This document shows positions 1 through 64,000 of a stretch of 64,000 bases of DNA, one piece after another (position 1 is the stretch's first letter; each line of letters begins with the position of its first letter). Source of the DNA: Actinomycetota bacterium (lineage in GTDB: Bacteria; Actinomycetota; Actinomycetes; JACCUZ01); assembly GCA_030841035.1 (NCBI GenBank), contig JAVEDI010000055.1:1-64000 (forward strand), given 5' to 3'. The translations under genes were made by a program, and so were the position numbers. The notes under the pieces are model-generated. The model ran no database searches and was not told the DNA's origin. It was given only the letters and a program-made list of their open reading frames with translations.

Positions 1-42
1 CTCGCCCTGATCGACCAGTTGCGCGACGGGGCCTACGTCTGA
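1..42 (+). CDS. C-terminal fragment of an unidentified protein
   Basis: Frame 1 is open from the window edge and ends at TGA 40-42, giving the last 13 residues LALIDQLRDGAYV. This is too short to assign a family. The next reading frame starts 4 bases later (GTG 47), so the two were probably co-transcribed. Since the downstream gene is a RES-toxin remnant, this could be the tail of its partner antitoxin, but nothing in the 13 residues proves that. Confidence 0.5.
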   Translation, partial: LALIDQLRDGAYV

Positions 43-46
43 GGCC

Positions 47-323
47 GTGGCAATTCACGATCCGGACCTGTTGGATGCCATCGAAAGTCTCGGCGTCGAG
101 GTCCTCGAGGATGTCAGCGTCTGGCGACACATGTTCAACGAATATCCGCCTGAGCTGTCCAACACGCGCAGGGCGCGATGGAACCCGGCGGGGTTGGCTC
201 GTTGGTTACGACGCGCTCATCGTGCCGAGCGTCCGTGCAGATGGAGCCAACATCGTGATCTTCGTAAATGAGGTGGCAGCCGATGCCGTCTTCGAGCGAG
301 TGAACGTGGAACAGATCGCGTAG
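47..323 (+). pseudogene. Decayed RES-domain (NAD-degrading toxin-like) gene
   Basis: GTG 47 opens a frame whose first ~50 codons contain WRHMFNEYPPEL and ARWNPAG, the N-terminal signature of RES-domain proteins (toxins that consume NAD+ in known toxin-antitoxin pairs). The expected middle of the domain is missing. From about position 204 a different frame resumes with GYDALIVPSVRADGAN, the pattern of the RES C-terminal half, and ends at TAG 321-323. The simplest reading is an internal deletion of roughly 80-100 codons that also shifted the frame, joined near 190-204. Neither frame alone encodes a complete domain, so this is a dead remnant. The family call rests on motif memory, not a search. 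Confidence 0.65.
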
Positions 324-398
324 GGGGACATGCAGTCGGCAGCCAGCCGGAGGAGCATGGTCCAGTCGCGCGAGTCGTCGTCTGCCACCACCCATCGG

Positions 399-1067
399 TC
401 ACTGAAGAACAGCTGGTGAGCCCGTGCGTCGTGCTCCGGCCACGCCGTGGGCGTACGCCGTGAACTGCTCGGTGGTCATCGTCTGGCCGAACTGATAGCG
501 GAACCGGGCGAGGGCGAAGGCGTGTGCCTCCTGGGCCGAGAACCCGTCGAAAGGCTGGGACGCGCACGCGTCCTCGAGGACGACCACCTTGATGCCGGCC
601 ATACTGAGGCCGTCGGAGGTGGTCCCCACGCAGATCGGCGTCGTCAGGCCACCCATGACGACGGTGTCCCAACCGTGGTCGGCGAGGATCTCGAGCAGGT
701 TCCCGGCCACCACCGCGGAGAAGCCCGTCTTGCGCATCACGAGGTCCTCGGGCTCGACCACGTCGGGGTAGAACTCGGCGTTGTCGCGCCCGGACATCAA
801 GGGATGGTTGGCCACAACCTCGGCAATCGGCTGACCGTCGGCACCCGGGAAGTCGCTCGGATAGTAGATCTCCCGGCACATCACTACCCGGCCCCCGGCG
901 CGACGCCAGCTGGCAGCGGCGTCACGAAAGTGGGCGACGGCCGAGGACGCATCTGGCGTGTGTTCCCACGCACTGTCACCGAAGCCCCGCTGGAAGTCGA
1001 CGCCGAGCAGGACAGTGTGGTCCGGGCTCAGGTCGTACGGCGGCTGGACACGTGGGTTGCTTCCCAT
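399..1067 (-). CDS. Isochorismatase-family cysteine hydrolase
   Basis: A 222-residue protein of the isochorismatase-like hydrolase superfamily (amide or ether hydrolysis by a Cys nucleophile). The catalytic triad is visible: D24 in LGVDFQRGF, K113 in MRKTGFS and C146 in GGLTTPICVGTT, with the cis-peptide TTP just before the Cys. Substrate cannot be deduced; nicotinamidase, N-carbamoyl amidase and true isochorismatase share this fold. The ATG is preceded by AGGAG in the mRNA. It overlaps the 3' end of the upstream IclR gene by 40 bases, so the two are co-transcribed. Cytosolic, no signal peptide. Confidence 0.85.
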   Translation of the reverse strand: MGSNPRVQPPYDLSPDHTVLLGVDFQRGFGDSAWEHTPDASSAVAHFRDAAASWRRAGGRVVMCREIYYPSDFPGADGQPIAEVVANHPLMSGRDNAEFYPDVVEPEDLVMRKTGFSAVVAGNLLEILADHGWDTVVMGGLTTPICVGTTSDGLSMAGIKVVVLEDACASQPFDGFSAQEAHAFALARFRYQFGQTMTTEQFTAYAHGVAGARRTGSPAVLQ

Positions 1068-1891
1068 CCGGGCTCCTCTGCGCGGTGACTGGTGGTGACC
1101 GGGTCAGGTAACTCTCTCGCAGCCTCACTTCGTCCAGCCGGCCGCGGCAGCCAGGCCTGGGCGCCGAGCTCCCGGGAAAGGGCGCGCGCTGTCTCGCGGA
1201 CCGTCTCACGTGCTGCGTGGTGTGCGAGGTCGCCCCCGGACTGGATGACCACACCGATGGCGCCGACGACCTCGCCGGAGGAGTCGAAGACGGGGCTCGC
1301 CAGGGCGCTCTCACCGATCACGGCTTCATCCGCTTCGGCGGCAAGGCCGTTGGCTCGCACCTCGTCCAGCTGGTCGCGCAGGTCGTCGGGCGACGTGATC
1401 GTCTCACCCGTCATGCTGCGCATCCCGCCGGAGGTCAGGACGCGCTTCTCCTCGGCGGGCAGAAAGGCGAGCATGGCCTTTCCGAGAGCGCTCGCGTGCA
1501 CGGGGATGACGATGCCGACCTCGGGCATCTGCCGGCTCCCGTCGGGGCGCGGCTCGTGGTGGATGATCACGACGTCGTCGATGAGCAGCACGCCGGTGCG
1601 CACCGCCAACCCGGTGCGCCGAGCCAGATCCTCGGCCCAGGGGATGCTCTTGGACCGCAGCTCGAGGGTGTCCAGGTACACGTTGCCCAGCCGCAGGACC
1701 GCCGGGCCGAGCTGATAGCGGCTGGACCCTCGCTCCTGCACGACCATCCCGTGCTCGACGAGCGTGCGAACGATGCCGTGGGTGGTCGACGGGGCAAGCT
1801 CCAGTCGGGCAGCCAGTTCCGACAGGCTCATCCGGCGGGCGCCCTGCAACGCCGTCAGCACGCGGATAGCGCGATCGACGGACTGGATCAA
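1028..1891 (-). CDS. IclR-family transcriptional regulator (GylR-like)
   Basis: A 287-residue regulator. An N-terminal winged helix-turn-helix (residues 1-60, MSLSELAARLELAPSTTHGIVRTL) is followed by the IclR effector-binding domain (about 80-250, ending DSSGEVVGAIGV). It starts with TTG 1891 behind GGAGG. It is divergent from glpF-dhaKL-dhaM, and IclR proteins (GylR in Streptomyces) classically control glycerol operons, so this operon is the likely target. The operator-like dyads at 1968-1995 lie between the two transcription units. The C-terminal ~35 residues are low-complexity and beyond the usual domain. The effector is unknown; glycerol-3-phosphate or dihydroxyacetone are reasonable guesses. 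Confidence 0.88.
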   Translation of the reverse strand: MIQSVDRAIRVLTALQGARRMSLSELAARLELAPSTTHGIVRTLVEHGMVVQERGSSRYQLGPAVLRLGNVYLDTLELRSKSIPWAEDLARRTGLAVRTGVLLIDDVVIIHHEPRPDGSRQMPEVGIVIPVHASALGKAMLAFLPAEEKRVLTSGGMRSMTGETITSPDDLRDQLDEVRANGLAAEADEAVIGESALASPVFDSSGEVVGAIGVVIQSGGDLAHHAARETVRETARALSRELGAQAWLPRPAGRSEAARELPDPVTTSHRAEEPGWEATHVSSRRTT

Positions 1892-1967
1892 CGTCGTCCC
1901 CTCCCACTGTGACGAATTTCACGAAAACTCTTGCGCAGTAGTGAATCACGGGCGTAGCCTCCGCGTC

Positions 1968-1995
1968 ACATTCGACTATATCGAATGTTATTCGA
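1968..1995. promoter_or_regulatory. Overlapping palindromes, candidate IclR operator of the glpF-dha operon
   Basis: ACATTCGA (1968-1975) and TCGAATGT (1981-1988) form a perfect 8-bp inverted repeat with a 5-nt spacer. TCGAAT (1981-1986) and ATTCGA (1990-1995) form a second perfect repeat with a 3-nt spacer. Three half-sites of the same hexamer therefore sit 22-49 bases before the glpF start and about 80-105 bases before the IclR start. The stretch is AT-richer than its surroundings and probably overlaps the glpF promoter. Confidence 0.7.
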
Positions 1996-2016
1996 GACGG
2001 ACGGAAGGGGCACGGC

Positions 2017-2802
2017 ATGCTTGATGAGACCACCCTGGTCCAGCGGTTGGGTGCGGAGGCCATCGGGACGGCGTTCTTGGTGTTCATCGGTGTCGGGTCG
2101 GTGCCCGCCACTCTGATCGTCAACGGCAAGGCGCCGTTCACGATGGCCGACCTCGGGATGATCTCCCTGGCGTTCGGCACCATCGTCGTGGCCACCGTCT
2201 ACGCCCTCGGGCACATCGGCGGCAACCACATCAACCCGGCGGTCACCGTCGGCCTGGCCGCCTCGGGCAAGTTCCCCTGGTCGCAGGTCCCGGCCTACCT
2301 CGGCGCACAGGTGCTCGGCGCCGTCGTCGGTGCTGCGGCCATCATCGGCGTGCTCGGGATGAAGGCCAGCGACGTCGGCCTCGGTGTCGCATCGTACGGC
2401 GACGTCAGCTGGGCGCAGGCGTTCACCGCCGAGTTCGTCGGCACCTTCATCCTGGTCTTCACCATCTTCGGCGTCATCCACCGCAAGGCAGCTGCTGGCT
2501 TCGCCGGCGTGGCGATCGGTCTGGTGGTCTTCGCGGCCATCATCCCGGTGGCGCCCACCACCGGCGCATCGATCAACCCCGCTCGTACGGTCGGCCCGAT
2601 GCTCGTCCAGCAGATTGCCGGCGGTGCGGTGAAGTGGGGCCAGCTGCCGGTCTACCTCAGCGCCGAGCTCCTCGCGGGCGTCGCCGCAGCGTTGCTGTTC
2701 GGCCTGCTCTCGCGCACCCCGGCCGATCACCACACGGCGGGCCCCGGCGTGGACCTCGGTGATCCCGAGACGGGAGACGTGCGCCAAACCAGCAGCGTCT
2801 GA
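2017..2802 (+). CDS. glpF: Glycerol/small-polyol facilitator, MIP family
   Basis: A 261-residue aquaglyceroporin with six membrane segments and the two half-helix NPA boxes, NPAVT at 73-77 and NPART at 187-191, the latter carrying the selectivity-filter Arg. It should pass glycerol or dihydroxyacetone across the membrane. It is first in a + strand operon with dhaK, dhaL and the PTS fusion, so its physiological cargo is probably dihydroxyacetone or glycerol feeding that kinase. No glycerol kinase or glycerol dehydrogenase gene is present nearby. Preceded by GGAAGGGG. Likely controlled by the divergent IclR regulator. Confidence 0.93.
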   Translation: MLDETTLVQRLGAEAIGTAFLVFIGVGSVPATLIVNGKAPFTMADLGMISLAFGTIVVATVYALGHIGGNHINPAVTVGLAASGKFPWSQVPAYLGAQVLGAVVGAAAIIGVLGMKASDVGLGVASYGDVSWAQAFTAEFVGTFILVFTIFGVIHRKAAAGFAGVAIGLVVFAAIIPVAPTTGASINPARTVGPMLVQQIAGGAVKWGQLPVYLSAELLAGVAAALLFGLLSRTPADHHTAGPGVDLGDPETGDVRQTSSV

Positions 2803-2838
2803 TCCGCAGCAGACTCCAACCCGGAGAAGGGGAAGCTC

Positions 2839-3840
2839 ATGAAAAAGTTGATCAACGACCCGAACGATGTCGTTGCCGAGGCTCTGCTCGGTATCGAGGC
2901 GGCGCATCCCGATCTGCAGGTCGACCACCACAACAAGATCATCTACCGCTCGGACACACCGAAGAGGGGCAAGGTCGGCATCATCTCCGGCGGCGGCTCC
3001 GGCCACGAACCGCTCCACGGCGGCTTCGTCGGGCTGGGCATGCTCGACGCCGCGTGCGCAGGCGAGGTGTTCACCTCCCCGGTGCCGGACCAGATGCTGG
3101 CGGCCACCAAGCTGGTGGACGGCGGGGCCGGTGTCCTGCACGTCGTGAAGAACTACACGGGCGACGTGATGAACTTCGAGATGTCGGCCGAGCTCGCGTC
3201 GGCGGAGACCGGCGCCCGGGTCCTGTCCGTGGTCACCGACGACGACGTCGCCGTTCAGGACAGCACCTGGACCGCCGGACGCCGCGGAGTCGGGGTCACG
3301 GTGCTGCTCGAGAAGATCGCCGGCGCAGCGGCCGAGCAGGGCCGCGACCTGGACCAGGTCGCGCAGATCGCGCGGACCGTCAACGCGAATGGCCGCAGCA
3401 TGGGGGTGGCCCTCACCTCGTGCACGGTTCCCGCCGCGGGCAAGCCGACGTTCGACCTCGGTGAGGACGAGATGGAGCTCGGCGTGGGCATCCACGGCGA
3501 GCCGGGACGGCAGCGACTGCCCCTCGCGCCGGCGAAGGAGATCGCATCGCTGCTGGTCGAGCCGATCCTGACGGACCTGCCGTTCTCCTCCGGTGACGCG
3601 GTCATCGCCTTCGTCAACGGGCTCGGCGGTACCCCGCTGATCGAGCTCTACGTGATGTACAACGAGGTGAACAAGATCCTCGCCGGGCGCGGCGTCCGGG
3701 TCGCCCGATCCCTCGTGGGGTCCTACATCACGTCGCTGGACATGGCGGGCTCGTCGATCACCCTGCTCAAGGTCGACGACGAGCTGCTCTCGCTCTGGGA
3801 CGCTCCTGTCAGGACTCCAGCTCTGAGATGGGGAATCTGA
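2839..3840 (+). CDS. dhaK: PTS-dependent dihydroxyacetone kinase, substrate-binding subunit DhaK
   Basis: A 333-residue DhaK. GGGSGHEP at 51-58 forms the substrate loop, and H219 in VGIHGEPG is the His that binds dihydroxyacetone covalently as a hemiaminal. The length matches the family. It works with DhaL (ADP-bearing) and a DhaM phosphoryl donor to make dihydroxyacetone phosphate from PEP. The ATG lies behind GGAGAAGGGG, 36 bases after glpF, and dhaL follows after only 3 bases. The last ~10 residues (TPALRWGI) look slightly atypical for the family end. Confidence 0.95.
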
Positions 3841-3843
3841 CAC

Positions 3844-4479
3844 ATGGACGAGAACGTGACCACGGCGGTCCTCGAGGAGTGGGTGCGCACGTTCGCCACC
3901 TTGATCGAACAGAACCGCGACTACCTGACGGAGCTCGACGCAGCCATCGGCGACGCCGACCACGGGTCGAACATGGACAGGGGTATGAAGGCCGCCGTGG
4001 CCGCGTTGGACGACGCCGCTCTGACAACTGCCGGTGCCCTGTTCACCAAGGTGGGCATGACCTTGGTCTCGACGGTCGGCGGTGCCAGCGGCCCGCTGTT
4101 CGGGACGTTCTTCCTCCGGATGGGGGCCTCGTTCGGTGACTCGGACACCGCGTCCCCGCGCGACTTCGCGGCCGCGCTGCGCGCGGGGCTCGGCGGCGTG
4201 GTGGCGCGCGGCAAGGCGGAACCGGGCGACAAGACGATGTACGACGCGCTTGCGCCGGCCGTCGATGCCCTGGACCTGGCTCTCGAGGCGCAGTCGCAGC
4301 TGGCCACCGGGCTCAAGGCCGCGAGGGACGCGGCCGCAACCGGGCGGGACGCGACCACGCCGATGCTGGCACGCAAGGGCCGGGCCAGCTATCTGGGCGA
4401 GCGGAGCGTCGGACATCAGGATCCGGGGGCGACGACCGTCGCGCTGCTGCTCGAGGCGGCCACCGAGTCGTCGTTCTGA
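3844..4479 (+). CDS. dhaL: Dihydroxyacetone kinase, ADP-binding subunit DhaL
   Basis: A 211-residue DhaL subunit. GDADHGSNMDRG (36-47) supplies the acidic residues that hold the Mg-ADP cofactor. TVGGASGPLFGTFF and the C-terminal GRASYLGERSVGHQDPGA are family signatures. In PTS-type kinases the bound ADP is rephosphorylated in place by DhaM and passed to dihydroxyacetone on DhaK. Directly downstream of dhaK and 95 bases before the DhaM-Enzyme I fusion, so all three proteins of the kinase are encoded together. Confidence 0.95.
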   Translation: MDENVTTAVLEEWVRTFATLIEQNRDYLTELDAAIGDADHGSNMDRGMKAAVAALDDAALTTAGALFTKVGMTLVSTVGGASGPLFGTFFLRMGASFGDSDTASPRDFAAALRAGLGGVVARGKAEPGDKTMYDALAPAVDALDLALEAQSQLATGLKAARDAAATGRDATTPMLARKGRASYLGERSVGHQDPGATTVALLLEAATESSF

Positions 4480-4498
4480 GCGTCCACCACATCGAAGC

Positions 4499-4530
4499 GC
4501 CATCGACCTGACCAGCCATCGACCTGACCA
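4499..4530. repeat. 16-bp tandem duplication in the dhaL-dhaM spacer
   Basis: GCCATCGACCTGACCA occurs twice head to tail (4499-4514, 4515-4530) and a partial third copy (GCCAGCGACC) follows. It lies in the 95-bp spacer between dhaL and the PTS fusion. No function is evident; it probably arose by slippage. Confidence 0.8.
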
Positions 4531-4574
4531 GCCAGCGACCGTGACGACCAACCAGACAGTGAAGGGCAGCAGAC

Positions 4575-7088
4575 ATGACCGACGGACAGGCTGATCCCGC
4601 GGCCGCTCCCGGCGCTGGTGGTCACAACGTCGGGCTGGTCGTCGTCTCCCACAGCCGCGTGCTGGCCCGAGCCGCGGTCGCCCTGGCCGCGGAAATGTTG
4701 CACGGCCGACCGGTGCGCATCGAGGTGGCTGCGGGCCTCGACGACACGACGTTCGGGACCGACGCTGTGCGCATCAAGGAGGCGGTGGAGCGCGCCGACA
4801 ACCCGTCCGGCGTCGTCGTACTCATGGATCTCGGCAGCGCGGTGCTCAGCGCCGAGCTGGCGCTCGACCTGATCGCGGACCCTTCGATCCGCGACCGGGT
4901 GACGCTCTCCCCGGCACCCATCGTCGAGGGCCTCATCGTCGCGGCCGTCGCGGCCGCCGGAGGGGCAAGCAGCGCGGAGGTCGCGGCGGAAGCCCGGGGG
5001 GCACTGCTGGGAAAGGCCGCCCAGCTCTCGCCGCGCCCCGGGCCTGGCGGACCGGAACCGGGCCTCGTCCCCGCTGAGGAGATCGTCGGCGTCTTCACCG
5101 TCGAGAACCTGCACGGGCTCCATGCACGGCCGGCTGCCCGGCTGGTCAGCGAGGTGAGCGGGCTCGACGCCTCCGTGCAGCTGCGCAACCTGACCAACGG
5201 CGCCGGGCCCGTGCCGGCCGCAAGCCTGAGCCGGGTCGCGACCCTGGCCGCCCTGCTCGGTCACGAGGTGGAAGTGCGCGCCTCGGGGCCACAGGCCCAC
5301 GAGGCGGTTGAGCACCTGCTGACCCTGGCCAAGCGCCGGTTCGACGAACCCGGCGACACGACCACCCACGAGCAGGCTGCCGGCTCGCCGGGGTCGGTGC
5401 ACGGGCCGCTACCGGCCTCGCCCGGGATCGGGTACGGGCCCGCTCGCCGGCTGACTCCCGCGCCCTTGGCACCGGACAGCACAGCCGTGGGCGAGCCCTC
5501 AGCAGAGTGGCGTCGCATCGTGGAGTCCGTTGCCGCCGTACGTCGCGAGATCGAGCACGTCCGCGTCCTCACCTCCCGCGAGCTCGGGGCCCAGGAGGCG
5601 AGCATCTTCGACGCGCACCTGTCCCTGCTGGGCGATACGGAGATGCTGGCCGACGTGAAGGCCCGCATCGGCGCCGGCGCGGGCGCGGTTGCCGCCTGGG
5701 CGGGCTGCCTCGCCGATGTCGAACGGCTGTGGGCGAGCCTGCCTGACCTGTACCTGCGCGAGCGAGCCGAGGACGTGCGTGCCGTCAGCGAGCAGGTGCT
5801 GCGCGCCCTGACCGGGGAACCCACCCAGCACACCTCGGCGAGCGGGGTCCTCATCGCTCGCGACCTGACACCCGCCGAAGCAGCAGCGCTGGACACGGAC
5901 GTCGTGACCGGGGTGGTGCTCGCCCAGGGCAGCCCCACGTCTCACGCGGCGATCCTCGCGCGGGCGCGCGACATCCCCATGGTGGTGGCCGCGGGCCGCG
6001 ACGTGCTGAACGTCCCCGAGGGGACAACCGTCGTCCTCGACGGCACGACCGGGGAGCTGCACGTCGACCCGTCGCCGGAGCTCCTGCAACAGTTCGGGCA
6101 CCGGGCCGGCGAGCTGGCGGATCGCCGCAGGCAGCAGCTCGCGGCCGCTGAGCAGCCGGCCGTCTCCCTCGACGGGACGTCGTTCGCTGTGGCGGCCAAC
6201 ATCGGCTCCGGGGCCGACGCACGAACCGCGTTCGCCGCGGGTGCGGACGGAGCAGGACTGGTGCGCACCGAGTTCCTGTTCCTCGGTCGCAGCATCGCGC
6301 CACGACTCGACGAGCAGCGGGCGTACTACGAGGCGATCGCCGAAGCCATGTCAGGGCGGCGGATCACGCTGCGGACGCTCGACGTCGGGGGTGACAAACC
6401 CCTGCCGTACCTGCCGATGCCCGCCGAAGCGAACCCGTTCCTCGGCCGCCGCGGGATCCGGCTCAGCCTCGACCACCGGGACCTGCTGCGCGACCAGCTG
6501 GTGGCTGTTTGCGAGACGGCACGAGGCTTTCCGACCAGCGTGATGTTCCCGATGGTCGCGACGCTGGGTGAGCTGCTCGAGGCCCGCCAGGTCCTGGCCG
6601 ACGCGGCCGGACCGGCGGGACTGCCCGACGGCCTGAAGGTCGGCATGATGGTCGAGGTCCCCGCCGCGGCGTTGAAGATCGAGACGTTCCTGCCGCACCT
6701 GGACTTCGTCAGCATCGGCACCAACGATCTGACGCAGTACACGCTCGCCGCCGAGCGGGGCAACGGATCCGTGGCGGTCCTGTCCGACGCCCTCGACCCG
6801 GGTGTCCTCCTGCTCATCGACCGGGTCTGCCGGGCCGCTGCCCGGGATCGGGTAGACGTGGCGGTGTGCGGCGAGGCCGCCTCCGACGAGCTCGCCATCC
6901 CCGTGCTGGTCGGGCTGGGGGTCCGAGAGCTCAGCGTCTCCCCCTCTGCGGTGCCTCGCGTCAAGGAGACGATCAGGCAGCTCGACACGAGGCGATGCAG
7001 GCCCCTGGCGCAGCAGGCGCTCACCCTGGCGGGAGCCGACGACGTGCGCAAGCTCGTGCTCGCGATGGGCTCGGAGGCAACCGGCTGA
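4575..7088 (+). CDS. dhaM: DhaM-HPr-Enzyme I fusion, PEP phosphoryl donor for dihydroxyacetone kinase
   Basis: An 837-residue multidomain PTS protein. Domain 1 (about 18-145) is a DhaM/EIIA-mannose-type domain with H26 in VVVSHS. Domain 2 (about 168-255) is HPr-like with H183 in GLHARPA. Domain 3 (about 280-837) is a complete Enzyme I: H457 in GSPTSHAAILAR, then the PEP-binding barrel with TLDVGGDKPLPY, NPFLGRRGIR, GTNDLTQY and the Cys region VCGEAASDELA. E. coli DhaM carries only a truncated Enzyme I, so this version should take phosphate straight from PEP without a separate ptsI/ptsH. Known fusions of this layout occur in Actinobacteria. It completes the glpF-dhaK-dhaL operon. Confidence 0.92.
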   Translation: MTDGQADPAAAPGAGGHNVGLVVVSHSRVLARAAVALAAEMLHGRPVRIEVAAGLDDTTFGTDAVRIKEAVERADNPSGVVVLMDLGSAVLSAELALDLIADPSIRDRVTLSPAPIVEGLIVAAVAAAGGASSAEVAAEARGALLGKAAQLSPRPGPGGPEPGLVPAEEIVGVFTVENLHGLHARPAARLVSEVSGLDASVQLRNLTNGAGPVPAASLSRVATLAALLGHEVEVRASGPQAHEAVEHLLTLAKRRFDEPGDTTTHEQAAGSPGSVHGPLPASPGIGYGPARRLTPAPLAPDSTAVGEPSAEWRRIVESVAAVRREIEHVRVLTSRELGAQEASIFDAHLSLLGDTEMLADVKARIGAGAGAVAAWAGCLADVERLWASLPDLYLRERAEDVRAVSEQVLRALTGEPTQHTSASGVLIARDLTPAEAAALDTDVVTGVVLAQGSPTSHAAILARARDIPMVVAAGRDVLNVPEGTTVVLDGTTGELHVDPSPELLQQFGHRAGELADRRRQQLAAAEQPAVSLDGTSFAVAANIGSGADARTAFAAGADGAGLVRTEFLFLGRSIAPRLDEQRAYYEAIAEAMSGRRITLRTLDVGGDKPLPYLPMPAEANPFLGRRGIRLSLDHRDLLRDQLVAVCETARGFPTSVMFPMVATLGELLEARQVLADAAGPAGLPDGLKVGMMVEVPAAALKIETFLPHLDFVSIGTNDLTQYTLAAERGNGSVAVLSDALDPGVLLLIDRVCRAAARDRVDVAVCGEAASDELAIPVLVGLGVRELSVSPSAVPRVKETIRQLDTRRCRPLAQQALTLAGADDVRKLVLAMGSEATG

Positions 7089-7146
7089 CCGGTCGGGGCA
7101 CCCTCAGTCCATCCCCGGCGTCGCCCGGACGGCAGGCGCTGGCGCG

Positions 7147-8031
7147 TCACGCGGCGTCGGCGAGCCCGACCTGTTTGGTCGCGGTCAGCCGACCACGGGC
7201 CGGTCCGCTGTAGGTGCCGGACGTCGGCGCGACGTCCGCGTAGTCGCGACCGGTAGCGACCGTGAGGTAGCGCGCATCGACCCGGCAGCCGTTGCACGGG
7301 TCGAGGGCGACGGCCCGGGTGATGTCGCCGTCGGCGACGAGCACCTCCACCCAGGCGTGCGTGCCGCCCTCGCCGAGCAGGTGTCCGGACACGTAGCGTG
7401 CCGGGACACCGGCCTCCCGGCAGACGGCGAGCATCACGTGCGCCTGGTCCTGGCAGACGCCGCGGCCCACGGCGAGCGCCTCGGCCGCGGTGGTGCGCGT
7501 CGACGTGACGCCGAACTCGTAGGGCAGCGCCGCATGGACCCGGGCACACACCTCCTCGGCCGTCTCGAGAGGGTCCTTGCCGTGCAGCCCACCGGCGAGC
7601 CCACGCACCGCGTCGTCGGCCGCGGTGAGCCTGGTCGGCCGAAGCCAGCGCGGATCGGCGGCCGCATCGCGGGGCAGGTCGTGGTCGCGATAGGGACCGT
7701 GGCGTTCGACGACCGCCTGGAGCCTGAACTCGACCGAGCGCCTGACCAGGGGCAGGTCAACGACGGCGACCACGTTGCCGGTGCGGTGCCGGCGGCTCAC
7801 CACCACGGCCTGTGCCGAGGAGACCGTCAGGCGGTGCAGCAGGCGCCGGGCGCTGCCGTGCCGGGCGGGCGGCACGACCACCAGCCGCTGGCGCAGCCCG
7901 AGGGCCGGCTGGTCGTAGTCGTAGCGGAAGGTCTGGCGCAGCACGTAGGTCAGCCGCTCGGCCGTCCTCACGTCGACACCCGCGGCATCGAGCAGCGGCC
8001 GGCCGAGCAGGGCCTGGACCCGCTGGCTCAC
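7147..8031 (-). CDS. Transglutaminase-like protease-fold protein
   Basis: A 294-residue protein with an N-terminal bacterial transglutaminase beta domain (LTYVLRQTFRYDYDQPALGLRQ) and a C-terminal transglutaminase core with an intact triad: Cys in GVCQDQAH, His in THAWVEV and Asp in LDPCNG. The start is set at GTG 8031, which overlaps the upstream stop as GTGA and has GAGGAGG ahead of it. It is coupled to another transglutaminase gene and divergent from ATP-grasp, alpha-E and transglutaminase genes. This gene neighbourhood is conserved in bacteria and has been proposed to make or cleave peptide-like amide bonds, but no substrate is known. Confidence 0.85.
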   Translation of the reverse strand: MSQRVQALLGRPLLDAAGVDVRTAERLTYVLRQTFRYDYDQPALGLRQRLVVVPPARHGSARRLLHRLTVSSAQAVVVSRRHRTGNVVAVVDLPLVRRSVEFRLQAVVERHGPYRDHDLPRDAAADPRWLRPTRLTAADDAVRGLAGGLHGKDPLETAEEVCARVHAALPYEFGVTSTRTTAAEALAVGRGVCQDQAHVMLAVCREAGVPARYVSGHLLGEGGTHAWVEVLVADGDITRAVALDPCNGCRVDARYLTVATGRDYADVAPTSGTYSGPARGRLTATKQVGLADAA

Positions 8032-8846
8032 GGCCCCGCCTCCTCGGCCCACACCGTCATGCTCACGAGCACCGGACCGCCGAAGGTCGTCACCATCGCC
8101 ACGTCCACGGCGTCCCGACCACGGCCCACTACGACGCGTCCCTTACGGGCCGTGTTGTTGCGCGGGTCGAAGGTCCACCACCGGCCCTCGAGGAAGACCT
8201 CCATCCACGCCGCGAAGTCCATCGGCTCCGGCAGCGGCTCGACGTCGAGATCCGGCAGGTAGCCGAAGACGTACCGCGCCGGGATGTTCAGCGCCCGGCA
8301 GTAGGACAGTGCCAGGTGGGTGAAGTCGCGGCAGACCCCGATGCCGGAGGCACGTACGTCGGCGGCGGTCCAGGTGGACGTGGTGGAGCCGTAGGCGAAG
8401 CGCAGCGAACCGTGCACGTGCTCGCAGATCGCCTGCACGCGACGGTAACCAGGCTTCAGTGCCCCGAACAGCTCCCACGCCTCGTCGGCAAGCAGGTCCG
8501 GCACGACGTAACGGCTCGGCACGGTGTAGAGGAGGACACCGTCGGGCAGGGCCGCGACGGGAACCTCGCCGGCGTCGAGGTCGATCTCCTCGGTGGCATC
8601 GGGCACGGTGACCCGGGCGTCGTAGTGCAGGGTGGACCGCCCTTGCGGGAGCGTCAGCCGCTGACAGACGTTGCCGTAGGAGTCGACGTACGAGTGGCGG
8701 TCCAGCACCGGCTCGCAGTGCCACTCCTGGCTGCCCACGGTGGCTGGTCCGCCGCGATCCGGCTCGACCTGCAGGACCGTGGCCGTGTCGATCTCGGCCT
8801 CGTGCACGAACTCGCACCCCAGCCGCAGGTGTCGCAGCGCCGTCAT
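8028..8846 (-). CDS. Transglutaminase-like protein lacking the usual catalytic His
   Basis: A 272-residue member of the same superfamily, of the subgroup with GVCRDFTHLAL at the catalytic Cys. Where sister proteins have HAW, this one reads MDFAAWMEVF, so the His of the triad is Ala; the Asp in TFDPRNN is present. Related proteins of this subgroup may also lack the His, so loss may be a clade feature, and I cannot tell whether it is active. ATG 8846 is chosen; GTG 8852 is an alternative. First gene of the minus-strand arm, divergent from the ATP-grasp gene with a 144-bp shared promoter region. Confidence 0.8.
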   Translation of the reverse strand: MTALRHLRLGCEFVHEAEIDTATVLQVEPDRGGPATVGSQEWHCEPVLDRHSYVDSYGNVCQRLTLPQGRSTLHYDARVTVPDATEEIDLDAGEVPVAALPDGVLLYTVPSRYVVPDLLADEAWELFGALKPGYRRVQAICEHVHGSLRFAYGSTTSTWTAADVRASGIGVCRDFTHLALSYCRALNIPARYVFGYLPDLDVEPLPEPMDFAAWMEVFLEGRWWTFDPRNNTARKGRVVVGRGRDAVDVAMVTTFGGPVLVSMTVWAEEAGP

Positions 8847-8990
8847 GCCCACGATGATGGCCCCGCGATGTTTCCACCGCGTTGCGCCGGGCCGACGGTT
8901 TCGCGGCAGCCGGACCGGTCGCCACCTGGAAACATGCTCGCAACATCACCGTGACAAGGCGGGCATCTCCCGCGCCTAGCGTCTTGCGCC

Positions 8991-10592
8991 ATGGCGGATC
9001 TCTTCGAGGGTTACCGCCTCGGCGCGGCCTGGGACGAGATGTTCGCCGGCGACGGCGCACCGCGGCCCGCCTTCGAGCCGCTGCACGAGGCGCTGCGACC
9101 CCTGTCCGGGGCCGACCTGCGCGCGCGTGCCGACTCGCTGGCGCGCGGCTTCCTCGAACGCGGGGTGACCTTCGACCTCGAGGGCCGCGAGCACCCGTTC
9201 CCACTGGACATCCTGCCGCGGGTCGTCGACGGCGACGAGTGGGACATCCTGTCCCGCGGTGTCGCGCAGCGGGTGCGGACGCTAGAGGCCTTCCTCGCTG
9301 ACGTCTACGGCGTGGCGGAGGTGCTGGCCGACGGTGTGGTGCCGCGCGCGGTGGTCACGACCAGCCGCCACTTCCAGCGCGCCGTCGCCGGGCTCGAACC
9401 GCCCAACGGCGTCCGTGTGCACGTCGCCGGCATCGACCTGGTGCGCGGCGAGGACGGCCGCTTCCGCGTTCTCGAGGACAACGTGCGGGTGCCCTCCGGT
9501 GTGAGCTATGTGATGGAGAACCGCCGCGCCGTGGCACAGATCTTTCCGGAGGCGTTCGCGACCCAGCGCATCCGCCCGGTCTCCGACTACCCGGCCCGGC
9601 TGCTCACAGCGCTGCGTGCCGCAGCACCGGACGGCGCCGACGACCCGGTCGTCGTCGTGCTGACGCCAGGGGCTCACAACTCCGCGTACTTCGAGCATGC
9701 GCTGCTCGCTCGCAGCATGGGTGTCGAGCTCGTCGAGGGTCGCGACCTGGTGTGCTCGGGCAACAAGGTACGGATGCGTACGACGGACGGCGAGCGACCC
9801 GTCGACGTCATCTACCGCAGGGTCGACGACGAGTTCCTGGACCCGGTGCAGTTCCGGCCCGACTCCGTGCTGGGGTGCCCCGGCCTGGTCAACGCTGCGC
9901 GGGCCGGCACCGTCGTACTCGCCAACGCGATCGGCAACGGTGTCGCCGACGACAAGCTGCTCTACACCTACGTCCCGGACCTGATCCGCTACTACCTCGG
10001 TGAGGAGCCGCTGATCGAGAACGTCCGCACCCTGCGGCTGGGAGAGCCCGCGGACCGGGAGGAGGCGCTGGACCGCCTGGCCGAGCTGGTGTTCAAGCCG
10101 GTCGACGGCTCAGGTGGCGCGGGCATCGTCATCGGCCCCCATGCGCCGACGGATGTCCTCGACGCGCTGAGGGTCCAGGTGCAGAACGACCCCCGCGGCT
10201 GGGTGGCGCAGCCGGTGGTGCAGCTGTCCACCGCCCCGACGCTCGTCGGCGAGCAGCTGCGGCCCCGGCACGTGGACCTTCGGCCGTTCGCCATCAACGA
10301 CGGCAGTGACATCTGGGTCCTACCTGGCGGGCTGACGCGGGTCGCCCTGCCGGAGGGTGAGCTCATCGTCAACTCCTCGCAGGGCGGCGGCTCCAAGGAC
10401 ACCTGGGTACTCGGTGACCCACCGCCGGGCAGCCCCGGACGGATCGGTGACCGGCGCAGGACGGGCAGCGACCCCTCGCCGCGGCCAGTGCCCCGGGGGC
10501 TGACGCCGGACGTCGGGCCGGTCGAGGCCGAGGACGGGCTGGTCGGTCAGCAGCACCAGCAGCAGCAGTCACGGCCAGGGCCGTCGTGCTGA
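8991..10592 (+). CDS. Circularly permuted ATP-grasp protein
   Basis: A 533-residue protein of the circularly permuted ATP-grasp family (COG2308). Family features include FPLDILPRVV, RVLEDNVRVPSGVSYVMENR, the NSAYFEH box, ANAIGNGVADDK and VFKPVDGSGGAGIVIGP. ATP-grasp enzymes join carboxylates to amines through acyl phosphates, so this is the likely ligase of the cluster, probably making an isopeptide or peptide-like bond. The C-terminal ~65 residues after GGGSKDTWVLG are low-complexity (Pro/Gly/Gln-rich) and not part of the fold. It overlaps the downstream alpha-E gene by 7 bases. Confidence 0.88.
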   Translation: MADLFEGYRLGAAWDEMFAGDGAPRPAFEPLHEALRPLSGADLRARADSLARGFLERGVTFDLEGREHPFPLDILPRVVDGDEWDILSRGVAQRVRTLEAFLADVYGVAEVLADGVVPRAVVTTSRHFQRAVAGLEPPNGVRVHVAGIDLVRGEDGRFRVLEDNVRVPSGVSYVMENRRAVAQIFPEAFATQRIRPVSDYPARLLTALRAAAPDGADDPVVVVLTPGAHNSAYFEHALLARSMGVELVEGRDLVCSGNKVRMRTTDGERPVDVIYRRVDDEFLDPVQFRPDSVLGCPGLVNAARAGTVVLANAIGNGVADDKLLYTYVPDLIRYYLGEEPLIENVRTLRLGEPADREEALDRLAELVFKPVDGSGGAGIVIGPHAPTDVLDALRVQVQNDPRGWVAQPVVQLSTAPTLVGEQLRPRHVDLRPFAINDGSDIWVLPGGLTRVALPEGELIVNSSQGGGSKDTWVLGDPPPGSPGRIGDRRRTGSDPSPRPVPRGLTPDVGPVEAEDGLVGQQHQQQQSRPGPSC

Positions 10593-11512
10593 GCCGCATC
10601 GCGGAGGCGCTGTTCTGGATCGGCCGCTACGTCGAGCGGGCGGACGACACCTCGCGCATCCTCGACACCCACCTGCAGGTGCTGCTCGAGGACTCGTGGG
10701 TCGACGAAGCGGTGGCGTGCCGGTCGCTGCTGTCGGTCATGGGCGTGGACGACGTGCCGGCCGACGTCGACCGGCACGACGTGGTGAACCGCCTGGTCGA
10801 CGACATGACCAGCGCCAGCTCCATCATCGGCTCGCTCGGTGCCGCCCGCGAGAACAGCCGACGGGCCCGCGAGACGGTCTCCACCGAGATGTGGCAGGTG
10901 CTCAACGCCACCTGGACCGCGCTGCCTGCGGTGCGCAGCAACGCGATGAGCGTGCACGACTTCCTCACCTGGGTGCGCGAGCGTGCCGCGATGGTGGCGG
11001 GGGTCGCCGACGCCACGATGAGCCACGACGACTGCTGGCACTTCATCGCCCTCGGTCGCGCCTTGGAGCGAGCCGACATGACCGCTCGGCTGCTCGCCAT
11101 GCGAGCGATCGAGGGCGGACCGTCGTGGACCCACCTGATGCGCTCGTGCGGGGCCTACCAGGCGTTTCTGCGTACCTACCGCGGCTCGGCCGGTGACGAG
11201 AACGCGGCCGAGTTCCTCCTCCTGGACCGGTTGTTCCCACGGACGGTGTTCGCGGCCCTCACCACTGCGGAGGCCTGCCTCGAGGCGTTGGAGCCGACGT
11301 CCGGGCGAGTGGGCGTCGCGGAGGGAGCCCGACGCCGGCTGGGCCGGGTGCGCACCGGCTTGGAGTATCGCGGGGCGGCCGATCTGCTGGCCGATCTGCC
11401 CGGCGAGATGGAGCGCATCCAGCGGGCCTGCTCGCAGGCGAGTGACGACGTCGCAGCGCGGTTCTTCCCCCGCGGTGCCACTACGGCGTGGGTGACGGAA
11501 GGTGTCTCGTGA
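10586..11512 (+). CDS. Alpha-E domain protein
   Basis: A 308-residue all-helical alpha-E (DUF403) protein, recognised by MLSRIAEALFWIGRYVERAD at the N-terminus and FIALGRALERADMTARLL in the middle. The duplicated glutamate/arginine-containing motifs define the family. Its biochemical role is unknown; it always accompanies the circularly permuted ATP-grasp protein and is presumed to help that ligase. GTG start overlaps the ATP-grasp stop, and its own stop overlaps the next gene as GTGA, indicating translational coupling of all three. Confidence 0.88.
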   Translation: MLSRIAEALFWIGRYVERADDTSRILDTHLQVLLEDSWVDEAVACRSLLSVMGVDDVPADVDRHDVVNRLVDDMTSASSIIGSLGAARENSRRARETVSTEMWQVLNATWTALPAVRSNAMSVHDFLTWVRERAAMVAGVADATMSHDDCWHFIALGRALERADMTARLLAMRAIEGGPSWTHLMRSCGAYQAFLRTYRGSAGDENAAEFLLLDRLFPRTVFAALTTAEACLEALEPTSGRVGVAEGARRRLGRVRTGLEYRGAADLLADLPGEMERIQRACSQASDDVAARFFPRGATTAWVTEGVS

Positions 11513-12366
11513 CGGCGCCGGCCAGGGCGATCCGGCTCGGCATCGTGCACAGCACCGGGTTCCGCTACCGCGCGCCCGTCGTGACGTCGTACAACGAGGC
11601 ACGGATGACGCCGCTCACGACACCGTGGCAGACCACGCTCGAGGCGCGGCTGGAGATCGCGCCGCCAGCCAGCACCTACCGGTACTGGGACTACTGGGGC
11701 ACCCAGGTCACCGCGTTCGACGTGCGCGCGCCGCACGACAGTCTGACCGTGACCGCCCGCTCGGTGGTCGAGACCTTCGCTGCCCCCGCGGCCGACAGCG
11801 GTGCGGGCTGGGACCTCCTGCGCGACCCGGCCACCCGCGACCGGCACGCCGAGCTGCTGGCGCCGACCCCGCGGACCGAGCCGGGCGGGCCCGCCACGGC
11901 CCAGGCCCGCGACGAGGTGGCCGGTCTCGACCCGGCGGCGACCGGCCGCCGGGTCTGCGCCTGGGTCAGCGAGATCATGGACTACGTGCCGGGCGCCACC
12001 GGAGTGCACACCTCGGCGGCGGAGGCGTGGGAGGTCCGTCAGGGCGTCTGCCAGGACATGGCCCACGTCGCCGTCGGCGTACTCCGCCAGCTCGGAGTCC
12101 CGGCCCGGTACGTCTCGGGGTACCTGCTGCCGCAGGCGGACCTGCCGGTCGGGGAGAGGGTGAGGGGTGAGAGCCACGCGTGGGTCGAGTGGTGGGCGGG
12201 CGACTGGCACGCCTGGGACCCGACCAACGGCCGAGCCGCGGGTCCGGACCACGTCGTCGTCGGGCGGGGTCGCGACTACGACGACGTGGCACCACTACGG
12301 GGCGTCTACGCCGGCACCGGCGGCGGGGAGCTGTTCGTCTCCGTGGAGTTCACCCGGCTCGCGTGA
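11509..12366 (+). CDS. Transglutaminase-like protein, third of the cluster
   Basis: A 285-residue transglutaminase-fold protein with an N-terminal beta domain (VHSTGFRYRAP, ARMTPLTTPWQ) and a complete triad: Cys in GVCQDMAHVAV, His in ESHAWVEWW, Asp in WDPTNG. The start is placed at GTG 11509, overlapping the alpha-E stop (GTGA) and preceded by GGAAGG; an earlier in-frame GTG at 11488 would overlap more. It probably acts as the hydrolase or transferase acting on the product of the ATP-grasp ligase. The gene converges on nrdB with 2 bases between them. Confidence 0.87.
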   Translation: MTAPARAIRLGIVHSTGFRYRAPVVTSYNEARMTPLTTPWQTTLEARLEIAPPASTYRYWDYWGTQVTAFDVRAPHDSLTVTARSVVETFAAPAADSGAGWDLLRDPATRDRHAELLAPTPRTEPGGPATAQARDEVAGLDPAATGRRVCAWVSEIMDYVPGATGVHTSAAEAWEVRQGVCQDMAHVAVGVLRQLGVPARYVSGYLLPQADLPVGERVRGESHAWVEWWAGDWHAWDPTNGRAAGPDHVVVGRGRDYDDVAPLRGVYAGTGGGELFVSVEFTRLA

Positions 12367-12368
12367 GC

Positions 12369-13403
12369 TCAGAAGTCGTCGTCGAAGCCGACCGCGCCGC
12401 TGACGCCGACCTGGTAGGCCGACACCCGTCGCTCGAAGAAGTTGGACAGCTCCTGTACGTCCTGAAGCTCCATGAACACGAACGGGTTCTTCGATCCGTA
12501 GAGCGGCTCGATGCCCAGCTGACCCAGCCGACGGTCGGCGACGTGCTGCAGGTACTCCCGCATGTCGACCAGAGACATGCCCGAGACCCCCTGATCGAGC
12601 AGGTCCTCGGCGAACGCCACCTCGCACTCGACCGCCTCGGCAAGCATGTCTCTCACCTGACCGAGCAGGTCGGCGTCGAACAGGCCTGGCTCCTCCGCCC
12701 GCACCGTGTCCACGACGTCGAAGGCGAACGCCATGTGCATGGACTCGTCGCGGAAAACCCAGTTGGTCCCCGAGGCCAGCCCGTTGAGCAGCCCCCGCGA
12801 GCGGAGGAAGTACACGTAGGCGAACGCGCCGTAGAAGAACAGGCCTTCGATGCAGGCGGCGAAGCAGATCAGGTTCAGGATGAACTGACGTCGTTCGTCC
12901 TGGGTCGTGAGCTGCCGCAGCTCGAAGATGGAGTTGATCCACTTGTAGCAGAACTCCGCCTTGCGCTTGATCGACGGGATGTTCTCCACCGCGGCGAACG
13001 CTTCGGATCGCTCCCGCTCGTCGGGCACATAGGTGTCGAGGAGCGTCAGGTAGAACTGGACGTGCACCGCCTCCTCGAACAGCTGACGTGAGAGGTAGAG
13101 CCGGCCCTCCGGCGAGTTGACGTGCTGGTAGAGGTTGAGCACCAGGTTGTTGGCCACGATGGTGTCCCCGGTCGCGAAGAAGGCGACGAGTCGGTTCACC
13201 AGGTGCTGTTCCGCCGGGGAGAGCCGGGCCAGGTCCTTGAGGTCGGAGTGCAGGTCGACCTCCTCGACGGTCCAGGTGTTCTTGATCGCGTCACGGAACC
13301 GGTCGTAGAAGTGCGGGTAGCGCATCGGGCGCAGCGTCAGGTCCATGCCCGGATCCAGCAGGGCCTGCGGCGACGCGGACGTGTGGGTGTCGGGGGCGGT
13401 CAC
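12369..13403 (-). CDS. nrdB: Class Ia ribonucleotide reductase, beta (radical-generating) subunit
   Basis: A 344-residue R2 protein. The di-iron ligands fall in helices reading FFATGDTIVANN, QLFEEAVHVQFY, CIEGLFFYGAF and FRDESMHMAFAF. It houses the tyrosyl radical cofactor that starts turnover on NrdA, making dNTP precursors. The GTG at 13403 overlaps the nrdA stop (GTGA), so synthesis is coupled to the alpha subunit. Longer in-frame extensions upstream lie inside nrdA and are not used. Expression should follow the NrdR boxes and B12 riboswitch upstream of nrdA. Confidence 0.95.
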   Translation of the reverse strand: MTAPDTHTSASPQALLDPGMDLTLRPMRYPHFYDRFRDAIKNTWTVEEVDLHSDLKDLARLSPAEQHLVNRLVAFFATGDTIVANNLVLNLYQHVNSPEGRLYLSRQLFEEAVHVQFYLTLLDTYVPDERERSEAFAAVENIPSIKRKAEFCYKWINSIFELRQLTTQDERRQFILNLICFAACIEGLFFYGAFAYVYFLRSRGLLNGLASGTNWVFRDESMHMAFAFDVVDTVRAEEPGLFDADLLGQVRDMLAEAVECEVAFAEDLLDQGVSGMSLVDMREYLQHVADRRLGQLGIEPLYGSKNPFVFMELQDVQELSNFFERRVSAYQVGVSGAVGFDDDF

Positions 13404-15811
13404 TGGCAGGCCTCGCACGAGTCGGGGCTCTCCAGCGAGCAGGCGAGGGCCTGAGAGTCGGTGACCGGGGTGGCCTCCGGCGGCGCACCTTGTGCGGAGA
13501 TGGTGGCCTGCTGGATGCGGGTCGCGGGGCGGGACCTGAGGTAGTAGGTCGTCTTCAGGCCGGACTTCCAGGCATGGAGGTACATCGAGGACATCTTCCC
13601 GATGGAGGGTGCCGCGAGGAACAGGTTCAACGACTGGCTCTGGTCGATGTACGGCGACCGGGCGGCCGCGATGTCGATCAGGGAGCGCTGCGGCAGCTCC
13701 CATGCGGTCCGGTAGAGGTCGCGGACCTCCGACGGCAGTGCCGTGATGCCCTGGACCGAGCCCTCGGCGCGCTTGATGGCGTCACGAACCTCGTGGGTCC
13801 ACAGTCCGCGCGCCTTCAGCTCCCGCACGAGGGCGGTGTTGATCTGCAGGAACTCACCCGAGAGCGTCTCGCGCTTGAACAGGTTGGACACCTGCGGCTC
13901 GATGCACTCGTAGCAACCGGCGATCGAGGCGATGGTCGCAGTCGGGGCGATCGCGATGAGCAGCGAGTTGCGCAGCCCCGTCGCGGCGATACGGGCCCGC
14001 ACCGCCTCCCACCGCTGCGTCTGGGTCGGGGTCACGCCCCAGAGGTCGGGCTGCAGGTCACCCCGGGCCGCTCGGGTGTCAGGGAAGGCGGGATGGGGTC
14101 CTGCCTGCTCCGCCAGCGTCGCGGAGGTCTCCAACGCGGTCAGGTAGATCTCTTCCGCGATCCGGGTGGACAGCTCCAGCGCCTCCGCCGAGTCGAACGG
14201 CAAGCGGAGGGCGAAGAAGACGTCCTGCAGTCCCATGACGCCGAGACCGACGGGCCGCCAACGCGGATTGGACGCCGCAGCCTGCTCGGACGGGTAGTAG
14301 TTGATGTCGATGACCCGGTCGAGGAACGGCACCGCGGTGCGCACCGTGTCGCGCAGCTTCTGCCAGTCCAGGTCGCCCCCGGCGTCGTCCAGGTGCTGCG
14401 CGAGGTTGATCGAGCCGAGATTGCACACCGCCGTCTCGCCGTCGCTGGACACCTCGACGATCTCGGTGCACAGGTTGGACAGGTGTACGACGTTGCCCGG
14501 CGCGGCGGTCTGGTTGGAGAGCCGGTTGGAGGCGTCCTTGAACGTCATCCAGCCGTTGCCGGTCTGAGCCAGCGTGCGCATCATCTTGCCGAACAGGTCG
14601 CGCGCCTTGACCTGCCGGACGGAACGCCCGTCGGCCTCGGCTGCCCTGTAGGCCGCATCGAAGTCGTCGCCCCACAGGTCCGGCAGCTGCGGGACCTGGT
14701 CAGGGTCGATCAACGACCACATCTCGTCGGCCTCCACGCGCCGCATGAACTCGTCGGGGATCCAGTTGGCGAGGTTCAGGTTGTGGGTGCGCCTGGCGTC
14801 CTCGCCGGTGTTGTCCCGTAGCTCCAGGAACTCCTCGACGTCGGGGTGCCAGGGCTCCAGGTACACGCACGCGGCGCCCTTGCGCCGACCGCCCTGGTTC
14901 ACCGCCGAGACCGAGGAGTCGAGGGTGCGCAGGAACGGCACGATGCCGTTGGACTGCCCGTTCGTCCCCCTGATCAAGGCGCCCCGCGAGCGGACGCGGG
15001 AGAAGGAGATGCCGATGCCGCCGGCGAACTTCGACAGACGGGCGACCTGTTGGTAACGCTCGTAGATCGAGTCCAGATCGTCGCGTGGCGAGTCGACCAG
15101 GTAGCAGGAGGACATCTGGGTGTGCCGGGTCCCGGAGTTGAACAGCGTCGGCGAGCTCGGCAGGTATGCCAGGGAGGACATCAGCCGGTAGAAGTCGATC
15201 GCCTCGGCCGGTGTCCGGGACAGCCCGCACGCCACGCGCAGCAGGAAGTACTGCGGGGTCTCCAGCACCAACCGGCTGGTCGGATGGCGCAGCAGGTACC
15301 GGTCGTAGACTGTGCGCAGCCCGAAGTAGTCGAAGCGCCGATCGGCCGACGCGTCGATGGCGAAGTCGAGCTTGCGAGCGTAGTCCTTCACGAACCGCGC
15401 GGTGTCGTCACCGATGACGCCCTCGGCGTGCCCCAGTGCGACCGACTGGCTGAACGAGGCGATGCCCTGCCCGCGGACCTCCTTGTCGATGTAGCCCGCC
15501 AGCAGCCTCGCGCCCAGCCTGGAGTACTGCGGCTCCTCACCGATCATCTGGGCCGCCGTCTGGATGGAGAGCCGGTCCAGCTCAGCGGTAGTGGCGCCGT
15601 CGTACAGGCCGCTGATCGTCTTGGTGGCGACGCGCATGGGGTCGACGTCGTCGAGGTCCTGCGAGCAACGCTCCACCGCCCGCACGATCTTGTTCACGTC
15701 GACGGGCTCGGCGTCGCCGTTGCGCTTGCGCACCTGCATGGGCGACCGGCGTACCGGTCCGACCTGGGCCGGCGTCGCCGTTGCGTCGGCGCCCGTGGTG
15801 GTGACCGTCAT
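13400..15811 (-). CDS. nrdA: Class Ia ribonucleotide reductase, alpha (catalytic) subunit
   Basis: An 803-residue R1 protein. An N-terminal ATP-cone (about 28-115, MQVRKRNGDAEPVDVNKIVRA) gives allosteric activity control. The catalytic barrel shows SSCYLVDSP (substrate-side Cys), NLCTEIVEV (Asn, thiyl Cys, Glu) and CNLGSINLA. The C-terminus SPDSCEACQ holds the redox Cys pair recharged by thioredoxin. The ATG is preceded by GAGGAGAG. It is the first gene of nrdAB and lies behind a B12 riboswitch, the arrangement known from Streptomyces where vitamin B12 shuts off the oxygen-dependent reductase in favour of a B12-dependent class II enzyme; no class II gene is in this window. Confidence 0.95.
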   Translation of the reverse strand: MTVTTTGADATATPAQVGPVRRSPMQVRKRNGDAEPVDVNKIVRAVERCSQDLDDVDPMRVATKTISGLYDGATTAELDRLSIQTAAQMIGEEPQYSRLGARLLAGYIDKEVRGQGIASFSQSVALGHAEGVIGDDTARFVKDYARKLDFAIDASADRRFDYFGLRTVYDRYLLRHPTSRLVLETPQYFLLRVACGLSRTPAEAIDFYRLMSSLAYLPSSPTLFNSGTRHTQMSSCYLVDSPRDDLDSIYERYQQVARLSKFAGGIGISFSRVRSRGALIRGTNGQSNGIVPFLRTLDSSVSAVNQGGRRKGAACVYLEPWHPDVEEFLELRDNTGEDARRTHNLNLANWIPDEFMRRVEADEMWSLIDPDQVPQLPDLWGDDFDAAYRAAEADGRSVRQVKARDLFGKMMRTLAQTGNGWMTFKDASNRLSNQTAAPGNVVHLSNLCTEIVEVSSDGETAVCNLGSINLAQHLDDAGGDLDWQKLRDTVRTAVPFLDRVIDINYYPSEQAAASNPRWRPVGLGVMGLQDVFFALRLPFDSAEALELSTRIAEEIYLTALETSATLAEQAGPHPAFPDTRAARGDLQPDLWGVTPTQTQRWEAVRARIAATGLRNSLLIAIAPTATIASIAGCYECIEPQVSNLFKRETLSGEFLQINTALVRELKARGLWTHEVRDAIKRAEGSVQGITALPSEVRDLYRTAWELPQRSLIDIAAARSPYIDQSQSLNLFLAAPSIGKMSSMYLHAWKSGLKTTYYLRSRPATRIQQATISAQGAPPEATPVTDSQALACSLESPDSCEACQ

Positions 15812-15927
15812 GGCTCTCTCCTCGCGAGCTGGGTCCGTCAGACCGTGCTGCGCGAGGGCGACGAGGGCAGAAGCCGCCCGTCTCGCGTGGCTCCTGCAGA
15901 CGTCGGCCGTCCCGCGCGGCCTTGGTC

Positions 15928-15951
15928 CACCGCACGCGGATGCGTGCGGTG
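15928..15951 (-). terminator. GC-rich hairpin after the B12 aptamer, candidate attenuator
   Basis: Perfect 10-bp arms CACCGCACGC (15928-15937) and GCGTGCGGTG (15942-15951) with a 4-nt loop, placed 2 bases after the aptamer's closing stem in the nrdA leader and about 115 bases before nrdA. No U-tract follows, as is usual in high-GC actinobacterial terminators. It is a plausible expression platform. Confidence 0.5.
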
Positions 15952-15952
15952 C

Positions 15953-16152
15953 GCTGGCAGGTCTTCGGACTCACGGGCAGGAGCCCGAGGCACCGTCGCG
16001 CCACCTGGCTCACCTACTGGCCGACGCTTCCCGGACCCGTGCGGTCCAGTGCTGTTGCCGGCGTTCGTTCCCGTTCACCGCTGCGGGGCAGTTCCGGTCT
16101 CTCACCGGATTCCCTGTTGCCACGGCCCACCTGGATGGTGGGCCGAACCAGC
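15953..16152 (-). promoter_or_regulatory. Cobalamin (B12) riboswitch in the nrdAB leader
   Basis: The leader RNA contains the conserved B12 core GGGAATCCGGTG, then CCGGAACTGCCCCGCA, and the 3' B12 box GTGAGTCCGAAGACCTGCC (15956-15974). Short arms GCTGG (16148-16152) and CCAGC (15953-15957) can close the outer P1 stem around about 200 nt. Binding of adenosylcobalamin should lower nrdAB expression, as established for Streptomyces class Ia nrdAB. Confidence 0.93.
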
Positions 16153-16160
16153 TGCAGGAC

Positions 16161-16207
16161 GGACACTATGTGGTGTCGTCCGCGATTCGTGGCACCACAT
16201 GTTGTGT
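16161..16207 (-). promoter_or_regulatory. Two tandem NrdR boxes upstream of nrdAB
   Basis: Read on the minus strand, ACACAACATGTGGTGC (16192-16207) and ACACCACATAGTGTCC (16161-16176) resemble the 16-bp NrdR consensus (ACAC-WATATATW-GTGT) in its outer positions. Their centres are 31 bp apart, about three helical turns, the spacing typical of paired NrdR sites. NrdR is the ATP/dATP-sensing repressor of ribonucleotide reductase genes. They lie just upstream of the riboswitch, so they mark the promoter region. Confidence 0.8.
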
Positions 16208-16351
16208 CGGCGTGTCGGAGGCAGCTGGTCGGCAGGACGTGCTGATCGGAGCGCCGTCGTCGCTTGCCGGCCCCCACGAGCATCTATGGTCGTAACGAGC
16301 CCGGCGAGCACCGATGCGCTCGGGCCGGCGCAACGGCAGGATCGAGAACGC

Positions 16352-17350
16352 ATGGGTGCTTACATCATTCGCCGGGTGGCCGCCATGGCCGGGATGCTCA
16401 TCGCGCTGAGCGTGATCGTGTTCCTACTGTTCTCGGTGCTTCCCGCAGACCCCGCCCGCCTGGTGTGCGGCAAGTCCTGCACACCGCCGATCATCAAGGC
16501 CATCGACCACGAGTTCGGCTACGACCAGCCGGTGGCGACGCAGTACCGGCAGTTCGTCGAGGGCATCCTGGTCGGGCGCACCTATGGCGAGGGTCGTGCG
16601 GCGTTCAGGTGCAACGCGCCGTGCCTGGGCTACTCGTTCCTGCGCAACGAGGACGTCACCACCCTGATCGCGGACACGTTGCCCATCACCGCGCAGCTGG
16701 CCCTCGGCGGCTTCGTGCTGTGGATCATCTTCGGAGTCGGGGTCGGCATCGTCGCGGCGCTCAAGAGAGGCAAGTGGCAGGACCGCGCCATCATGGGCGG
16801 GGCCCTGGTCGGCTACTCCTTCCCGTCGTTCTTCATCGCGTTGCTGCTCATCTTCTTCGTGCAGATCAAGTTCGGCGTGCTGGGCTTCCACTCCTACGTG
16901 CCGATCTACGAGGATCCGCTCGAGTGGTTCAAGACGTTCATCCTGCCGTGGATCGCCATCGCCCTGCTCTACGCAGCCTTCTACTCTCGGCTCACGCGCA
17001 ACCAGATGCTCGAGACCCTCGGCGAGGACTACATCCGCACTGCACGGGCCAAGGGGCTGCCGGAGCGCACGGTGATCGGCCGGCACGCCTTGCGCGCCGG
17101 GCTGGCCCCGATCGTCACCTCTGCCGGCCTCGACCTCGCGGACCTGCTCGGCGGCGCCATCATCATCGAGCAGGTCTTCGCCCTGCCGGGCATCGGACGC
17201 CTCTCCGTCGACTCCGTCACCACGCCGGACCTGCCGGTGATCACCGGCACCGTCATCGTCGCCGGCTTCTTCCTCATCCTGGCGAACCTGGTCGTCGACC
17301 TGCTGTACGCCGTCATCGACCCGCGAGTGAGGCTGGTCGGCCACGGCTAG
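16352..17350 (+). CDS. ABC transporter permease, oligopeptide/dipeptide (DppB-like) type
   Basis: A 332-residue inner-membrane permease with about six membrane helices. The N-terminus MGAYIIRRVAAMAGMLIALSV matches the DppB/OppB family, and the EAA loop that docks on the ATPase is GEDYIRTARAKGLPERTV. The insertion QFVEGILVGRTYGEGRAAF with two CxxxC-like pairs lies in the outer loop. ATG 16352 is chosen because residues before it are not family-like. No second permease, binding protein or ATPase gene is nearby, so it is an orphan in this window; partners may be elsewhere. Confidence 0.88.
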   Translation: MGAYIIRRVAAMAGMLIALSVIVFLLFSVLPADPARLVCGKSCTPPIIKAIDHEFGYDQPVATQYRQFVEGILVGRTYGEGRAAFRCNAPCLGYSFLRNEDVTTLIADTLPITAQLALGGFVLWIIFGVGVGIVAALKRGKWQDRAIMGGALVGYSFPSFFIALLLIFFVQIKFGVLGFHSYVPIYEDPLEWFKTFILPWIAIALLYAAFYSRLTRNQMLETLGEDYIRTARAKGLPERTVIGRHALRAGLAPIVTSAGLDLADLLGGAIIIEQVFALPGIGRLSVDSVTTPDLPVITGTVIVAGFFLILANLVVDLLYAVIDPRVRLVGHG

Positions 17351-17444
17351 GTCCCGCCGCGGATCGGCGGCTGACACGGTACGGTCCGGGATCGTCACCA
17401 GGCTCCGGGCCGCGGGCTGTGTCTTCGCCGAGGACGAGGCGCGG

Positions 17445-18185
17445 TTGCTCCTCTCGGCGGGCGGGTCACCGGCTGAGCGCGACGCCATGGTGGAGCGGCG
17501 CGTCGCCGGCCTCCCCCTCGAGCACGTCCTGGGCTGGACAGACTTCTGCGGCGTACGTATCGCCGTGGACGCGGGCGTCTTCGTACCTCGGCCGCGGACC
17601 GAGTTCCTCGTCAGCCAGGCCGTCGCGCTGGCCCGGCCGGAGGCTGCGCATGTCCCGACAGTGGTCCTCGACCTGTGCTGCGGCTCGGGCGCTGTCGGGG
17701 CCGCGCTGGCCGCCCGGCTCGAGCGGGTCGAGCTGCACGCCGTCGACCGCGACGCCGCCGCGGTGCAGTGCGCACGGCGCAACGTGGCCGACGTCGGGGC
17801 ACAGGTCTACGAGGGCGACCTGTACGCCCCGTTGCCGGACACGCTGCGGGGCCGCGTCGACGTACTGGTCGCCAACGCTCCGTACGTACCCACCGACGAG
17901 ATCGGGCTGCTGCCGGTGGAGGCGCGCACGCACGAGCCGAGGGCGGCGCTCGACGGCGGTCCGGACGGGCTGGACGTCGTACGGCGGCTGGTCGCCGGGT
18001 CGCCACCGTGGCTGGCCCCCGACGGTCGCCTGCTGGTCGAGACGAGCGCGGGCCAGGCGGCGCAGACGGCGCAGACCCTCGCGCGGTGCGGACTCATCCC
18101 GAGGATTGCCAGGTGCAGCGACCTGAACGCCACGGTCGTCATCGGCGACCGACCGGGCGGCCCGCCACCGGTATCGGTCACCTGA
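17445..18185 (+). CDS. PrmC-like protein (glutamine-N5) methyltransferase
   Basis: A SAM-dependent methyltransferase of the PrmC/HemK relatives with unassigned substrate. VVLDLCCGSGAVGAAL is the SAM-binding motif I; the catalytic NPPY motif is NAPY here (VANAPYVPTDE), as in this subgroup. About 246 residues from TTG 17445. Family-like sequence (RLRAAGCVFAEDEAR) continues upstream in the same frame back to about 17391, yet no ATG, GTG or TTG occurs between the in-frame stop at 17328 and 17445. So the start is either this TTG or a rare codon such as ATC 17391. It follows the permease gene by less than 100 bases. Confidence 0.82.
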   Translation: MLLSAGGSPAERDAMVERRVAGLPLEHVLGWTDFCGVRIAVDAGVFVPRPRTEFLVSQAVALARPEAAHVPTVVLDLCCGSGAVGAALAARLERVELHAVDRDAAAVQCARRNVADVGAQVYEGDLYAPLPDTLRGRVDVLVANAPYVPTDEIGLLPVEARTHEPRAALDGGPDGLDVVRRLVAGSPPWLAPDGRLLVETSAGQAAQTAQTLARCGLIPRIARCSDLNATVVIGDRPGGPPPVSVT

Positions 18186-18196
18186 CGAACGATCGG

Positions 18197-19573
18197 TCAG
18201 GCGGGCGACAGCAGGCGACGTCCGAGCTGTGCCGCCGAACCCGGGAAGCCGAAGTGGAAGCCCTGCGCGTACTCGCAGCCGAGCCGGCTCAGGTGCGCGG
18301 CCTGCTCAGGGGTCTCGACTCCCTCGGCTACGACGGCCCGTCCGAGACGGTGCGCGATCGAGATGATCGCCGCGACTGTCGAGTCCTCTCCCCGGTTGTC
18401 ATCAAGGCCGAGGCCTCGGACGAGGCTGCGGTCCACCTTGACGACGTCCACGTGGAAGCGCTGAAGATAACCCAGAGAGGTCGCGGCAGCGGAGAAGTCG
18501 TCGAACGCCAGGCTGACCCCCAGCTCCAGCAGGTTCCGCACCACCTTCTGCTCCGCGGCGAGCAGCCGCATCAGGGCCACCTCGCTCAGTTCGAGCACGA
18601 CAGAGGCCGGCGATGTCCCGTGCGCCTCGAGGGTCTCTCGCAGCTTCCGGCTGAAGTCGGGGTGCACCACGCGGTCGGGCGAGACGTTGATCGACAGGGT
18701 CAGTCCTTCGAGCCCGGCTCCGATTCGCAGGGTGTTCCATTCGCTCAGCTGCTGCACCGCCTCCTGGAGGACCAGTTCGTCGAGACGGTCGGCCAGCCCG
18801 TGCCGTTCGGCCAGGGGAAGGAACTCCGTCGGGGTCAGGTCGCCCCGATGCGGATGCGCCCAACGGGCCAGCGCCTCGACGCCGACCACCTGCTCGGTGC
18901 CCAGCGCGACGATGGGCTGGTAGGCCACCCAGAACTGCCCGGTGTCCATGGCCCGCACCAGCTCTTCGACCTGCGGGCCGTCGTGGGTGGACGTCCACCG
19001 GGGCGGCGCGAGGGCAGCCGGGTCGGACAGGGAGGACAGCTCGGCCAACAGCCCTTGCGACACCGCATCGTCCGAGCGGGCCGCGGCAGGTCGTGCCGCC
19101 CGGCTCGCCGGGGTGTCTGCCGTGCTGGGCGGCTGCGCCACCCCGGGGAGGTCGAGGTCGGACACGTCGAGGTCGAACACGTTGGGGTCCGGCTCCGGGC
19201 CCGGGGCCGGCGCGCAGAGCCGGCCGACCCAGTCGAGCAGGTGCTCCACGTCAAAGGGCTTGGGGACGTAGCAGCTCGCACCGTTGGCCCAGCCGGCCCA
19301 CGTCGTCACGTCGTCGGTCGCGGCGGTCAGCATGAGCACCGGCAGGCCTGCCGTGCGCGGATCGGCGCGCAGGCGTTCGAGCAGCTCGAGCCCGCTCATG
19401 CCCGGCATCATCACGTCGAGGACCAGGCAGTCAGGCATCCCCTCAGCGATGCGCTCGATCGCTTGCATCGCGTCCGCCGCTTCACGCACGGCATAGCCGT
19501 CGAGCTCGAGGCAGTCGCGCAGCAGCTGGCGCACCGACGTCTCGTCGTCCACCACCAGCACGTTCTCCATCAC
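18197..19573 (-). CDS. Response regulator with EAL (c-di-GMP phosphodiesterase-type) output
   Basis: A 458-residue two-domain regulator. Receiver domain 1-120 has the acidic pair D9-D10, phospho-acceptor D53 in LVLDVMMPG and the Lys in PKPF. A Pro/Asp linker leads to an EAL domain (about 205-450) with VEALARW, INVSPD, LELSEVA, AFDDFS, VVKVDRSL, VVAEGVET and YAQGFHFG, so the metal and catalytic residues seem present. Loop 6, normally FGTGYSSL, reads FSAAATSL, which may affect activity or dimer control. It follows a histidine kinase gene by 9 bases, its likely phosphodonor. If active it hydrolyses c-di-GMP. Confidence 0.88.
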   Translation of the reverse strand: MMENVLVVDDETSVRQLLRDCLELDGYAVREAADAMQAIERIAEGMPDCLVLDVMMPGMSGLELLERLRADPRTAGLPVLMLTAATDDVTTWAGWANGASCYVPKPFDVEHLLDWVGRLCAPAPGPEPDPNVFDLDVSDLDLPGVAQPPSTADTPASRAARPAAARSDDAVSQGLLAELSSLSDPAALAPPRWTSTHDGPQVEELVRAMDTGQFWVAYQPIVALGTEQVVGVEALARWAHPHRGDLTPTEFLPLAERHGLADRLDELVLQEAVQQLSEWNTLRIGAGLEGLTLSINVSPDRVVHPDFSRKLRETLEAHGTSPASVVLELSEVALMRLLAAEQKVVRNLLELGVSLAFDDFSAAATSLGYLQRFHVDVVKVDRSLVRGLGLDDNRGEDSTVAAIISIAHRLGRAVVAEGVETPEQAAHLSRLGCEYAQGFHFGFPGSAAQLGRRLLSPA

Positions 19574-19582
19574 GGCATCTCC

Positions 19583-21799
19583 CTAGCGACCCACCGGCGT
19601 CCGGGCGCCGGCTGGATCGGTCAACGGCATCTCCTCCATGACCTTCGGCAGGGCGAGGTGGAAAGTCGAGCCCTTGTCCAGCTCTGACTCGACGGTGATG
19701 TCGCCTCGCATCGCCCGGGCGAGCTCGCGAGCGATGAAAAGCCCCAGTCCGCTGCCGCCGGTGCGCATGGTGAAGGGGTCTTCCACCCGGTGGAAGCGTT
19801 CGAAGATGCGTTCGTGCTCGGCGGCGGGGATGCCGCGGCCGCGATCGATGACGATCACCCGGGCCGTGCCGGTCGCCGGGTCGTCCCTCAGCTCGACCAC
19901 GATGGGAGTGTCCTCGGCCGAGTACTTCTCCGCATTTCCGATCAGGTTGGTGAGACACTGCAACGCCCGCACCGTGTCGCAGCTCACCATCACCGGATGG
20001 GCAGGCAGCCGAACGTCGAGACGGTGCGAGAGCAGCGGGTAGGCGGTCACTGCCTGCCGCACGATGTTGCGCAGGTCCTCGGTGACCAGGTCGATCGCCA
20101 GCTTGCTCGTCTCCGTCGGCTGGACCCGGGAGGCCATCAGCAGGTCGTCGACCAGCCGGCTCAGGTGGTCAGCGCGATCCTCGATGAGCTGCAGCGCATG
20201 AAGCCTGCGGGCCGGCTCCATGCGGTCACCGCGCGAGGCCAGCAACCGGGCGTAACCCTTGATGGGTGTGATGGGCGTGCGAAGCTCGTGGGAGACGGTG
20301 GCGACGAAGTCGGCCTTCATCTTCTCGACGCGCCGGTCTTCCGTCGCGTCGTGCACCGTGAGCACCGCCAGGCCGGGGGTGGTCGAGTCGCCGAGGCGGC
20401 TCACGGACACCTCGAGTGAGCGGTCGTCGCCGTTGCGCCCGACGAGGCACACCTGCGCCATCGTCTGCGCTCGCACGACCGGGAGGGACTTGGAGAGCGT
20501 CGCCGCCGTCGCCACGGGATCGCGGGCCAGCGATGCGAGGAGTGCGACGACGGCGTCCTCGTGATGAGTCCGGGCCGCCGGGGGCGGCGGCTCACCCACG
20601 AGGGCTCGGATGGATGGCGACCAGACCATCACCCGGCCGTCCGCGTCCAGCACGGCGATGCCGTCGGTCGCATGGTCGATCACTGCCTGCAGCTTGGACG
20701 ACTCCTCGATCAGTGCCGCCAGGTGACGACCCGACCGCAGCACACTCCCGATGGCGCTCGCCGTCGTGGCGAGCAGCGGCTCGTCCACGCGCTCATGCGA
20801 GACGGGGCTCGAGTCGCTCCCGGAGTCGTCCTCGCCGTGCCACCCAAGGACCAGGCGACCCTGGACACCGTCACCGAGATCGAGGGGCACGACGTGGTCC
20901 CCGGGGTGGACCGGTCCCTCCGCGGTCAGCAGGATGGCGGCGCGATCCGCGCCGAACAGCTTGCGCAGCGGGGGCAGCAGGCCAGCGATCAGGTCGGCGG
21001 GCTCACCGGGTGCGGTGAGCGCCGAGCTGAGGCGGACCAGGGCGTTGCCGCGCTCGCGTTCCTGGGCGTGGCGTTGACTCTGCTTGTAGGAGTGCACGAG
21101 GGCGAGCACCGGGAGCCAGACGAACGGCAGCAGCAGCGGATCGGTGGTGGCGATGGCGGTCGAGATGACGGCCACGCCGAGGTTGCCCGCAACCATGGTC
21201 AGGGTGACCGCAGCCTCCGCCCGCACCCAGCCCAGGAAGTTCTCACCCTGTACGACGGACATGACGGCGGCCATCGCCAGCAGGTTCACCACGCCGAACG
21301 CCCCGGTTCCGACCAGCAATGCTGCGACGACTCTCAGGTCCAGCGACTCGTGAGCATCGCCGGCGATGATGTGGGTCAGCAGCAGCATCACCGCGGTGGC
21401 CACGCTGAACATGCCCAGGTTGAACAGCGTCTTCACGGGAGCGCGACGCTTGAGCAACCACACCAGCGTGGGACCGGCGACGGCGCCCCCGAGAACGAAC
21501 GCCGGGGGGAGCACGAGCGCGGCAACCACCACGACCGCCTCGAAGAACGCCAGGTCCTCAGCCGTGTCGCCGTGGGGCACCCGGACGTGGGCGACCTCCG
21601 ACAAGGCAGCGAGCGCCACCAGCGCAGCGACGGCCCCACCGACCGGAACGGGGTGGTCCAGCAACCCCTCCGCCGGGAGCATCAGCACCCAGGCACCCAG
21701 CAGGGCACCGGTCAGCAGCAGGCCACCCACGACGGTAGGCAGCCGGTGCACCAGCGCGAGCAACCGCCTGCCGTGAGTCGGGGCAGCCATCTGCGTCAC
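19583..21799 (-). CDS. Membrane histidine kinase with GAF and PAS sensor domains
   Basis: A 738-residue sensor kinase. About seven to eight membrane helices occupy residues 10-235, followed by a GAF-like region (about 255-355), a PAS domain (about 360-485, AVIDHATDGIAVLDADGRVMVW) and the kinase core: H504 in VSHELRTPITPIKGY, N-box NLIGNAEKYS, G1 DRGRGIP, G2 GGSGLGLFIA. The GTG start at 21799 overlaps the stop of the upstream subtilase (GTGA), so it is coupled to that gene, and the REC-EAL protein follows. Together they look like one pathway linking an envelope or external protease to c-di-GMP turnover; the signal is unknown. Confidence 0.87.
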   Translation of the reverse strand: MTQMAAPTHGRRLLALVHRLPTVVGGLLLTGALLGAWVLMLPAEGLLDHPVPVGGAVAALVALAALSEVAHVRVPHGDTAEDLAFFEAVVVVAALVLPPAFVLGGAVAGPTLVWLLKRRAPVKTLFNLGMFSVATAVMLLLTHIIAGDAHESLDLRVVAALLVGTGAFGVVNLLAMAAVMSVVQGENFLGWVRAEAAVTLTMVAGNLGVAVISTAIATTDPLLLPFVWLPVLALVHSYKQSQRHAQERERGNALVRLSSALTAPGEPADLIAGLLPPLRKLFGADRAAILLTAEGPVHPGDHVVPLDLGDGVQGRLVLGWHGEDDSGSDSSPVSHERVDEPLLATTASAIGSVLRSGRHLAALIEESSKLQAVIDHATDGIAVLDADGRVMVWSPSIRALVGEPPPPAARTHHEDAVVALLASLARDPVATAATLSKSLPVVRAQTMAQVCLVGRNGDDRSLEVSVSRLGDSTTPGLAVLTVHDATEDRRVEKMKADFVATVSHELRTPITPIKGYARLLASRGDRMEPARRLHALQLIEDRADHLSRLVDDLLMASRVQPTETSKLAIDLVTEDLRNIVRQAVTAYPLLSHRLDVRLPAHPVMVSCDTVRALQCLTNLIGNAEKYSAEDTPIVVELRDDPATGTARVIVIDRGRGIPAAEHERIFERFHRVEDPFTMRTGGSGLGLFIARELARAMRGDITVESELDKGSTFHLALPKVMEEMPLTDPAGARTPVGR

Positions 21800-23544
21800 G
21801 GGGACCTCGGGCCCCAATCGTCAGCGGCCCAGCTGCGCGAGGCCCAGCTGCGCGAGGCCCAGGACCGCGACGCCCAGGACCGCGACGCCCAGGACCGCGA
21901 GGCCCAGTCGTCAGCCGCCCAGGACCGCGAGGCCCAGCTGCGGGAGGCCCACGACCGCGACGCCCAGTCGTCGGCGGCCCAGGACCGCGACGCCCAGGAC
22001 CGGGAGAGCCACACCGCACCGAGGTCACCGTCTGTTGCCCAGCGGCGTGCGGCGTCCGCCTGGTCGTAGCTGGCCACGACGCCGGCCGCGACCGCCGAGG
22101 CCCAGGCGCCGGCGAGCCGACTACGCAACCCGGCGGGCAGCTGCAGCCAGGCCGCCAGCGCGTCGCTGCGTGATCCCTTGCGCCACGCGGCGGCGAAACG
22201 CTGGTAGGTCGCTGACACGGCCGGGGCCGACCACGCCTGCTGCTGCGCGCGGATCTGCGCCGCCGCCGGCACGGTTGCCGCGAGGTCCAGACCCCCGGCC
22301 CCCGTCGCGGTGCGGTCACCGGAAACGGCGTACGCACCGGCGCTCAGCGCGGCCTTCACGTCGTCGGGACCCAGCTCGGGCTGGGTGGAGAGCAGGGCGG
22401 CGACCGCCCCGGACACGACCGCAGTGGCCATCGACGTACCGCTGCCGCGGAAGTTGGCGGCACCGACCCGAGCCGCGGGGTACTTCGTGTCGATCACGCT
22501 GCCCGGTGCGCGCAGCCCGACGGTCGCGACACCGGGAGCCACCAGGTCAGGCTTGGGGCTGGGGTCCCCGACCGTGCCGCGCGAGGAGAAGGGCGCGACC
22601 ACGTCGTCAGAGGGGGTCACGGTCCCCTTGTCGTCGAGCGCACCGACGGTGATGACGGCTGGGTCGGTCCCTGGCACGGTGACGGTGCCCGGCTCGGGCC
22701 CGTCGTTGCCGGCAGCGACGACGACCACCAACCCGCGGTCCCACAGCCCCTCGAGCGCCCTGCTCAACGGGTCGATGCCGGGAGAGCCCGGGTCGTCGGC
22801 CGACAGCGAGAGGTTGACCACGCGCAGCGAGTCGTCCCGGCGGGCGCGCTCCGCGACGGCCTGCAGACCCGCGAGGACACGCAGCAGCGAGGTACTCCCG
22901 TCAGGAGCGGCGACCTGCACGTCGAGGATGCCCGCGTCCGGCGCGATGCCCCGGTAGCGGCCGCCGGATGAGACCCCGCTGCTGGCGATCAGGCCCGCGA
23001 GGAACGTGCCGTGGCCGAAGCCGTCACCGGCCGCAGCACCCGAGACGTTCAGGTGCTGGACCGAGCCGGGCAGGTCAGGCACCGACGCCACGCCGGTGTC
23101 GACGACCGCCACCGTCACGCCGCGGCCCGAGGCACCGCTGTCGGGACCGCGGCGCGAGTCGTCGCTGCCCTGGTCCCCGGAAGCGCCGGCCGCGGCGTCG
23201 CCGGTCACCCGCATCGGCCGGTCGGCGGCGCTCATGACCCCGGTCGGGGGCTGCCACGTCGAGGGCACCTCGACCACGACCCCGGAGGCGACCGACAGCC
23301 GGCCTACGACCGAGGCGCCGCTCGCGCGCAGCCGCGCCGCCAGAGCGTCCAGCGTGGCGGCGCTACCGTCCGCCCACCACGCGATCTGCCGGACCGTCGG
23401 CCCGACCGCCGGCGCATCAGTGCGTGCCGTCGTGGACGCACCGGCCGGCAGCGCGACGGCGACCGCGAGGGCCACCGCAGCGGCGACCCGCCAGTTTCCG
23501 GGTCGCCTGCTCGATCGAAGCGGACTCGAGCACGACGAGAGCAT
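21796..23544 (-). CDS. Secreted subtilisin-family (S8) protease with C-terminal Trp-pentapeptide repeats
   Basis: A 582-residue subtilase. A signal peptide ([23 protein letters not shown]) precedes the catalytic domain with D149 (VAVVDTGV), H178 ([10 protein letters not shown]), oxyanion N280 and S371 (GSGTSMATA). ATG 23544 is chosen: AAAGGCG lies before it and the signal peptide begins soon after. Residues 512-581 are fourteen 5-residue units, mostly WASRS with three WAADD. The tail is probably extracellular and may bind a surface or partner. The gene is first in an operon with the histidine kinase and REC-EAL genes. Confidence 0.88.
21802..22011 (-). repeat. Tandem 15-bp repeat array encoding 14 Trp pentapeptides
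   Basis: Fourteen 15-bp units encode [15 protein letters not shown], three [10 protein letters not shown], five [10 protein letters not shown] and WGPRS. Blocks of SRS units grow from 2 to 3 to 5 between the WAADD units. The same amino acids use varied Ser and Arg codons (AGC/TCC, CGC/CGG), so the array is older than a single recent slippage event, although neighbouring units are often identical. Confidence 0.9.
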
Positions 23545-23695
23545 GGGGCGCCTTTCAGGAGGGGTGTCCCTATGTCTTCGGCACGCGACCCACCCCTCCA
23601 GGTGCGCCAAATGGGTGTCTCGAGGGCCGTGGCGCGGCCCAGGTGCTCCACGACCGGGGATCTGCCGTTGCCCTCAGGGGGCTACCGTCGCGTGC

Positions 23696-25096
<1,401 letters not shown>

Positions 25097-25121
25097 CCCT
25101 GGAGACTGGCGGGCGTGGCTG

Positions 25122-25559
25122 TCACCGCCGTGCGGAGGCGCAGCCGCCGCAGGTGCCCACGATCTCGAGGGTGTGGTCGACCTCGACGAAGCCGTGCTGG
25201 TCGGCGACGGCGCTCGACCAGCGTTCGACGGCCGGTCCCTCGACCTCGACCGTGCGCCCGCAGTGCCGACACACCAAGTGGTGGTGGTGGCCACTGCTGC
25301 ACCGCCGGTACATCACCTCGCGGTCGGGCGTGCGCAGGACGTCGACCTCGCCCGACTCGGCGAGGGCCTGCAGTGTGCGGTAGACGGTGGTCAACCCCAC
25401 CGACTGCCCCCGGTGTCGCAGCAGGTCGTGCAGCTCCTGCGCGCTGCGGAAGTCGTCGACCGACTCGAGCACCGACGCGACCGCCGCACGTTGTCGGGTC
25501 GCCCGGACGCCGGTCGACCCCGAGCCGCTGGCGACGTCGTACCGGCCGTTCTTCGTCAT
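25122..25559 (-). CDS. zur: Fur-family zinc uptake regulator
   Basis: A 145-residue Fur-family repressor: winged helix (VRATRQRAAVASVLESVDDFRSAQELH, split by VGLTTVYRTLQAL), the metal-site stretch GHHHHLVCRHCGRTVEVEG, and a second CxxC in GTCGGC that completes the structural zinc site. Context at the end of a zinc ABC transporter operon identifies it as Zur rather than Fur. ATG 25559 follows znuB by 25 bases; longer in-frame starts lie inside znuB. It should repress the operon when zinc is ample, through the candidate box at 28303. Confidence 0.92.
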   Translation of the reverse strand: MTKNGRYDVASGSGSTGVRATRQRAAVASVLESVDDFRSAQELHDLLRHRGQSVGLTTVYRTLQALAESGEVDVLRTPDREVMYRRCSSGHHHHLVCRHCGRTVEVEGPAVERWSSAVADQHGFVEVDHTLEIVGTCGGCASARR

Positions 25560-25584
25560 CCCTGCACCCTCGCTGTTCACCCGC

Positions 25585-26574
25585 TCAGTGCTCGTCGTAG
25601 TGGTCGACATGCTGGGCGTGCCGGTGGCCTTCGTGAAGGTAGTCGACGTGGTCACCATGGCGGACCGCGTCGTGGCCGCAGTCCTCGCCGTGCGTATGCA
25701 CCTGCTCATGGTCGTGGGCCGCCACGTGCACGCCGAGCTCACCCTCGGCGAGCTCAGGCATCGTCGTACGTCGTCGCCCCAGCGCGCCGCCGAGGCATGC
25801 CGTCGCCACGAAGCCGGCGATCGCGATCACGACGATGCTGGCGCCCGGCGCGACGTCGACGTAGTAGCTGAGCACGACGCCCGCGCTCGACACGACCACG
25901 CCGAGCCCCATGGCCAGCAGCAGCGTCGTGCGGAACGACCGGGTGAGCTGCTGCGCCGTCGCGACCGGCACCACCATCAAGGCGCTGACCAGCAGCAGGC
26001 CCACCACGCGCATCGCCGTCGTCACGGTGAGCGCGGCCATCACGGCGAGCAGCACGTTGTAGACGGGCACCCGGAGCCCCGCGACCCGGGCGTACTCCTC
26101 GTCGTGGCAGACCGCGAACAGCTGGCGGCGCAGGCTGAGCGCGAGCACCAGCACGACGAGGGCGAGGCCGGCGATCACCCACAGGTCGGTCGGCGACACC
26201 GTGGTCAGCGAGCCGAAGAGGTAGGTGTTGAGTGTGGCCGCGCTGTTGCCGGCCAGCCCGGTCAGCAGCACGCCGCCGGCGATGCCCCCGTAGAACAGCA
26301 TCGCGAGCGCCACGTCGCCGCTGGCCCGGCCGCGCATCCGCACGACCTCGATCGTCACCGCTCCGGCGGTCGCGACGATCATCGCCGTGAGCACCGGGAA
26401 GGCCCCGGTGAGCAACCCGAGCGCGACGCCGGTAAGGGCCACGTGGCCGATGCCGTCACCGATGAGGGCCTGGCGGCGCTGCACGAGGTAGGTGCCGACC
26501 GCGGGTGCGGCCAGCCCGGTCAGCACCGCACCGACCAGCGCACGCTGCATGAAGTCGTAGCCGAACATCGTCAC
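25585..26574 (-). CDS. znuB: Zinc/manganese-type ABC permease with His-rich tail
   Basis: A 329-residue ABC-3 family permease with about eight membrane helices, starting MTMFGYDFMQRALVGAVLTG. GQ-type turn residues QALIGDGIGHVALTGVALG match the ZnuB family. The last ~50 residues form a soluble tail with fourteen histidines (HDHEQVHTHGEDCGH and GHRHAQHVDHYDEH), presumably on the cytoplasmic side, where it could bind Zn. GTG 26574 overlaps the znuC stop (GTGA). Works with ZnuA and ZnuC to import Zn. Confidence 0.92.
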   Translation of the reverse strand: MTMFGYDFMQRALVGAVLTGLAAPAVGTYLVQRRQALIGDGIGHVALTGVALGLLTGAFPVLTAMIVATAGAVTIEVVRMRGRASGDVALAMLFYGGIAGGVLLTGLAGNSAATLNTYLFGSLTTVSPTDLWVIAGLALVVLVLALSLRRQLFAVCHDEEYARVAGLRVPVYNVLLAVMAALTVTTAMRVVGLLLVSALMVVPVATAQQLTRSFRTTLLLAMGLGVVVSSAGVVLSYYVDVAPGASIVVIAIAGFVATACLGGALGRRRTTMPELAEGELGVHVAAHDHEQVHTHGEDCGHDAVRHGDHVDYLHEGHRHAQHVDHYDEH

Positions 26575-27317
26575 GAGAGCAGCCCCTCACCGTCGTCGGA
26601 GGGACCGTGGGCGTGCACGTGGTGGGCGTCCGCGACGGGGGCCGGCGGCGGACCGTCGTGCACCACCTGGCCGTGACGCAGCACCACCGCGCGCTGCACC
26701 AGTGGCCGCAGCGGGCCCAGCTCGTGCGCGACGAGCAGCACCGTGGTCCCGTGCCCGGCGAGTGTCTCGAGCGCATCGGCGAAGGCCTGCTGGCTCGGTA
26801 CGTCGACACCGGCGGTGGGCTCGTCGAGGATCAGCACCTCCGGGCGACCGGCCAGCGCCCGGGCGATCAGGACCCGCTGTTGCTGCCCGCCGGAGAGCCG
26901 GCCCAGGCTGTCCCGCGCCCGGTCGGCCATGCCGACCGCCTCCAACGCCGCACGGACCGCCTCGCGGTCCGTGCGGGTCGTCCGGCGGAACGGCGCGCTG
27001 CGCGACAGCCGGCCTTCGGCGACCACCTCGGTCACGGTGGCCGGCACACCGGACGTGGCGGTCAACCGCTGCGGCACGTAGCCGAGCCTCCGCCAGTCGC
27101 GGAAGCTGCCCAGCGGCGTACCGAACACCTGCACGCGCCCCGCGCAGACCGGGACGAGGCCCACCACGGCGCGCACCAGCGTCGACTTGCCCGACCCGTT
27201 GGCACCGAGCAGGGCGACGAACTCGCCCTGCCCGACCTGCAGGTCGACACGGGAGAGCACCGGCCGTCCGGCCAGCTGCACCGAGACGCCGTGCACGTCG
27301 AGCACCGGTCCGGTCAT
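26571..27317 (-). CDS. znuC: Zinc ABC transporter ATP-binding protein
   Basis: A 248-residue ATPase. Walker A GANGSGKST, Q-loop region YVPQRL, signature RLSGGQQQRV, Walker B VLILDEPTAG and the H-loop in LLVAHELG are all seen. ATG 27317 overlaps the znuA stop as ATGA; an ATG two codons earlier is less well placed. It energises ZnuB for zinc import. Confidence 0.93.
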   Translation of the reverse strand: MTGPVLDVHGVSVQLAGRPVLSRVDLQVGQGEFVALLGANGSGKSTLVRAVVGLVPVCAGRVQVFGTPLGSFRDWRRLGYVPQRLTATSGVPATVTEVVAEGRLSRSAPFRRTTRTDREAVRAALEAVGMADRARDSLGRLSGGQQQRVLIARALAGRPEVLILDEPTAGVDVPSQQAFADALETLAGHGTTVLLVAHELGPLRPLVQRAVVLRHGQVVHDGPPPAPVADAHHVHAHGPSDDGEGLLS

Positions 27318-28303
27318 GTGCACCCGTTCGCTCGTCGGAGGGCGCGCAGGTTGGCGCGCATCAGGGAGAAGTAGTCGCTGCCGGGCGGCGCGTCGGGTGC
27401 CAGCCCTTCGAGGGGGTCGAGCACCTCGGCGCGCACGCCCAGGTCGCTCGCCAGGGTCTGGGCGACCTTGGGGCTGAGCAGGGTCTCGGAGAAGACCGTC
27501 GTCACCCCGTGGCGACGGATGGCGTCCTGCACCGCTCGCAGCCGGGCCGGCGACGGCTCGCTGTCCGGCGTGAGGCCGCTCACACCGACCATCTGCAGCC
27601 CGTAGCGCCGGGCCAGGTAGCCGAACGCCGCGTGGCTGGTCACGAACACCCGGCGCGCACAGCTCTGCAGACCGCGGCGCAGGGTGGTGTCGAGCCGGTC
27701 CAGCCGGTGGTTGAGGCGCAGCGCGTTGTCGCGGTACGTCGCGGCGTGACCGGGGTCGGCCTTCCCCAGCGCAGCAGCCACCGCCGAGCTGAGCCGGGCG
27801 AGCCGGCTCGGGTCCTGCCAGAAGTGCGGGTCGCCGTGGGTGGTCGGCACGTCCTCGGCCGGCGCCTCGCCGTCGTGGGCCGCGACCGGGTCCAGCCCGG
27901 CGCTGGGGTCGGAGCCCACGAGGTGAACGACGCGACCGGCCTCGACGACCGGACCGGTGCGGTTCTGGTCCACGGCCTCGTCGACCGCCGGCTGGAAGCC
28001 CTTCTCGTAGACGACCAGGTCGGCATCCTCGATCTGTCCCACCTGCCGCGGAGCAAGCTCGAGGTCGTGCGGCTCCGCGCCGGGCCTGGTGAGGCTCGTC
28101 ACGGCGATCCGCTCGCCCCCGACCTGCTCGGCCACGAACTGCAGGGGGTAGAACGCTGCGGCGACCTGGATCCGCCCGTCGGCGGCGGCCGCGTCTGCGC
28201 CGGCGCCGCAGCCGGTCAGGGTCATCAGGGCCGCGCCGAGCGCCCCGGTGAGCGCGAGTGCCCCGCGTCGGCGCCGTCCCATGCTCCAGAGGCTAATGCT
28301 CAT
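27314..28303 (-). CDS. znuA: Zinc ABC transporter substrate-binding lipoprotein
   Basis: A 329-residue cluster A-I metal-binding protein. A signal peptide ends in the lipobox LTGC, so it is a membrane-anchored lipoprotein. Metal ligands fit GAEPHDLEL, GDPHFWQDP, VTSHAAFGY and the acidic FSETLLSPK. The His-rich loop before GDPHFW is short (TTHGDPH). It starts at ATG 28303, or 21 bases later at 28282 (MGRRRRG); the Zur box overlaps the first site, which allows a very short leader. First gene of znuA-znuC-znuB-zur. Confidence 0.92.
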   Translation of the reverse strand: MSISLWSMGRRRRGALALTGALGAALMTLTGCGAGADAAAADGRIQVAAAFYPLQFVAEQVGGERIAVTSLTRPGAEPHDLELAPRQVGQIEDADLVVYEKGFQPAVDEAVDQNRTGPVVEAGRVVHLVGSDPSAGLDPVAAHDGEAPAEDVPTTHGDPHFWQDPSRLARLSSAVAAALGKADPGHAATYRDNALRLNHRLDRLDTTLRRGLQSCARRVFVTSHAAFGYLARRYGLQMVGVSGLTPDSEPSPARLRAVQDAIRRHGVTTVFSETLLSPKVAQTLASDLGVRAEVLDPLEGLAPDAPPGSDYFSLMRANLRALRRANGCT

Positions 28304-28317
28304 GGGAACGGTTTTCA
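28303..28317 (-). promoter_or_regulatory. Candidate Zur box at the znuA start
   Basis: On the minus strand TGAAAACCGTTCCCA fits the actinobacterial Zur dyad (TGAAAATNATTTTCA) perfectly in the left half and at 4 of 6 positions in the right. It overlaps the first znuA ATG; a -10-like CATATT lies just upstream, so Zur bound here would cover the transcription start. Confidence 0.62.
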
Positions 28318-28368
28318 ACTTCAACAATATGGCCGCCCCCCGGCAGACCAGCGGGCCGCACGACCGCC

Positions 28369-28390
28369 GGCCCGGATAATCATCCGGGCC
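28369..28390. promoter_or_regulatory. Perfect 9-bp inverted repeat before the YibE/F gene
   Basis: GGCCCGGAT and ATCCGGGCC with a 4-nt spacer, 28 bases before the GTG of the next gene. Could be an operator or an RNA hairpin in its leader; no family-specific consensus was recognised. Confidence 0.5.
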
Positions 28391-28417
28391 TGCACCGACG
28401 ACCGAGGGTGGCCAGCA

Positions 28418-29683
28418 GTGACCCACGCGCACGGGGCGCCGACCCGCCGCTCCCGCCGCCGCAGCCCCGACGAGGACCGCACGAGACGGCGGGTGATCGT
28501 GCTGCTCGCGGCCTGTCTGGTCCCTGTCGTGGCCTCGCTCGTCGCCGGCGCAGTCGCTCTGTGGCCGCACAGCGTCGACGGCAACGTCGACCTGCCGCCC
28601 GGGCTCGGCGACACGCGGGGCACGCGCTACGTCGCGGCCCGGGTGCTGGGCGTCCAGCCGTTCGACTGCCAGGGGACCGGGGCCGGTCCCGGCACCAGCG
28701 TGCAGTGCGGACACGTCACCGCCCGGGTCACCTCGGGCGCCGACAAGGGTCGCACGGTGCGCGTCGACGTGGAGCCCACCGTGCTCCGGTCGGGGATCGA
28801 GCGCGGCGACCGGCTGCGGCTGGCCCGCTTCCCGGCGGCGGGTGCGCAGCCGGCGGCGTACGTCTTCAACGACTTCCAGCGGGCCCGGCCGATGGTGGCG
28901 CTGGCCGTCACGTTCGCGGTGCTGGTGATCGCCGTCGCCCGGCTGCGGGGCGTGGCGGCGCTCGTCGGGCTGGTGCTCAGCTTCCTGGTGCTGCTCAGGT
29001 TCATGATCCCGGCGCTGCTGTCCGGGGAGAGCCCCCTCGCGGTCGGGCTGGTGGGGTGCGCGTCGATCATGTTCGTGCTCCTGTACCTCGCACACGGCGT
29101 GAGCATCCGCACCACCACCGCCCTGTTCGGCACGCTCTTCGGGCTGGCGGCGTCGGCCGCGCTGGGCACCTGGGCCGTCCAGGCCGCCCACCTCACCGGC
29201 GCCGGGAGCGAGGACGACCTCGTGGTCGCGGCGGTCGCCGGTCAGGTGCGGCTCTCGGGACTGCTGTTGTGCGGCATCATCGTGGCGAGCCTCGGCATCC
29301 TCAACGACGTCACCGTGACCCAGGCCTCGGCCGTCTGGGAGCTGCACGCCCTGCGTCCCGACTCGTCGGCCCGGCGGCTGTTCGCGGGCGCCATGCGCAT
29401 CGGGCGGGACCACATCGCCTCGACCGTCTACACGATCGTGTTCGCCTACGCGGGCTCGGCGCTGCCCGTGCTGCTGCTCATCGACCTGTCACAGCGTCCG
29501 CTCGGCACCGTCGTCACCAACGAGGCGCTGGGCGAGGAGGCCATCCGCACCCTCGTGGGGTCGATCGGCCTGGTCCTCTCGGTGCCCCTGACGACGGCCG
29601 TCGCGGTGGCCCTGGTCCGCTTCTCGCGCGACCGCGGCCCCTCCCTCGCCGCCGCGTCCGCGGCCGTCGACCCCGTGAGGTAG
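28418..29683 (+). CDS. YibE/F family membrane protein
   Basis: A 421-residue integral membrane protein of the YibE/F family (function unknown). One N-terminal helix (VIVLLAACLVPVVASLVAG) precedes an extracytoplasmic domain (about 60-150), then seven or so helices, with the family features GLVLSFLVLLRFMIPALL, GILNDVTVTQASAVWEL and GSIGLVLSVPLTTAVAV. GTG 28418 is the first sensible start. Divergent from znuA, so a shared control by zinc is possible but unproven. Confidence 0.85.
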   Translation: MTHAHGAPTRRSRRRSPDEDRTRRRVIVLLAACLVPVVASLVAGAVALWPHSVDGNVDLPPGLGDTRGTRYVAARVLGVQPFDCQGTGAGPGTSVQCGHVTARVTSGADKGRTVRVDVEPTVLRSGIERGDRLRLARFPAAGAQPAAYVFNDFQRARPMVALAVTFAVLVIAVARLRGVAALVGLVLSFLVLLRFMIPALLSGESPLAVGLVGCASIMFVLLYLAHGVSIRTTTALFGTLFGLAASAALGTWAVQAAHLTGAGSEDDLVVAAVAGQVRLSGLLLCGIIVASLGILNDVTVTQASAVWELHALRPDSSARRLFAGAMRIGRDHIASTVYTIVFAYAGSALPVLLLIDLSQRPLGTVVTNEALGEEAIRTLVGSIGLVLSVPLTTAVAVALVRFSRDRGPSLAAASAAVDPVR

Positions 29684-29744
29684 GCGAGGACACCCGACCA
29701 CGGGCGGGACGCCCGGCGGGGCGGGAGCCAGGCTCGGACAGGGA

Positions 29745-30347
29745 TCAGGCCGGCGCCACGCCCAGGCGTTGCAGCAGCATCAGGAACGCAGCGGCGAAGT
29801 CGTTGTCGACGGCGCCCTCGCGCAGCTCGTCCCAGGCCAGCTGCTCGCGCAGCGCCCGCGCCACAGGCAGGAGGCGGGCGAAGTCGCACTCGTGCTCGTT
29901 GAGGGCAGCCAGCTTGTGCTTCATCAGCTCCGTCGCGCTGATGACCGGCATCAGCACGGACAGCACCTCCAGCTCCTGCGCGCCCCGAAGCGCGGACGCC
30001 GAGAGCGGCTGCCCCTGCAGGTGGTGGATGACGTCGACCATCGCCTCGTCGAGGAAGACCTTGAACAGCCAGTCCTCCGACGACCGCTGGACCCGTAGGC
30101 CGCGGTCGGCCAACACGGCCTCGGCGCGCTCGACCTCCGACGCCGCCACGAGGAAGTCGACGTCGTGGTCGGGTTCGGGGCCTCCTCGGGCCCACGCGGC
30201 GTACCCGCCGCCCAGCGCGAAGGCGATGTCGGCCTCCTTCAAGCAGACAGCGATGACCTTCAAGGCCTCACGAAGGCCGCTGGTGGAGGCATCTGGTGAG
30301 CAGGCGTCGGGCACGGCTGCGGCGTACCCGGGGCCGGCGCACCTCAT
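29745..30347 (-). CDS. Nucleotidyltransferase-fold protein (MNT/AbiEii-like)
   Basis: A protein of about 200 residues with the polymerase-beta-like nucleotidyltransferase core: ALGGGYAAWARGG...HDVDFLV supplies the Gly-rich loop and the two catalytic acids, and MVDVIHHLQG a third-acid region. Members of this group act as toxin/antitoxin-like or antibiotic nucleotidyltransferases; no HEPN partner gene is adjacent, so its role is open. Start uncertain: ATG 30347 or GTG 30314. Divergent from the next gene. Confidence 0.7.
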   Translation of the reverse strand: MRCAGPGYAAAVPDACSPDASTSGLREALKVIAVCLKEADIAFALGGGYAAWARGGPEPDHDVDFLVAASEVERAEAVLADRGLRVQRSSEDWLFKVFLDEAMVDVIHHLQGQPLSASALRGAQELEVLSVLMPVISATELMKHKLAALNEHECDFARLLPVARALREQLAWDELREGAVDNDFAAAFLMLLQRLGVAPA

Positions 30348-30402
30348 GCCGGCCGGGCGACGGACGGTAGACCGGCACCCGCGTGGGGAACGGTGTGCGG
30401 TG

Positions 30403-31158
30403 ATGCGCGTCGCGACGTTCAACATCCTGCACGGCCGGTCGCTGACGGATGGCCTGGTCGACGCCGAACGGCTGGCGCATGCGGTGCGGACCCTCGACGC
30501 CGACGTGCTGGGCCTGCAAGAGGTCGACCGTGACCAGGAGCGCTCCGGCGGGGCCGACCTGACGAGGGTGGCCGCCGAGTCGATGGGCGCGCGGGACTAC
30601 CGGTTCGTCGCAGCGTTGGCCGGCACCCCGGGGGCGACCTGGACGGCGGCAACCGGCGACGAGCAGCCGGACTCGGCGGCGTACGGTGTCGCGCTGCTGT
30701 CCCGCTACCCGGTGCGGGCGTGGGAGGTGATCCGCCTCCCCGCGCTCCCCGGCCGCGTCCCGATGCTGTTCCCGAGGCGATGGACCCCGGCGCTGGTCTC
30801 CGACGAGCCACGCGTGGCGGTCTCGGCGGTCGTGGAGGGCCCGGAGGGACCGGTGTCGGTGGCCACCACACACCTCTCGTTCGTGCACGGCTGGAACGTC
30901 CTGCAGCTGCGCCGCGTGGTGCGCGCGCTGGGCGCCTGCCCACGGCCCTGGGTGCTGATGGGTGACCTCAACATGGGGCCGGCGACCGCCCGGCGTGCCA
31001 GCGGCATGCGTACGGCGGCCGCCGCGCTGACCTTCCCGACGCTCGACCCGGCCCGCCAGCTCGACCACGTCCTCGTCGACGGGCTGCCCGGTCCCTTCAC
31101 CGGTGCCGCTCCCGACCTGGGCCTGTCCGACCATCGGGCCCTGGTCGTCGACCTCTGA
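30403..31158 (+). CDS. Endonuclease/exonuclease/phosphatase (EEP) family hydrolase
   Basis: A 251-residue EEP-fold metallohydrolase. MRVATFNILHGR, LGLQEVDR, TTHLSFVHGWN, LMGDLNMGP and LSDHRALVVDL carry the Asn, Glu, His, Asp and final Asp-His metal/catalytic residues. No signal peptide, so intracellular. The family cleaves phosphodiesters in DNA, RNA, lipids or inositol phosphates; the substrate cannot be told here. ATG 30403 is chosen because the conserved strand begins at once. Confidence 0.85.
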   Translation: MRVATFNILHGRSLTDGLVDAERLAHAVRTLDADVLGLQEVDRDQERSGGADLTRVAAESMGARDYRFVAALAGTPGATWTAATGDEQPDSAAYGVALLSRYPVRAWEVIRLPALPGRVPMLFPRRWTPALVSDEPRVAVSAVVEGPEGPVSVATTHLSFVHGWNVLQLRRVVRALGACPRPWVLMGDLNMGPATARRASGMRTAAAALTFPTLDPARQLDHVLVDGLPGPFTGAAPDLGLSDHRALVVDL

Positions 31159-31179
31159 GCGCGCCAGGGGTTGCGAAGG

Positions 31180-31217
31180 TTACTGATGAGTAGCATCATC
31201 TTGTTACTGGCGGGTAA
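31180..31217. promoter_or_regulatory. Pair of TTACT-N4-RGTAR dyads upstream of the acyl-CoA dehydrogenase
   Basis: TTACTGATGAGTAG (31180-31193) and TTACTGGCGGGTAA (31204-31217) are two imperfect copies of TTACT-N4-AGTAA, 24 bp apart, within 100 bases of the gene start. Dyads of this form are typical operators of TetR-type fatty-acid regulators in Actinobacteria. An additional perfect GATGA/TCATC repeat overlaps the first. Confidence 0.6.
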
Positions 31218-31279
31218 TGAGCCAGGAGCGGCCGCACACCGGCCGCCGCGATCGCCGTACGGGAAGGACGACGCCTGCG

Positions 31280-33121
31280 ATGGGTCACTACAAGAGCAAC
31301 CTGCGCGACATCGAGTTCAACCTCTTCGAGGTCTTCGGTCGCGCCGACATCCTGGGCACCGGTCCCTACGCGGAGGTCGACGCCGAGACGGCGCGCGGCA
31401 TCCTCGGCGAGGTCGAGCGGCTGGCTACCCACGAGCTGGCCGAGTCGCTGCTCGAGTCCGACCGCCACCCGCCCGTCTTCGACCCGGCGACCCACACGGT
31501 GACGATGCCCGACGGGTTCAAGAAGTCCTACCAGGCCTACATGGACGCCGAGTGGTGGCGGATGGACCTGCCCGAGGGGCTGGGCGGCACCGTCGTGCCG
31601 CCGAGCCTGCGCTGGGCGGTGGCCGAGCTGGTGCTCGGCTCGAACCCCGCCGTGCACATGTACGCGTCGGGCATGAGCTTCGCGCACGTCATCTACCGCC
31701 TGGGCACCGCGGCGCAGCACAAGGTCGCCCAGCGGATGGTCGAGAACCGGTGGGGCGCAACGATGGTGCTCACCGAGCCCGACGCGGGCTCCGACGTCGG
31801 TGCCGGGCGGACCCGGGCGATCCGGCAGGACGACGGCAGCTGGCACATCGAGGGCGTGAAGCGCTTCATCACCAGCGCCGAGCACGACATGACGGAGAAC
31901 ATCGTCCATCTGGTGCTGGCCCGGCCGGAGGGTGCGGGGCCCGGCACCAAGGGGTTGTCGCTGTTCATCGTCCCCAAGCGCCACTTCGACTGGGACACCG
32001 GTGAGCTCGGGGCGCCGAACGGTGCCTACGTGACCAACGTCGAGCACAAGATGGGCCTCAAGGCGTCCACGACCTGCGAGCTCACCTTCGGCGAGAGCGA
32101 GCCGGCAGTCGGCTGGCTGGTCGGCGACGTACACGACGGCATCGCGCAGATGTTCAAGATCATCGAGTTCGCCCGGATGATGGTCGGCACCAAGGCCATC
32201 GCCACGCTCTCGAGCGGCTACCTGCACGCCCTGGACTACGCCAAGACCCGGGTCCAGGGGCCGGACCTGACCAGGATGACGGACAAGACCGCGCCGCGCG
32301 TCACCATCGCGCACCACCCCGACGTACGTCGATCGCTGATGCTGCAGAAGGCGTACGCCGAGGGCATGCGCGCGCTGGTGCTCTACACCGCCACCATCCA
32401 GGACGAGGTGGCGCTCGCGGAGGCGAGCGGTGTCGAGGACGCCGCGCACGACCTCGCCGTACGCCTCAACGACCTGATGCTGCCCATCGTGAAGGGCTTC
32501 GGCTCGGAGAAGTCCTACGAGCTGCTCGGCTCCCAGTCTCTGCAGACCTTCGGCGGCTCCGGCTACCTGCAGGACTACCCGATCGAGCAGTACATCCGGG
32601 ACGCCAAGATCGACACCCTGTACGAGGGGACCACGGCCATCCAGGGCATGGACTTCTTCTTCCGCAAGATCGTGCGCGACAAGGGACACGCCCTGACGAA
32701 GCTGATGACGGAGATCCAGGACTTCGCCAAGGGCGACGAGGGCAACGGTGCGCTGCAGACCGAGCGCGACCTGCTCGCCAAGGCCCTCGAGGACGTGCAG
32801 GGCATCGTGGGCACGATGGTCACCTCGCTGACCGCCTCGGCGCAGGACGCCGCCAACATCTACAAGGTCGGCCAGAACACCTCGCGGCTGCTGCTGGCCT
32901 GCGGCGACCTGGTCACCGGATGGCTGCTGCTGCGCCAGGCCACCGTCGCCCTGCGTGCCCTCGACGCGGGCGCGGCGGGACGCGACAGGGCCTTCTACGA
33001 GGGCAAGGTCGCCGCGGCGAGGTTCTTCGCGCGCCAGGCGCTCCCGCTGCTGTCGGCGCAGCGCACGGTGGCCGAGGGCGTGGACAACAGCCTGATGGAG
33101 CTCGCCGAGGAGGCGTTTTAG
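31280..33121 (+). CDS. Acyl-CoA dehydrogenase, FadE5/DmdC-type long form
   Basis: A 613-residue FAD enzyme that forms the 2,3-enoyl-CoA in fatty-acid oxidation. Contains an acyl-CoA dehydrogenase core: [15 protein letters not shown], the substrate/FAD loops, MQTFGG-like [21 protein letters not shown], and the catalytic Glu in [14 protein letters not shown]. It has the extra N-terminal (about 50) and C-terminal (about 130) helical segments of the FadE5 class rather than the ~385-residue short form. The ATG follows GGGAAGG. Probably controlled by the two TTACT dyads upstream. No other beta-oxidation gene is nearby. Confidence 0.92.
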
Positions 33122-33263
33122 CCGGTTTCGTCCCCCCCGGGTCCGCCGATCGGGGGTCGGTGGGCATGGGGGCCGGCCGAGCGGGGTAGACCCCCGGACG
33201 GCGGGCACTGCCGCGCCGGAACCGGGGTCGACCGACCCCCATCCGCTCTCACCGGAGGTACTC

Positions 33264-33485
33264 ATGGGCATCGGGGTCAGCATCTTCCTGATCGCCGTCG
33301 GCGCGATCCTTGCCTTTGCCGTCAACGCCAGCATCTCGGGGCTCGACATCGCCGTGGTCGGCTACATCCTGATGATCGTCGGCGTGCTCGGGCTCATCAT
33401 GACCGCATTCATCTGGGGCCCGCGCCGCACTGCCGCCCGCGGCGACGTCGTCGAGGAGCGCCGCGTCTACGACGACCGCATCTGA
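33264..33485 (+). CDS. Small two-helix membrane protein, DUF6458-like
   Basis: A 73-residue protein with two membrane helices (SIFLIAVGAILAFAV and VGYILMIVGVLGLIMTAF) and a charged C-terminus (RRVYDDRI). It resembles the small actinobacterial DUF6458 family, of unknown function. Preceded by GGAGG. Stand-alone. Confidence 0.8.
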   Translation: MGIGVSIFLIAVGAILAFAVNASISGLDIAVVGYILMIVGVLGLIMTAFIWGPRRTAARGDVVEERRVYDDRI

Positions 33486-33558
33486 CCCGCCGGCCGCGGC
33501 GGGCTCCTCTGCGGGGGTCGAGCATGGGAGGTAGCCCAGCCGCGGGGGATCACGACGG

Positions 33559-35361
33559 TCAGCCGGCGAGGAACAGCTCCAGCCGGCTCGGCGCTCCCTC
33601 GACCAGCCGGATCGGGACCCCCCAGTCCTGCTGGTGCACGTGGCAGGCCGGGAACGCCACGCCCTCGTCGTCACAGGAGGCGGCCATCGCCGCCACGTGC
33701 AGCACGCCGTCGCCGACGTGCGCGTCGAGCACAAGAGCACGGCGCAGGTCGGCGCCGGTCCCCTCGCCGGAGCGCAGCAGCTGCGGTGGGGTCGCGGTCA
33801 CGACCAGCCGGGTCGCGGGGCCGTAGCGCTCGTCCAGCCGCTGGCCCGGCGGAGCGCGGAAGACCACCTCCAGGTCGATCTCGCCGGGGGCCAGCTCCGT
33901 CACCGGCCGCCGGGTCCGGTGGGCGACCCCGTCGACGACGAGCGCCTCCTCGGGCAAGCGCAGCCGGGTCAGCCGGTGCGCCGCCGACTCGACGACCAGC
34001 AGCCCGTCCTCGACGACCAGCGCGTCGCTGGGTTCCGCCAGCCCCGTGAGGAGCGTCGTGAGGGTCCCGGCCGCGGGGTCGTAGCGGCGGATCGCGCCGT
34101 TGTAGGTGTCGGCGACCGCGACCGACCCGTCGGGCAGGACCGTGACACCCAGCGGATGCTGCAGCAGTGCCGTCCCGGCCGGCCCGTCGACGTGCCCGAA
34201 CTCGAAGAGCCCGGTCCCCACCACGGTGGTGACGTCCCCGCCGCGCAGCCGCCGCAGCGACGACGTCTCGGAGTCGACCAGCCACGTCGTCCCGTCCGGC
34301 GCCGCCGCGAGACCGCTGGTCTGCGCGAACCACGCGTCCCCCCGGGCCCCGTCCAGCAGACCCTCGTTGGTCGTCCCGGCATGTACGTCGACCGTGGCGT
34401 GCCTGGGCTCGAACGTCCAGAGCTGGTGGATGCCCGCCATCGCGACGAGCACCCGATCGTCGACCCATGCGAGGTCCCACGGCGAGGACAGGTCCTCGGT
34501 ACCCGAGCCCTGCATCCACTGCCGGCCGCTCCCGGCGACCGTCCTCACCCGGCCGTCCTGCAGCCGCAGGCCGCGCAGCGCGTGGTTGACCGTGTCGGCC
34601 ACGACGACGTCGTAGCCCACCGCCGCGCGTACGTCCTCGGGCAGCAGGAGGAGACCCTGCGGCTCGTTGAAGCGGGCCGTCCCGGGGTCGCCGTCGACCA
34701 GCCCCCGCGCGCCGGACCCGATGCGGCGTACGACGGTCCCGGCGTCGGGCGCCAGCTCGACCAGCGAGTGGTGGCCCGAGTCGCTCACCAGCAGCGTGCC
34801 ACCGGGCAACGCGAGCACCTTGCCGGGGAAGCGCAGCTCGGTCGCCGCCGCCGGCCGCGGCACGTACGGGCCGTCACCGCGGTGCAGCGTGCCCTTGGCC
34901 TCGTGCGTCGTGACCAGGTCGGCCACCAGCCGGTGCAGCGCGTGCGCATGGCCCTCGCCGGACAGCTGCGCGACGACGTACCCCTCCGGGTCCACCACGG
35001 TGAGCGTGGGCCACGCCCGCACGGCGTACTGCTTCCAGGTCGTCAGCTGCGGGTCGTCGAGCACCGGGTGGTGCACCCCGTAACGCTCGACGGCGGCGGC
35101 CAGCGCGTCAGGGTCGGCCTCGTGCAGGAACTTCGGCGAGTGCACCCCGAGCATGACCAGTACGTCGGCGTACGCGCGCTCGAGGGGGCGCAGCTCGTCC
35201 AGGACGTGCAGACAGTTGACGCAGCAGAACGTCCAGAAGTCCAGCAGCACGATCTTGCCGCGCAGCCCGGCCAGGGCGAGGTCGCGGCCTCCGGTGTTCA
35301 GCCAGGCCCGGCCGGTCAGCTCGGGGGCCCGCACCCGCACGGTGTCCACGTTCAGATCCAA
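33559..35361 (-). CDS. Thioredoxin-like / NHL-repeat protein (NHLRC2-type)
   Basis: A 600-residue cytosolic protein. N-terminal thioredoxin-like domain (about 25-150) with the redox motif FWTFCCVNCLH, the CCxxC form typical of NHLRC2; then a six-bladed NHL beta-propeller (about 175-470; repeats such as FNEPQGLLLL, SSPWDLAWVD, LQHPLGVTVLPDG and VADTYNGAIRRY); then a C-terminal beta domain. The bacterial role is not established. The gene downstream on its strand, if any, is not coupled. Confidence 0.9.
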   Translation of the reverse strand: MDLNVDTVRVRAPELTGRAWLNTGGRDLALAGLRGKIVLLDFWTFCCVNCLHVLDELRPLERAYADVLVMLGVHSPKFLHEADPDALAAAVERYGVHHPVLDDPQLTTWKQYAVRAWPTLTVVDPEGYVVAQLSGEGHAHALHRLVADLVTTHEAKGTLHRGDGPYVPRPAAATELRFPGKVLALPGGTLLVSDSGHHSLVELAPDAGTVVRRIGSGARGLVDGDPGTARFNEPQGLLLLPEDVRAAVGYDVVVADTVNHALRGLRLQDGRVRTVAGSGRQWMQGSGTEDLSSPWDLAWVDDRVLVAMAGIHQLWTFEPRHATVDVHAGTTNEGLLDGARGDAWFAQTSGLAAAPDGTTWLVDSETSSLRRLRGGDVTTVVGTGLFEFGHVDGPAGTALLQHPLGVTVLPDGSVAVADTYNGAIRRYDPAAGTLTTLLTGLAEPSDALVVEDGLLVVESAAHRLTRLRLPEEALVVDGVAHRTRRPVTELAPGEIDLEVVFRAPPGQRLDERYGPATRLVVTATPPQLLRSGEGTGADLRRALVLDAHVGDGVLHVAAMAASCDDEGVAFPACHVHQQDWGVPIRLVEGAPSRLELFLAG

Positions 35362-35399
35362 CGGGATGCGCCGGGCCCGGGCAGCGCCGGGGTCAGCAG

Positions 35400-35627
35400 T
35401 TAGAGCTTGGTGAGCTTGGAGAACGGGCTCGGGACGCGCAGCTTCTGCGGGCCGAACTGCACCAGCACGGCCACGTTGTCGTCCTCGACGGCAACGACCC
35501 GGCCCAGACCACAGGTGTCGTGGGTCACGCGGTCGTCGACGGCGAAGAGCTCCGGCTCCGGGATCACCTTGTCGTGGAAAGGGCTGCCAGGCGGACGTCG
35601 CCGGGGCGCGGCGTGGGTGGGTTTCAC
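35400..35627 (-). CDS. Small CarD-N-like / KOW-like conserved protein
   Basis: A 75-residue protein. The C-terminal 48 residues (VDDRVTHDTCGLGRVVAVEDDNV) form a Tudor-like beta pattern resembling the RNA-polymerase-binding N-terminal domain of CarD, but without the DNA-binding C-terminal domain. The N-terminal 25 residues are Pro/Arg-rich and disordered. Function unknown; resemblance to CarD is my judgement only. Start at ATG 35627. Confidence 0.65.
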   Translation of the reverse strand: MKPTHAAPRRRPPGSPFHDKVIPEPELFAVDDRVTHDTCGLGRVVAVEDDNVAVLVQFGPQKLRVPSPFSKLTKL

Positions 35628-35705
35628 GGTTTCAGTATGCGCCCTCGGGCCAGCCGCCGTCCTCGCTCTGGTGATCTCGCCACGCCCTCGGGCGACGCGG
35701 CGCCC

Positions 35706-36509
35706 CTACCGCTGCGTCGACGCACGGCTCCGGTTGCGCGCCACGGCCTTGTTGGCCGCCACCTTTTTCGCCGCCACCTTCTTCGCCGCCACCTTCTTCG
35801 CCGCCACCTTCTTCGCCGCCACCTTCTTCGCCGCCACCCTCTTCGCCGGCGCCTTCTTCGCCGGCGCCTTCTTCGCCGCCACCCTCTTCGCCGGCGCCTT
35901 CTTCGCCGGCGCCTGCTCCGGCGACGCTAGGGCGGACGCAGGCGAGCCGTCCGAGGAGCCCACGAGCTCCTCGAGGTAGGCCAGGTCCACCGTCTTGTCG
36001 GCCGCCGAACCGAGCCGCTCGCTGAGCGCGTCGGCCCCGGGACTCAGGACGGTGAGCCGGCCGCGGTCGGCCAACGCGGCGAAGATGCCGTCGTTGCTGA
36101 CCACCACGATCTGGGCGGGGCCCGACGTGAGCGCCTCGGCAGCCTCCAGCAGCACGTAGTCGGCGAGGTCGCTGCCGTCGGCGACGGCGCGCACCTGTCC
36201 CGACAGCTCCGCTAGATGCGGTCGCGCCCGGCGCACCGCACCGACCTGGCCGGCCAGGGCCACGGCGTGGGCCTGGCGGCCCAGCCACAGGACGACCGCC
36301 ATCCGGGCCCGCCAGCGACGCGGCTCGGCCCGCAGGTTGTCCAGGTCGACCAGCAGCAGCCGGTGACTCCCGCCGGGCTGCCAGAGCGGGTGCTCGGCGA
36401 ACCAGTCGAGCAGGCCGCCGGCCAGCGGTTCACCGGAGTCGGCCGGCGCATCGCCCAGCGAGAACCACTCGTAGTCGTCCCACTCGCGTGGCCCGCCGCC
36501 CAGTCCCAT
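35706..36509 (-). CDS. NYN/PIN-like domain protein with Lys-Ala-rich C-terminal repeat
   Basis: A 267-residue protein. Residues 45-185 look like a NYN/PIN-type nuclease fold (LLLVDLDNLR, SDLADYVLLEAA, QIVVVSNDGIFAALADR), with acidic residues at the ends of the strands that would bind metal. Residues 199-253 are eleven pentapeptides of the APAKK/VAAKK type, strongly basic and histone H1-like, suited to nucleic-acid binding. If the nuclease core is active it may act on RNA or DNA; its substrate is unknown. Stand-alone, followed downstream by the repeat-rich 3' end. Confidence 0.72.
   Translation of the reverse strand: MGLGGGPREWDDYEWFSLGDAPADSGEPLAGGLLDWFAEHPLWQPGGSHRLLLVDLDNLRAEPRRWRARMAVVLWLGRQAHAVALAGQVGAVRRARPHLAELSGQVRAVADGSDLADYVLLEAAEALTSGPAQIVVVSNDGIFAALADRGRLTVLSPGADALSERLGSAADKTVDLAYLEELVGSSDGSPASALASPEQAPAKKAPAKRVAAKKAPAKKAPAKRVAAKKVAAKKVAAKKVAAKKVAAKKVAANKAVARNRSRASTQR
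35748..35912 (-). repeat. 15-bp repeat array encoding eleven Lys-rich pentapeptides
   Basis: Eleven in-frame 15-bp units encode APAKK, APAKR, VAAKK, VAANK variants at the C-terminus of the NYN/PIN-like protein. Five consecutive VAAKK units are nearly identical in DNA (GCCGCCACCTTCTTC on the plus strand), indicating recent slippage; copy number may vary between strains. Confidence 0.9.
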
Positions 36510-36563
36510 GAGCGCATCCTCCCAGTACGGCGACCCGCCGGCCGTCCGAACGCGGCTGGCGCG

Positions 36564-37130
36564 CTAGAGAGCGCCCTGCAGGATGAGCAGGACGCCGAAG
36601 ACGGCGAACGCGGCGGCGGCGGCGTACCTGATGACCCGCTCCGGCAGGTGTCTGCCGAGGATCGCGCCCACCACGATGGCCAGGGCGTCGGCGGCGACCA
36701 TCCCCACGGTGCTGCCGAGCCAGGTGCCCAGCCAGCCCTCCCGTGTGGCCAGCGCGACGGTCGCGAGCATCGTCTTGTCGCCCAGCTCGGCGAGGAAGAA
36801 GGCCACCCCGACCGCGAGCACGGCGCTCCTGGTCGTGCGCGAGGCCTTGGACTGCTCCTCCTCGTCGAGGCGGTCGCCGCGCAGGGTCCACGCGGCGAAG
36901 CCCAGGAAGGAGATCCCGGCGGCGATCGCGATGGCGTCGGTGGGCAGCGAGCTGCCGATCGCGGCACCGAGGGCGACCGAGGCGAGGTGCACGACGGCGG
37001 TGGCGAGCGTGATGCCGAGCAGCACCTGGCGCATCGGGAAACGGGTCGCGAAGGTCATTGCCATCAGCTGGCTCTTGTCACCGAGCTCGGCGACGAAGAT
37101 GACGCCGGCGCTCAGTAGGAACGCGTACAT
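36564..37130 (-). CDS. GDT1/TMEM165 (UPF0016) family Mn2+ exporter candidate
   Basis: A 188-residue membrane protein with six helices and the duplicated family signature: AELGDKSQL near the N-terminus and AELGDKTML in the second half. Related proteins export Mn2+ or exchange Ca2+/Mn2+ for protons. ATG 37130 is chosen since the first helix begins immediately; longer in-frame starts lie in the leader. A yybP-ykoY (Mn2+) riboswitch sits 90 bases upstream, which strongly supports manganese export. Confidence 0.92.
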   Translation of the reverse strand: MYAFLLSAGVIFVAELGDKSQLMAMTFATRFPMRQVLLGITLATAVVHLASVALGAAIGSSLPTDAIAIAAGISFLGFAAWTLRGDRLDEEEQSKASRTTRSAVLAVGVAFFLAELGDKTMLATVALATREGWLGTWLGSTVGMVAADALAIVVGAILGRHLPERVIRYAAAAAFAVFGVLLILQGAL

Positions 37131-37221
37131 GGGGTGCGGGTCTCCCGTCAGCCCGGCCGCGGTGCCGTCCGCGGACGCGCCCTCGACCGGGCACGTCGTG
37201 GTGGTGCAGGACAGTGCCGGT

Positions 37222-37322
37222 CGAAGGTCTCGCCCGCCTGCCGCCGTCCGGCGACGAGGCCGCGGTGCCGGACCCCGCAGGGTCAGCATGTCGACACGCG
37301 CGTTGGGGACTACTCCCCTTCG
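37222..37322 (-). promoter_or_regulatory. yybP-ykoY (Mn2+) riboswitch in the GDT1 leader
   Basis: On the minus strand the leader begins CGAAGGGGAGTAG (the hallmark of this class) and ends GGCGAGACCTTCG; arms CGAAGG (37317-37322) and CCTTCG (37222-37227) close the P1 stem over about 100 nt. It turns on the gene when Mn2+ is high. A -10-like TAGACT (37330-37335) lies 8 bases upstream. Confidence 0.85.
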
Positions 37323-37329
37323 GCGGCCC

Positions 37330-37335
37330 AGTCTA
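37330..37335 (-). promoter_or_regulatory. Promoter -10 element of the GDT1 transcript
   Basis: TAGACT on the minus strand, about 7-8 bases before the first base of the riboswitch. The -35 is not clear. Confidence 0.45.
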
Positions 37336-37384
37336 GTGCAGCCTTCCCGGTGCTCGCCCCCGCCCCGGTCGCGGGTGGGCCCGG

Positions 37385-38146
37385 TCAGAGGCGACGGTCG
37401 GCGAGCACCGGGAAACCGGCCCGGGTGCGGCCGACGAGCCCGCGATCGAGCTCGACCACCAGCACCTCCTCGCCCGTACCGGCCTCGGCCAGCACCTCTC
37501 CCCAGGGGTCGACGACCATCGAGGAACCGCCCATCCGCACCCCCGAGTGCTCACCTGCGGTGTTGCAGGCCACCACGAAGGACTGGTTCTCCACGGCACG
37601 GGCCTGGGCCAGCAGCCGCCAGTGCCCGACGCGCTTGGCCGGCCAGGCGGCGGGCAGCAGCACGACCTCGGCGCCCGCGTCGAGCAGGGCCCGGAACTGC
37701 TCCGGGAACCGCGCGTCGTAGCAGGTCGCGAGGCCCAGGCCGTCGTGCACGACGACCCCGTCGCCCGGTGTCATCAGCTTGGGCTCGCCCTCCCCGAAGC
37801 CGAACAGGTGGATCTTGCGGTACGTCGCCTGCACCTGCCCCTGCGGGCCGAGCAGCACCGAGGTGTTGAACAGCCGACCCGTCTCGTCACGCTCGACGAG
37901 CGAGCCCATGTGCACGGTGCTCCGAAGCTCTCGCGCGGCGTCACCGAGCGCACGCACGGCCGGCCCGTCCAGCGGCTGCGCCTGCTCCTCCCAACGGTCG
38001 TAGGCGAAGCCACCCTGCGGCCACAGCTCCGGCAGCACGACGAGGTCGGCGCCGTGCTGGTCACGGACGAGGGCGGCGACCCGGGCGACCCGCTGCGCGA
38101 GCGGCTCGTGGTCTCCGTAGGCGATCTGCACCACGTGGACGCGCAC
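37385..38146 (-). CDS. Carbon-nitrogen hydrolase (nitrilase superfamily)
   Basis: A 253-residue nitrilase-superfamily amidase with the catalytic triad E40 (LPELWPQ), K111 (YRKIHLFG) and C142 (ATCYDARFP). Cytosolic. The DAR after the Cys and the KIHLFG motif fit the omega-amidase/NitFhit-like branch, which hydrolyses alpha-keto-omega amides, but the substrate is not certain. Divergent from the DinB-like gene with only 19 bp between starts. Confidence 0.88.
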   Translation of the reverse strand: MRVHVVQIAYGDHEPLAQRVARVAALVRDQHGADLVVLPELWPQGGFAYDRWEEQAQPLDGPAVRALGDAARELRSTVHMGSLVERDETGRLFNTSVLLGPQGQVQATYRKIHLFGFGEGEPKLMTPGDGVVVHDGLGLATCYDARFPEQFRALLDAGAEVVLLPAAWPAKRVGHWRLLAQARAVENQSFVVACNTAGEHSGVRMGGSSMVVDPWGEVLAEAGTGEEVLVVELDRGLVGRTRAGFPVLADRRL

Positions 38147-38165
38147 GGCGTTAGCCTCGCACGTC

Positions 38166-38966
38166 GTGGAGCTGGCCGGCTACGTCGACGCGTTCGAGCA
38201 GTCCGTGCGCTCGCTGCTCTCGGTGCTGACGACGCTCGAGGAGCGCGACTGGTCGCGCCCGACCGAGCTGCCCGGCTGGTCGGTGCAGGACGTCGTGGCG
38301 CACCTCGCGGCGACCGAGCGCGAGCTGCTGGGCGACCCGCGCCCGGCCTCCCTCCCGTCGTACGGGCCGCACGTGCGCTCCGCGTTCGGCCGGCACATGG
38401 AGGACGGCGTCCAGGCGCGCCGCGGTCTCCCGCCCGGCCGTCTGGTCGCCGAGCTGCGCCAGGCCCTCGAGGAGCGCCTGCCGGTGATGCGCCGGATGCG
38501 CGCGCAGGACCCGCCGGTGCGCGTGCCCGCCGACGAGCGCTGGGACACCGAGCTGCTGCTGCGCAACCGGGCCTTCGACGCCTGGATGCACGAGCAGGAC
38601 GTCCGCCGGGCAGTGGCCCGGCCCGGGAACCTCGACGGACCCGGGGCAGCTGTGACCCGGGACCTGCTGCGCGGCGCGCTGCCCGTGCTGGTCGCCAAGC
38701 GGGCCGGCGCACGCCCCGGTCAGAGCGTGACGCTGCGGGTGAGCGGCCCGGTGCGGTTCGAGGCGACCGTCGTGGTGGCCGACAACGGACGGGCGGCCCG
38801 GGCAGAGGCGCCCGGGGGCGCCGCCACGGCGACGCTGGTCGCCGACTGGGAGACCGTCGTGCGACTGCTCGGGGGTCGGGTGTCGCCGGCCGAGGCGGTC
38901 GTGGCGACCAGCGGCGACGTCGAGCTGGCCGGCAGGCTGGTCGCCGGCCTGTGCCTCACCCCGTGA
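38166..38966 (+). CDS. DinB-like / mycothiol-dependent maleylpyruvate isomerase-family protein
   Basis: A 266-residue protein with the N-terminal four-helix bundle of the DinB/MDMPI family: ELPGWSVQDVVAHLAATERELL contains the first metal His, and LLLRNRAFDAWMHEQDVRRA a conserved C-terminal His of the bundle. A sterol-carrier-like beta domain follows (about 175-262, VTLRVSGPVRFEATVVV). Family members use mycothiol, an actinobacterial thiol. GTG start at 38166. Its last 11 bases overlap the end of the converging beta-lactamase-family gene. Confidence 0.83.
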   Translation: MELAGYVDAFEQSVRSLLSVLTTLEERDWSRPTELPGWSVQDVVAHLAATERELLGDPRPASLPSYGPHVRSAFGRHMEDGVQARRGLPPGRLVAELRQALEERLPVMRRMRAQDPPVRVPADERWDTELLLRNRAFDAWMHEQDVRRAVARPGNLDGPGAAVTRDLLRGALPVLVAKRAGARPGQSVTLRVSGPVRFEATVVVADNGRAARAEAPGGAATATLVADWETVVRLLGGRVSPAEAVVATSGDVELAGRLVAGLCLTP

Positions 38967-40395
38967 CGGGCCGGATCGGTGAACCGAGCTCGACCCGGTC
39001 GCGGGCGGCGACCGCGTCGGCGAAGGCGTCGTACGGGTGCCAGCTCATGGCGCCGCTGCCGCGGACCGAGCGGACCCGCCCGGCCTCGTCGACGTCGAAC
39101 TCCAGCGTCTCGCCGGGGGAACCGAAGCCTCTGGTCCGAGCGGTGCGCAGCGTGGTGGGACCGGTGACCTCCAGCGAGGTGGGTTCCTCGGTGGGGTCCC
39201 CGGCACTGGGGTCCAGGGCGTAGAGCCCGTCGCCGAGCCGCACGATGTCGAGCACTCCCCAGAGGTTCGCGTAGCGCCCGCACAACCGCTCGACCGAGGC
39301 CGCGTCGACCGAGGTGCCCGCTCGCGCGCCCTCGGCCGCCAGGTTGGCCAGCCGGACACCGGTGGTCACCAGCTCCGCCGCGGAGCCGTCGATGGCGTTG
39401 GTCAGCACGCTGAGGGCCAGCCGCCCCTCCGGGTCGAGCAACGTGGCGGTGTTGTGCCCGGGGTAGCCGCCGCCGTGCCCCACCAGGCGGCGACCGCCGA
39501 TGTCGTGCACCTGGAAGCCCAGGCCGTAGTGGGTGTCGGTGCCCTCGACCTTCCACTCGCTGCGCTGCATGAGCCGCTTGGACCGGTCGCTCAGCAGCCG
39601 CGGGTCGCCCAGGAACTGGGCCGAGGCATAGCGGCACAGATCCTCGGCCGTGCTGTAGAAGCCCGTCGCGGCGGCCATCGCGCCGGTGTCGATGTGGTCG
39701 ATCGGCAACCGCCGCGACGCGTAGGCCAGCGAGCTGTAGCCCGTGGCGTAGTCGTCGCCCCGCCCCGGGTCGAGCTCCGGTCCGGTGCGCTGCAGTCCCA
39801 GCACGTCGACGACCTCCCGCCGCAGGAAGTCGGCGTACGACGTCCCGGAGACCGCCTCGATCACCTGCCCGAGCAGGGCGTAGCCGATGTTGGAGTACTT
39901 GAACTGCTGGTTGGCCGGCAGGACGTCGGCGCCGTCGGTGGCCGCCGTCCGCAGCGCCGCCCGGTCCGGGAAGGCACGGGAGAGCTGCCAGAAGTCGCCG
40001 TCGCGACCGTCGCGCACGACACCGCCGCCGTGCGCGAGAAGCTCACGAAGGGTCCGGTCGCCCAGCGGCTGGCCCGACAGCCAGCCGAGCCAGGTCTCGA
40101 CCGGGTCGTCGAGCCGGAGCCGACCGGCCTCCAGCAGGCGGAACACCGCGGTGGCGGTGAAGGTCTTGGAGTGCGAGGCGATCCGGAAGAGGTGCGACGT
40201 GCTCAGCGCCGTGTCGCTCGCGACGTCGGCCCGGCCGTGTGCCGCCGACAGCACCAGCCCGTCGTGGTACCACCAGGCGGCCTGCACGCCGGGCACCCGC
40301 GTGTAGCGCTGCCGGAACGCCACCCAGCGGTCCCAGTAGGTCGCGGCGGAGGCGACGGCGGCAGGGGTCAGCGGGGCAGCCGTGGGGGAGGGCAC
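38956..40395 (-). CDS. Serine beta-lactamase-family hydrolase / DD-peptidase-like
   Basis: A 479-residue class C beta-lactamase-fold protein. S74-H-S-K77 is the SxxK catalytic motif, YSN (about residue 167) the second, and HGGGYPG supplies the HxG motif. The C-terminal ~120 residues form an extra beta domain. No signal peptide is visible, so it is probably cytosolic, more like esterase/peptidase relatives than a resistance enzyme. The start at ATG 40395 is 4 bases before the E2 stop (minus strand), so it may be co-transcribed with E2. Confidence 0.87.
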   Translation of the reverse strand: MPSPTAAPLTPAAVASAATYWDRWVAFRQRYTRVPGVQAAWWYHDGLVLSAAHGRADVASDTALSTSHLFRIASHSKTFTATAVFRLLEAGRLRLDDPVETWLGWLSGQPLGDRTLRELLAHGGGVVRDGRDGDFWQLSRAFPDRAALRTAATDGADVLPANQQFKYSNIGYALLGQVIEAVSGTSYADFLRREVVDVLGLQRTGPELDPGRGDDYATGYSSLAYASRRLPIDHIDTGAMAAATGFYSTAEDLCRYASAQFLGDPRLLSDRSKRLMQRSEWKVEGTDTHYGLGFQVHDIGGRRLVGHGGGYPGHNTATLLDPEGRLALSVLTNAIDGSAAELVTTGVRLANLAAEGARAGTSVDAASVERLCGRYANLWGVLDIVRLGDGLYALDPSAGDPTEEPTSLEVTGPTTLRTARTRGFGSPGETLEFDVDEAGRVRSVRGSGAMSWHPYDAFADAVAARDRVELGSPIRPVTG

Positions 40396-40398
40396 CCG

Positions 40399-41832
40399 CT
40401 ACCAGACCAGGGCGGTCGCCGGGTCCTCGAGCACCCGGGCGATGTCCGCGAGGAAGCGTGACCCGAGCTCGCCGTCGATGAGGCGATGGTCGAAGGACAG
40501 CGCCAGCTGGGTCACCTTGCGCACCGCGATCTCGCCGTCGAGGACCCAGGGCATGTCGCGCACGGCACCGAAGCACAGGATCGCCGACTCGCCGGGGTTG
40601 AGGATCGGGGTGCCGCTGTCGATGCCGAAGACCCCGACGTTGGTGATCGTGATGGTGCCACCGGACATCTCGCCCGGCTGGGTGCGCCCCTCGCGGGCGG
40701 TGGTGGTCAAGGCCGCCATCGCCTGCGCCAGGTCGAGCAGCGACATCCGGTCGGCGTCCTTGATGTTCGGCACGACCAGCCCCCGTGGCGTGGCCGCGGC
40801 TATGCCGAGGTTGACGTAGCTCTTGTAGACGATCTCCTGGTTGGCCTCGTCCCAGGTCGCGTTCACCTGCGGGTTGCGCTGGACCGCCAGGATCAGGGCC
40901 TTGGCCACCAGCAGCAGCGGGCTGACCTTGACCTCGCGCCACTCGCGGTCGGTCTTGAGCCGATCGACCAGCTCCATGGTGCGGGTGACGTCGACGGTGA
41001 CCCACTCGGTCACGTGCGGGGCGGTGAACGCCGAGGCGACCATGGCCTGCGCGGTCATCTTCCGCACGCCCTTGACCGGCACCCGCGTCTCGCGCTCGCG
41101 CGGGTCGCCGGCCCGGGAGCGGGGCAGCGGTGCAGGGTCTGCCGAGTCGGAGGAGGCCGCCGAGCGGACGTCGTCGCGGGTGACCGTGCCGTCGGGGCCG
41201 GTGGCCGCGAGTGTCGAGATGTCGACACCGAGGTCCTTGGCGAGCCTGCGGACGGGTGGCTTGGCGCGCGCCCTGGCGGCGCCGGCCGACGGGCCCGCGA
41301 CGGTGGTCGACGGCGCCGCGTGCTCGGCCTCCTCCAGCGCCGGCTCCGTCAGGGGCACCGGGCTGGTCATCATCGAGGTCTGCACGGCCTGGCGGGCCGC
41401 TGACGCGGACGGGCCGGGCTGCTGCTTGCGGGGGCGGCGCTTGGCCGACGTGCTGCGCGGGCCGTAGCCGACGAGCACGGACGTGCGGCCGCCCGGCGCG
41501 GGACCGCCGATCAGCCCCGGCTCGACGGCCGCCTCGGCGTCGGGTGTGCCGATCTGCTCGACCGCCCCCGCCTCAGGTGCGGCCGGCGCAGCGCCCTCGC
41601 CGGTGTCCACGGTGATGATCGGGGTGCCGACGTCGACCGTCGTGCCCTCGGCCACGAGCACCTCGCTGACCACTCCGGCGAAGGGCGAGGGCAGCTCGAC
41701 CAGCGACTTGGCGGTCTCGATCTCGACGACGATGTCGTTGATCTCCACCGTGTCGCCGACCTTGACCTTCCACGAGACGATCTCCGCCTCAGTGAGGCCT
41801 TCGCCGACGTCGGGCAGCTTGAACTGCTTCAT
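40399..41832 (-). CDS. bkdC: Branched-chain 2-oxoacid dehydrogenase E2 (dihydrolipoyl acyltransferase)
   Basis: A 477-residue E2. One lipoyl domain (1-78) with the modified K42 in IETAKSLVE, a Pro/Ala linker, a subunit-binding domain (PPVRRLAKDLGVDISTLAA), and the catalytic acyltransferase core ending in the HxxxDG motif (SFDHRLIDGEL). ATG 41832 starts directly before the lipoyl domain. Last gene of the E1alpha-E1beta-E2 operon, which makes acyl-CoA starters for branched-chain fatty acids. Distinguishing BCKDH from pyruvate E2 is by E1 features. Confidence 0.93.
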   Translation of the reverse strand: MKQFKLPDVGEGLTEAEIVSWKVKVGDTVEINDIVVEIETAKSLVELPSPFAGVVSEVLVAEGTTVDVGTPIITVDTGEGAAPAAPEAGAVEQIGTPDAEAAVEPGLIGGPAPGGRTSVLVGYGPRSTSAKRRPRKQQPGPSASAARQAVQTSMMTSPVPLTEPALEEAEHAAPSTTVAGPSAGAARARAKPPVRRLAKDLGVDISTLAATGPDGTVTRDDVRSAASSDSADPAPLPRSRAGDPRERETRVPVKGVRKMTAQAMVASAFTAPHVTEWVTVDVTRTMELVDRLKTDREWREVKVSPLLLVAKALILAVQRNPQVNATWDEANQEIVYKSYVNLGIAAATPRGLVVPNIKDADRMSLLDLAQAMAALTTTAREGRTQPGEMSGGTITITNVGVFGIDSGTPILNPGESAILCFGAVRDMPWVLDGEIAVRKVTQLALSFDHRLIDGELGSRFLADIARVLEDPATALVW

Positions 41833-41845
41833 CTGTGAACGGCTC

Positions 41846-42829
41846 CTAGAAGGCAAGCGATCGGTCGACGGCATCCAGGATGCGATCGAGATCGGGAAGG
41901 TAGTCCTCCTCGACGCGACTCGGCGGGTAGGGAGTGCCGAAACCGCCGACCCGCATCACGGGCGCCTCCAGGGAGTAGAAGCAGGCCTCGGTCGCCCGGG
42001 CGGCCACCTCGGCACCCATGCCGAGGAACACCGGCGCCTCGTGCACGACCACCAGCCGACCGGTCTTCTCGACCGACGCGCACAGCGTGGGCATGTCGAG
42101 CGGGGAGAGCGTCCGCAGGTCGATCACCTCGATCGACTTGCCCTCCTCGTCTGCCGCGGTCGCCGCCTCCATGGCCGTCTTCACCACCGGCCCGTAGGCC
42201 GCCACGGTGATGTCGGCGCCCTCCCGCGCGACCCGGGCCCGGTGCAGCGGGGTCGCGTCCTCGAGGGTGAGCGACTCGTCGAGGTCGGCCTTCTCCCAGT
42301 AGCGCCGCTTGGGCTCGTAGAGGATGACCGGGTCGTCGGTGGCGATCGCCTGCTGGGTCATGAAGAACGCGTCGACGGGGTTGGAGCAGACCACGACCTT
42401 GAGGCCGGCGGTGTGCGCGAAGTAGGCCTCGTTGGACTCGCTGTGGTGCTCGACCGCGCCGATGCCGCCGCCGACGGGGATGCGGATGACGACCGGCAGG
42501 CTCACCTTGCCCAGCGCCCGGGCACGCATCTTGGCCAGCTGGCTGACGATCTGGTCGAAGGCCGGGTAGACGAAGCCGTCGAACTGGATCTCGCACACCG
42601 GCCGGTAGCCGCGCAGCGCCAGGCCGATCGCGGTCCCGACGATGCCCGACTCGGCGAGCGGCGTGTCGATGACCCGGTCCTCCCCGAAGTCCTTCTGCAG
42701 GCCGTCGGTCACCCGGAAGACGCCACCGAGCTTGCCGACGTCCTCGCCCATGACGAGCACCTTCGGGTCGTTCTCCATGGCCTTGCGCAGACCCATGTTG
42801 ATGCCCTTGGCCAGGGTGATCGTCGCCAT
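41846..42829 (-). CDS. bkdB: Branched-chain 2-oxoacid dehydrogenase E1 beta
   Basis: A 327-residue E1 beta subunit, recognised by VLVMGEDVGKLGGVFRVTDGL, DTPLAESGIVGTAIGLALRG, QFDGFVYPAFDQI and GGIGAVEHHSES. It pairs with E1 alpha to form the thiamine-diphosphate site that decarboxylates branched-chain 2-oxoacids. The ATG shares one base with the E1 alpha stop (TGATG), and E2 begins 13 bases after the stop. Confidence 0.93.
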   Translation of the reverse strand: MATITLAKGINMGLRKAMENDPKVLVMGEDVGKLGGVFRVTDGLQKDFGEDRVIDTPLAESGIVGTAIGLALRGYRPVCEIQFDGFVYPAFDQIVSQLAKMRARALGKVSLPVVIRIPVGGGIGAVEHHSESNEAYFAHTAGLKVVVCSNPVDAFFMTQQAIATDDPVILYEPKRRYWEKADLDESLTLEDATPLHRARVAREGADITVAAYGPVVKTAMEAATAADEEGKSIEVIDLRTLSPLDMPTLCASVEKTGRLVVVHEAPVFLGMGAEVAARATEACFYSLEAPVMRVGGFGTPYPPSRVEEDYLPDLDRILDAVDRSLAF

Positions 42830-43977
42830 CAGCGGGTTCCCTCCGCGCGCTCGAAGGTCTCGAGGTACGCCGCGAACTGCTCGCGCTCCTCCTCGAGCAG
42901 CGGGTGCCGGTCGGCGTACACGTGCTCGAAGATCGACAGCGGCTCGGGGTCGGGCATCTCCAGGCAGCCCTTGCGCACGTAGGCGGCCAGCTCGGCCGAC
43001 TCGCGCTCCACCTCGTCGAAGTACGCCTGGGTCGCGATGCCGTTGCGCGAGAGGTAGGCCTTCATGCGCTCGACGGGGTCCTTGAGCTTCCAGGACTCCA
43101 GCTCGTCGGAGAGCCGGTAGCGGGTCGGGTCGTCGGAGGTCGTGTGGGCGCCCATCCGGTAGGTGTAGGCCTCGATCAACGTGGGGCCGCTGCCTTCCCG
43201 GGCATTTTGCAGGGCCGCGCGCGTGACGGCGAGGCAGGCGAGGACGTCGTTGCCGTCGACCCGGATGCCGGGGAAGCCGAAGCCCATCGCGCGCCGGTAG
43301 AGCGGGATGCGGGTCTGCTTCTCGATCGGCTCGGAGATGGCCCACTGGTTGTTCTGACAGAAGAACACGACCGGGGCGTTGAAGACGCTGGCGAAGATGA
43401 AGGCCTCGTTGACGTCGCCCTGGCTCGTCGCGCCGTCGCCGAAGTAGGCGATGACCGCGCTCTCGGCTCCGTCCTTCTGCACACCCATGGCGTAGCCGGT
43501 GGCGTGCAGGGTCTGCGCCCCGATCACGATGGTGTAGAGGTGGAAGTTCTTCTCGTTGGGGTCCCAGCCCCCGTGGTTGACCCCCCGGAAGAGCCCGAGC
43601 AGGTTGAGCGGGTCGACTCCCCGGCACCAGGCGACACCGTGCTCGCGGTACGTCGGGAACGCATAGTCGTCGGCCCGCATGGCGCGGCCGGAGCCCACCT
43701 GGGCCGCCTCCTGGCCGAGCAGGCTGGCCCAGATGCCCAGCTCGCCCTGCCGCTGCAGCGCGGTGGCTTCGGCGTCGACCCGGCGGACCAGGACCAGGTC
43801 GCGGTAGAGCCCGCGCAGCTCGTCGTCGGACAGGTCGATGGCGTAGTCGGGGTGTTCCACGCGCTCACCCTCCGGGGTGAGCAGCTGCACCAGCTCCGGC
43901 TGGTCGGACACCGGGCGGGCGAGCCGTGGGTGTGCGGCCTGCGGGGACGCGGCGGCGGCGACGGCACTGTCGGTCAC
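42829..43977 (-). CDS. bkdA: Branched-chain 2-oxoacid dehydrogenase E1 alpha
   Basis: A 382-residue E1 alpha subunit. The thiamine-diphosphate motif is FGDGATSQGDVNEAF with NNQWAIS following; the phosphorylation-loop equivalent is YRMGAHTTSDDPTRYR, characteristic of branched-chain rather than pyruvate enzymes. GTG 43977 is chosen: GAGGAG precedes it and conserved sequence starts soon after. First gene of the operon with E1 beta and E2. It acts on the 2-oxoacids of valine, leucine and isoleucine. Confidence 0.93.
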   Translation of the reverse strand: MTDSAVAAAASPQAAHPRLARPVSDQPELVQLLTPEGERVEHPDYAIDLSDDELRGLYRDLVLVRRVDAEATALQRQGELGIWASLLGQEAAQVGSGRAMRADDYAFPTYREHGVAWCRGVDPLNLLGLFRGVNHGGWDPNEKNFHLYTIVIGAQTLHATGYAMGVQKDGAESAVIAYFGDGATSQGDVNEAFIFASVFNAPVVFFCQNNQWAISEPIEKQTRIPLYRRAMGFGFPGIRVDGNDVLACLAVTRAALQNAREGSGPTLIEAYTYRMGAHTTSDDPTRYRLSDELESWKLKDPVERMKAYLSRNGIATQAYFDEVERESAELAAYVRKGCLEMPDPEPLSIFEHVYADRHPLLEEEREQFAAYLETFERAEGTR

Positions 43978-44240
43978 ATGCACTCCTCGTAGCTCGCGAC
44001 GGTCGGCGGGGTTGCCGCCTGCCCGTCGTCGGTGCCCCTCGTCGACGCACCCGTGCGGGGTCTCCGCGGGGTGAGCGGCGACGGGCCGCCGTGCTGTCCC
44101 GTGTTTGACGAGTCCGTCGAGACCGGGTGGTCCGACGCCTGTGTCGTGCCTCACTCTAAGAGACGCCGGGACAACCTAGCGAGGCTCCAGGTGTCTCGCA
44201 CCTCTGGGCGGGCCGCGCAGGCTCCGGAGGGGGTCCCCGC

Positions 44241-45308
44241 TCAGCTGCCGCCGTGGTCGTCGCCACCGTGGTCGTCGCCACCGGGTCCGCCGGTGTGGTC
44301 GTCACTGCCGGGTCCGCCGCCGCCGTGGTCGTCGCCGCTGTGGTCGTCGCCGGCGTGGTCGTCACCGCCGGGTCCGCCGCCGTGGTCCTCGCCGCTCTCG
44401 TCCCGCCCGCCGGCACCGGCGTACCCGTCCTGGTCGCCCTGGTCGGGGCGGGCGCTGTCGGCCGTGGGGGGCGCGGGGGCGACCGGGGCGACAGGTACGG
44501 CGGCGACCTGCACCCGGCCCGGCGCCGGGTCCTTCCGACGCCCGTTGGCGGGGGCGCGGCTCTCGCGCTCGGCAGTGTGCTCGGTACGCGTCCAGCCGCG
44601 GTGCCCGCTGTCCTCGCCATTGCCGCCGGAACCGCCGCGCGAGCGCCGGGAGCCGTCGTGCTGTCCCTCGCTGACGATCTCGGCACAGTCGGCGCGCAGG
44701 TGGTCCGCAGCGTCGAGCGTGCCGGCCCAGGTGAAGCAGAAGGTGCGCAGCTCGGCGCTGCCCTTGCCGCTGCTGGAGAAGGCCCGAGCGGGGGCCGGCG
44801 GCACGACGGGAGGCTTCAGCGCAGCCGGCACGGGCTGCGGCGACACGACGGTCTGGGGGGCCGGCGGCGGGGCGACGGAAGCCGGGGCGGGTGCGGGGGC
44901 ACTGCCCGGCGCGGGGACCGGCGCGGGCCGGACCGCCGGGTCGCTGGCGCCGCCGGTGGCCGTCCCCGTGCCGGCAGCGCCAGAGGCCGGCTGCAGGTCC
45001 GTGGTCAGTCCAGGCAACGATGCGGAGAACACCCCGGGTGCGGGCGAACCGGCTCGGCCACTGCCCTCGCGGCGCGTGCCGATGAGGGGCTCGACCGGCC
45101 GTGGGGTGACCAGGACGGAGCCGGGCGAGCGCAGCGCGCCGTCCCCGCCGATGTCCAGCGGGCCGCCTACCGAGCGGCTCAGCTGGCTGGCACCCACCAG
45201 GCCGACGGCGGCCAGGGCGCCGGCGCTCACCAGAGCGAGCACGGTCGTCGCGACACCGGTGCTGCTCCCGGTGTCGCTCGTCGCCTGCGCCAACGTGCTG
45301 CTCGTCAT
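44241..45308 (-). CDS. Membrane-anchored Pro-rich protein with Asp/His-rich C-terminal repeats
   Basis: A 355-residue protein of unknown family. One membrane segment near the N-terminus (ATTVLALVSAGALAAVGLVG) suggests anchoring with most of the chain outside. Residues 70-180 are Pro/Ala-rich. A small region with two Cys (LRTFCFTWAGTLDAADHLRADC) could form a disulfide. The last ~50 residues are GGDDH-type repeats (EDHGGGPGGDDHAGDDHSGDDHGG) that could chelate divalent metal. No neighbours suggest a function. The gene is real judging by the consistent hydrophobic start and frame. Confidence 0.7.
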   Translation of the reverse strand: MTSSTLAQATSDTGSSTGVATTVLALVSAGALAAVGLVGASQLSRSVGGPLDIGGDGALRSPGSVLVTPRPVEPLIGTRREGSGRAGSPAPGVFSASLPGLTTDLQPASGAAGTGTATGGASDPAVRPAPVPAPGSAPAPAPASVAPPPAPQTVVSPQPVPAALKPPVVPPAPARAFSSSGKGSAELRTFCFTWAGTLDAADHLRADCAEIVSEGQHDGSRRSRGGSGGNGEDSGHRGWTRTEHTAERESRAPANGRRKDPAPGRVQVAAVPVAPVAPAPPTADSARPDQGDQDGYAGAGGRDESGEDHGGGPGGDDHAGDDHSGDDHGGGGPGSDDHTGGPGGDDHGGDDHGGS

Positions 45309-45586
45309 GGTGTCCGAATCTCGTGCCCGGCCCTGCGGCCCTGTACGGTCCGTGCTGGGAAGATCACTGTATGTACGAGATCGCTCGCTCCCTCAGGACC
45401 GAACGGGTGAACCACCTCTCCGTCCTGACCAGATCGGCGACGCACAGTTATCACTTCAGTCGGTCGTGACCTCATCTCACGCCCCGAGACAGGTGCTCGG
45501 CCGGCCCCGGCGGGATCGGCACCTCCTGGTCATCGGGCGTCGCGGGCCTCAGGTTGAGCCATGCGGGCCCGTGGTAGACCCCTTCC

Positions 45587-47242
45587 ATGAGCGAGCTGGT
45601 GCTCGGCCCCCTGCTGCGTCATGTCGGGACGACCGACGCCACCGTGTGGGTGGAGACCGACCGGCCCGCCACGGTGGAGGTGCTCGGGCACCGCGAGGAC
45701 ACCTGGGAGGTCGCCGGGCACCACTACGCGCTGGTCTGCATCGAGGGTCTGGAGCCGGGCAGCAGCACGACGTACGACGTCCGCCTCGACGGCCGCACGG
45801 TGTGGCCGCCGCCCGGATCGGGGCACCCCGAGCCGCGGGTGCGGACCCTGGACCCCGACCGCGAGCTGCGGGTGGTCTTCGGCTCGTGCCGCTACGCCAC
45901 TGCTGAGGCCGTCGTGGGCGACCGGCACTTCGACGCCGACGCGCTCGACGCGTACGCGCGGCGGATGGCCGAGCTGCCGGAGCAGGACTGGCCCGCCGCC
46001 CTGGTGCTGCTCGGCGACCAAGTCTACGCCGACGAGACCACGCAGGAGACCCAGGCGCGCATCGCGGCCAAGCGCGACATCACGACGGGCGCGAAGGACC
46101 AGGTGGCCGACTTCGAGGAGTACACCTGGCTCTACCACCAGTCGTGGAGGGACCCCGGGATCCGGTGGCTGCTCTCGACGCTGCCCAGCTCGATGATCTT
46201 CGACGACCACGACATCCGCGACGACTGGAACACCTCCGCCGCCTGGCGCCGCGAGATGTCGCAGACCTCGTGGTGGCCCGAGCGAATCATCGGCGGCCTG
46301 TCGTCGTACTGGGTCTACCAGCACCTGGGCAACCTGGCGCCGCAGGCCCTGGCCGACGACGCGCTGTACCAGAAGGTGCGCAGCGCCGAGGGTGACGTCG
46401 AGCCGCTGCTGCGGGAGTTCGCGATCGCGGCCGACAAGGAGGCCGACGGCCGCAAGGGCGCGCAGTGGTCCTACCGGCGCGACCTGGCCGACGTACGGCT
46501 GCTGGTCATCGACTCGCGCTGCGGGCGGGTGCTCGAGGAGGGCGAGCGCTCGATGGTCTCGGAGGAGGAGTTCGCGTGGATCGAGCAGCAGGTGGCCGGT
46601 GACTACGACCACCTCGTGATCGGTACGTCGCTGCCGTGGCTCTTGCCGCGTGCGCTGCACGACGTCGAGTCGTGGAACGAGCGGCTGGCGGCGGGCCACC
46701 GGGGGCCCCGGATGGCTCGGCTGGCCGAGGCGTTCCGCCGGGCCGCCGACCTCGAGCACTGGGCGGCGTTCCGGGCGTCCTTCGACCGGCTGGCCGAGCT
46801 GTTCGCCTGCGTGGGACGTGGCGAGCACGCGGGGTCGCGCGGCAAGCCTCCGGCGACGGTGTGTGTGCTCTCGGGTGACGTGCACCATGCCTACGCCGCC
46901 CGGGCGCACTACCCGGCCGGCGACGGCGAGCCGGTGCGGTCGAAGGTCTACCAGCTGACCTGCTCGCCGGTGCACAACTACGTGCCGGCAGTGATGAAGG
47001 TCGCCTTCCGGGTCTCCTGGAGCCGGGCCGCCGAGACGGTGACCCGCTTCCTGCTCGATCGGGTCTCGCACGTGCCCGCGCAGCCGCTGACCTGGTCGCG
47101 GCTGGCCGGGCCCTACTACGGCAACGAGATCGCCACCCTGCGGCTGCACGGTCGCTCGGCCCGGCTGGTCATCGAGAAGGCCGGCCGCGACGATGCCGGC
47201 CACCCCACGCTGACCCCTGTCGTGGACCTCCCGCTCAGCTGA
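45587..47242 (+). CDS. PhoD-like alkaline phosphatase/phosphodiesterase
   Basis: A 551-residue metallophosphatase of the PhoD family: FGSCRY, LLGDQVYADE (metal acids), IFDDHDIRDDW and LSGDVHHAY carry the metal and catalytic residues, after an N-terminal beta-sandwich (1-90). There is no signal peptide (MSELVLGPLLRHVG), so this member is probably cytosolic or non-classically exported, unlike Tat-secreted PhoD. Substrate unclear. ATG 45587. It is isolated from phosphate genes. Confidence 0.86.
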   Translation: MSELVLGPLLRHVGTTDATVWVETDRPATVEVLGHREDTWEVAGHHYALVCIEGLEPGSSTTYDVRLDGRTVWPPPGSGHPEPRVRTLDPDRELRVVFGSCRYATAEAVVGDRHFDADALDAYARRMAELPEQDWPAALVLLGDQVYADETTQETQARIAAKRDITTGAKDQVADFEEYTWLYHQSWRDPGIRWLLSTLPSSMIFDDHDIRDDWNTSAAWRREMSQTSWWPERIIGGLSSYWVYQHLGNLAPQALADDALYQKVRSAEGDVEPLLREFAIAADKEADGRKGAQWSYRRDLADVRLLVIDSRCGRVLEEGERSMVSEEEFAWIEQQVAGDYDHLVIGTSLPWLLPRALHDVESWNERLAAGHRGPRMARLAEAFRRAADLEHWAAFRASFDRLAELFACVGRGEHAGSRGKPPATVCVLSGDVHHAYAARAHYPAGDGEPVRSKVYQLTCSPVHNYVPAVMKVAFRVSWSRAAETVTRFLLDRVSHVPAQPLTWSRLAGPYYGNEIATLRLHGRSARLVIEKAGRDDAGHPTLTPVVDLPLS

Positions 47243-47263
47243 CCGCGGCTGCGCCGGCCCGAC

Positions 47264-47322
47264 CGTTCGATAGGCGGGTGGTCATGTCAGCCCGGTGCGC
47301 GCGACCACAGCCCTATCGAACG
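47264..47322. terminator. Long hairpin between converging genes
   Basis: CGTTCGATAGG (47264-47274) and CCTATCGAACG (47312-47322) are perfect 11-bp arms; inside them TGGTC (47279-47283) and GACCA (47303-47307) can also pair, making a 59-bp structure. It lies between converging genes (ends at 47242 and 47404), where a bidirectional terminator or a palindromic repeat element is expected. Confidence 0.55.
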
Positions 47323-47403
47323 TCGATGCGGGCCAGCACGGCGACGGGGGGTGGCGGCGTCCGGACGGAGGGGCCGGGGGGAGCCGCGCGACGCCGGAGG
47401 GGG

Positions 47404-48045
47404 TCAGTCGACGCGGACGGTGCCGCGCGGCGTCGAGAAGTGCACGGCGACCAGCCCGGGGGCGTGGTCGGCCACCCAGTCGAAGCGCAAGTCCGCGGCC
47501 TCCAGCGGCTCGTCGAGCCAGCGGGCGATGGCGTCACGGTCACCGCAGATCTCGGCCGCCTCGATGCCCAGCCGCACGTCGCCGTAGGAGCTGGGGTGGT
47601 GACGCGGGTCGCTGGTCCACTCCACGAAGAACGGCAGGGCCGGGTCGTCGAGCAGGTCCAGCACGCCGATCTGCTTCCAGGTCAGGTCCACGCCGTCGGG
47701 TCGGCGTCGGTAGCTGCTGCGCGCCGGGCGACCGAGCCGGGCCTCGACGGTGCTGATGTCCTCGACCGCGACCACCCAGGCCAGCCAGCCACCACCTGCC
47801 TCGCAGCGCGCCTTGACCGCCTGGCCGAACGGCGCCTTGTCGACGGCGGGGTGGTCGAGCGCCCCGACGACCTCGAGGTAGACCCCGTTGTCCAGCGGCA
47901 GCACGAAATTGCGGGTGCCGAAGCCGGGGTGGATGCCGCCGTCGCGGAAACCTGCGCCGAGTGCGGACCCGAGTCGCTGGACGGTCGCTCCCAGCCCCTC
48001 GGGACCGGCGGCATAGGAGATGTGGTCAAGACGCACGCCCGGCAT
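47404..48045 (-). CDS. Glyoxalase-like (VOC superfamily) protein
   Basis: A protein of about 213 residues beginning MPGVRLDHISYAAGPEGL, the typical start of glyoxalase-like domain (PF13468) proteins: DHISYA, FGTRNFVLPLDNGVYLEVVGALDHPA, and a second half (WVVAVEDISTVEARL, FFVEWTSDPRHHP). His and Glu of the first half match metal ligands in VOC enzymes. Substrate unknown. ATG 48045 is chosen; an in-frame ATG at 48060 is also possible. Confidence 0.8.
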   Translation of the reverse strand: MPGVRLDHISYAAGPEGLGATVQRLGSALGAGFRDGGIHPGFGTRNFVLPLDNGVYLEVVGALDHPAVDKAPFGQAVKARCEAGGGWLAWVVAVEDISTVEARLGRPARSSYRRRPDGVDLTWKQIGVLDLLDDPALPFFVEWTSDPRHHPSSYGDVRLGIEAAEICGDRDAIARWLDEPLEAADLRFDWVADHAPGLVAVHFSTPRGTVRVD

Positions 48046-48095
48046 TCTGCCGCCGGGCACATCCCGCGGATCGCCCGGGGGGCCCGGGGCGCGGG

Positions 48096-49169
48096 TCAGA
48101 CGAACCGCGCGGCCACGGTCAGGAAGATGTCGTTGGCCTCGGTCTCGCCGATCGTGACGCGGACCCCCTCCTCGCCGAAGGGACGTACGACGACGCCCGC
48201 CTGCTGGCAGGCGGTGGCGAAGTCCGGCGTCCGCTCACCGAGGCGCAGCCAGAGGAAGTTGGCCTCCGACGCGGACACCGAGGACCAGCCCTGCTCGCGC
48301 AACGCGTCATGCACCCGCGAGCGCTCCTTGACCAAGCCCTCCACGCGCTCCAGCAGCTCGTCTTCGGCCGCCAGCGACGCGGTGGCCGCGACCTGCGCGA
48401 CGCCGCTGACGCCGAACGGCACTGCCGTCGCGCGCAGCGCCTCGGCCACCGGCTCGTGGGCGACCGCGAAGCCGACCCGCAGCCCGGCCAGCCCGTAGGC
48501 CTTGGAGAACGTCCGCAGTACGGCGACGTTGGGCCGGTCGCGGTAGACCTCGAGCCCGTCGGGCACGTCGGGGTCGCGCACGAACTCGCGGTAGGCCTCG
48601 TCGATGACGACCAGGACGTCACGGGGCACCCGGTCCAGGAAGGCGCCCAGCTCGTCGCGGCGTACGGCGGTGCCGGTGGGGTTGTTCGGTGAGCACACGA
48701 ACACCAGCCGGGTGCGCTCGGAGATGGCGTCGGCCATCGCCGCGAGGTCGTGGCGCTCGTCGCTGGTCAGCGGCACGGTCACCGGCCGGGCACCGGAGAT
48801 CTGCACCACGATCGGGTAGGCCTCGAACGATCGCCAGGCGTAGACCACCTCGTCGCCCTCACCCGCCGTCGCCTGCACGATCTGCTGCAGGACACCGACC
48901 GAGCCGGTGCCCGTCGCGATGTGGGTCGTGGGCACGTCCAGGCGCGCCGCGATCGCGGCCACGAGGCCCGACGCGAACAGGTCCGGGTAGCGGTTGAAGC
49001 GGCCGGCCTCCCGGGACACCGCGTCGAGCACGGACGGCAGCGGCGGGTAGGGGTTCTCGTTGGAGGACAACTTGTAGCTCATGGCCCCGTCGCGGACGGC
49101 GGCCGGCCGGCCGGGCTTGTAGGTGGGGACGCCCTGCAGGGCGCCGCGCAGCCGGGGTGAGGTGCTCAT
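48096..49169 (-). CDS. Histidinol-phosphate / aromatic amino acid aminotransferase
   Basis: A 357-residue PLP enzyme of the fold I aminotransferases, HisC/Pat group: [12 protein letters not shown] at the N-terminus, [21 protein letters not shown], and the PLP Lys in [13 protein letters not shown]. Pat (aromatic) and HisC cannot be separated by sight; not being in a his operon favours a Pat-like or second HisC role. ATG 49169; ATG 49178 is an alternative. Confidence 0.88.
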
Positions 49170-49214
49170 GCCCGTCACCCTAGAGGCCGTCGCCCGCTCC
49201 GGCGGCGAGTGTGG

Positions 49215-49781
49215 TCAGTCGAGCGGGGGCAGCGCGGTGAGGCACAGCCGCGGGTCCTCGTGGTAGCGCGCGACAAGATCCGCCGTTGCCCTGTCCAGCC
49301 GACGGTGCAACGCCTCGCGGTACGACGACAGCACGCTCTCCGCGCTCGCGAGGCGCGCGCTGAGCCCGCGCCCGTCGACCACGGCCGGCGAGCCGACCTC
49401 GCTGGCCCACAGGTCGGGTAGCTGCGGGAGGATCGGCATCGCGGTGTCGGGGTGCAGCGACAGCATCGCCTGGCGCCCCGCGGAGCGCTGCTCCGTCAGG
49501 GTGTCGCGCAGCAGATCGAGGTCAGCACCCGCCTCCGGCACGTTCAGCAGGTCGCGACGGGCCTGCAGGAGCCGGCGCCAGTACGACGTCCGCAGCTCCT
49601 CGGACAGCAGGGTCCGCCGGTAGGCGCGCAGCCGCTCGAGGCTCATGTGCGCCAGCTCCTCGCTGCGCTGCGGCGGGTTGAGCCGACGCAGCGGCGAGTG
49701 GCCAGACGGCCGCGCCCGGACGGCAGCAAGGTCGCCCGGCCCCTGGACGGCAGTCGCTCCCACGGGTGTCACGGTTGCCAT
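49215..49781 (-). CDS. rsiG: RsiG-like c-di-GMP-binding anti-sigma factor candidate
   Basis: A 188-residue, mostly helical protein. Residues 62-77 match the RsiG c-di-GMP motif E-x3-S-x2-R-x3-Q-x3-D exactly (E62, S66, R69, Q73, D77, in LRTSYWRRLLQARRDLL). A second copy at 148-163 reads E148, S152, R155, H159, D163, so Gln is His. RsiG of Streptomyces binds c-di-GMP on two such helices and then captures the flagellar-type sigma factor WhiG. No sigma gene is in the window; the REC-EAL protein at 18.2 kb shows c-di-GMP signalling nearby. Lacks enzymatic domains. Start at ATG 49781. Confidence 0.72.
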   Translation of the reverse strand: MATVTPVGATAVQGPGDLAAVRARPSGHSPLRRLNPPQRSEELAHMSLERLRAYRRTLLSEELRTSYWRRLLQARRDLLNVPEAGADLDLLRDTLTEQRSAGRQAMLSLHPDTAMPILPQLPDLWASEVGSPAVVDGRGLSARLASAESVLSSYREALHRRLDRATADLVARYHEDPRLCLTALPPLD

Positions 49782-49826
49782 ATCGGCGCGAATGCCGCGC
49801 CCCTTGACGTCTCTGACCCGACGGCA

Positions 49827-50666
49827 TCAGCCGGGCCCGGTCGCCACCCGTCGCAGCACGGCCGCGGCCACCTCGGGCGCGTGGGTCTCGGCCAGCCAGT
49901 GCCCGGCATCGAGCTGCTCGAGGCGGTAGTCGGCGAGGACGAAGTCGCGCGTCCGGCGGGCGGCCGCCGGGGCGAAGAACGGGTCCCGGCTGCCGAAGAC
50001 CAGGCTCGTGGGCACGTGCGTGCGCCCCGCGGGGTGGCTCCGGGAAGCGGCGATGCCGCGGTACCACCCCAGCATCGCGCTCAACGCGCCCGGCTCGCGG
50101 ACCCGCTCCAGGTAGTGCCCGACCCGGTCGGCCGGCAGCCCGGACCGGCTCAGCAGCTCGCGCACCAGCCAGCCCTGCCGGGCGAGCAGGACGCGCTCGG
50201 GGACGCCGGGCAGCTGGAAGAACCCGATGTAGGACGAGCGGAGGAGCTGCGAGCTGCTGCGCATGGCCGCCGCGAGCGCACCCGGGTGCGGCGTGGACAG
50301 CACGGTCAGCGACTGCACGCGTTCGGCATGGCGGCCCGCCAGGGCCCAGGCGACGGCGCCGCCCCAGTCGTGCCCGACGACATGGGCGCGCTGGACCTGC
50401 GCGGCGTCGAGGAGGGCCAGCACGTCGGCCACGAGCTGCGGCATCGCGTAGCCGGCCCGGCCCCCGTCGCGGGGGCGCGCGCCGCGCGAGTAGCCGCGCT
50501 GGTCGGGCACCAGGACGCGCAGGCCCGCGTCGACGAGGCGCGGGACCACGGCGTCGTACGACGTGGCGTCCTGCGGGAAGCCGTGCAGGCAGACGACCGT
50601 GCCCCGCTCACCCGTGCCGCAGTCGTGCACGTCGAAGTGCAGCCCTGCACGCTCAAAGCTCTGCAT
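49827..50666 (-). CDS. Alpha/beta hydrolase, epoxide hydrolase/haloalkane dehalogenase-like
   Basis: A 279-residue alpha/beta hydrolase. The oxyanion region is LHGFPQDA, the nucleophile elbow GHDWGG places Asp as nucleophile (as in epoxide hydrolases and haloalkane dehalogenases rather than Ser esterases), an acid lies in FGSRDPFF, and the catalytic His is in LDAGHWLAE. ATG 50666 is used, which overlaps the upstream SpoU gene by 14 bases. Cytosolic. Confidence 0.87.
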   Translation of the reverse strand: MQSFERAGLHFDVHDCGTGERGTVVCLHGFPQDATSYDAVVPRLVDAGLRVLVPDQRGYSRGARPRDGGRAGYAMPQLVADVLALLDAAQVQRAHVVGHDWGGAVAWALAGRHAERVQSLTVLSTPHPGALAAAMRSSSQLLRSSYIGFFQLPGVPERVLLARQGWLVRELLSRSGLPADRVGHYLERVREPGALSAMLGWYRGIAASRSHPAGRTHVPTSLVFGSRDPFFAPAAARRTRDFVLADYRLEQLDAGHWLAETHAPEVAAAVLRRVATGPG

Positions 50667-51543
50667 GGCCGCAGATCCTGCCCCCGTCGGGGGACGGCCA
50701 CGCCCGCCGCGCGGGAAAGCCCCGCTGCCTGGCCGCCTCGTAGAGCACCACCGTGCCCGCAGACGCCGCGTTGAGCGAGCTCGCGTCACCACCGATGGGG
50801 ATGCGCACCACCTGGGTGCAGGCGTCGCGCCAGCCCGCGCTCATGCCCGCCGTCTCGTTGCCGACCACGAGCAGGGTCGGGCCCCGCAGCTCGGCCTCTG
50901 GCAGCGCCGTCGGGCCGGTCTCGTCGGTCCCCACCACGGCGACCGGTCCTGGGCCGCGCTCGACCCAGCGCAGCACGTCCTGGGTCGCGGCGGCCGGCAC
51001 GCACGGCAGCGCGAACAGCGACCCGGTGCTGGCCCGCACCGTACGCGGGTCCCACAGGTCCGCGGCGTGCCCGCAGACGACGACGCCACGAGCGCCGAAC
51101 GCGTCGGCCGAGCGGATCAGCGTGCCGAGGTTGCCCGGGCTGCTCGGTCGGTCGAACACCACGACCAGCCCGTCGCGGCCGAGGTCGATCCGAGCGAGAT
51201 CCGGCGGCGGGATGCGGGCCACGGCAAGCAGCTCGGGTACGTCGGCGTCGCTGCCCGCGGGCGCGTCGCGGTCGGCGAGCGCCTGCATCAGGTCAGGGGC
51301 GAGCGCGAGCTGCTCGGCGTCGCTGCCGGCCAGCGCCTCGCGCGCCCACGACGAGAGCGCCCGGTCGTCCCGGTGCAGCAACGCGGACAGCGGCCACTCG
51401 TGGCGCAGCGCCAGCGTGATGGGCCGCACCCCGTGCACGAGGAACTCGCCCAGCCGGTGACGCTTGCTGCGGTTGGCCAGCAACGACTCCCACTGCTGGA
51501 AGCGTGCGTTGCGCGTCGTGACGCGGCGGGTGGCGCGGGACAT
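50653..51543 (-). CDS. SpoU (TrmH) family RNA 2'-O-methyltransferase
   Basis: A 296-residue RNA methyltransferase. The SPOUT motifs are DRPSSPGNLGTLIRSADAFGA, LVVGNETAGMS and RIPIGGDASSLNAASAG, which form the knotted SAM site. The N-terminal ~95 residues form an RNA-binding domain (HRLGEFLVHGVRPITLAL). Target rRNA or tRNA nucleotide not predictable. ATG 51543. Its 3' end overlaps the start of the alpha/beta hydrolase gene. Confidence 0.9.
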   Translation of the reverse strand: MSRATRRVTTRNARFQQWESLLANRSKRHRLGEFLVHGVRPITLALRHEWPLSALLHRDDRALSSWAREALAGSDAEQLALAPDLMQALADRDAPAGSDADVPELLAVARIPPPDLARIDLGRDGLVVVFDRPSSPGNLGTLIRSADAFGARGVVVCGHAADLWDPRTVRASTGSLFALPCVPAAATQDVLRWVERGPGPVAVVGTDETGPTALPEAELRGPTLLVVGNETAGMSAGWRDACTQVVRIPIGGDASSLNAASAGTVVLYEAARQRGFPARRAWPSPDGGRICGHAEL

Positions 51544-51616
51544 GGGCCCATCCTGGTCTCTCAGGACCGCAGGCCGGCCCGGGACGGTGCACGAACGCCC
51601 GTCTAGGCTGCGGTGC

Positions 51617-52117
51617 GTGCCGACGGATGACGCCTTCGCCGACGTGCTGGCCGCGAACGAGGCGTACGCCGCGCAGTACCGGCTCGCCGAGCTCGAGGCG
51701 CGCGCCGCGAAGGGCCTGGGCGTGCTGACCTGCATGGACTCCCGCATCGATCCGCTGGCGATGCTCGGTCTGGTCCCCGGCGACGCGAAGATCCTGCGCA
51801 ACGCAGGGGCCCGGGTGACCGACGACGTGCTGCGCACCCTGGTCCTCGCGTCCTACCTGCTGGCGGTCGACCGGGTCATGGTCGTCGCCCACACCAAGTG
51901 CCGGATGGCCAGCGGCGACGAGGACAGCGTGCACACCGCGATTAGCGAGGCAGGTGGCCCCGACACCCGCAGCATCTCCTTCCAGACGACCAGCGACCAG
52001 GAGGCCGCGCTGCGCGCCGACGTACAACGCGTGCGGTCCTGGCCCTACCTGGCCGACCTCGCGGTCGGCGGGTTCCTGTACGACCTGGACACGGGGCGCC
52101 TACGGCAGGTCTGCTGA
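51617..52117 (+). CDS. Beta-carbonic anhydrase
   Basis: A 166-residue enzyme of the short beta-carbonic anhydrase type, like mycobacterial Rv1284 in size. Zinc ligands C39 in TCMDSR, with the D41-R43 dyad, and H92 and C95 in AHTKC are present. It interconverts CO2 and bicarbonate. GTG 51617 is chosen. Convergent with the ABC domain gene. Confidence 0.9.
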   Translation: MPTDDAFADVLAANEAYAAQYRLAELEARAAKGLGVLTCMDSRIDPLAMLGLVPGDAKILRNAGARVTDDVLRTLVLASYLLAVDRVMVVAHTKCRMASGDEDSVHTAISEAGGPDTRSISFQTTSDQEAALRADVQRVRSWPYLADLAVGGFLYDLDTGRLRQVC

Positions 52118-52133
52118 CGCCGAGCGCCGACGC

Positions 52134-53210
52134 TCAGTGCGGCAGGCGCTCCACGGGGCGCGGCAGGGTCGTCCCGCCCTCGGGTGGCCCACCGGGCGTG
52201 TCATGCCGGCCGCCCGGGCCCGGCTTGGGCCGGGGCGGCTTCTTGCCGACCAGGCCCGCGATGCGCTTGGCGCTCGGCAGCACCCGTCCGGCCCGCACGA
52301 TGCTGCGGCCGAGCCCGACGGTCTTGTTGTGCATCAGCAGGATGTAGGCGAGCACCGTGAAGACCGCACCCGGTGAGAGCTGACCGGTGCGGCCGCCGCG
52401 GATGGTCAGGAGCAGGATCGTGCACGTCGAGGCGGCCAGGATCGCGTGCACGACGAAGGTGGTGAGGCCTTCCACCCGGGTCGCCTTCGAGTCGGGGGCT
52501 CGGTGGCTGCGCCGGGGTCGCTCCAGCTCGGTCTCTCCTGCGAGGTAGCGGTGCAGGTCGTCGGCCAGCTCGCCGTCGCGTTCCCTGGACTTGCGGCTGA
52601 TGCGTGACGAGTGCGCCGCACCGAGACCGCCGGCGAACGCGGTGGCGAGGCCGCCGCCGAGGAACACCAGCCCGACGACGGGGTCGATGATCGCGACGAT
52701 CACCGCCACGCCGAGGAAGAACGCCCCGTTGCGCGAGAGGCCGACCAGGATCGACGTGATGCCGCTCTTGAGCCGGCTGGTGTCGCCGGTGACCGTGGAG
52801 ATCAGATCCCCGGCTGGCGTGCGGTCGGAGAGGACGGACACGCGGGCGAGCGCCGCGTCGCGCACGTCGTGGACGAGGCCGATCGCGAACCGGGTGAAGG
52901 CGAGCCGCTGCAACGACTCGGACACGCCCCAGACCAGCACGATGACCACGAACGCCCCGACCAGCCAGGCGACGGGGTCACCGACCTTCGGCACCAGGGC
53001 GGTGACGCCCGCCGCGCGACCCGAGGAACCCTGGTGGAAGACGATCTCCATCAGTCCGCGCAACGGCCACGGGAAGGCCAGCCGCGCCGCGACCAGGACC
53101 AGGGTGGCGAGTGCGCCCTGGAACAGGTGCGACCGGTGGGGACGCCCGTACGGTGCCAGGACGCGGTACGCCGCCCGCGCCTTGCGCACCGTCCTGTGCA
53201 GCTGCCTCAT
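52134..53210 (-). CDS. ABC exporter transmembrane domain without ATPase
   Basis: A 358-residue protein with the six-helix type I exporter fold: helices at about 30-55, 75-110, 150-190 and 250-300, the intracellular-loop features RDAALARVSVLSD and TPAGDLISTVTGDTSRLKSG, and SPGAVFTVLAYILLMHNKTVGLGRSI. The chain ends right where the NBD should begin (PSAKRIAGLVGKK), in a Pro/Gly-rich tail; no Walker motif is present. The ATG overlaps the previous gene's stop (ATGA), so it is the third gene of a coupled operon. The missing ATPase may be elsewhere, or this is a degenerate exporter. Confidence 0.82.
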   Translation of the reverse strand: MRQLHRTVRKARAAYRVLAPYGRPHRSHLFQGALATLVLVAARLAFPWPLRGLMEIVFHQGSSGRAAGVTALVPKVGDPVAWLVGAFVVIVLVWGVSESLQRLAFTRFAIGLVHDVRDAALARVSVLSDRTPAGDLISTVTGDTSRLKSGITSILVGLSRNGAFFLGVAVIVAIIDPVVGLVFLGGGLATAFAGGLGAAHSSRISRKSRERDGELADDLHRYLAGETELERPRRSHRAPDSKATRVEGLTTFVVHAILAASTCTILLLTIRGGRTGQLSPGAVFTVLAYILLMHNKTVGLGRSIVRAGRVLPSAKRIAGLVGKKPPRPKPGPGGRHDTPGGPPEGGTTLPRPVERLPH

Positions 53211-54277
53211 GCAATCAGCCTGGCCTCGTCGCGGAACCAGCCGACCGCCGCCTGGGTCGCGGTGCCAGGGTTGAAGAACAGGTCACGCGTGATGGCCTGC
53301 CGGGTGGCGGACCCCGCAGCGGGGTCAGCGAGGGCGTCAGAGACGGCGCGGTGAGCAGAGGGGACGTCACTTGCCACCACGCCACCCTTGCGGCCCCAGG
53401 TCTCGAGGTCCAGCCGGTCGTCCTCGCCGGCCGCTGACTCCAACAACGCCGGAACGTCGAGGAAGACCAGTGGACGGTCGAGGAGCAGGAACTCGTTGGC
53501 GATCGAGGACGCGTCGCTGATCAGCACGTCCGAGGCGAACAGTGCGGGGATCGAGTCGAACTCGCGCAGCAGCCGGGTGTGGTCGGTCTCGAGGTGGGCC
53601 AGCCGATCGAACCAGTCGATGCCCGCCTTGGCATGGTCGTGCGGCTTGATCAGCAGGTCGTACTCCTGGGCCTCGGTGAAGTACCTGACGAGCTCCTCGC
53701 CGTGGACCTCCATCGCGTTGCCGTGCGCGCCGGTCGGGGCGAACATCACCACCGGCCGTTCACCGGTGAAACCGAGGCGGCGCTGGATCGACGCACGGTC
53801 CAGGGTGCCGTCCAGGAGCCGGTCGGTCTTGGGGAAGCCGATCCTGGCGGCGCGCGGGTCCGCGGCCCGCAGGACGCCACGCCGCTCGAAGGTCCGCAGC
53901 ATGTACGGGCCGAGCATCAGGTAGTTGTCGTAGTTGCCGTTCTGCTCTCGGATCGCGCGGTTGCGGAAGGACATCCCGTGAAAGATCTGCACCGTCTCGG
54001 CGTAGCTGCGTGGCTTGATCGCCTTGGTGCAGGCCGACACCAGCACGTCCACGTCGAGCTCGGCCAGGTCGGCGTAGTCCACGACCGCCTCGGGCGGCAG
54101 ATCGAACTGCGCGTACATCGCGTTCGTGTCGTAGCGGCGGTTGCCCTCGGCGTCGGTGTCCTTGGTCCCGCCCGAGACGAGGACCTCCGTGTCCGGAGAG
54201 CGGGACAGCGCGTCGAACAGCGGCCGGAAGCAGATGAAGTGAACCGGCGCGTAGCCGGTGAACAGGATGCGGGTCAA
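53207..54277 (-). CDS. CDP-glycerol glycerophosphotransferase-like GT-B protein
   Basis: A 356-residue protein of the CDP-glycerol glycerophosphotransferase (TagF/TarF-like) family. The family pattern is seen in IFHGMSFRNRA, PVVMFAPTGAHGN, LLIKPHDHAK and, near the C-terminus, LISDASSIANEFLLLDRPLVFLD. Such enzymes build polyol-phosphate or related surface polymers from CDP-activated donors. Start is TTG 54277, preceded by AGAGAGG, overlapping the stop of the upstream gene (TTGA). Operon context with a nucleotidyltransferase and exporter domain fits a surface-polymer role. Confidence 0.82.
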   Translation of the reverse strand: MTRILFTGYAPVHFICFRPLFDALSRSPDTEVLVSGGTKDTDAEGNRRYDTNAMYAQFDLPPEAVVDYADLAELDVDVLVSACTKAIKPRSYAETVQIFHGMSFRNRAIREQNGNYDNYLMLGPYMLRTFERRGVLRAADPRAARIGFPKTDRLLDGTLDRASIQRRLGFTGERPVVMFAPTGAHGNAMEVHGEELVRYFTEAQEYDLLIKPHDHAKAGIDWFDRLAHLETDHTRLLREFDSIPALFASDVLISDASSIANEFLLLDRPLVFLDVPALLESAAGEDDRLDLETWGRKGGVVASDVPSAHRAVSDALADPAAGSATRQAITRDLFFNPGTATQAAVGWFRDEARLIA

Positions 54278-55047
54278 CGTGCTACCTCTCTCGCGACGTC
54301 GTGCTTGCTCGATGCGGGCCGGCGGCGAGCACCACGCCGGCCGCGCTCGAGGGCGGCGATGGCGGGCCACACCTCGTCGCGGGCGACGGCGAGGTCCTCG
54401 GGAAAGTCGATCTCCACCCAGGGCAGGTCGGCCACGTCGAGGCAGGCGATGGAGTGGCGGGGCGCGACATCGCTGATCGCCGCCCCGACCCAGTCGTCGA
54501 CGTTGCCCTCTCGGACCAGCCAGCCGGCCGCCTCGAACGCCGCGTCGGCGAGGTGGTGGCTCAGGCGCAGGACCCCGACGTTCTCCCCGTCGGTGTCGGC
54601 GACTTCGAGCGCCTTGCTCATCCGGTTCAGCCGCCCCCGGCGCAGGTGCACCTTCATGTGCTCGTCGTCGTCACCGGAGCCGGAGTCGTAGGCGAGCGCG
54701 CTGCCGTGGACCGAGAGCAGGCGTTCCAGCAGCGTCGTGGGGAACAGCACGTCGCTGTTGAGCAGCAGCACCTCGTCGCTCACCGTGTGGCGAGCGAGCC
54801 AGAAGGAGTACAGGCTGTTGGTCTCGGCGTAGCGCTCGTTCACGAGCAGCCCGACCCGGTCCTGCGCGGCCGCCCGGACCTTCTCGTGCTCATGGCCCAC
54901 GACCACGGTGACCTCGGCGACACCGGCCCGGTCCAGGGCGTCGAGCTGGTGGTGCAGCAGCGGCCGGCCCCCGACCTCGACCAGGCACTTCGGCAGGTCG
55001 AAACCCAGCCGCGAGCCTTCACCGGCGGCCAGGATCAACGCCTGCAT
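54274..55047 (-). CDS. Nucleotidyltransferase, LicC/cytidylyltransferase-like
   Basis: A 257-residue GT-A-fold NTP transferase. The nucleotide-binding start MQALILAAGEGSRLGF, PKCLVEVGGRPLLHHQLDAL and LLNSDVLFP match LicC-type (phosphocholine cytidylyltransferase) and related sugar/polyol-phosphate cytidylyltransferases. It would make the CDP donor used by the next gene. ATG 55047, after GGGCGAGCT. First gene of the three-gene operon and separated from dnaB by 172 bp. Confidence 0.83.
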   Translation of the reverse strand: MQALILAAGEGSRLGFDLPKCLVEVGGRPLLHHQLDALDRAGVAEVTVVVGHEHEKVRAAAQDRVGLLVNERYAETNSLYSFWLARHTVSDEVLLLNSDVLFPTTLLERLLSVHGSALAYDSGSGDDDEHMKVHLRRGRLNRMSKALEVADTDGENVGVLRLSHHLADAAFEAAGWLVREGNVDDWVGAAISDVAPRHSIACLDVADLPWVEIDFPEDLAVARDEVWPAIAALERGRRGARRRPASSKHDVAREVAR

Positions 55048-55156
55048 CAGCTCGCCCTGCACGACGGCGCCCGGACCGGGCCCGAGCGGGTGACTGTCAT
55101 GCAGAGGGATCGCGGTGCCGATCGGCCAGGTTACGGTTCGCTGAACATTTGGTGAC

Positions 55157-55186
55157 CGTTTGGCGTGCTTTGACCGAAGCCAAACG
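55157..55186. terminator. Inverted repeat downstream of dnaB
   Basis: CGTTTGGC (55157-55164) and GCCAAACG (55179-55186) are perfect 8-bp arms with a 14-nt loop, in the 172-bp spacer after the dnaB stop. Likely transcription end of dnaB, or part of the promoter of the next operon. Confidence 0.45.
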
Positions 55187-55219
55187 AATCCGAGCCGAAA
55201 GATAGACAGACCAACGGGT

Positions 55220-57583
55220 TTAGCTCTGCGCCATGTCGACGAACCGCGAGTAGTGGCCCTGGAAGGCGACCGTGATCGTCGCGGTGGGGCCGTTGCGGTG
55301 CTTGGCCACGATGAAGTCGGCCTCTCCGGCCCGGGGCGACTCCCGCTCGTAGAGCTCCTCGCGGTGCAGCAGCACGACCATGTCGGCGTCCTGCTCGATC
55401 GAGCCCGACTCGCGCAGGTCGGACATCTGCGGTTTCTTGTCGGTGCGCTGCTCGGAGCCACGGTTGAGCTGGGAGATCGCGACGACCGGCACGTCGAGCT
55501 CCTTGGCCAGCAGCTTGATCGCGCGCGAGAACTCCGAGACCTCCTGCTGACGGCTCTCGACGCGCTTGCCGCTCTGCATGAGCTGCAGGTAGTCGATGAT
55601 CACCAGCTTGAGGTCGTGACGCTGCTTGAGTCGGCGGCACTTGGCCCGGATCTCCATCATCGACATGTTGGGGGAATCGTCGATGAACAGCGGGGCGTTG
55701 GAGACCTCGCCCATCCGCCGCGCCAGGCGGGTCCAGTCGTCATCGGTCAGCTTGCCGGTGCGCATGTGGTGCAGCGGCACCCGTGCCTCGGCGGAGAGCA
55801 ACCGCATGGTGATCTCGTTGCGGCTCATCTCCAGCGAGAAGAGGCAGGTCGTCATGTTGCTCTTGATGGCCGCCGACCGGGCGATGTCCAGCCCCAGTGT
55901 GGAGTTGTGCGTAGGGATCATGGTGGCGCCGGCGACGTACAGGTGGTCGTCGTTGTGCACCTCGACGCAGCGCACCGGCACGCTGGGCACCCGGCGCACC
56001 GCGACGACGTACCGCGCACCGGTGGTCACGCCGTCACCCGCTCGACGCTCCTTGTGGGTCAGCCGCTTGTGCTCGACCCGGAAGACGTCCTCGTCCGCGG
56101 CGAAGGTGAGCACGAAGGACGCCGCGGCGCCCGTGTCGCCCCGACGGCCCCGCACCGTGCGCAGGCGGCAGGTGTGGCCGAGGCTGACCACCAGCTCCCG
56201 GATGGCTCGGGCGAGCCGCTGGCTCGAGGTCGCGACCCGCACCGCCCCGCTGCGGGTCACGGTGCCGCCGGTGTCGAGCAGGCCGGCCAGCAGCTCCCGG
56301 CGCTGCTGCTCCGACGAGCGGAGGTAGGACCGCGGGATGTCCTGCGCTCCCCACACCCCGAGCGAGCGCAGGATCGCCGGCACCGTCTCCGGCCCGGACA
56401 GCTGCAGGGCGTAGCTGCCGGCCCCGGACGGGAGGACGTCCAGCCCGTCACCCTCGAGGAGCATGGCGACCGCCGGGTCGTCGCTGGTGTAGCGGGCGCT
56501 GGTGCTGTGCCCCCCGCCCAGCCACACGCCCAGGGCGTACGGCGGCAGTGGCACGGGCACCGCGGGCAGCGCCAGCGCCGCGGTGTTGCGCACCGTGTGG
56601 TTGAGGCGCCGACCGGAGGGCGTGTCGACCCGGACCGAGCGGGCCAGCCGCGCTGTTGTCGTCACGGCGGCCACCGTGCCCGCCCGGCGCGAGGCGAGGG
56701 TGTCGGTGAACCACTGGTGCTCGGCGTCCGCCACGATCACCGACCCGTCGCAGAACCGGACCTCGAAGCACGGGCGGTCCACCAGCACCTCGGTCGCCCG
56801 CACCACGGTGGTCGGCCGCCCGTCGGCGCCCAGCAGCTGGTCACCGACCGCGACGTCGCCCATCGTGGTCCAGCCCTGCGGGGTGGCCAGGGGCGTGTCC
56901 AGTGCCAGCGCCTTGCCGACGGCGGGGCGCGCCGCGACGACGATCATCTGCCCGGGGTGCAGCCCGTTGGTCAGCTCGTCGAAGTCCTGGAAGCCGGTGG
57001 GCACACCGACCATCTCGCCGCCGCGCGAGCCGATCGCCTCGATCTCGTCGAGGGTCCCCTCCATGATCGCCGAGAGGGGCACGTAATCCTCGGAGGTCCG
57101 CCGGTCCGTGACGGCGTAGACCTCGGCCTGGGCCGCGTCGACGATGTCGTCGGCGTCGCCGTCGCCGGTGTAGCCGAGCTGGACGATCTTGGTGCCGGCC
57201 TCGATGAGCCGGCGCAGGATCGCCGTCTCGCGCACGATGCGCGCGTAGTAGCCCGCGTTGGCCGCCGTGGGGACCGAGGAGATCAGCGTGTGCAGGTAGG
57301 GGGCGCCACCGACCCGCCCCAGCTCGCCGCGCTTCTGCAGCTCGGCCGACACGGTGACGGCGTCGGCCGGCTCGCCCCTGCCGTAGAGGTCGAGGACCGC
57401 CTCGAAGACCAGCTCGTGGGCCGGCCGGTAGAAGTCGTGCCCACGCACCGCTTCGACGACGTCGGCGATCGCGTCCTTGGACAGCAGCATGCCGCCGAGC
57501 ACCGACTGCTCCGCGGCCACGTCCTGCGGCGGCGTACGGGTGAACTCCGAGGTCCCCTGGGCGGGGAACTCTGCCACGCTCAC
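55220..57583 (-). CDS. dnaB: Replicative DNA helicase DnaB, interrupted by an intein
   Basis: A 787-residue precursor. Removing the intein leaves 451 residues, normal for DnaB: N-terminal domain (EQSVLGGMLLSKDAI), then the RecA-like motor with Walker A split as ARPAVGK | STLGLDIA, Walker B KLVIIDYLQLM, AISQLNRGSE and QDADMVVLLHRE. It unwinds DNA at the fork. The start is set at GTG 57583, preceded by AAGGGG; the earlier in-frame ATG at 57655 adds 24 non-conserved residues. It follows rplI by 2 kb but with a MATE gene and repeats between. Function depends on intein splicing since the intein splits the P-loop. Confidence 0.95.
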   Translation of the reverse strand: MSVAEFPAQGTSEFTRTPPQDVAAEQSVLGGMLLSKDAIADVVEAVRGHDFYRPAHELVFEAVLDLYGRGEPADAVTVSAELQKRGELGRVGGAPYLHTLISSVPTAANAGYYARIVRETAILRRLIEAGTKIVQLGYTGDGDADDIVDAAQAEVYAVTDRRTSEDYVPLSAIMEGTLDEIEAIGSRGGEMVGVPTGFQDFDELTNGLHPGQMIVVAARPAVGKALALDTPLATPQGWTTMGDVAVGDQLLGADGRPTTVVRATEVLVDRPCFEVRFCDGSVIVADAEHQWFTDTLASRRAGTVAAVTTTARLARSVRVDTPSGRRLNHTVRNTAALALPAVPVPLPPYALGVWLGGGHSTSARYTSDDPAVAMLLEGDGLDVLPSGAGSYALQLSGPETVPAILRSLGVWGAQDIPRSYLRSSEQQRRELLAGLLDTGGTVTRSGAVRVATSSQRLARAIRELVVSLGHTCRLRTVRGRRGDTGAAASFVLTFAADEDVFRVEHKRLTHKERRAGDGVTTGARYVVAVRRVPSVPVRCVEVHNDDHLYVAGATMIPTHNSTLGLDIARSAAIKSNMTTCLFSLEMSRNEITMRLLSAEARVPLHHMRTGKLTDDDWTRLARRMGEVSNAPLFIDDSPNMSMMEIRAKCRRLKQRHDLKLVIIDYLQLMQSGKRVESRQQEVSEFSRAIKLLAKELDVPVVAISQLNRGSEQRTDKKPQMSDLRESGSIEQDADMVVLLHREELYERESPRAGEADFIVAKHRNGPTATITVAFQGHYSRFVDMAQS
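55904..56911 (-). mobile_element. Class 3-type intein in DnaB with inactivated homing endonuclease
   Basis: 336 residues (precursor 225-560) are inserted after the Walker A Lys and before the Ser. The first residue is Ala, not Cys or Ser, and the WCT set of class 3 inteins is visible: W291 (AEHQW), C539 (VRCVEVHNDDHLYV) and T558 in the terminal PTHN, followed by Ser as +1 residue. Inside is a LAGLIDADG endonuclease whose two motifs read LGVWLGGGHS and LLAGLLDTGG: the catalytic Asp of each (expected GDG and DTDG) is Gly (G357, G439). Splicing should work; DNA cutting should not. Confidence 0.85.
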
Positions 57584-57776
57584 GTGTGCACCCCTTGTCG
57601 CTTGCTCCGGACCCGTTGACTCGAGCCCGCCCACCCCAGCGGCCGGCTCGAACACATGTTCTACCCAGCCACCGACACGTGCCGGGAGCCACGAGGAGTA
57701 GAGGGTCGGCGCCGAACGCCGAGCAGGACGCTAGGCCCGTCGGGGGTCCGAGCTCAACCCGACCTGTGGACCCAGT

Positions 57777-57830
57777 TGTGGACAACGGTGTGCGCCTCGC
57801 CGTGACGAGGTGTGCACGGCCTGTGGACAA
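57777..57830. promoter_or_regulatory. Two DnaA-box sequences upstream of dnaB
   Basis: TGTGGACAA occurs at 57777-57785 and 57822-57830; on the minus strand each is a perfect TTGTCCACA actinobacterial DnaA box, 45 bp apart. They lie in the 356-bp spacer between dnaB and the divergent MATE gene. Too few and too GC-rich for an origin; they may let DnaA tune dnaB. Confidence 0.65.
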
Positions 57831-57927
57831 CTGTGTGTGCGCTGGGCCGGCCGCGACGCCACCGGGCGTGCAGGGTGGCGCTTCGCCGTCCACCGACTGT
57901 GGAGGAAAGAATCTGCGGCCCGTTCCC

Positions 57928-57933
57928 TAATCT
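57928..57933 (+). promoter_or_regulatory. -10 element of a probably leaderless MATE-gene transcript
   Basis: TAATCT ends 6 bases before the GTG at 57940, so transcription would begin at or beside the start codon. No Shine-Dalgarno can fit; leaderless translation is common in Actinobacteria. Confidence 0.45.
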
Positions 57934-57939
57934 GGCCCC

Positions 57940-59301
57940 GTGCGTTCACGATCCGGACACCGCGCCCGATACCAGGACGGCGACCCGCGATGGCGCCACG
58001 ACCGCGAGATCCTCCGGCTGGCCCTGCCGGCCTTCGCGGCGCTCGTCGCGGAGCCGCTCTTCCTGCTGGCGGACTCGGCCATCGTCGGACATCTCGGGAC
58101 GCCGCAGCTGGCCGGGCTGGGAGTGGCCGGCTCGCTGCTGGCCACCGGCGTGGCCCTGTGCGTGTTCCTGGCCTACGCCACCACGGCCGCCGTCGCCCGC
58201 CGGGTGGGGGCCGGCGACGAGCGCGCCGCCCTGGCCCAGGCGATCGACGGGCTGTGGCTCGCGGCCCTGCTCGGGGTGCTGCTCGGTGCGCTCGCCGCAC
58301 TCAGCGCCCACCCGCTCGTGACGGCTTTCGGCACGTCAGCGGCCGCGACGCCGTACGCGACGACCTACCTGCGGGTCTCCGCGCTCGGCGTGCCCCCCAT
58401 GCTCCTCGTGCTGGCCGCCACGGGCGCGCTGCGCGGCCTGCAGGACACCCGCACGCCGATGCTCGTCGCGGGGGTCGGCGCGCTCGCCAACATCGGGCTG
58501 AACCTCGCACTCGTCTACGGCGCCGGGCTCGGCGTGGCCGGATCCGCGCTCGGGACGGTGCTCACCCAGGCGGGCATGGCGGTCTCGCTGGGTGCCGTGG
58601 TGGTGCGCGGCGCCCGCCGCTACGGCGTGTCCGGCCGTCCCCACCTGGCGGGCATCCGGGCTGCTGCGGTGGTCGGACTGCCGCTGCTGGTCCGGACGCT
58701 GACGCTGCGGGTGGCCCTGCTCGTGACGACGTACGTCGCCGCGGCGACCGGCACCGTCGCGGTCGCCGCGCACCAGGTCGCGTTCACGGTGTGGACGCTG
58801 CTCGCGCTCGCGCTCGACGCGGTCGCCATCGCTGGGCAGGCGATCGTCGGGCGCTACCTGGGGGCCGGTGACGTCGCGGGCGCCCGGTCCTCCACGCGGC
58901 GGATGATGCAGTGGGGCCTCGCGGCGGGGGTAGTGCTCGGTGTCGGGGTCCTGCTCGTGCGCTCGCTGGTGGCGCCGCTGTTCACCGGGGACCCGGCGGT
59001 GCGCTCGCTGCTCGCCGACGTCCTGCTGGTGGTCGCACTGTCCCAACCGGTCAACGGCGTGGTGTTCACCCTGGACGGGGTGCTGATCGGCGCCGGGGAC
59101 GGGCGCTACCTGGCCCGGGCGGGGGTGGTGACGCTGGTGGTGTTCCTGCCACTGGCCGCTGCGGTGCGGCTGGCCGACGGCGGGCTGGTCGCGCTGTGGT
59201 GGGCGTTCACCGGCTTCATGCTGGCCCGGCTGGCGAGCCTGCTGTGGCGAGAGCGCGCCGACCGATGGCTGGTCACCGGCGCCGTCGTCCCCCGCCGCTG
59301 A
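57940..59301 (+). CDS. MATE-family efflux transporter (DinF-like)
   Basis: A 453-residue transporter with about twelve helices in two repeats. MATE features include LPAFAALVAEPLFLLADSAIVGHLG, the DxRxP-like LQDTRTPMLV, and second-half GQAIVGRYLGAGD. Such antiporters export cationic drugs or organic compounds using Na+ or H+. GTG 57940; the short leader suggests leaderless translation. Divergent from dnaB, followed by repeats. Confidence 0.9.
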   Translation: MRSRSGHRARYQDGDPRWRHDREILRLALPAFAALVAEPLFLLADSAIVGHLGTPQLAGLGVAGSLLATGVALCVFLAYATTAAVARRVGAGDERAALAQAIDGLWLAALLGVLLGALAALSAHPLVTAFGTSAAATPYATTYLRVSALGVPPMLLVLAATGALRGLQDTRTPMLVAGVGALANIGLNLALVYGAGLGVAGSALGTVLTQAGMAVSLGAVVVRGARRYGVSGRPHLAGIRAAAVVGLPLLVRTLTLRVALLVTTYVAAATGTVAVAAHQVAFTVWTLLALALDAVAIAGQAIVGRYLGAGDVAGARSSTRRMMQWGLAAGVVLGVGVLLVRSLVAPLFTGDPAVRSLLADVLLVVALSQPVNGVVFTLDGVLIGAGDGRYLARAGVVTLVVFLPLAAAVRLADGGLVALWWAFTGFMLARLASLLWRERADRWLVTGAVVPRR

Positions 59302-59317
59302 CCTCCACCCCCCCCCC

Positions 59318-59401
59318 GGCCGCCTGCCCCCGCCGCGAACGGTGATCGTGAGGAGAACCGGCCGCCTGCCCCCGCCGCGAACCGTGATCGTGAGGAGAAC
59401 C
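59318..59401. repeat. 42-bp direct repeat, two copies
   Basis: Two adjacent copies (59318-59359, 59360-59401) differing at one base (AACGGTG vs AACCGTG), each with the core GTGATCGTGAGG. The core is the reverse complement of the core in the 90-bp repeats that follow, so the two groups can form long hairpins. Confidence 0.85.
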
Positions 59402-59410
59402 GACACTGAT

Positions 59411-59630
59411 TCGGTGCTGATTCCCCTCACGATCACGGAAAGCGGGCCGGGTCCGGGCGATCAGCGGGCATGGCAGCCAGGCGCAGGGCAGCGGCCGGGG
59501 TCGGTGCTGATTCCCCTCACGATCACGGAAAGTGGGGCGGGTCCGGGCGATCAGCGGGCAGGGCAGCCAGGCGCAGGGCAGCGGCCGGGGGCGGTGCTGA
59601 TTCCCCTCACGATCACGGAAAGTGGGGCGG
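59411..59630. repeat. 90-bp tandem repeat, 2.4 copies
   Basis: Two nearly identical 90-bp units (59411-59500, 59501-59590) and a 40-bp third start with CGGTGCTGATTCCCCTCACG and share CCTCACGATCACGG. With the opposing CCGTGATCGTGAGG copy at 59382-59395 a 14-bp stem can form. The whole MATE-rplI spacer (59302-59681) consists of these repeats; no gene fits. It may act as a terminator between the converging genes, or is a copy of a dispersed repeat. Confidence 0.85.
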
Positions 59631-59681
59631 AGGCAGGCAGGGGCAGGGCAGGCGGCCACCAGGGATGGCGGCCGCGGTCGC

Positions 59682-60128
59682 CTACTCCGGCACGACCTCG
59701 AGGGACACCGTGGCGGTGACCTCGGGGTGCACCCGCACGGTGACCTGGTGGGCGCCGACGGTCTTGATCGGCTGACCGACCTCCACGCGCCGCTTGTCGA
59801 CCGACGGGCCGCCGGCCTTCTCGACGGCCGCGACGATGTCGGCGACGGTCACGGAGCCGAACAGCCGCCCGCCACCGCCGGCGCGCACCGGCATGGTGAC
59901 GCGCAGCTTCTCGAGCTGACCCTTGATGTCCTGCGCGGAGCCCACGTCGCGGACCTCGCGGACCTCGCGACCCCGCTTGATCGAGGTGATCTGCCGCTCG
60001 CCGCCGCGGGTCCAGCGGATCGCCGCGCCACGCGGCACGAGGTAGTTACGGCCGTAGCCGTCCTTGACCTCGACGATGTCGCCGGGGCCACCGAGGCCGG
60101 CGACCTCCTGGGTGAGGATGAGCTTCAT
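59682..60128 (-). CDS. rplI: 50S ribosomal protein L9
   Basis: A 148-residue L9. It starts [34 protein letters not shown], the classic N-terminal rRNA-binding domain, then a long helix and C-terminal domain (TVADIVAAV...). ATG 60128 fits the GGGGAG ribosome site with 8-base spacing and the family start MKLIL; the adjacent ATG 60131 is the other option. Last of rpsF-ssb-rpsR-rplI. Confidence 0.96.
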
Positions 60129-60142
60129 CATGGTCGCTCCCC

Positions 60143-60379
60143 TCAGCGCGCGGTGCTGGTGTAGGGCAGCAGCGCCATCTCACGGCTGTTCTTCACAGCC
60201 GTGGCGACCTGACGCTGGTGCTGGGTGCAGTTGCCGCTCACCCGACGGGCGCGGATCTTGCCTCGGTCGGAGATGAACTTCCGCAGCAGGTTGGTGTCCT
60301 TGTAGTCCACGTAGGAGATCTTCTCCTTGCAGAAGACGCAGACCTTCTTCTTGGGCTTGCGGGGCGGTGGCTTGGCCAT
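60143..60379 (-). CDS. rpsR: 30S ribosomal protein S18
   Basis: A 78-residue S18. [16 protein letters not shown] and the later GNCTQHQ give a C+ (zinc-binding cysteine) version. [10 protein letters not shown] at the N-terminus binds rRNA. It pairs with S6 on the platform. Part of rpsF-ssb-rpsR-rplI; 14 bases before rplI. Confidence 0.97.
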
Positions 60380-60481
60380 CGTGGTGCTCCAGTCACTGGA
60401 TGCCCGGCGGGAAGGCCGGGATGGTCAACGGGGCTGTCGATCGGGGCGCGAGGACGCCGGGCGGCGTACGTCGCGCTGGTG

Positions 60482-61000
60482 CTAGAAGGGCGGCTCGTCG
60501 CTGGCGCCGGGGGTGTTCCACCCGCCGCCACCGCCGCCGGCGGTCTGGGTCGACGGCGCCGGCGCCGGCGAGGCAGAGGCCCACGGGTCGCTGTCGACCT
60601 GGGTGGAGCCGAAGCCGCCACCGCCGCCGCCGCGCTGGGTCTTGGTGACCTTGGCGCTGGCGTTGCGCAGGCTGGGGCCGACCTCGTCGACCTCCACCTC
60701 GTACACCGTGCGCTTCTCACCCTCCTTGGTCTCGTAGGACCGCTGCTTGAGCCGGCCCTGGACGATGACCCGCATGCCGCGCTGGAGGGACTCCGCGACG
60801 TTCTCGGCCGCCTGGCGCCAGACGTTGCAGGAGAGGAAGAGGCTCTCGCCGTCCTTCCACTCGTTGGTCTGCTTGTCCAGGAAGCGCGGGGTGGAGGCGA
60901 GGCGGAACTTCGCCACGGCCGCACCGCTGGGGGTGAAGCGCAGCTCGGGGTCGTCGACGAGGTTGCCGACGAGGGTGATGACGGTGTCGCCTGCAGCCAT
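60482..61000 (-). CDS. ssb: Single-stranded DNA-binding protein
   Basis: A 172-residue SSB. An OB fold (1-110: [29 protein letters not shown]...) is followed by a Gly-rich tail ([11 protein letters not shown] and [13 protein letters not shown]) and the acidic tip DEPPF that recruits replication and repair proteins. ATG 61000. Between rpsF and rpsR as in most bacteria with this operon. Confidence 0.97.
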
Positions 61001-61011
61001 GGGCTGGTGTC

Positions 61012-61302
61012 CTATCGCTGGTCGGGGCGGATGACCTTGGTGCGCAGCACGGCCTCGTTGAGGTTGAGCTGGCGGTCGAGCTCCTTGACGGTCGCGGGCT
61101 CGGCCTGCAGGTCGACGACCGCGTAGATGCCTTCGGTCTTCTTGGTGATCTCGAAGGAGAGCCGGCGACGGCCCCAGATGTCGACCTTCTCGACACTGCC
61201 CCCGTCGTTCTTCACGACGGTCAGGAACTGGTCGAGTGCGGGGGCGACGGTGCGCTCCTCGATGTCGGGATCGAGGATGACCATGAGCTCGTAGTGACGC
61301 AT
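61012..61302 (-). CDS. rpsF: 30S ribosomal protein S6
   Basis: A 96-residue S6: [19 protein letters not shown], then [19 protein letters not shown] and GIYAVVDLQ, the alpha/beta ferredoxin-like fold that binds S18 and 16S rRNA. ATG 61302 lies behind AGGAGGTGGG. First gene of the operon; ssb begins 12 bases after the stop. Confidence 0.97.
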
Positions 61303-61521
61303 GCGGAGAACCCACCTCCTCTGGACTTGAGCGGCCACGGTCTCTCCGTGGCAGGAGGGCTACTGCGTCGTGCCCGGGCCCCACACCACCGACGGTGGCC
61401 GAGGGGAGGACCGAGCACTGCGCGCCAGGGTATCCCGGGAGCCGGTCCGCCCGCGAATCGTCCTCCACAGGTCGGCCGCCGGGACCGGTTCGCTGTCGGC
61501 GCACGGTCCTAGGCTGAGCCG

Positions 61522-62343
61522 GTGACCGCAGCCACCCCACCGCACGCACTGCGCATCGGGGCCCACGTCGACCAGTCCGACCCGATCGCCGAGGCGGTCG
61601 CCCGGGGCGCCGACCTCGTGCAGTTCTTCCTCGGCGATCCCCAGGGCTACAAGGGCCCGGTGGTGCAGTACGCCGCCGGGCCGGCCGCCCTGCGAGCGGC
61701 CGCCGAGCAGGCGGGCCTGGACGTCTACGTGCACGCGCCCTACGTCGTCAACGTCGCCACGTCCAACAACCGCATCCGCATCCCCAGCCGCAAGCTGTTG
61801 GCCCAGCACGCGGCGGCGGCCGCCCAGATAGGGGCGAAGGGCCTGATCGTGCACGGCGGGCACGTGCTCAAGGACGACGACCCGCAGCTCGGGGTCGACA
61901 ACTGGGTCAAGACCTTCGAGCGGATGGCCGCGCCGCTGCCGATCCTGATCGAGAACACCGCGGGGGGCGGCAACGCCATGGCGCGTCGCCTCGAGCGCAT
62001 CGCACGGCTGTGGGACGCGCTCGACGCCCGTGTCGACATGTCGCTGATCGGCTTCTGCCTGGACACCTGCCACGCGCACGCCGGGGGCGAGGAGCTGGTC
62101 GGCATCGTGGACCGGGTCAAGGCGATCACCGGCCGGGTCGACCTGGTGCACGCCAACGACTCGCGCGACGCCTTCGACTCGGGCGCCGACCGGCACGCCA
62201 ACTTCGGTTCCGGCGCCATCGACCCGGCGGCGATCGTGGCCGTCGTGGAGGCGGCCGGCGCGCCCGTGGTGTGCGAGACGCCCGGGGGAGCGCAGGGTCA
62301 GGGCGCGGACATCGCCTACCTGCGCGAGCACCTGCCGGGCTGA
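61522..62343 (+). CDS. Endonuclease IV / AP-endonuclease 2-like TIM-barrel protein
   Basis: A 273-residue TIM-barrel metal enzyme of the endonuclease IV (Nfo)/xylose isomerase-like superfamily: [66 protein letters not shown] and DLVHANDS contribute His, Glu and Asp Zn ligands, and CETPGG near the end a final Glu. These match the three-zinc centre of Nfo, which cuts at abasic sites. GTG start at 61522. Convergent with marR. Confidence 0.85.
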
Positions 62344-62353
62344 CCCCGCCCGG

Positions 62354-62890
62354 TCAGACCTGCGGAACGGGGGGCCGCGTGCCGGCGGTCGCGCACGGCC
62401 GCACGCCGTCGCGCACGACCCGCAGCGCGTCGACCAGAGCGCCGAGCTGGTCCGCCGAGAGCGGTGCGACCAGCCACCGCTCCACCAGCTCCAGGTGCCC
62501 GGGCAGCGCCGCGGCGAGCCGGGCTCGGCCGGTCTCCGTGACGACCGCGTAAGTCGTGCGACGGTCGGTCACGCAGGCCCGGCGGCTCACTGAGCCTGCC
62601 GCCTCGAGCCGATCGACGACCCGGGTGATGCCGCTGCTGGACAGCGAGGTCTGCGCGGCCAGGTCGGTCATCCGAAGCAGCCCGTCGGGGGAGCGGGAGA
62701 GCCGCAGGAGCACCTCGAACTCCACCTCACCCAGGCCGTGCTGGGCGACCTGGGCGGCGGCGAGCGCGCTGAGTCCCGCCCACGTCTCGGCCAGCAGGCC
62801 CATCACCGTCAGCCGCAGGTCCGCCTCGTCGACGGCAGGGGCTGCATCGGGGGCCGCCTGCTCGACCGTCGCCGCGGCGTGTTCGTCCAC
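62354..62890 (-). CDS. MarR-family transcriptional regulator
   Basis: A 178-residue MarR regulator. The winged helix is LTDLAAQT-like (RMTDLAAQTSLSSSGITRVVDRLEAAG), with a wing DRRTTYAVVTETGRARL, flanked by dimer helices. An N-terminal extension of ~20 Ala/Glu-rich residues. GTG start at 62890. Divergent from the YceI gene; the perfect dyad at 62922-62939 sits between them, so MarR probably represses both. Confidence 0.9.
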   Translation of the reverse strand: MDEHAAATVEQAAPDAAPAVDEADLRLTVMGLLAETWAGLSALAAAQVAQHGLGEVEFEVLLRLSRSPDGLLRMTDLAAQTSLSSSGITRVVDRLEAAGSVSRRACVTDRRTTYAVVTETGRARLAAALPGHLELVERWLVAPLSADQLGALVDALRVVRDGVRPCATAGTRPPVPQV

Positions 62891-62921
62891 GGCCCCAGCC
62901 TAGCAGTGTTTGACAAGTGGA

Positions 62922-62939
62922 ATATTGACAACACAATAT
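62922..62939. promoter_or_regulatory. Candidate MarR operator
   Basis: ATATTG (62922-62927) and CAATAT (62934-62939) are perfect inverted arms with a 6-nt spacer, in an unusually AT-rich pocket between the MarR and YceI genes. A TTGACA hexamer (62925-62930) overlaps it and would be a -35 for the YceI gene. Confidence 0.62.
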
Positions 62940-63037
62940 CTGTTCCCACAAGCGACTCGCTGCAGGCTGTGTTCCCGACCGGGACGCACCCCCACAAGCA
63001 GGACACCACCGCCCTACCCTTCGGAGAGGCCCCCACG

Positions 63038-63622
63038 ATGAGTGAGACCCAGAGCACCACCCCCGGCCGCGTCGTCAACGGCGTGACCCTCCCGACCCCC
63101 GGCACCTACGTGCTGGACCCCACCCACACCCGCATCGGTTTCGTCGCCCGCCACCTGATGGTCACCAAGGTCCGCGGCAACTTCCGCGAGTTCGAGGGCT
63201 CGATCACGGTCGCCGAGCAGCCCACGGACTCCACCGCCGAGGTGACCATCCAGGCCGCGAGCATCGACACCAACACCGCCGACCGCGACGCCCACCTGCG
63301 CTCCGCCGACTTCTTCGACGCTGAGCAGTTCCCGCAGCTGACCTTCGGCAGCGCGCGCGTCACCGGCCAGCAGGGCAGCGACTTCACCGTCACGGGTGAT
63401 CTCACGATCAAGGGCGTCACCCACGAGGTGGAGCTCAAGGTCGAGCTGGACGGCGTCGTGGCCGACCCCTACGGCAACACCCGCCTGGCCGTCAGCGCGA
63501 GCACCGACATCGACCGCGAGCAGTGGGGCCTGACCTGGAACGCCGCGCTCGAGACCGGCGGCGTCATGGTCTCGAAGAACATCCGGATCGAGATCGAGTC
63601 CGAGGCAGTGCTGCAGGGCTGA
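63038..63622 (+). CDS. YceI-family lipid-binding-like protein
   Basis: A 194-residue YceI protein: lipocalin-like beta barrel (TYVLDPTHTRIGFVARHLMVTKVRGNFREFEGSI, then AEVTIQAASIDTNTADRDAHLRSADFFD and the repeat FPQLTFGSA). The family binds isoprenoids. No signal peptide, so it is cytosolic, unlike periplasmic E. coli YceI. ATG 63038. Divergently paired with a MarR regulator, a common arrangement. Confidence 0.93.
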   Translation: MSETQSTTPGRVVNGVTLPTPGTYVLDPTHTRIGFVARHLMVTKVRGNFREFEGSITVAEQPTDSTAEVTIQAASIDTNTADRDAHLRSADFFDAEQFPQLTFGSARVTGQQGSDFTVTGDLTIKGVTHEVELKVELDGVVADPYGNTRLAVSASTDIDREQWGLTWNAALETGGVMVSKNIRIEIESEAVLQG

Positions 63623-63670
63623 GCCCGGCTGCCGCCGTACGCCGCTTCACCCGCACGACCGCCTGACCCT

Positions 63671-63704
63671 GCCGACGCCCCGGGCCACCACCCGGGGCGT
63701 CGGC
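63671..63704 (+). terminator. Strong hairpin terminator after the YceI gene
   Basis: GCCGACGCCCCGGG (63671-63684) and CCCGGGGCGTCGGC (63691-63704) are perfect 14-bp arms with a 6-base loop, 48 bases after the stop. No U-tract. Confidence 0.75.
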
Positions 63705-63798
63705 CTGTCCGCTGCGCCACTGCGCTCGGTAGCCTCGCCTGCGACACGCGGCCCGTCCGGTGCCGCCGTACCCCGTCCGGCGAGGAGCCCAGCCACCC

Positions 63799-64000
63799 AT
63801 GACGCTGCGCGTGCGAGCGATCAGCGCCGAGGAGAACCTCGCCTTCCTGGCCGCGCGCCCCTCGGCGAGCTTCCTGCAGTGCCCGTCGTGGGGCGCGGTC
63901 AAGCGCGAGTGGGACCACGAGAGCATCGGCTGGTACGACGACGCGGGCTCGCTCGTCGGTGTCGGGCTGGTGCTGCTGCGACAGGTGCCGAAGGTGAAGA
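63799..64000 (+). CDS. FemX/FmhB-type peptidoglycan bridge aminoacyltransferase, N-terminal part
   Basis: The gene runs off the window after 67 codons. MTLRVRAISAEENLAFLAARP, SFLQCPSWGAVKREWDHESIGWYD and VGLVLLRQVPKVK are the typical start of actinobacterial FemX-like proteins, GNAT-fold enzymes that add the first residue of the peptidoglycan cross-bridge from aminoacyl-tRNA. It lies near rpsF-ssb as in relatives. ATG 63799. Confidence 0.85.
   Translation, partial: MTLRVRAISAEENLAFLAARPSASFLQCPSWGAVKREWDHESIGWYDDAGSLVGVGLVLLRQVPKVK

What the first reader, a model, noticed from the sequence alone, without database searches (positions are those of the whole stretch)
49215..49781. RsiG homologue with one perfect and one Q-to-H altered c-di-GMP motif
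Both ligand helices of RsiG are recognisable: residues 62-77 match E-x3-S-x2-R-x3-Q-x3-D exactly and 148-163 match except His for Gln at 159. Streptomyces RsiG needs both copies to bind the dinucleotide dimer. The His may tune affinity or stoichiometry, or it may be a lineage marker. It implies c-di-GMP control of a WhiG/FliA sigma factor in this organism.
Basis: partly seen in the sequence, partly recalled or inferred. Interest (0 to 1): 0.72.

Follow-up and report, generated by a model that had tools for sequence, protein, structure and literature searches.

The report
A second, feedback-wired RsiG anti-sigma paralogue
The gene is not this bacterium's ordinary RsiG brake but one of two extra, divergent copies from a widespread uncharacterised branch, and its own switch-on sequence suggests that the sigma factor it would restrain, which probably also drives type IV pili, turns it on.

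Summary
The 188-aa minus-strand frame matches Pfam RsiG (1e-12). Motif 1 (residues 62-77) is perfect and motif 2 (148-163) has His at 159. It is not "the" RsiG. The genome has three RsiG-family genes: a canonical Q/Q RsiG (A), a Q/H copy between nth and crp (B), and the window gene (C). B and C form a clade separate from canonical RsiG. B occurs across many Actinomycetes, usually beside crp. His159 is therefore a lineage marker (His in 81/81 close relatives, Phe in some others), and the literature shows that His-type RsiG binds c-di-GMP.

New points: (i) All 13 B and C genes of this order carry TCAAG-N17-CGAT just upstream, a WhiG/FliA-like promoter; across taxa 84/115 B/C genes against 1/44 canonical genes. 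(ii) In this genome the same element precedes type IV pilus genes and a GGDEF-EAL gene. (iii) In Nocardioides-like genomes the B-type gene lies inside a pilus cluster with its own WhiG-type sigma. (iv) The sigma residues that contact c-di-GMP track RsiG presence.

Best reading: a twin-motif c-di-GMP-dependent anti-sigma paralogue acting as a sigma-induced feedback brake on a pilus regulon. Binding to c-di-GMP or sigma is untested.

The parts
49215..49772 (-).
   Evidence: PF22802 1.1e-12; orthologue starts 8-9 nt after CGAT; AlphaFold pLDDT 82.8 with two long helices, best PDB hits are all RsiG
49551..49598 (-). c-di-GMP motif 1, E-x3-S-x2-R-x3-Q-x3-D, perfect
   Evidence: invariant in 13 B+C proteins of the order
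49293..49340 (-). c-di-GMP motif 2, E-x3-S-x2-R-x3-H-x3-D; His codon at 49305-49307
   Evidence: His in 81/81 relatives while the Asp is kept in only 36/81; Phe in some other relatives
49803..49807 (-). -35-like TCAAG of a WhiG/FliA-type promoter
   Evidence: present in all 7 C and 6 B genes of the order, in none of 7 canonical rsiG genes
49780..49787 (-). -10-like GCCGATAT, 17 nt between TCAAG and CGAT
   Evidence: sigma-28 consensus TAAA/GCCGATAA (PMC8325347)
49814..49820 (-). CGGGTCA (CGGGTGA in orthologues), conserved box 6-7 nt upstream of TCAAG
48096..49178 (-). aminotransferase class I/II (HisC-like), next gene downstream, a conserved neighbour of group C
   Evidence: L032-L036 synteny; Pfam
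49827..50792 (-). alpha/beta hydrolase, upstream gene (context only)

Best explanation
The window gene encodes a twin-motif, RsiG-type, c-di-GMP-dependent anti-sigma factor of a second RsiG clade (B/C). It is a duplicate of the crp-nth-linked B type and is expressed from a WhiG/FliA-type promoter. When the sigma is free it transcribes type IV pilus genes, at least one c-di-GMP-turnover gene, and the B and C anti-sigma genes. Rising c-di-GMP would then arm B and C to bind the sigma and shut the regulon down, as a delayed negative feedback on top of canonical RsiG, which lacks this promoter. Shown: family membership, paralogy, motif conservation, the conserved promoter-like footprint, the same element at pilus genes, presence of a WhiG with intact c-di-GMP-contact residues, and in other taxa physical linkage to a sigma and pilus genes. 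Inferred: that WhiG reads this element, that B/C bind c-di-GMP and WhiG, and the feedback logic.
For: Three RsiG genes in this genome, with A, B and C types recovered across the order as assembly completeness allows. A/BC split supported in the tree (1.0; C monophyletic 1.0). All motif residues invariant in 13 B/C proteins. TCAAG-N17-CGAT footprint 84/115 B/C against 1/44 A (Fisher 1.5e-17, sequences not independent), in C with a fixed 8-9 nt to the start. Same element upstream of pilM, pilT, a minor pilin and a roadblock gene in this genome's pilus cluster: 4 of the 14 N17 sites on one 46-kb contig, P about 2.5e-5. Also before a PAS-GGDEF-EAL gene, and before pilM in Nocardioides-like genomes, where the B-type gene lies beside pilB and a WhiG-type sigma is in the cluster. 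G130: B-type gene divergent from a FliA-type sigma. FliA/WhiG sigma over cut-off in about 84 of 87 RsiG-positive genomes, and in only 10 of about 210 others. The K/G/R contact residues (KYVAGR) are kept in sigmas of RsiG genomes (one has R for K) and lost in 9 of 10 from genomes without RsiG. Rubrobacter precedent: the RsiG-WhiG switch at pilus and dgc/pde genes (PMC8325347).
Against: No binding data. The raw genome-wide count of TCAAG...CGAT is only modestly above background (about 18 per spacing), so single sites outside the footprint may be chance; some pilus-cluster sites lie near or within coding sequence. The element deviates from TAAA-N15-GCCGATAA and no known WhiG promoter of this group was available to calibrate it. 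B is mostly beside crp, not sigma. Nocardioides-type B genes lack their own element, presumably because they are inside an operon. One FliA-type sigma with intact KYVAGR (L252, G148) has no detectable RsiG.
Confidence: 0.6

Rival explanations
1. B/C proteins bind c-di-GMP but their partner is not WhiG: another sigma, Crp (next to B), or the pilus motor. Being in the WhiG regulon would make them c-di-GMP effectors of the pilus programme rather than feedback anti-sigmas.
For: B sits directly upstream of crp in 64 of 75 loci L037-L111. B-type genes overlap pilB in Nocardioides-like genomes and that PilB has a MshEN domain, a known c-di-GMP-binding domain (established knowledge). The linker and C-terminal region differ from canonical RsiG. 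Streptomyces has WhiG but no B.
Against: B-type genes near dedicated WhiG/FliA-type sigmas in Nocardioides-like genomes and G130. RsiG and sigma co-occur. Profile alignment to S. venezuelae RsiG spans most of its length, beyond the motif helices.
Confidence: 0.22
2. The His (and in many relatives the missing Asp) makes motif 2 a half-site: B/C bind c-di-GMP weakly, with another stoichiometry, or bind another cyclic dinucleotide, acting as a competitor of canonical RsiG for one WhiG.
For: Motif-2 Asp kept in only 36 of 81 relatives while His is 81/81; Phe at the His position in some. Three RsiG-type proteins against a single WhiG in this genome.
Against: The window protein keeps all five motif-2 positions apart from Q to H, and natural His-type RsiG binds c-di-GMP with Kd 25 uM (PMC8325347).
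Confidence: 0.12
3. Decaying duplicate with no present function.
For: It is a lineage-restricted extra copy; one relative (G032, L177) has lost most motif residues.
Against: C has orthologues in 7 of the 8 genomes of the order with all motif residues, a conserved core and a conserved promoter footprint.
Confidence: 0.04

Closest known systems
RsiG of Streptomyces venezuelae (6pfj, 6pfv), twin-motif anti-sigma of WhiG
   Same: Pfam family, antiparallel two-helix architecture, two E-S-R-Q/H-D motifs, WhiG in the genome
   Different: Different clade: motif 2 has His not Gln, shorter linker with PILPxLPxLW, C-terminus RYHEDPxxCLxALP, its own WhiG-type promoter, and it coexists with a canonical copy
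Single-motif RsiG of Rubrobacter and Conexibacter (7lq2-7lq4; PMC8325347)
   Same: c-di-GMP motif (Conexibacter natural His variant), link of the switch to type IV pili and dgc/pde genes
   Different: Those are homodimers with one motif; the window protein has two motifs in one chain
Second RsiG copy noted in Acidothermus cellulolyticus (PMC8325347)
   Same: Probably a B-type copy: an Acidothermus MAG here (L055) has B next to crp
   Different: Reported there as a single exception; here B is seen in many genera and C as a further duplicate. The identity of that copy was not tested

Membership tests
RsiG family (PF22802) | Profile match above the curated cut-off | tested here: met
   47.9 bits against 27
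RsiG family (PF22802) | Two E(x3)S(x2)R(x3)[Q/H](x3)D motifs | tested here: met
   62-77 and 148-163, the second with His
RsiG family (PF22802) | Antiparallel helical coiled-coil fold | tested here: met
   AlphaFold helices 37-69 and 126-164 of the 177-aa construct, pLDDT 82.8; Foldseek top four hits all RsiG chains, prob 0.94-1.00 but E only 7e-3 and TM about 0.5
Orthologue of canonical rsiG | Groups with canonical RsiG and shares its locus (3-keto-acid-cleavage-like and asparaginase-like neighbours) | tested here: not met
   Separate clade; canonical copy is at L005:8795-9364
RsiG-WhiG switch | A WhiG with the c-di-GMP-contact residues K57/G61/R62 in the genome | tested here: met
   L013:1072-1953, KYVAGR
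RsiG-WhiG switch | Binds c-di-GMP dimer | not testable with these tools
   Motif only
RsiG-WhiG switch | Binds and inhibits WhiG when c-di-GMP-loaded | not testable with these tools
   No complex prediction or assay available; indirect linkage only
WhiG/FliA regulon member | Conserved sigma-28-type promoter upstream | tested here: met
   TCAAG-N17-GCCGAT (or GTCGAT, GACGAT) in all 7 orthologues; reading by WhiG is inferred

The most novel reading that the evidence does not exclude
A widespread, uncharacterised second clade of RsiG proteins exists, induced by the very sigma they restrain, so that one WhiG is governed by up to three c-di-GMP-loaded anti-sigmas, with an asymmetric (often Asp-less) second ligand half-site that may sense c-di-GMP in another range or stoichiometry and sets the timing of type IV pilus expression.
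Probability: 0.35. Interest if true: 0.75.

Novelty: new variant of a known kind. Interest (0 to 1): 0.6.

Why it matters
RsiG-WhiG is described as the only known sigma/anti-sigma pair controlled by c-di-GMP (PMC8325347), and that survey counted nearly one copy per genome. A second, broadly distributed clade with its own sigma-type promoter would change the wiring from a single switch to a layered feedback circuit. It would extend the pilus connection known from Rubrobacter to many Actinomycetes, and it offers natural variants (Q, H, F; Asp lost) for testing which ligand contacts matter.

Tried and rejected
A genome-wide count of the promoter pattern as proof: rejected, because TCAAG...CGAT is common at all spacings, probably through codon usage; footprint and location are used instead. 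NCBIfam gave no hit. The order-level search only repeated the family. The structural paper on the S. venezuelae complex was not held, so sigma-contact residues of RsiG were not mapped. Papers from 2021 on that mention RsiG were listed by title and abstract; none of these reports a paralogue clade, and one was checked by term search. A published actinobacterial FliA consensus was sought and not found in the papers opened. The idea that the Q-to-H change is a local peculiarity was rejected.

Full report
OBSERVATION. The frame 49215-49781 (-) encodes 188 aa with motif 1 at 62-77 (perfect) and motif 2 at 148-163 (His159). Shuffled versions of the protein never gave two such motifs in 200,000 trials. 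Pfam PF22802 RsiG matches at 1.1e-12, over cut-off. Single-sequence phmmer reaches S. venezuelae RsiG weakly (1.1e-3), but a profile of 13 B/C homologues reaches it at 6.5e-12 over most of its length and single-motif Rubrobacter RsiG at about 3e-6. An AlphaFold model (pLDDT 82.8) has two long helices, and the four best PDB matches are RsiG chains.

NOT THE CANONICAL RsiG. The genome holds three RsiG-family genes. A is canonical, both motifs Q, L005:8795-9364, beside a 3-keto-acid-cleavage-like gene. B is L006:8795-~9337, Q then H, between crp and nth. C is the window gene. Group A was found in all eight genomes of the order, C in seven and B in six; the gaps fall in less complete assemblies. 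In a tree of 161 sequences B/C separates from A (support 1.0; two aberrant sequences and L147 fall on the B side), and the seven C genes are monophyletic (1.0), arising within B-type diversity. C keeps the HisC-like neighbour. B is widespread: a scan of one genome per species returned 80 loci in Frankiales-like MAGs, Motilibacter, Acidothermus, Nanopelagicales, Nocardioides and others, and B sits between nth and crp or next to crp in 64 of the 75 loci L037-L111. In a class-wide draw of 297 genomes most non-Streptomyces RsiG carriers have A plus B, and Streptomyces shows only the two helices of A.

THE HIS. It is a clade property: 81/81 in the scan set, Phe in a few others including the Nocardioides-like pilus-cluster copies. 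The paper on RsiG evolution states that His frequently replaces Gln in motif 1, that His can make the same stacking contact, and that the His-type Conexibacter protein binds c-di-GMP with Kd 25 uM against 12 uM for a Gln-type (PMC8325347). The more telling change in the clade is loss of the motif-2 Asp, the residue that reads the splayed guanine, in 45 of 81 sequences; the window protein keeps it.

PROMOTER FOOTPRINT. Immediately upstream of C lies TCAAG-N17-CGAT with CGGGTGA 6-7 nt further up, in all seven C orthologues, and in all of them a GTG/ATG follows CGAT by 8-9 nt. This resembles the sigma-28/WhiG consensus TAAA...GCCGATAA (PMC8325347) and predicts a leaderless mRNA starting at GTG 49772. 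All six B genes of the order have the same element with the same spacing; none of seven canonical genes do. Over all loci held, 84 of 115 non-A genes score at least 8/9 (72 of these with spacer 17) against 1 of 44 canonical genes. Relatedness inflates the Fisher value (1.5e-17), but the taxonomic spread and constant spacing argue for function.

REGULON. In this genome the element, counted with GNCGAT, occurs 34 times against 7 for the reversed pattern; the pattern is common at all spacings, so location is the argument. Four of fourteen N17 sites lie on contig C77, in a type IV pilus cluster (PilB with MshEN, PilT-like ATPase, PilC, pilins, prepilin peptidase, PilM, PilN, PilO, roadblock, DUF4388, small GTPase), near pilM, pilT, a minor pilin and the roadblock gene. 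One N16 site with GCCGATA abuts a PAS-GGDEF-EAL gene. This mirrors Rubrobacter, where WhiG promoters sit before pil and dgc/pde genes.

SIGMA LINK ELSEWHERE. Nocardioides-like genomes have only B-type RsiG. There the gene is next to and overlapping pilB in a pilus cluster that also encodes a WhiG/FliA-type sigma, and the same N17 element precedes pilM. In G130 the B-type gene is divergent from an adjacent FliA-type sigma. Sigmas of RsiG genomes keep the K/G/R residues that touch c-di-GMP (one has R for K); 9 of 10 FliA-type sigmas from genomes without RsiG lack them. The window genome has one WhiG with the motif intact and 25 GGDEF proteins.

CONCLUSION. The window gene is best explained as a sigma-induced, c-di-GMP-dependent anti-sigma paralogue that closes a negative feedback loop on a pilus regulon (0.6). 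Family membership and paralogy are demonstrated computationally; ligand binding, sigma binding and promoter use are inferred.

Noticed in passing
[quoted passage not shown]
   Followed up: partly
L209:5129-15328 and L212: Nocardioides-like genomes carry a type IV pilus cluster with its own WhiG-type sigma and a B-type RsiG overlapping pilB.
   Followed up: partly
L177 (G032): The B-position gene between nth and crp has lost most c-di-GMP motif residues (SSRRD / SGRVD), while the genome carries further RsiG-type copies (L181, L182).
   Followed up: no
L249:126-3254 (G000 C70): PAS-GGDEF-EAL gene directly downstream of a TCAAG-N16-GCCGATA site: possible c-di-GMP feedback.
   Followed up: partly
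L270 (G148): A FliA-type sigma with the KYVAGR motif lies near a pilin fragment and an EAL-like gene but no RsiG homologue was found nearby.
   Followed up: partly
L005:10383-13217: A long DUF4388 protein with Ala/Glu-rich repeats is encoded two genes from canonical rsiG; another DUF4388 gene is in the pilus cluster (L247:7843-9132).
   Followed up: no
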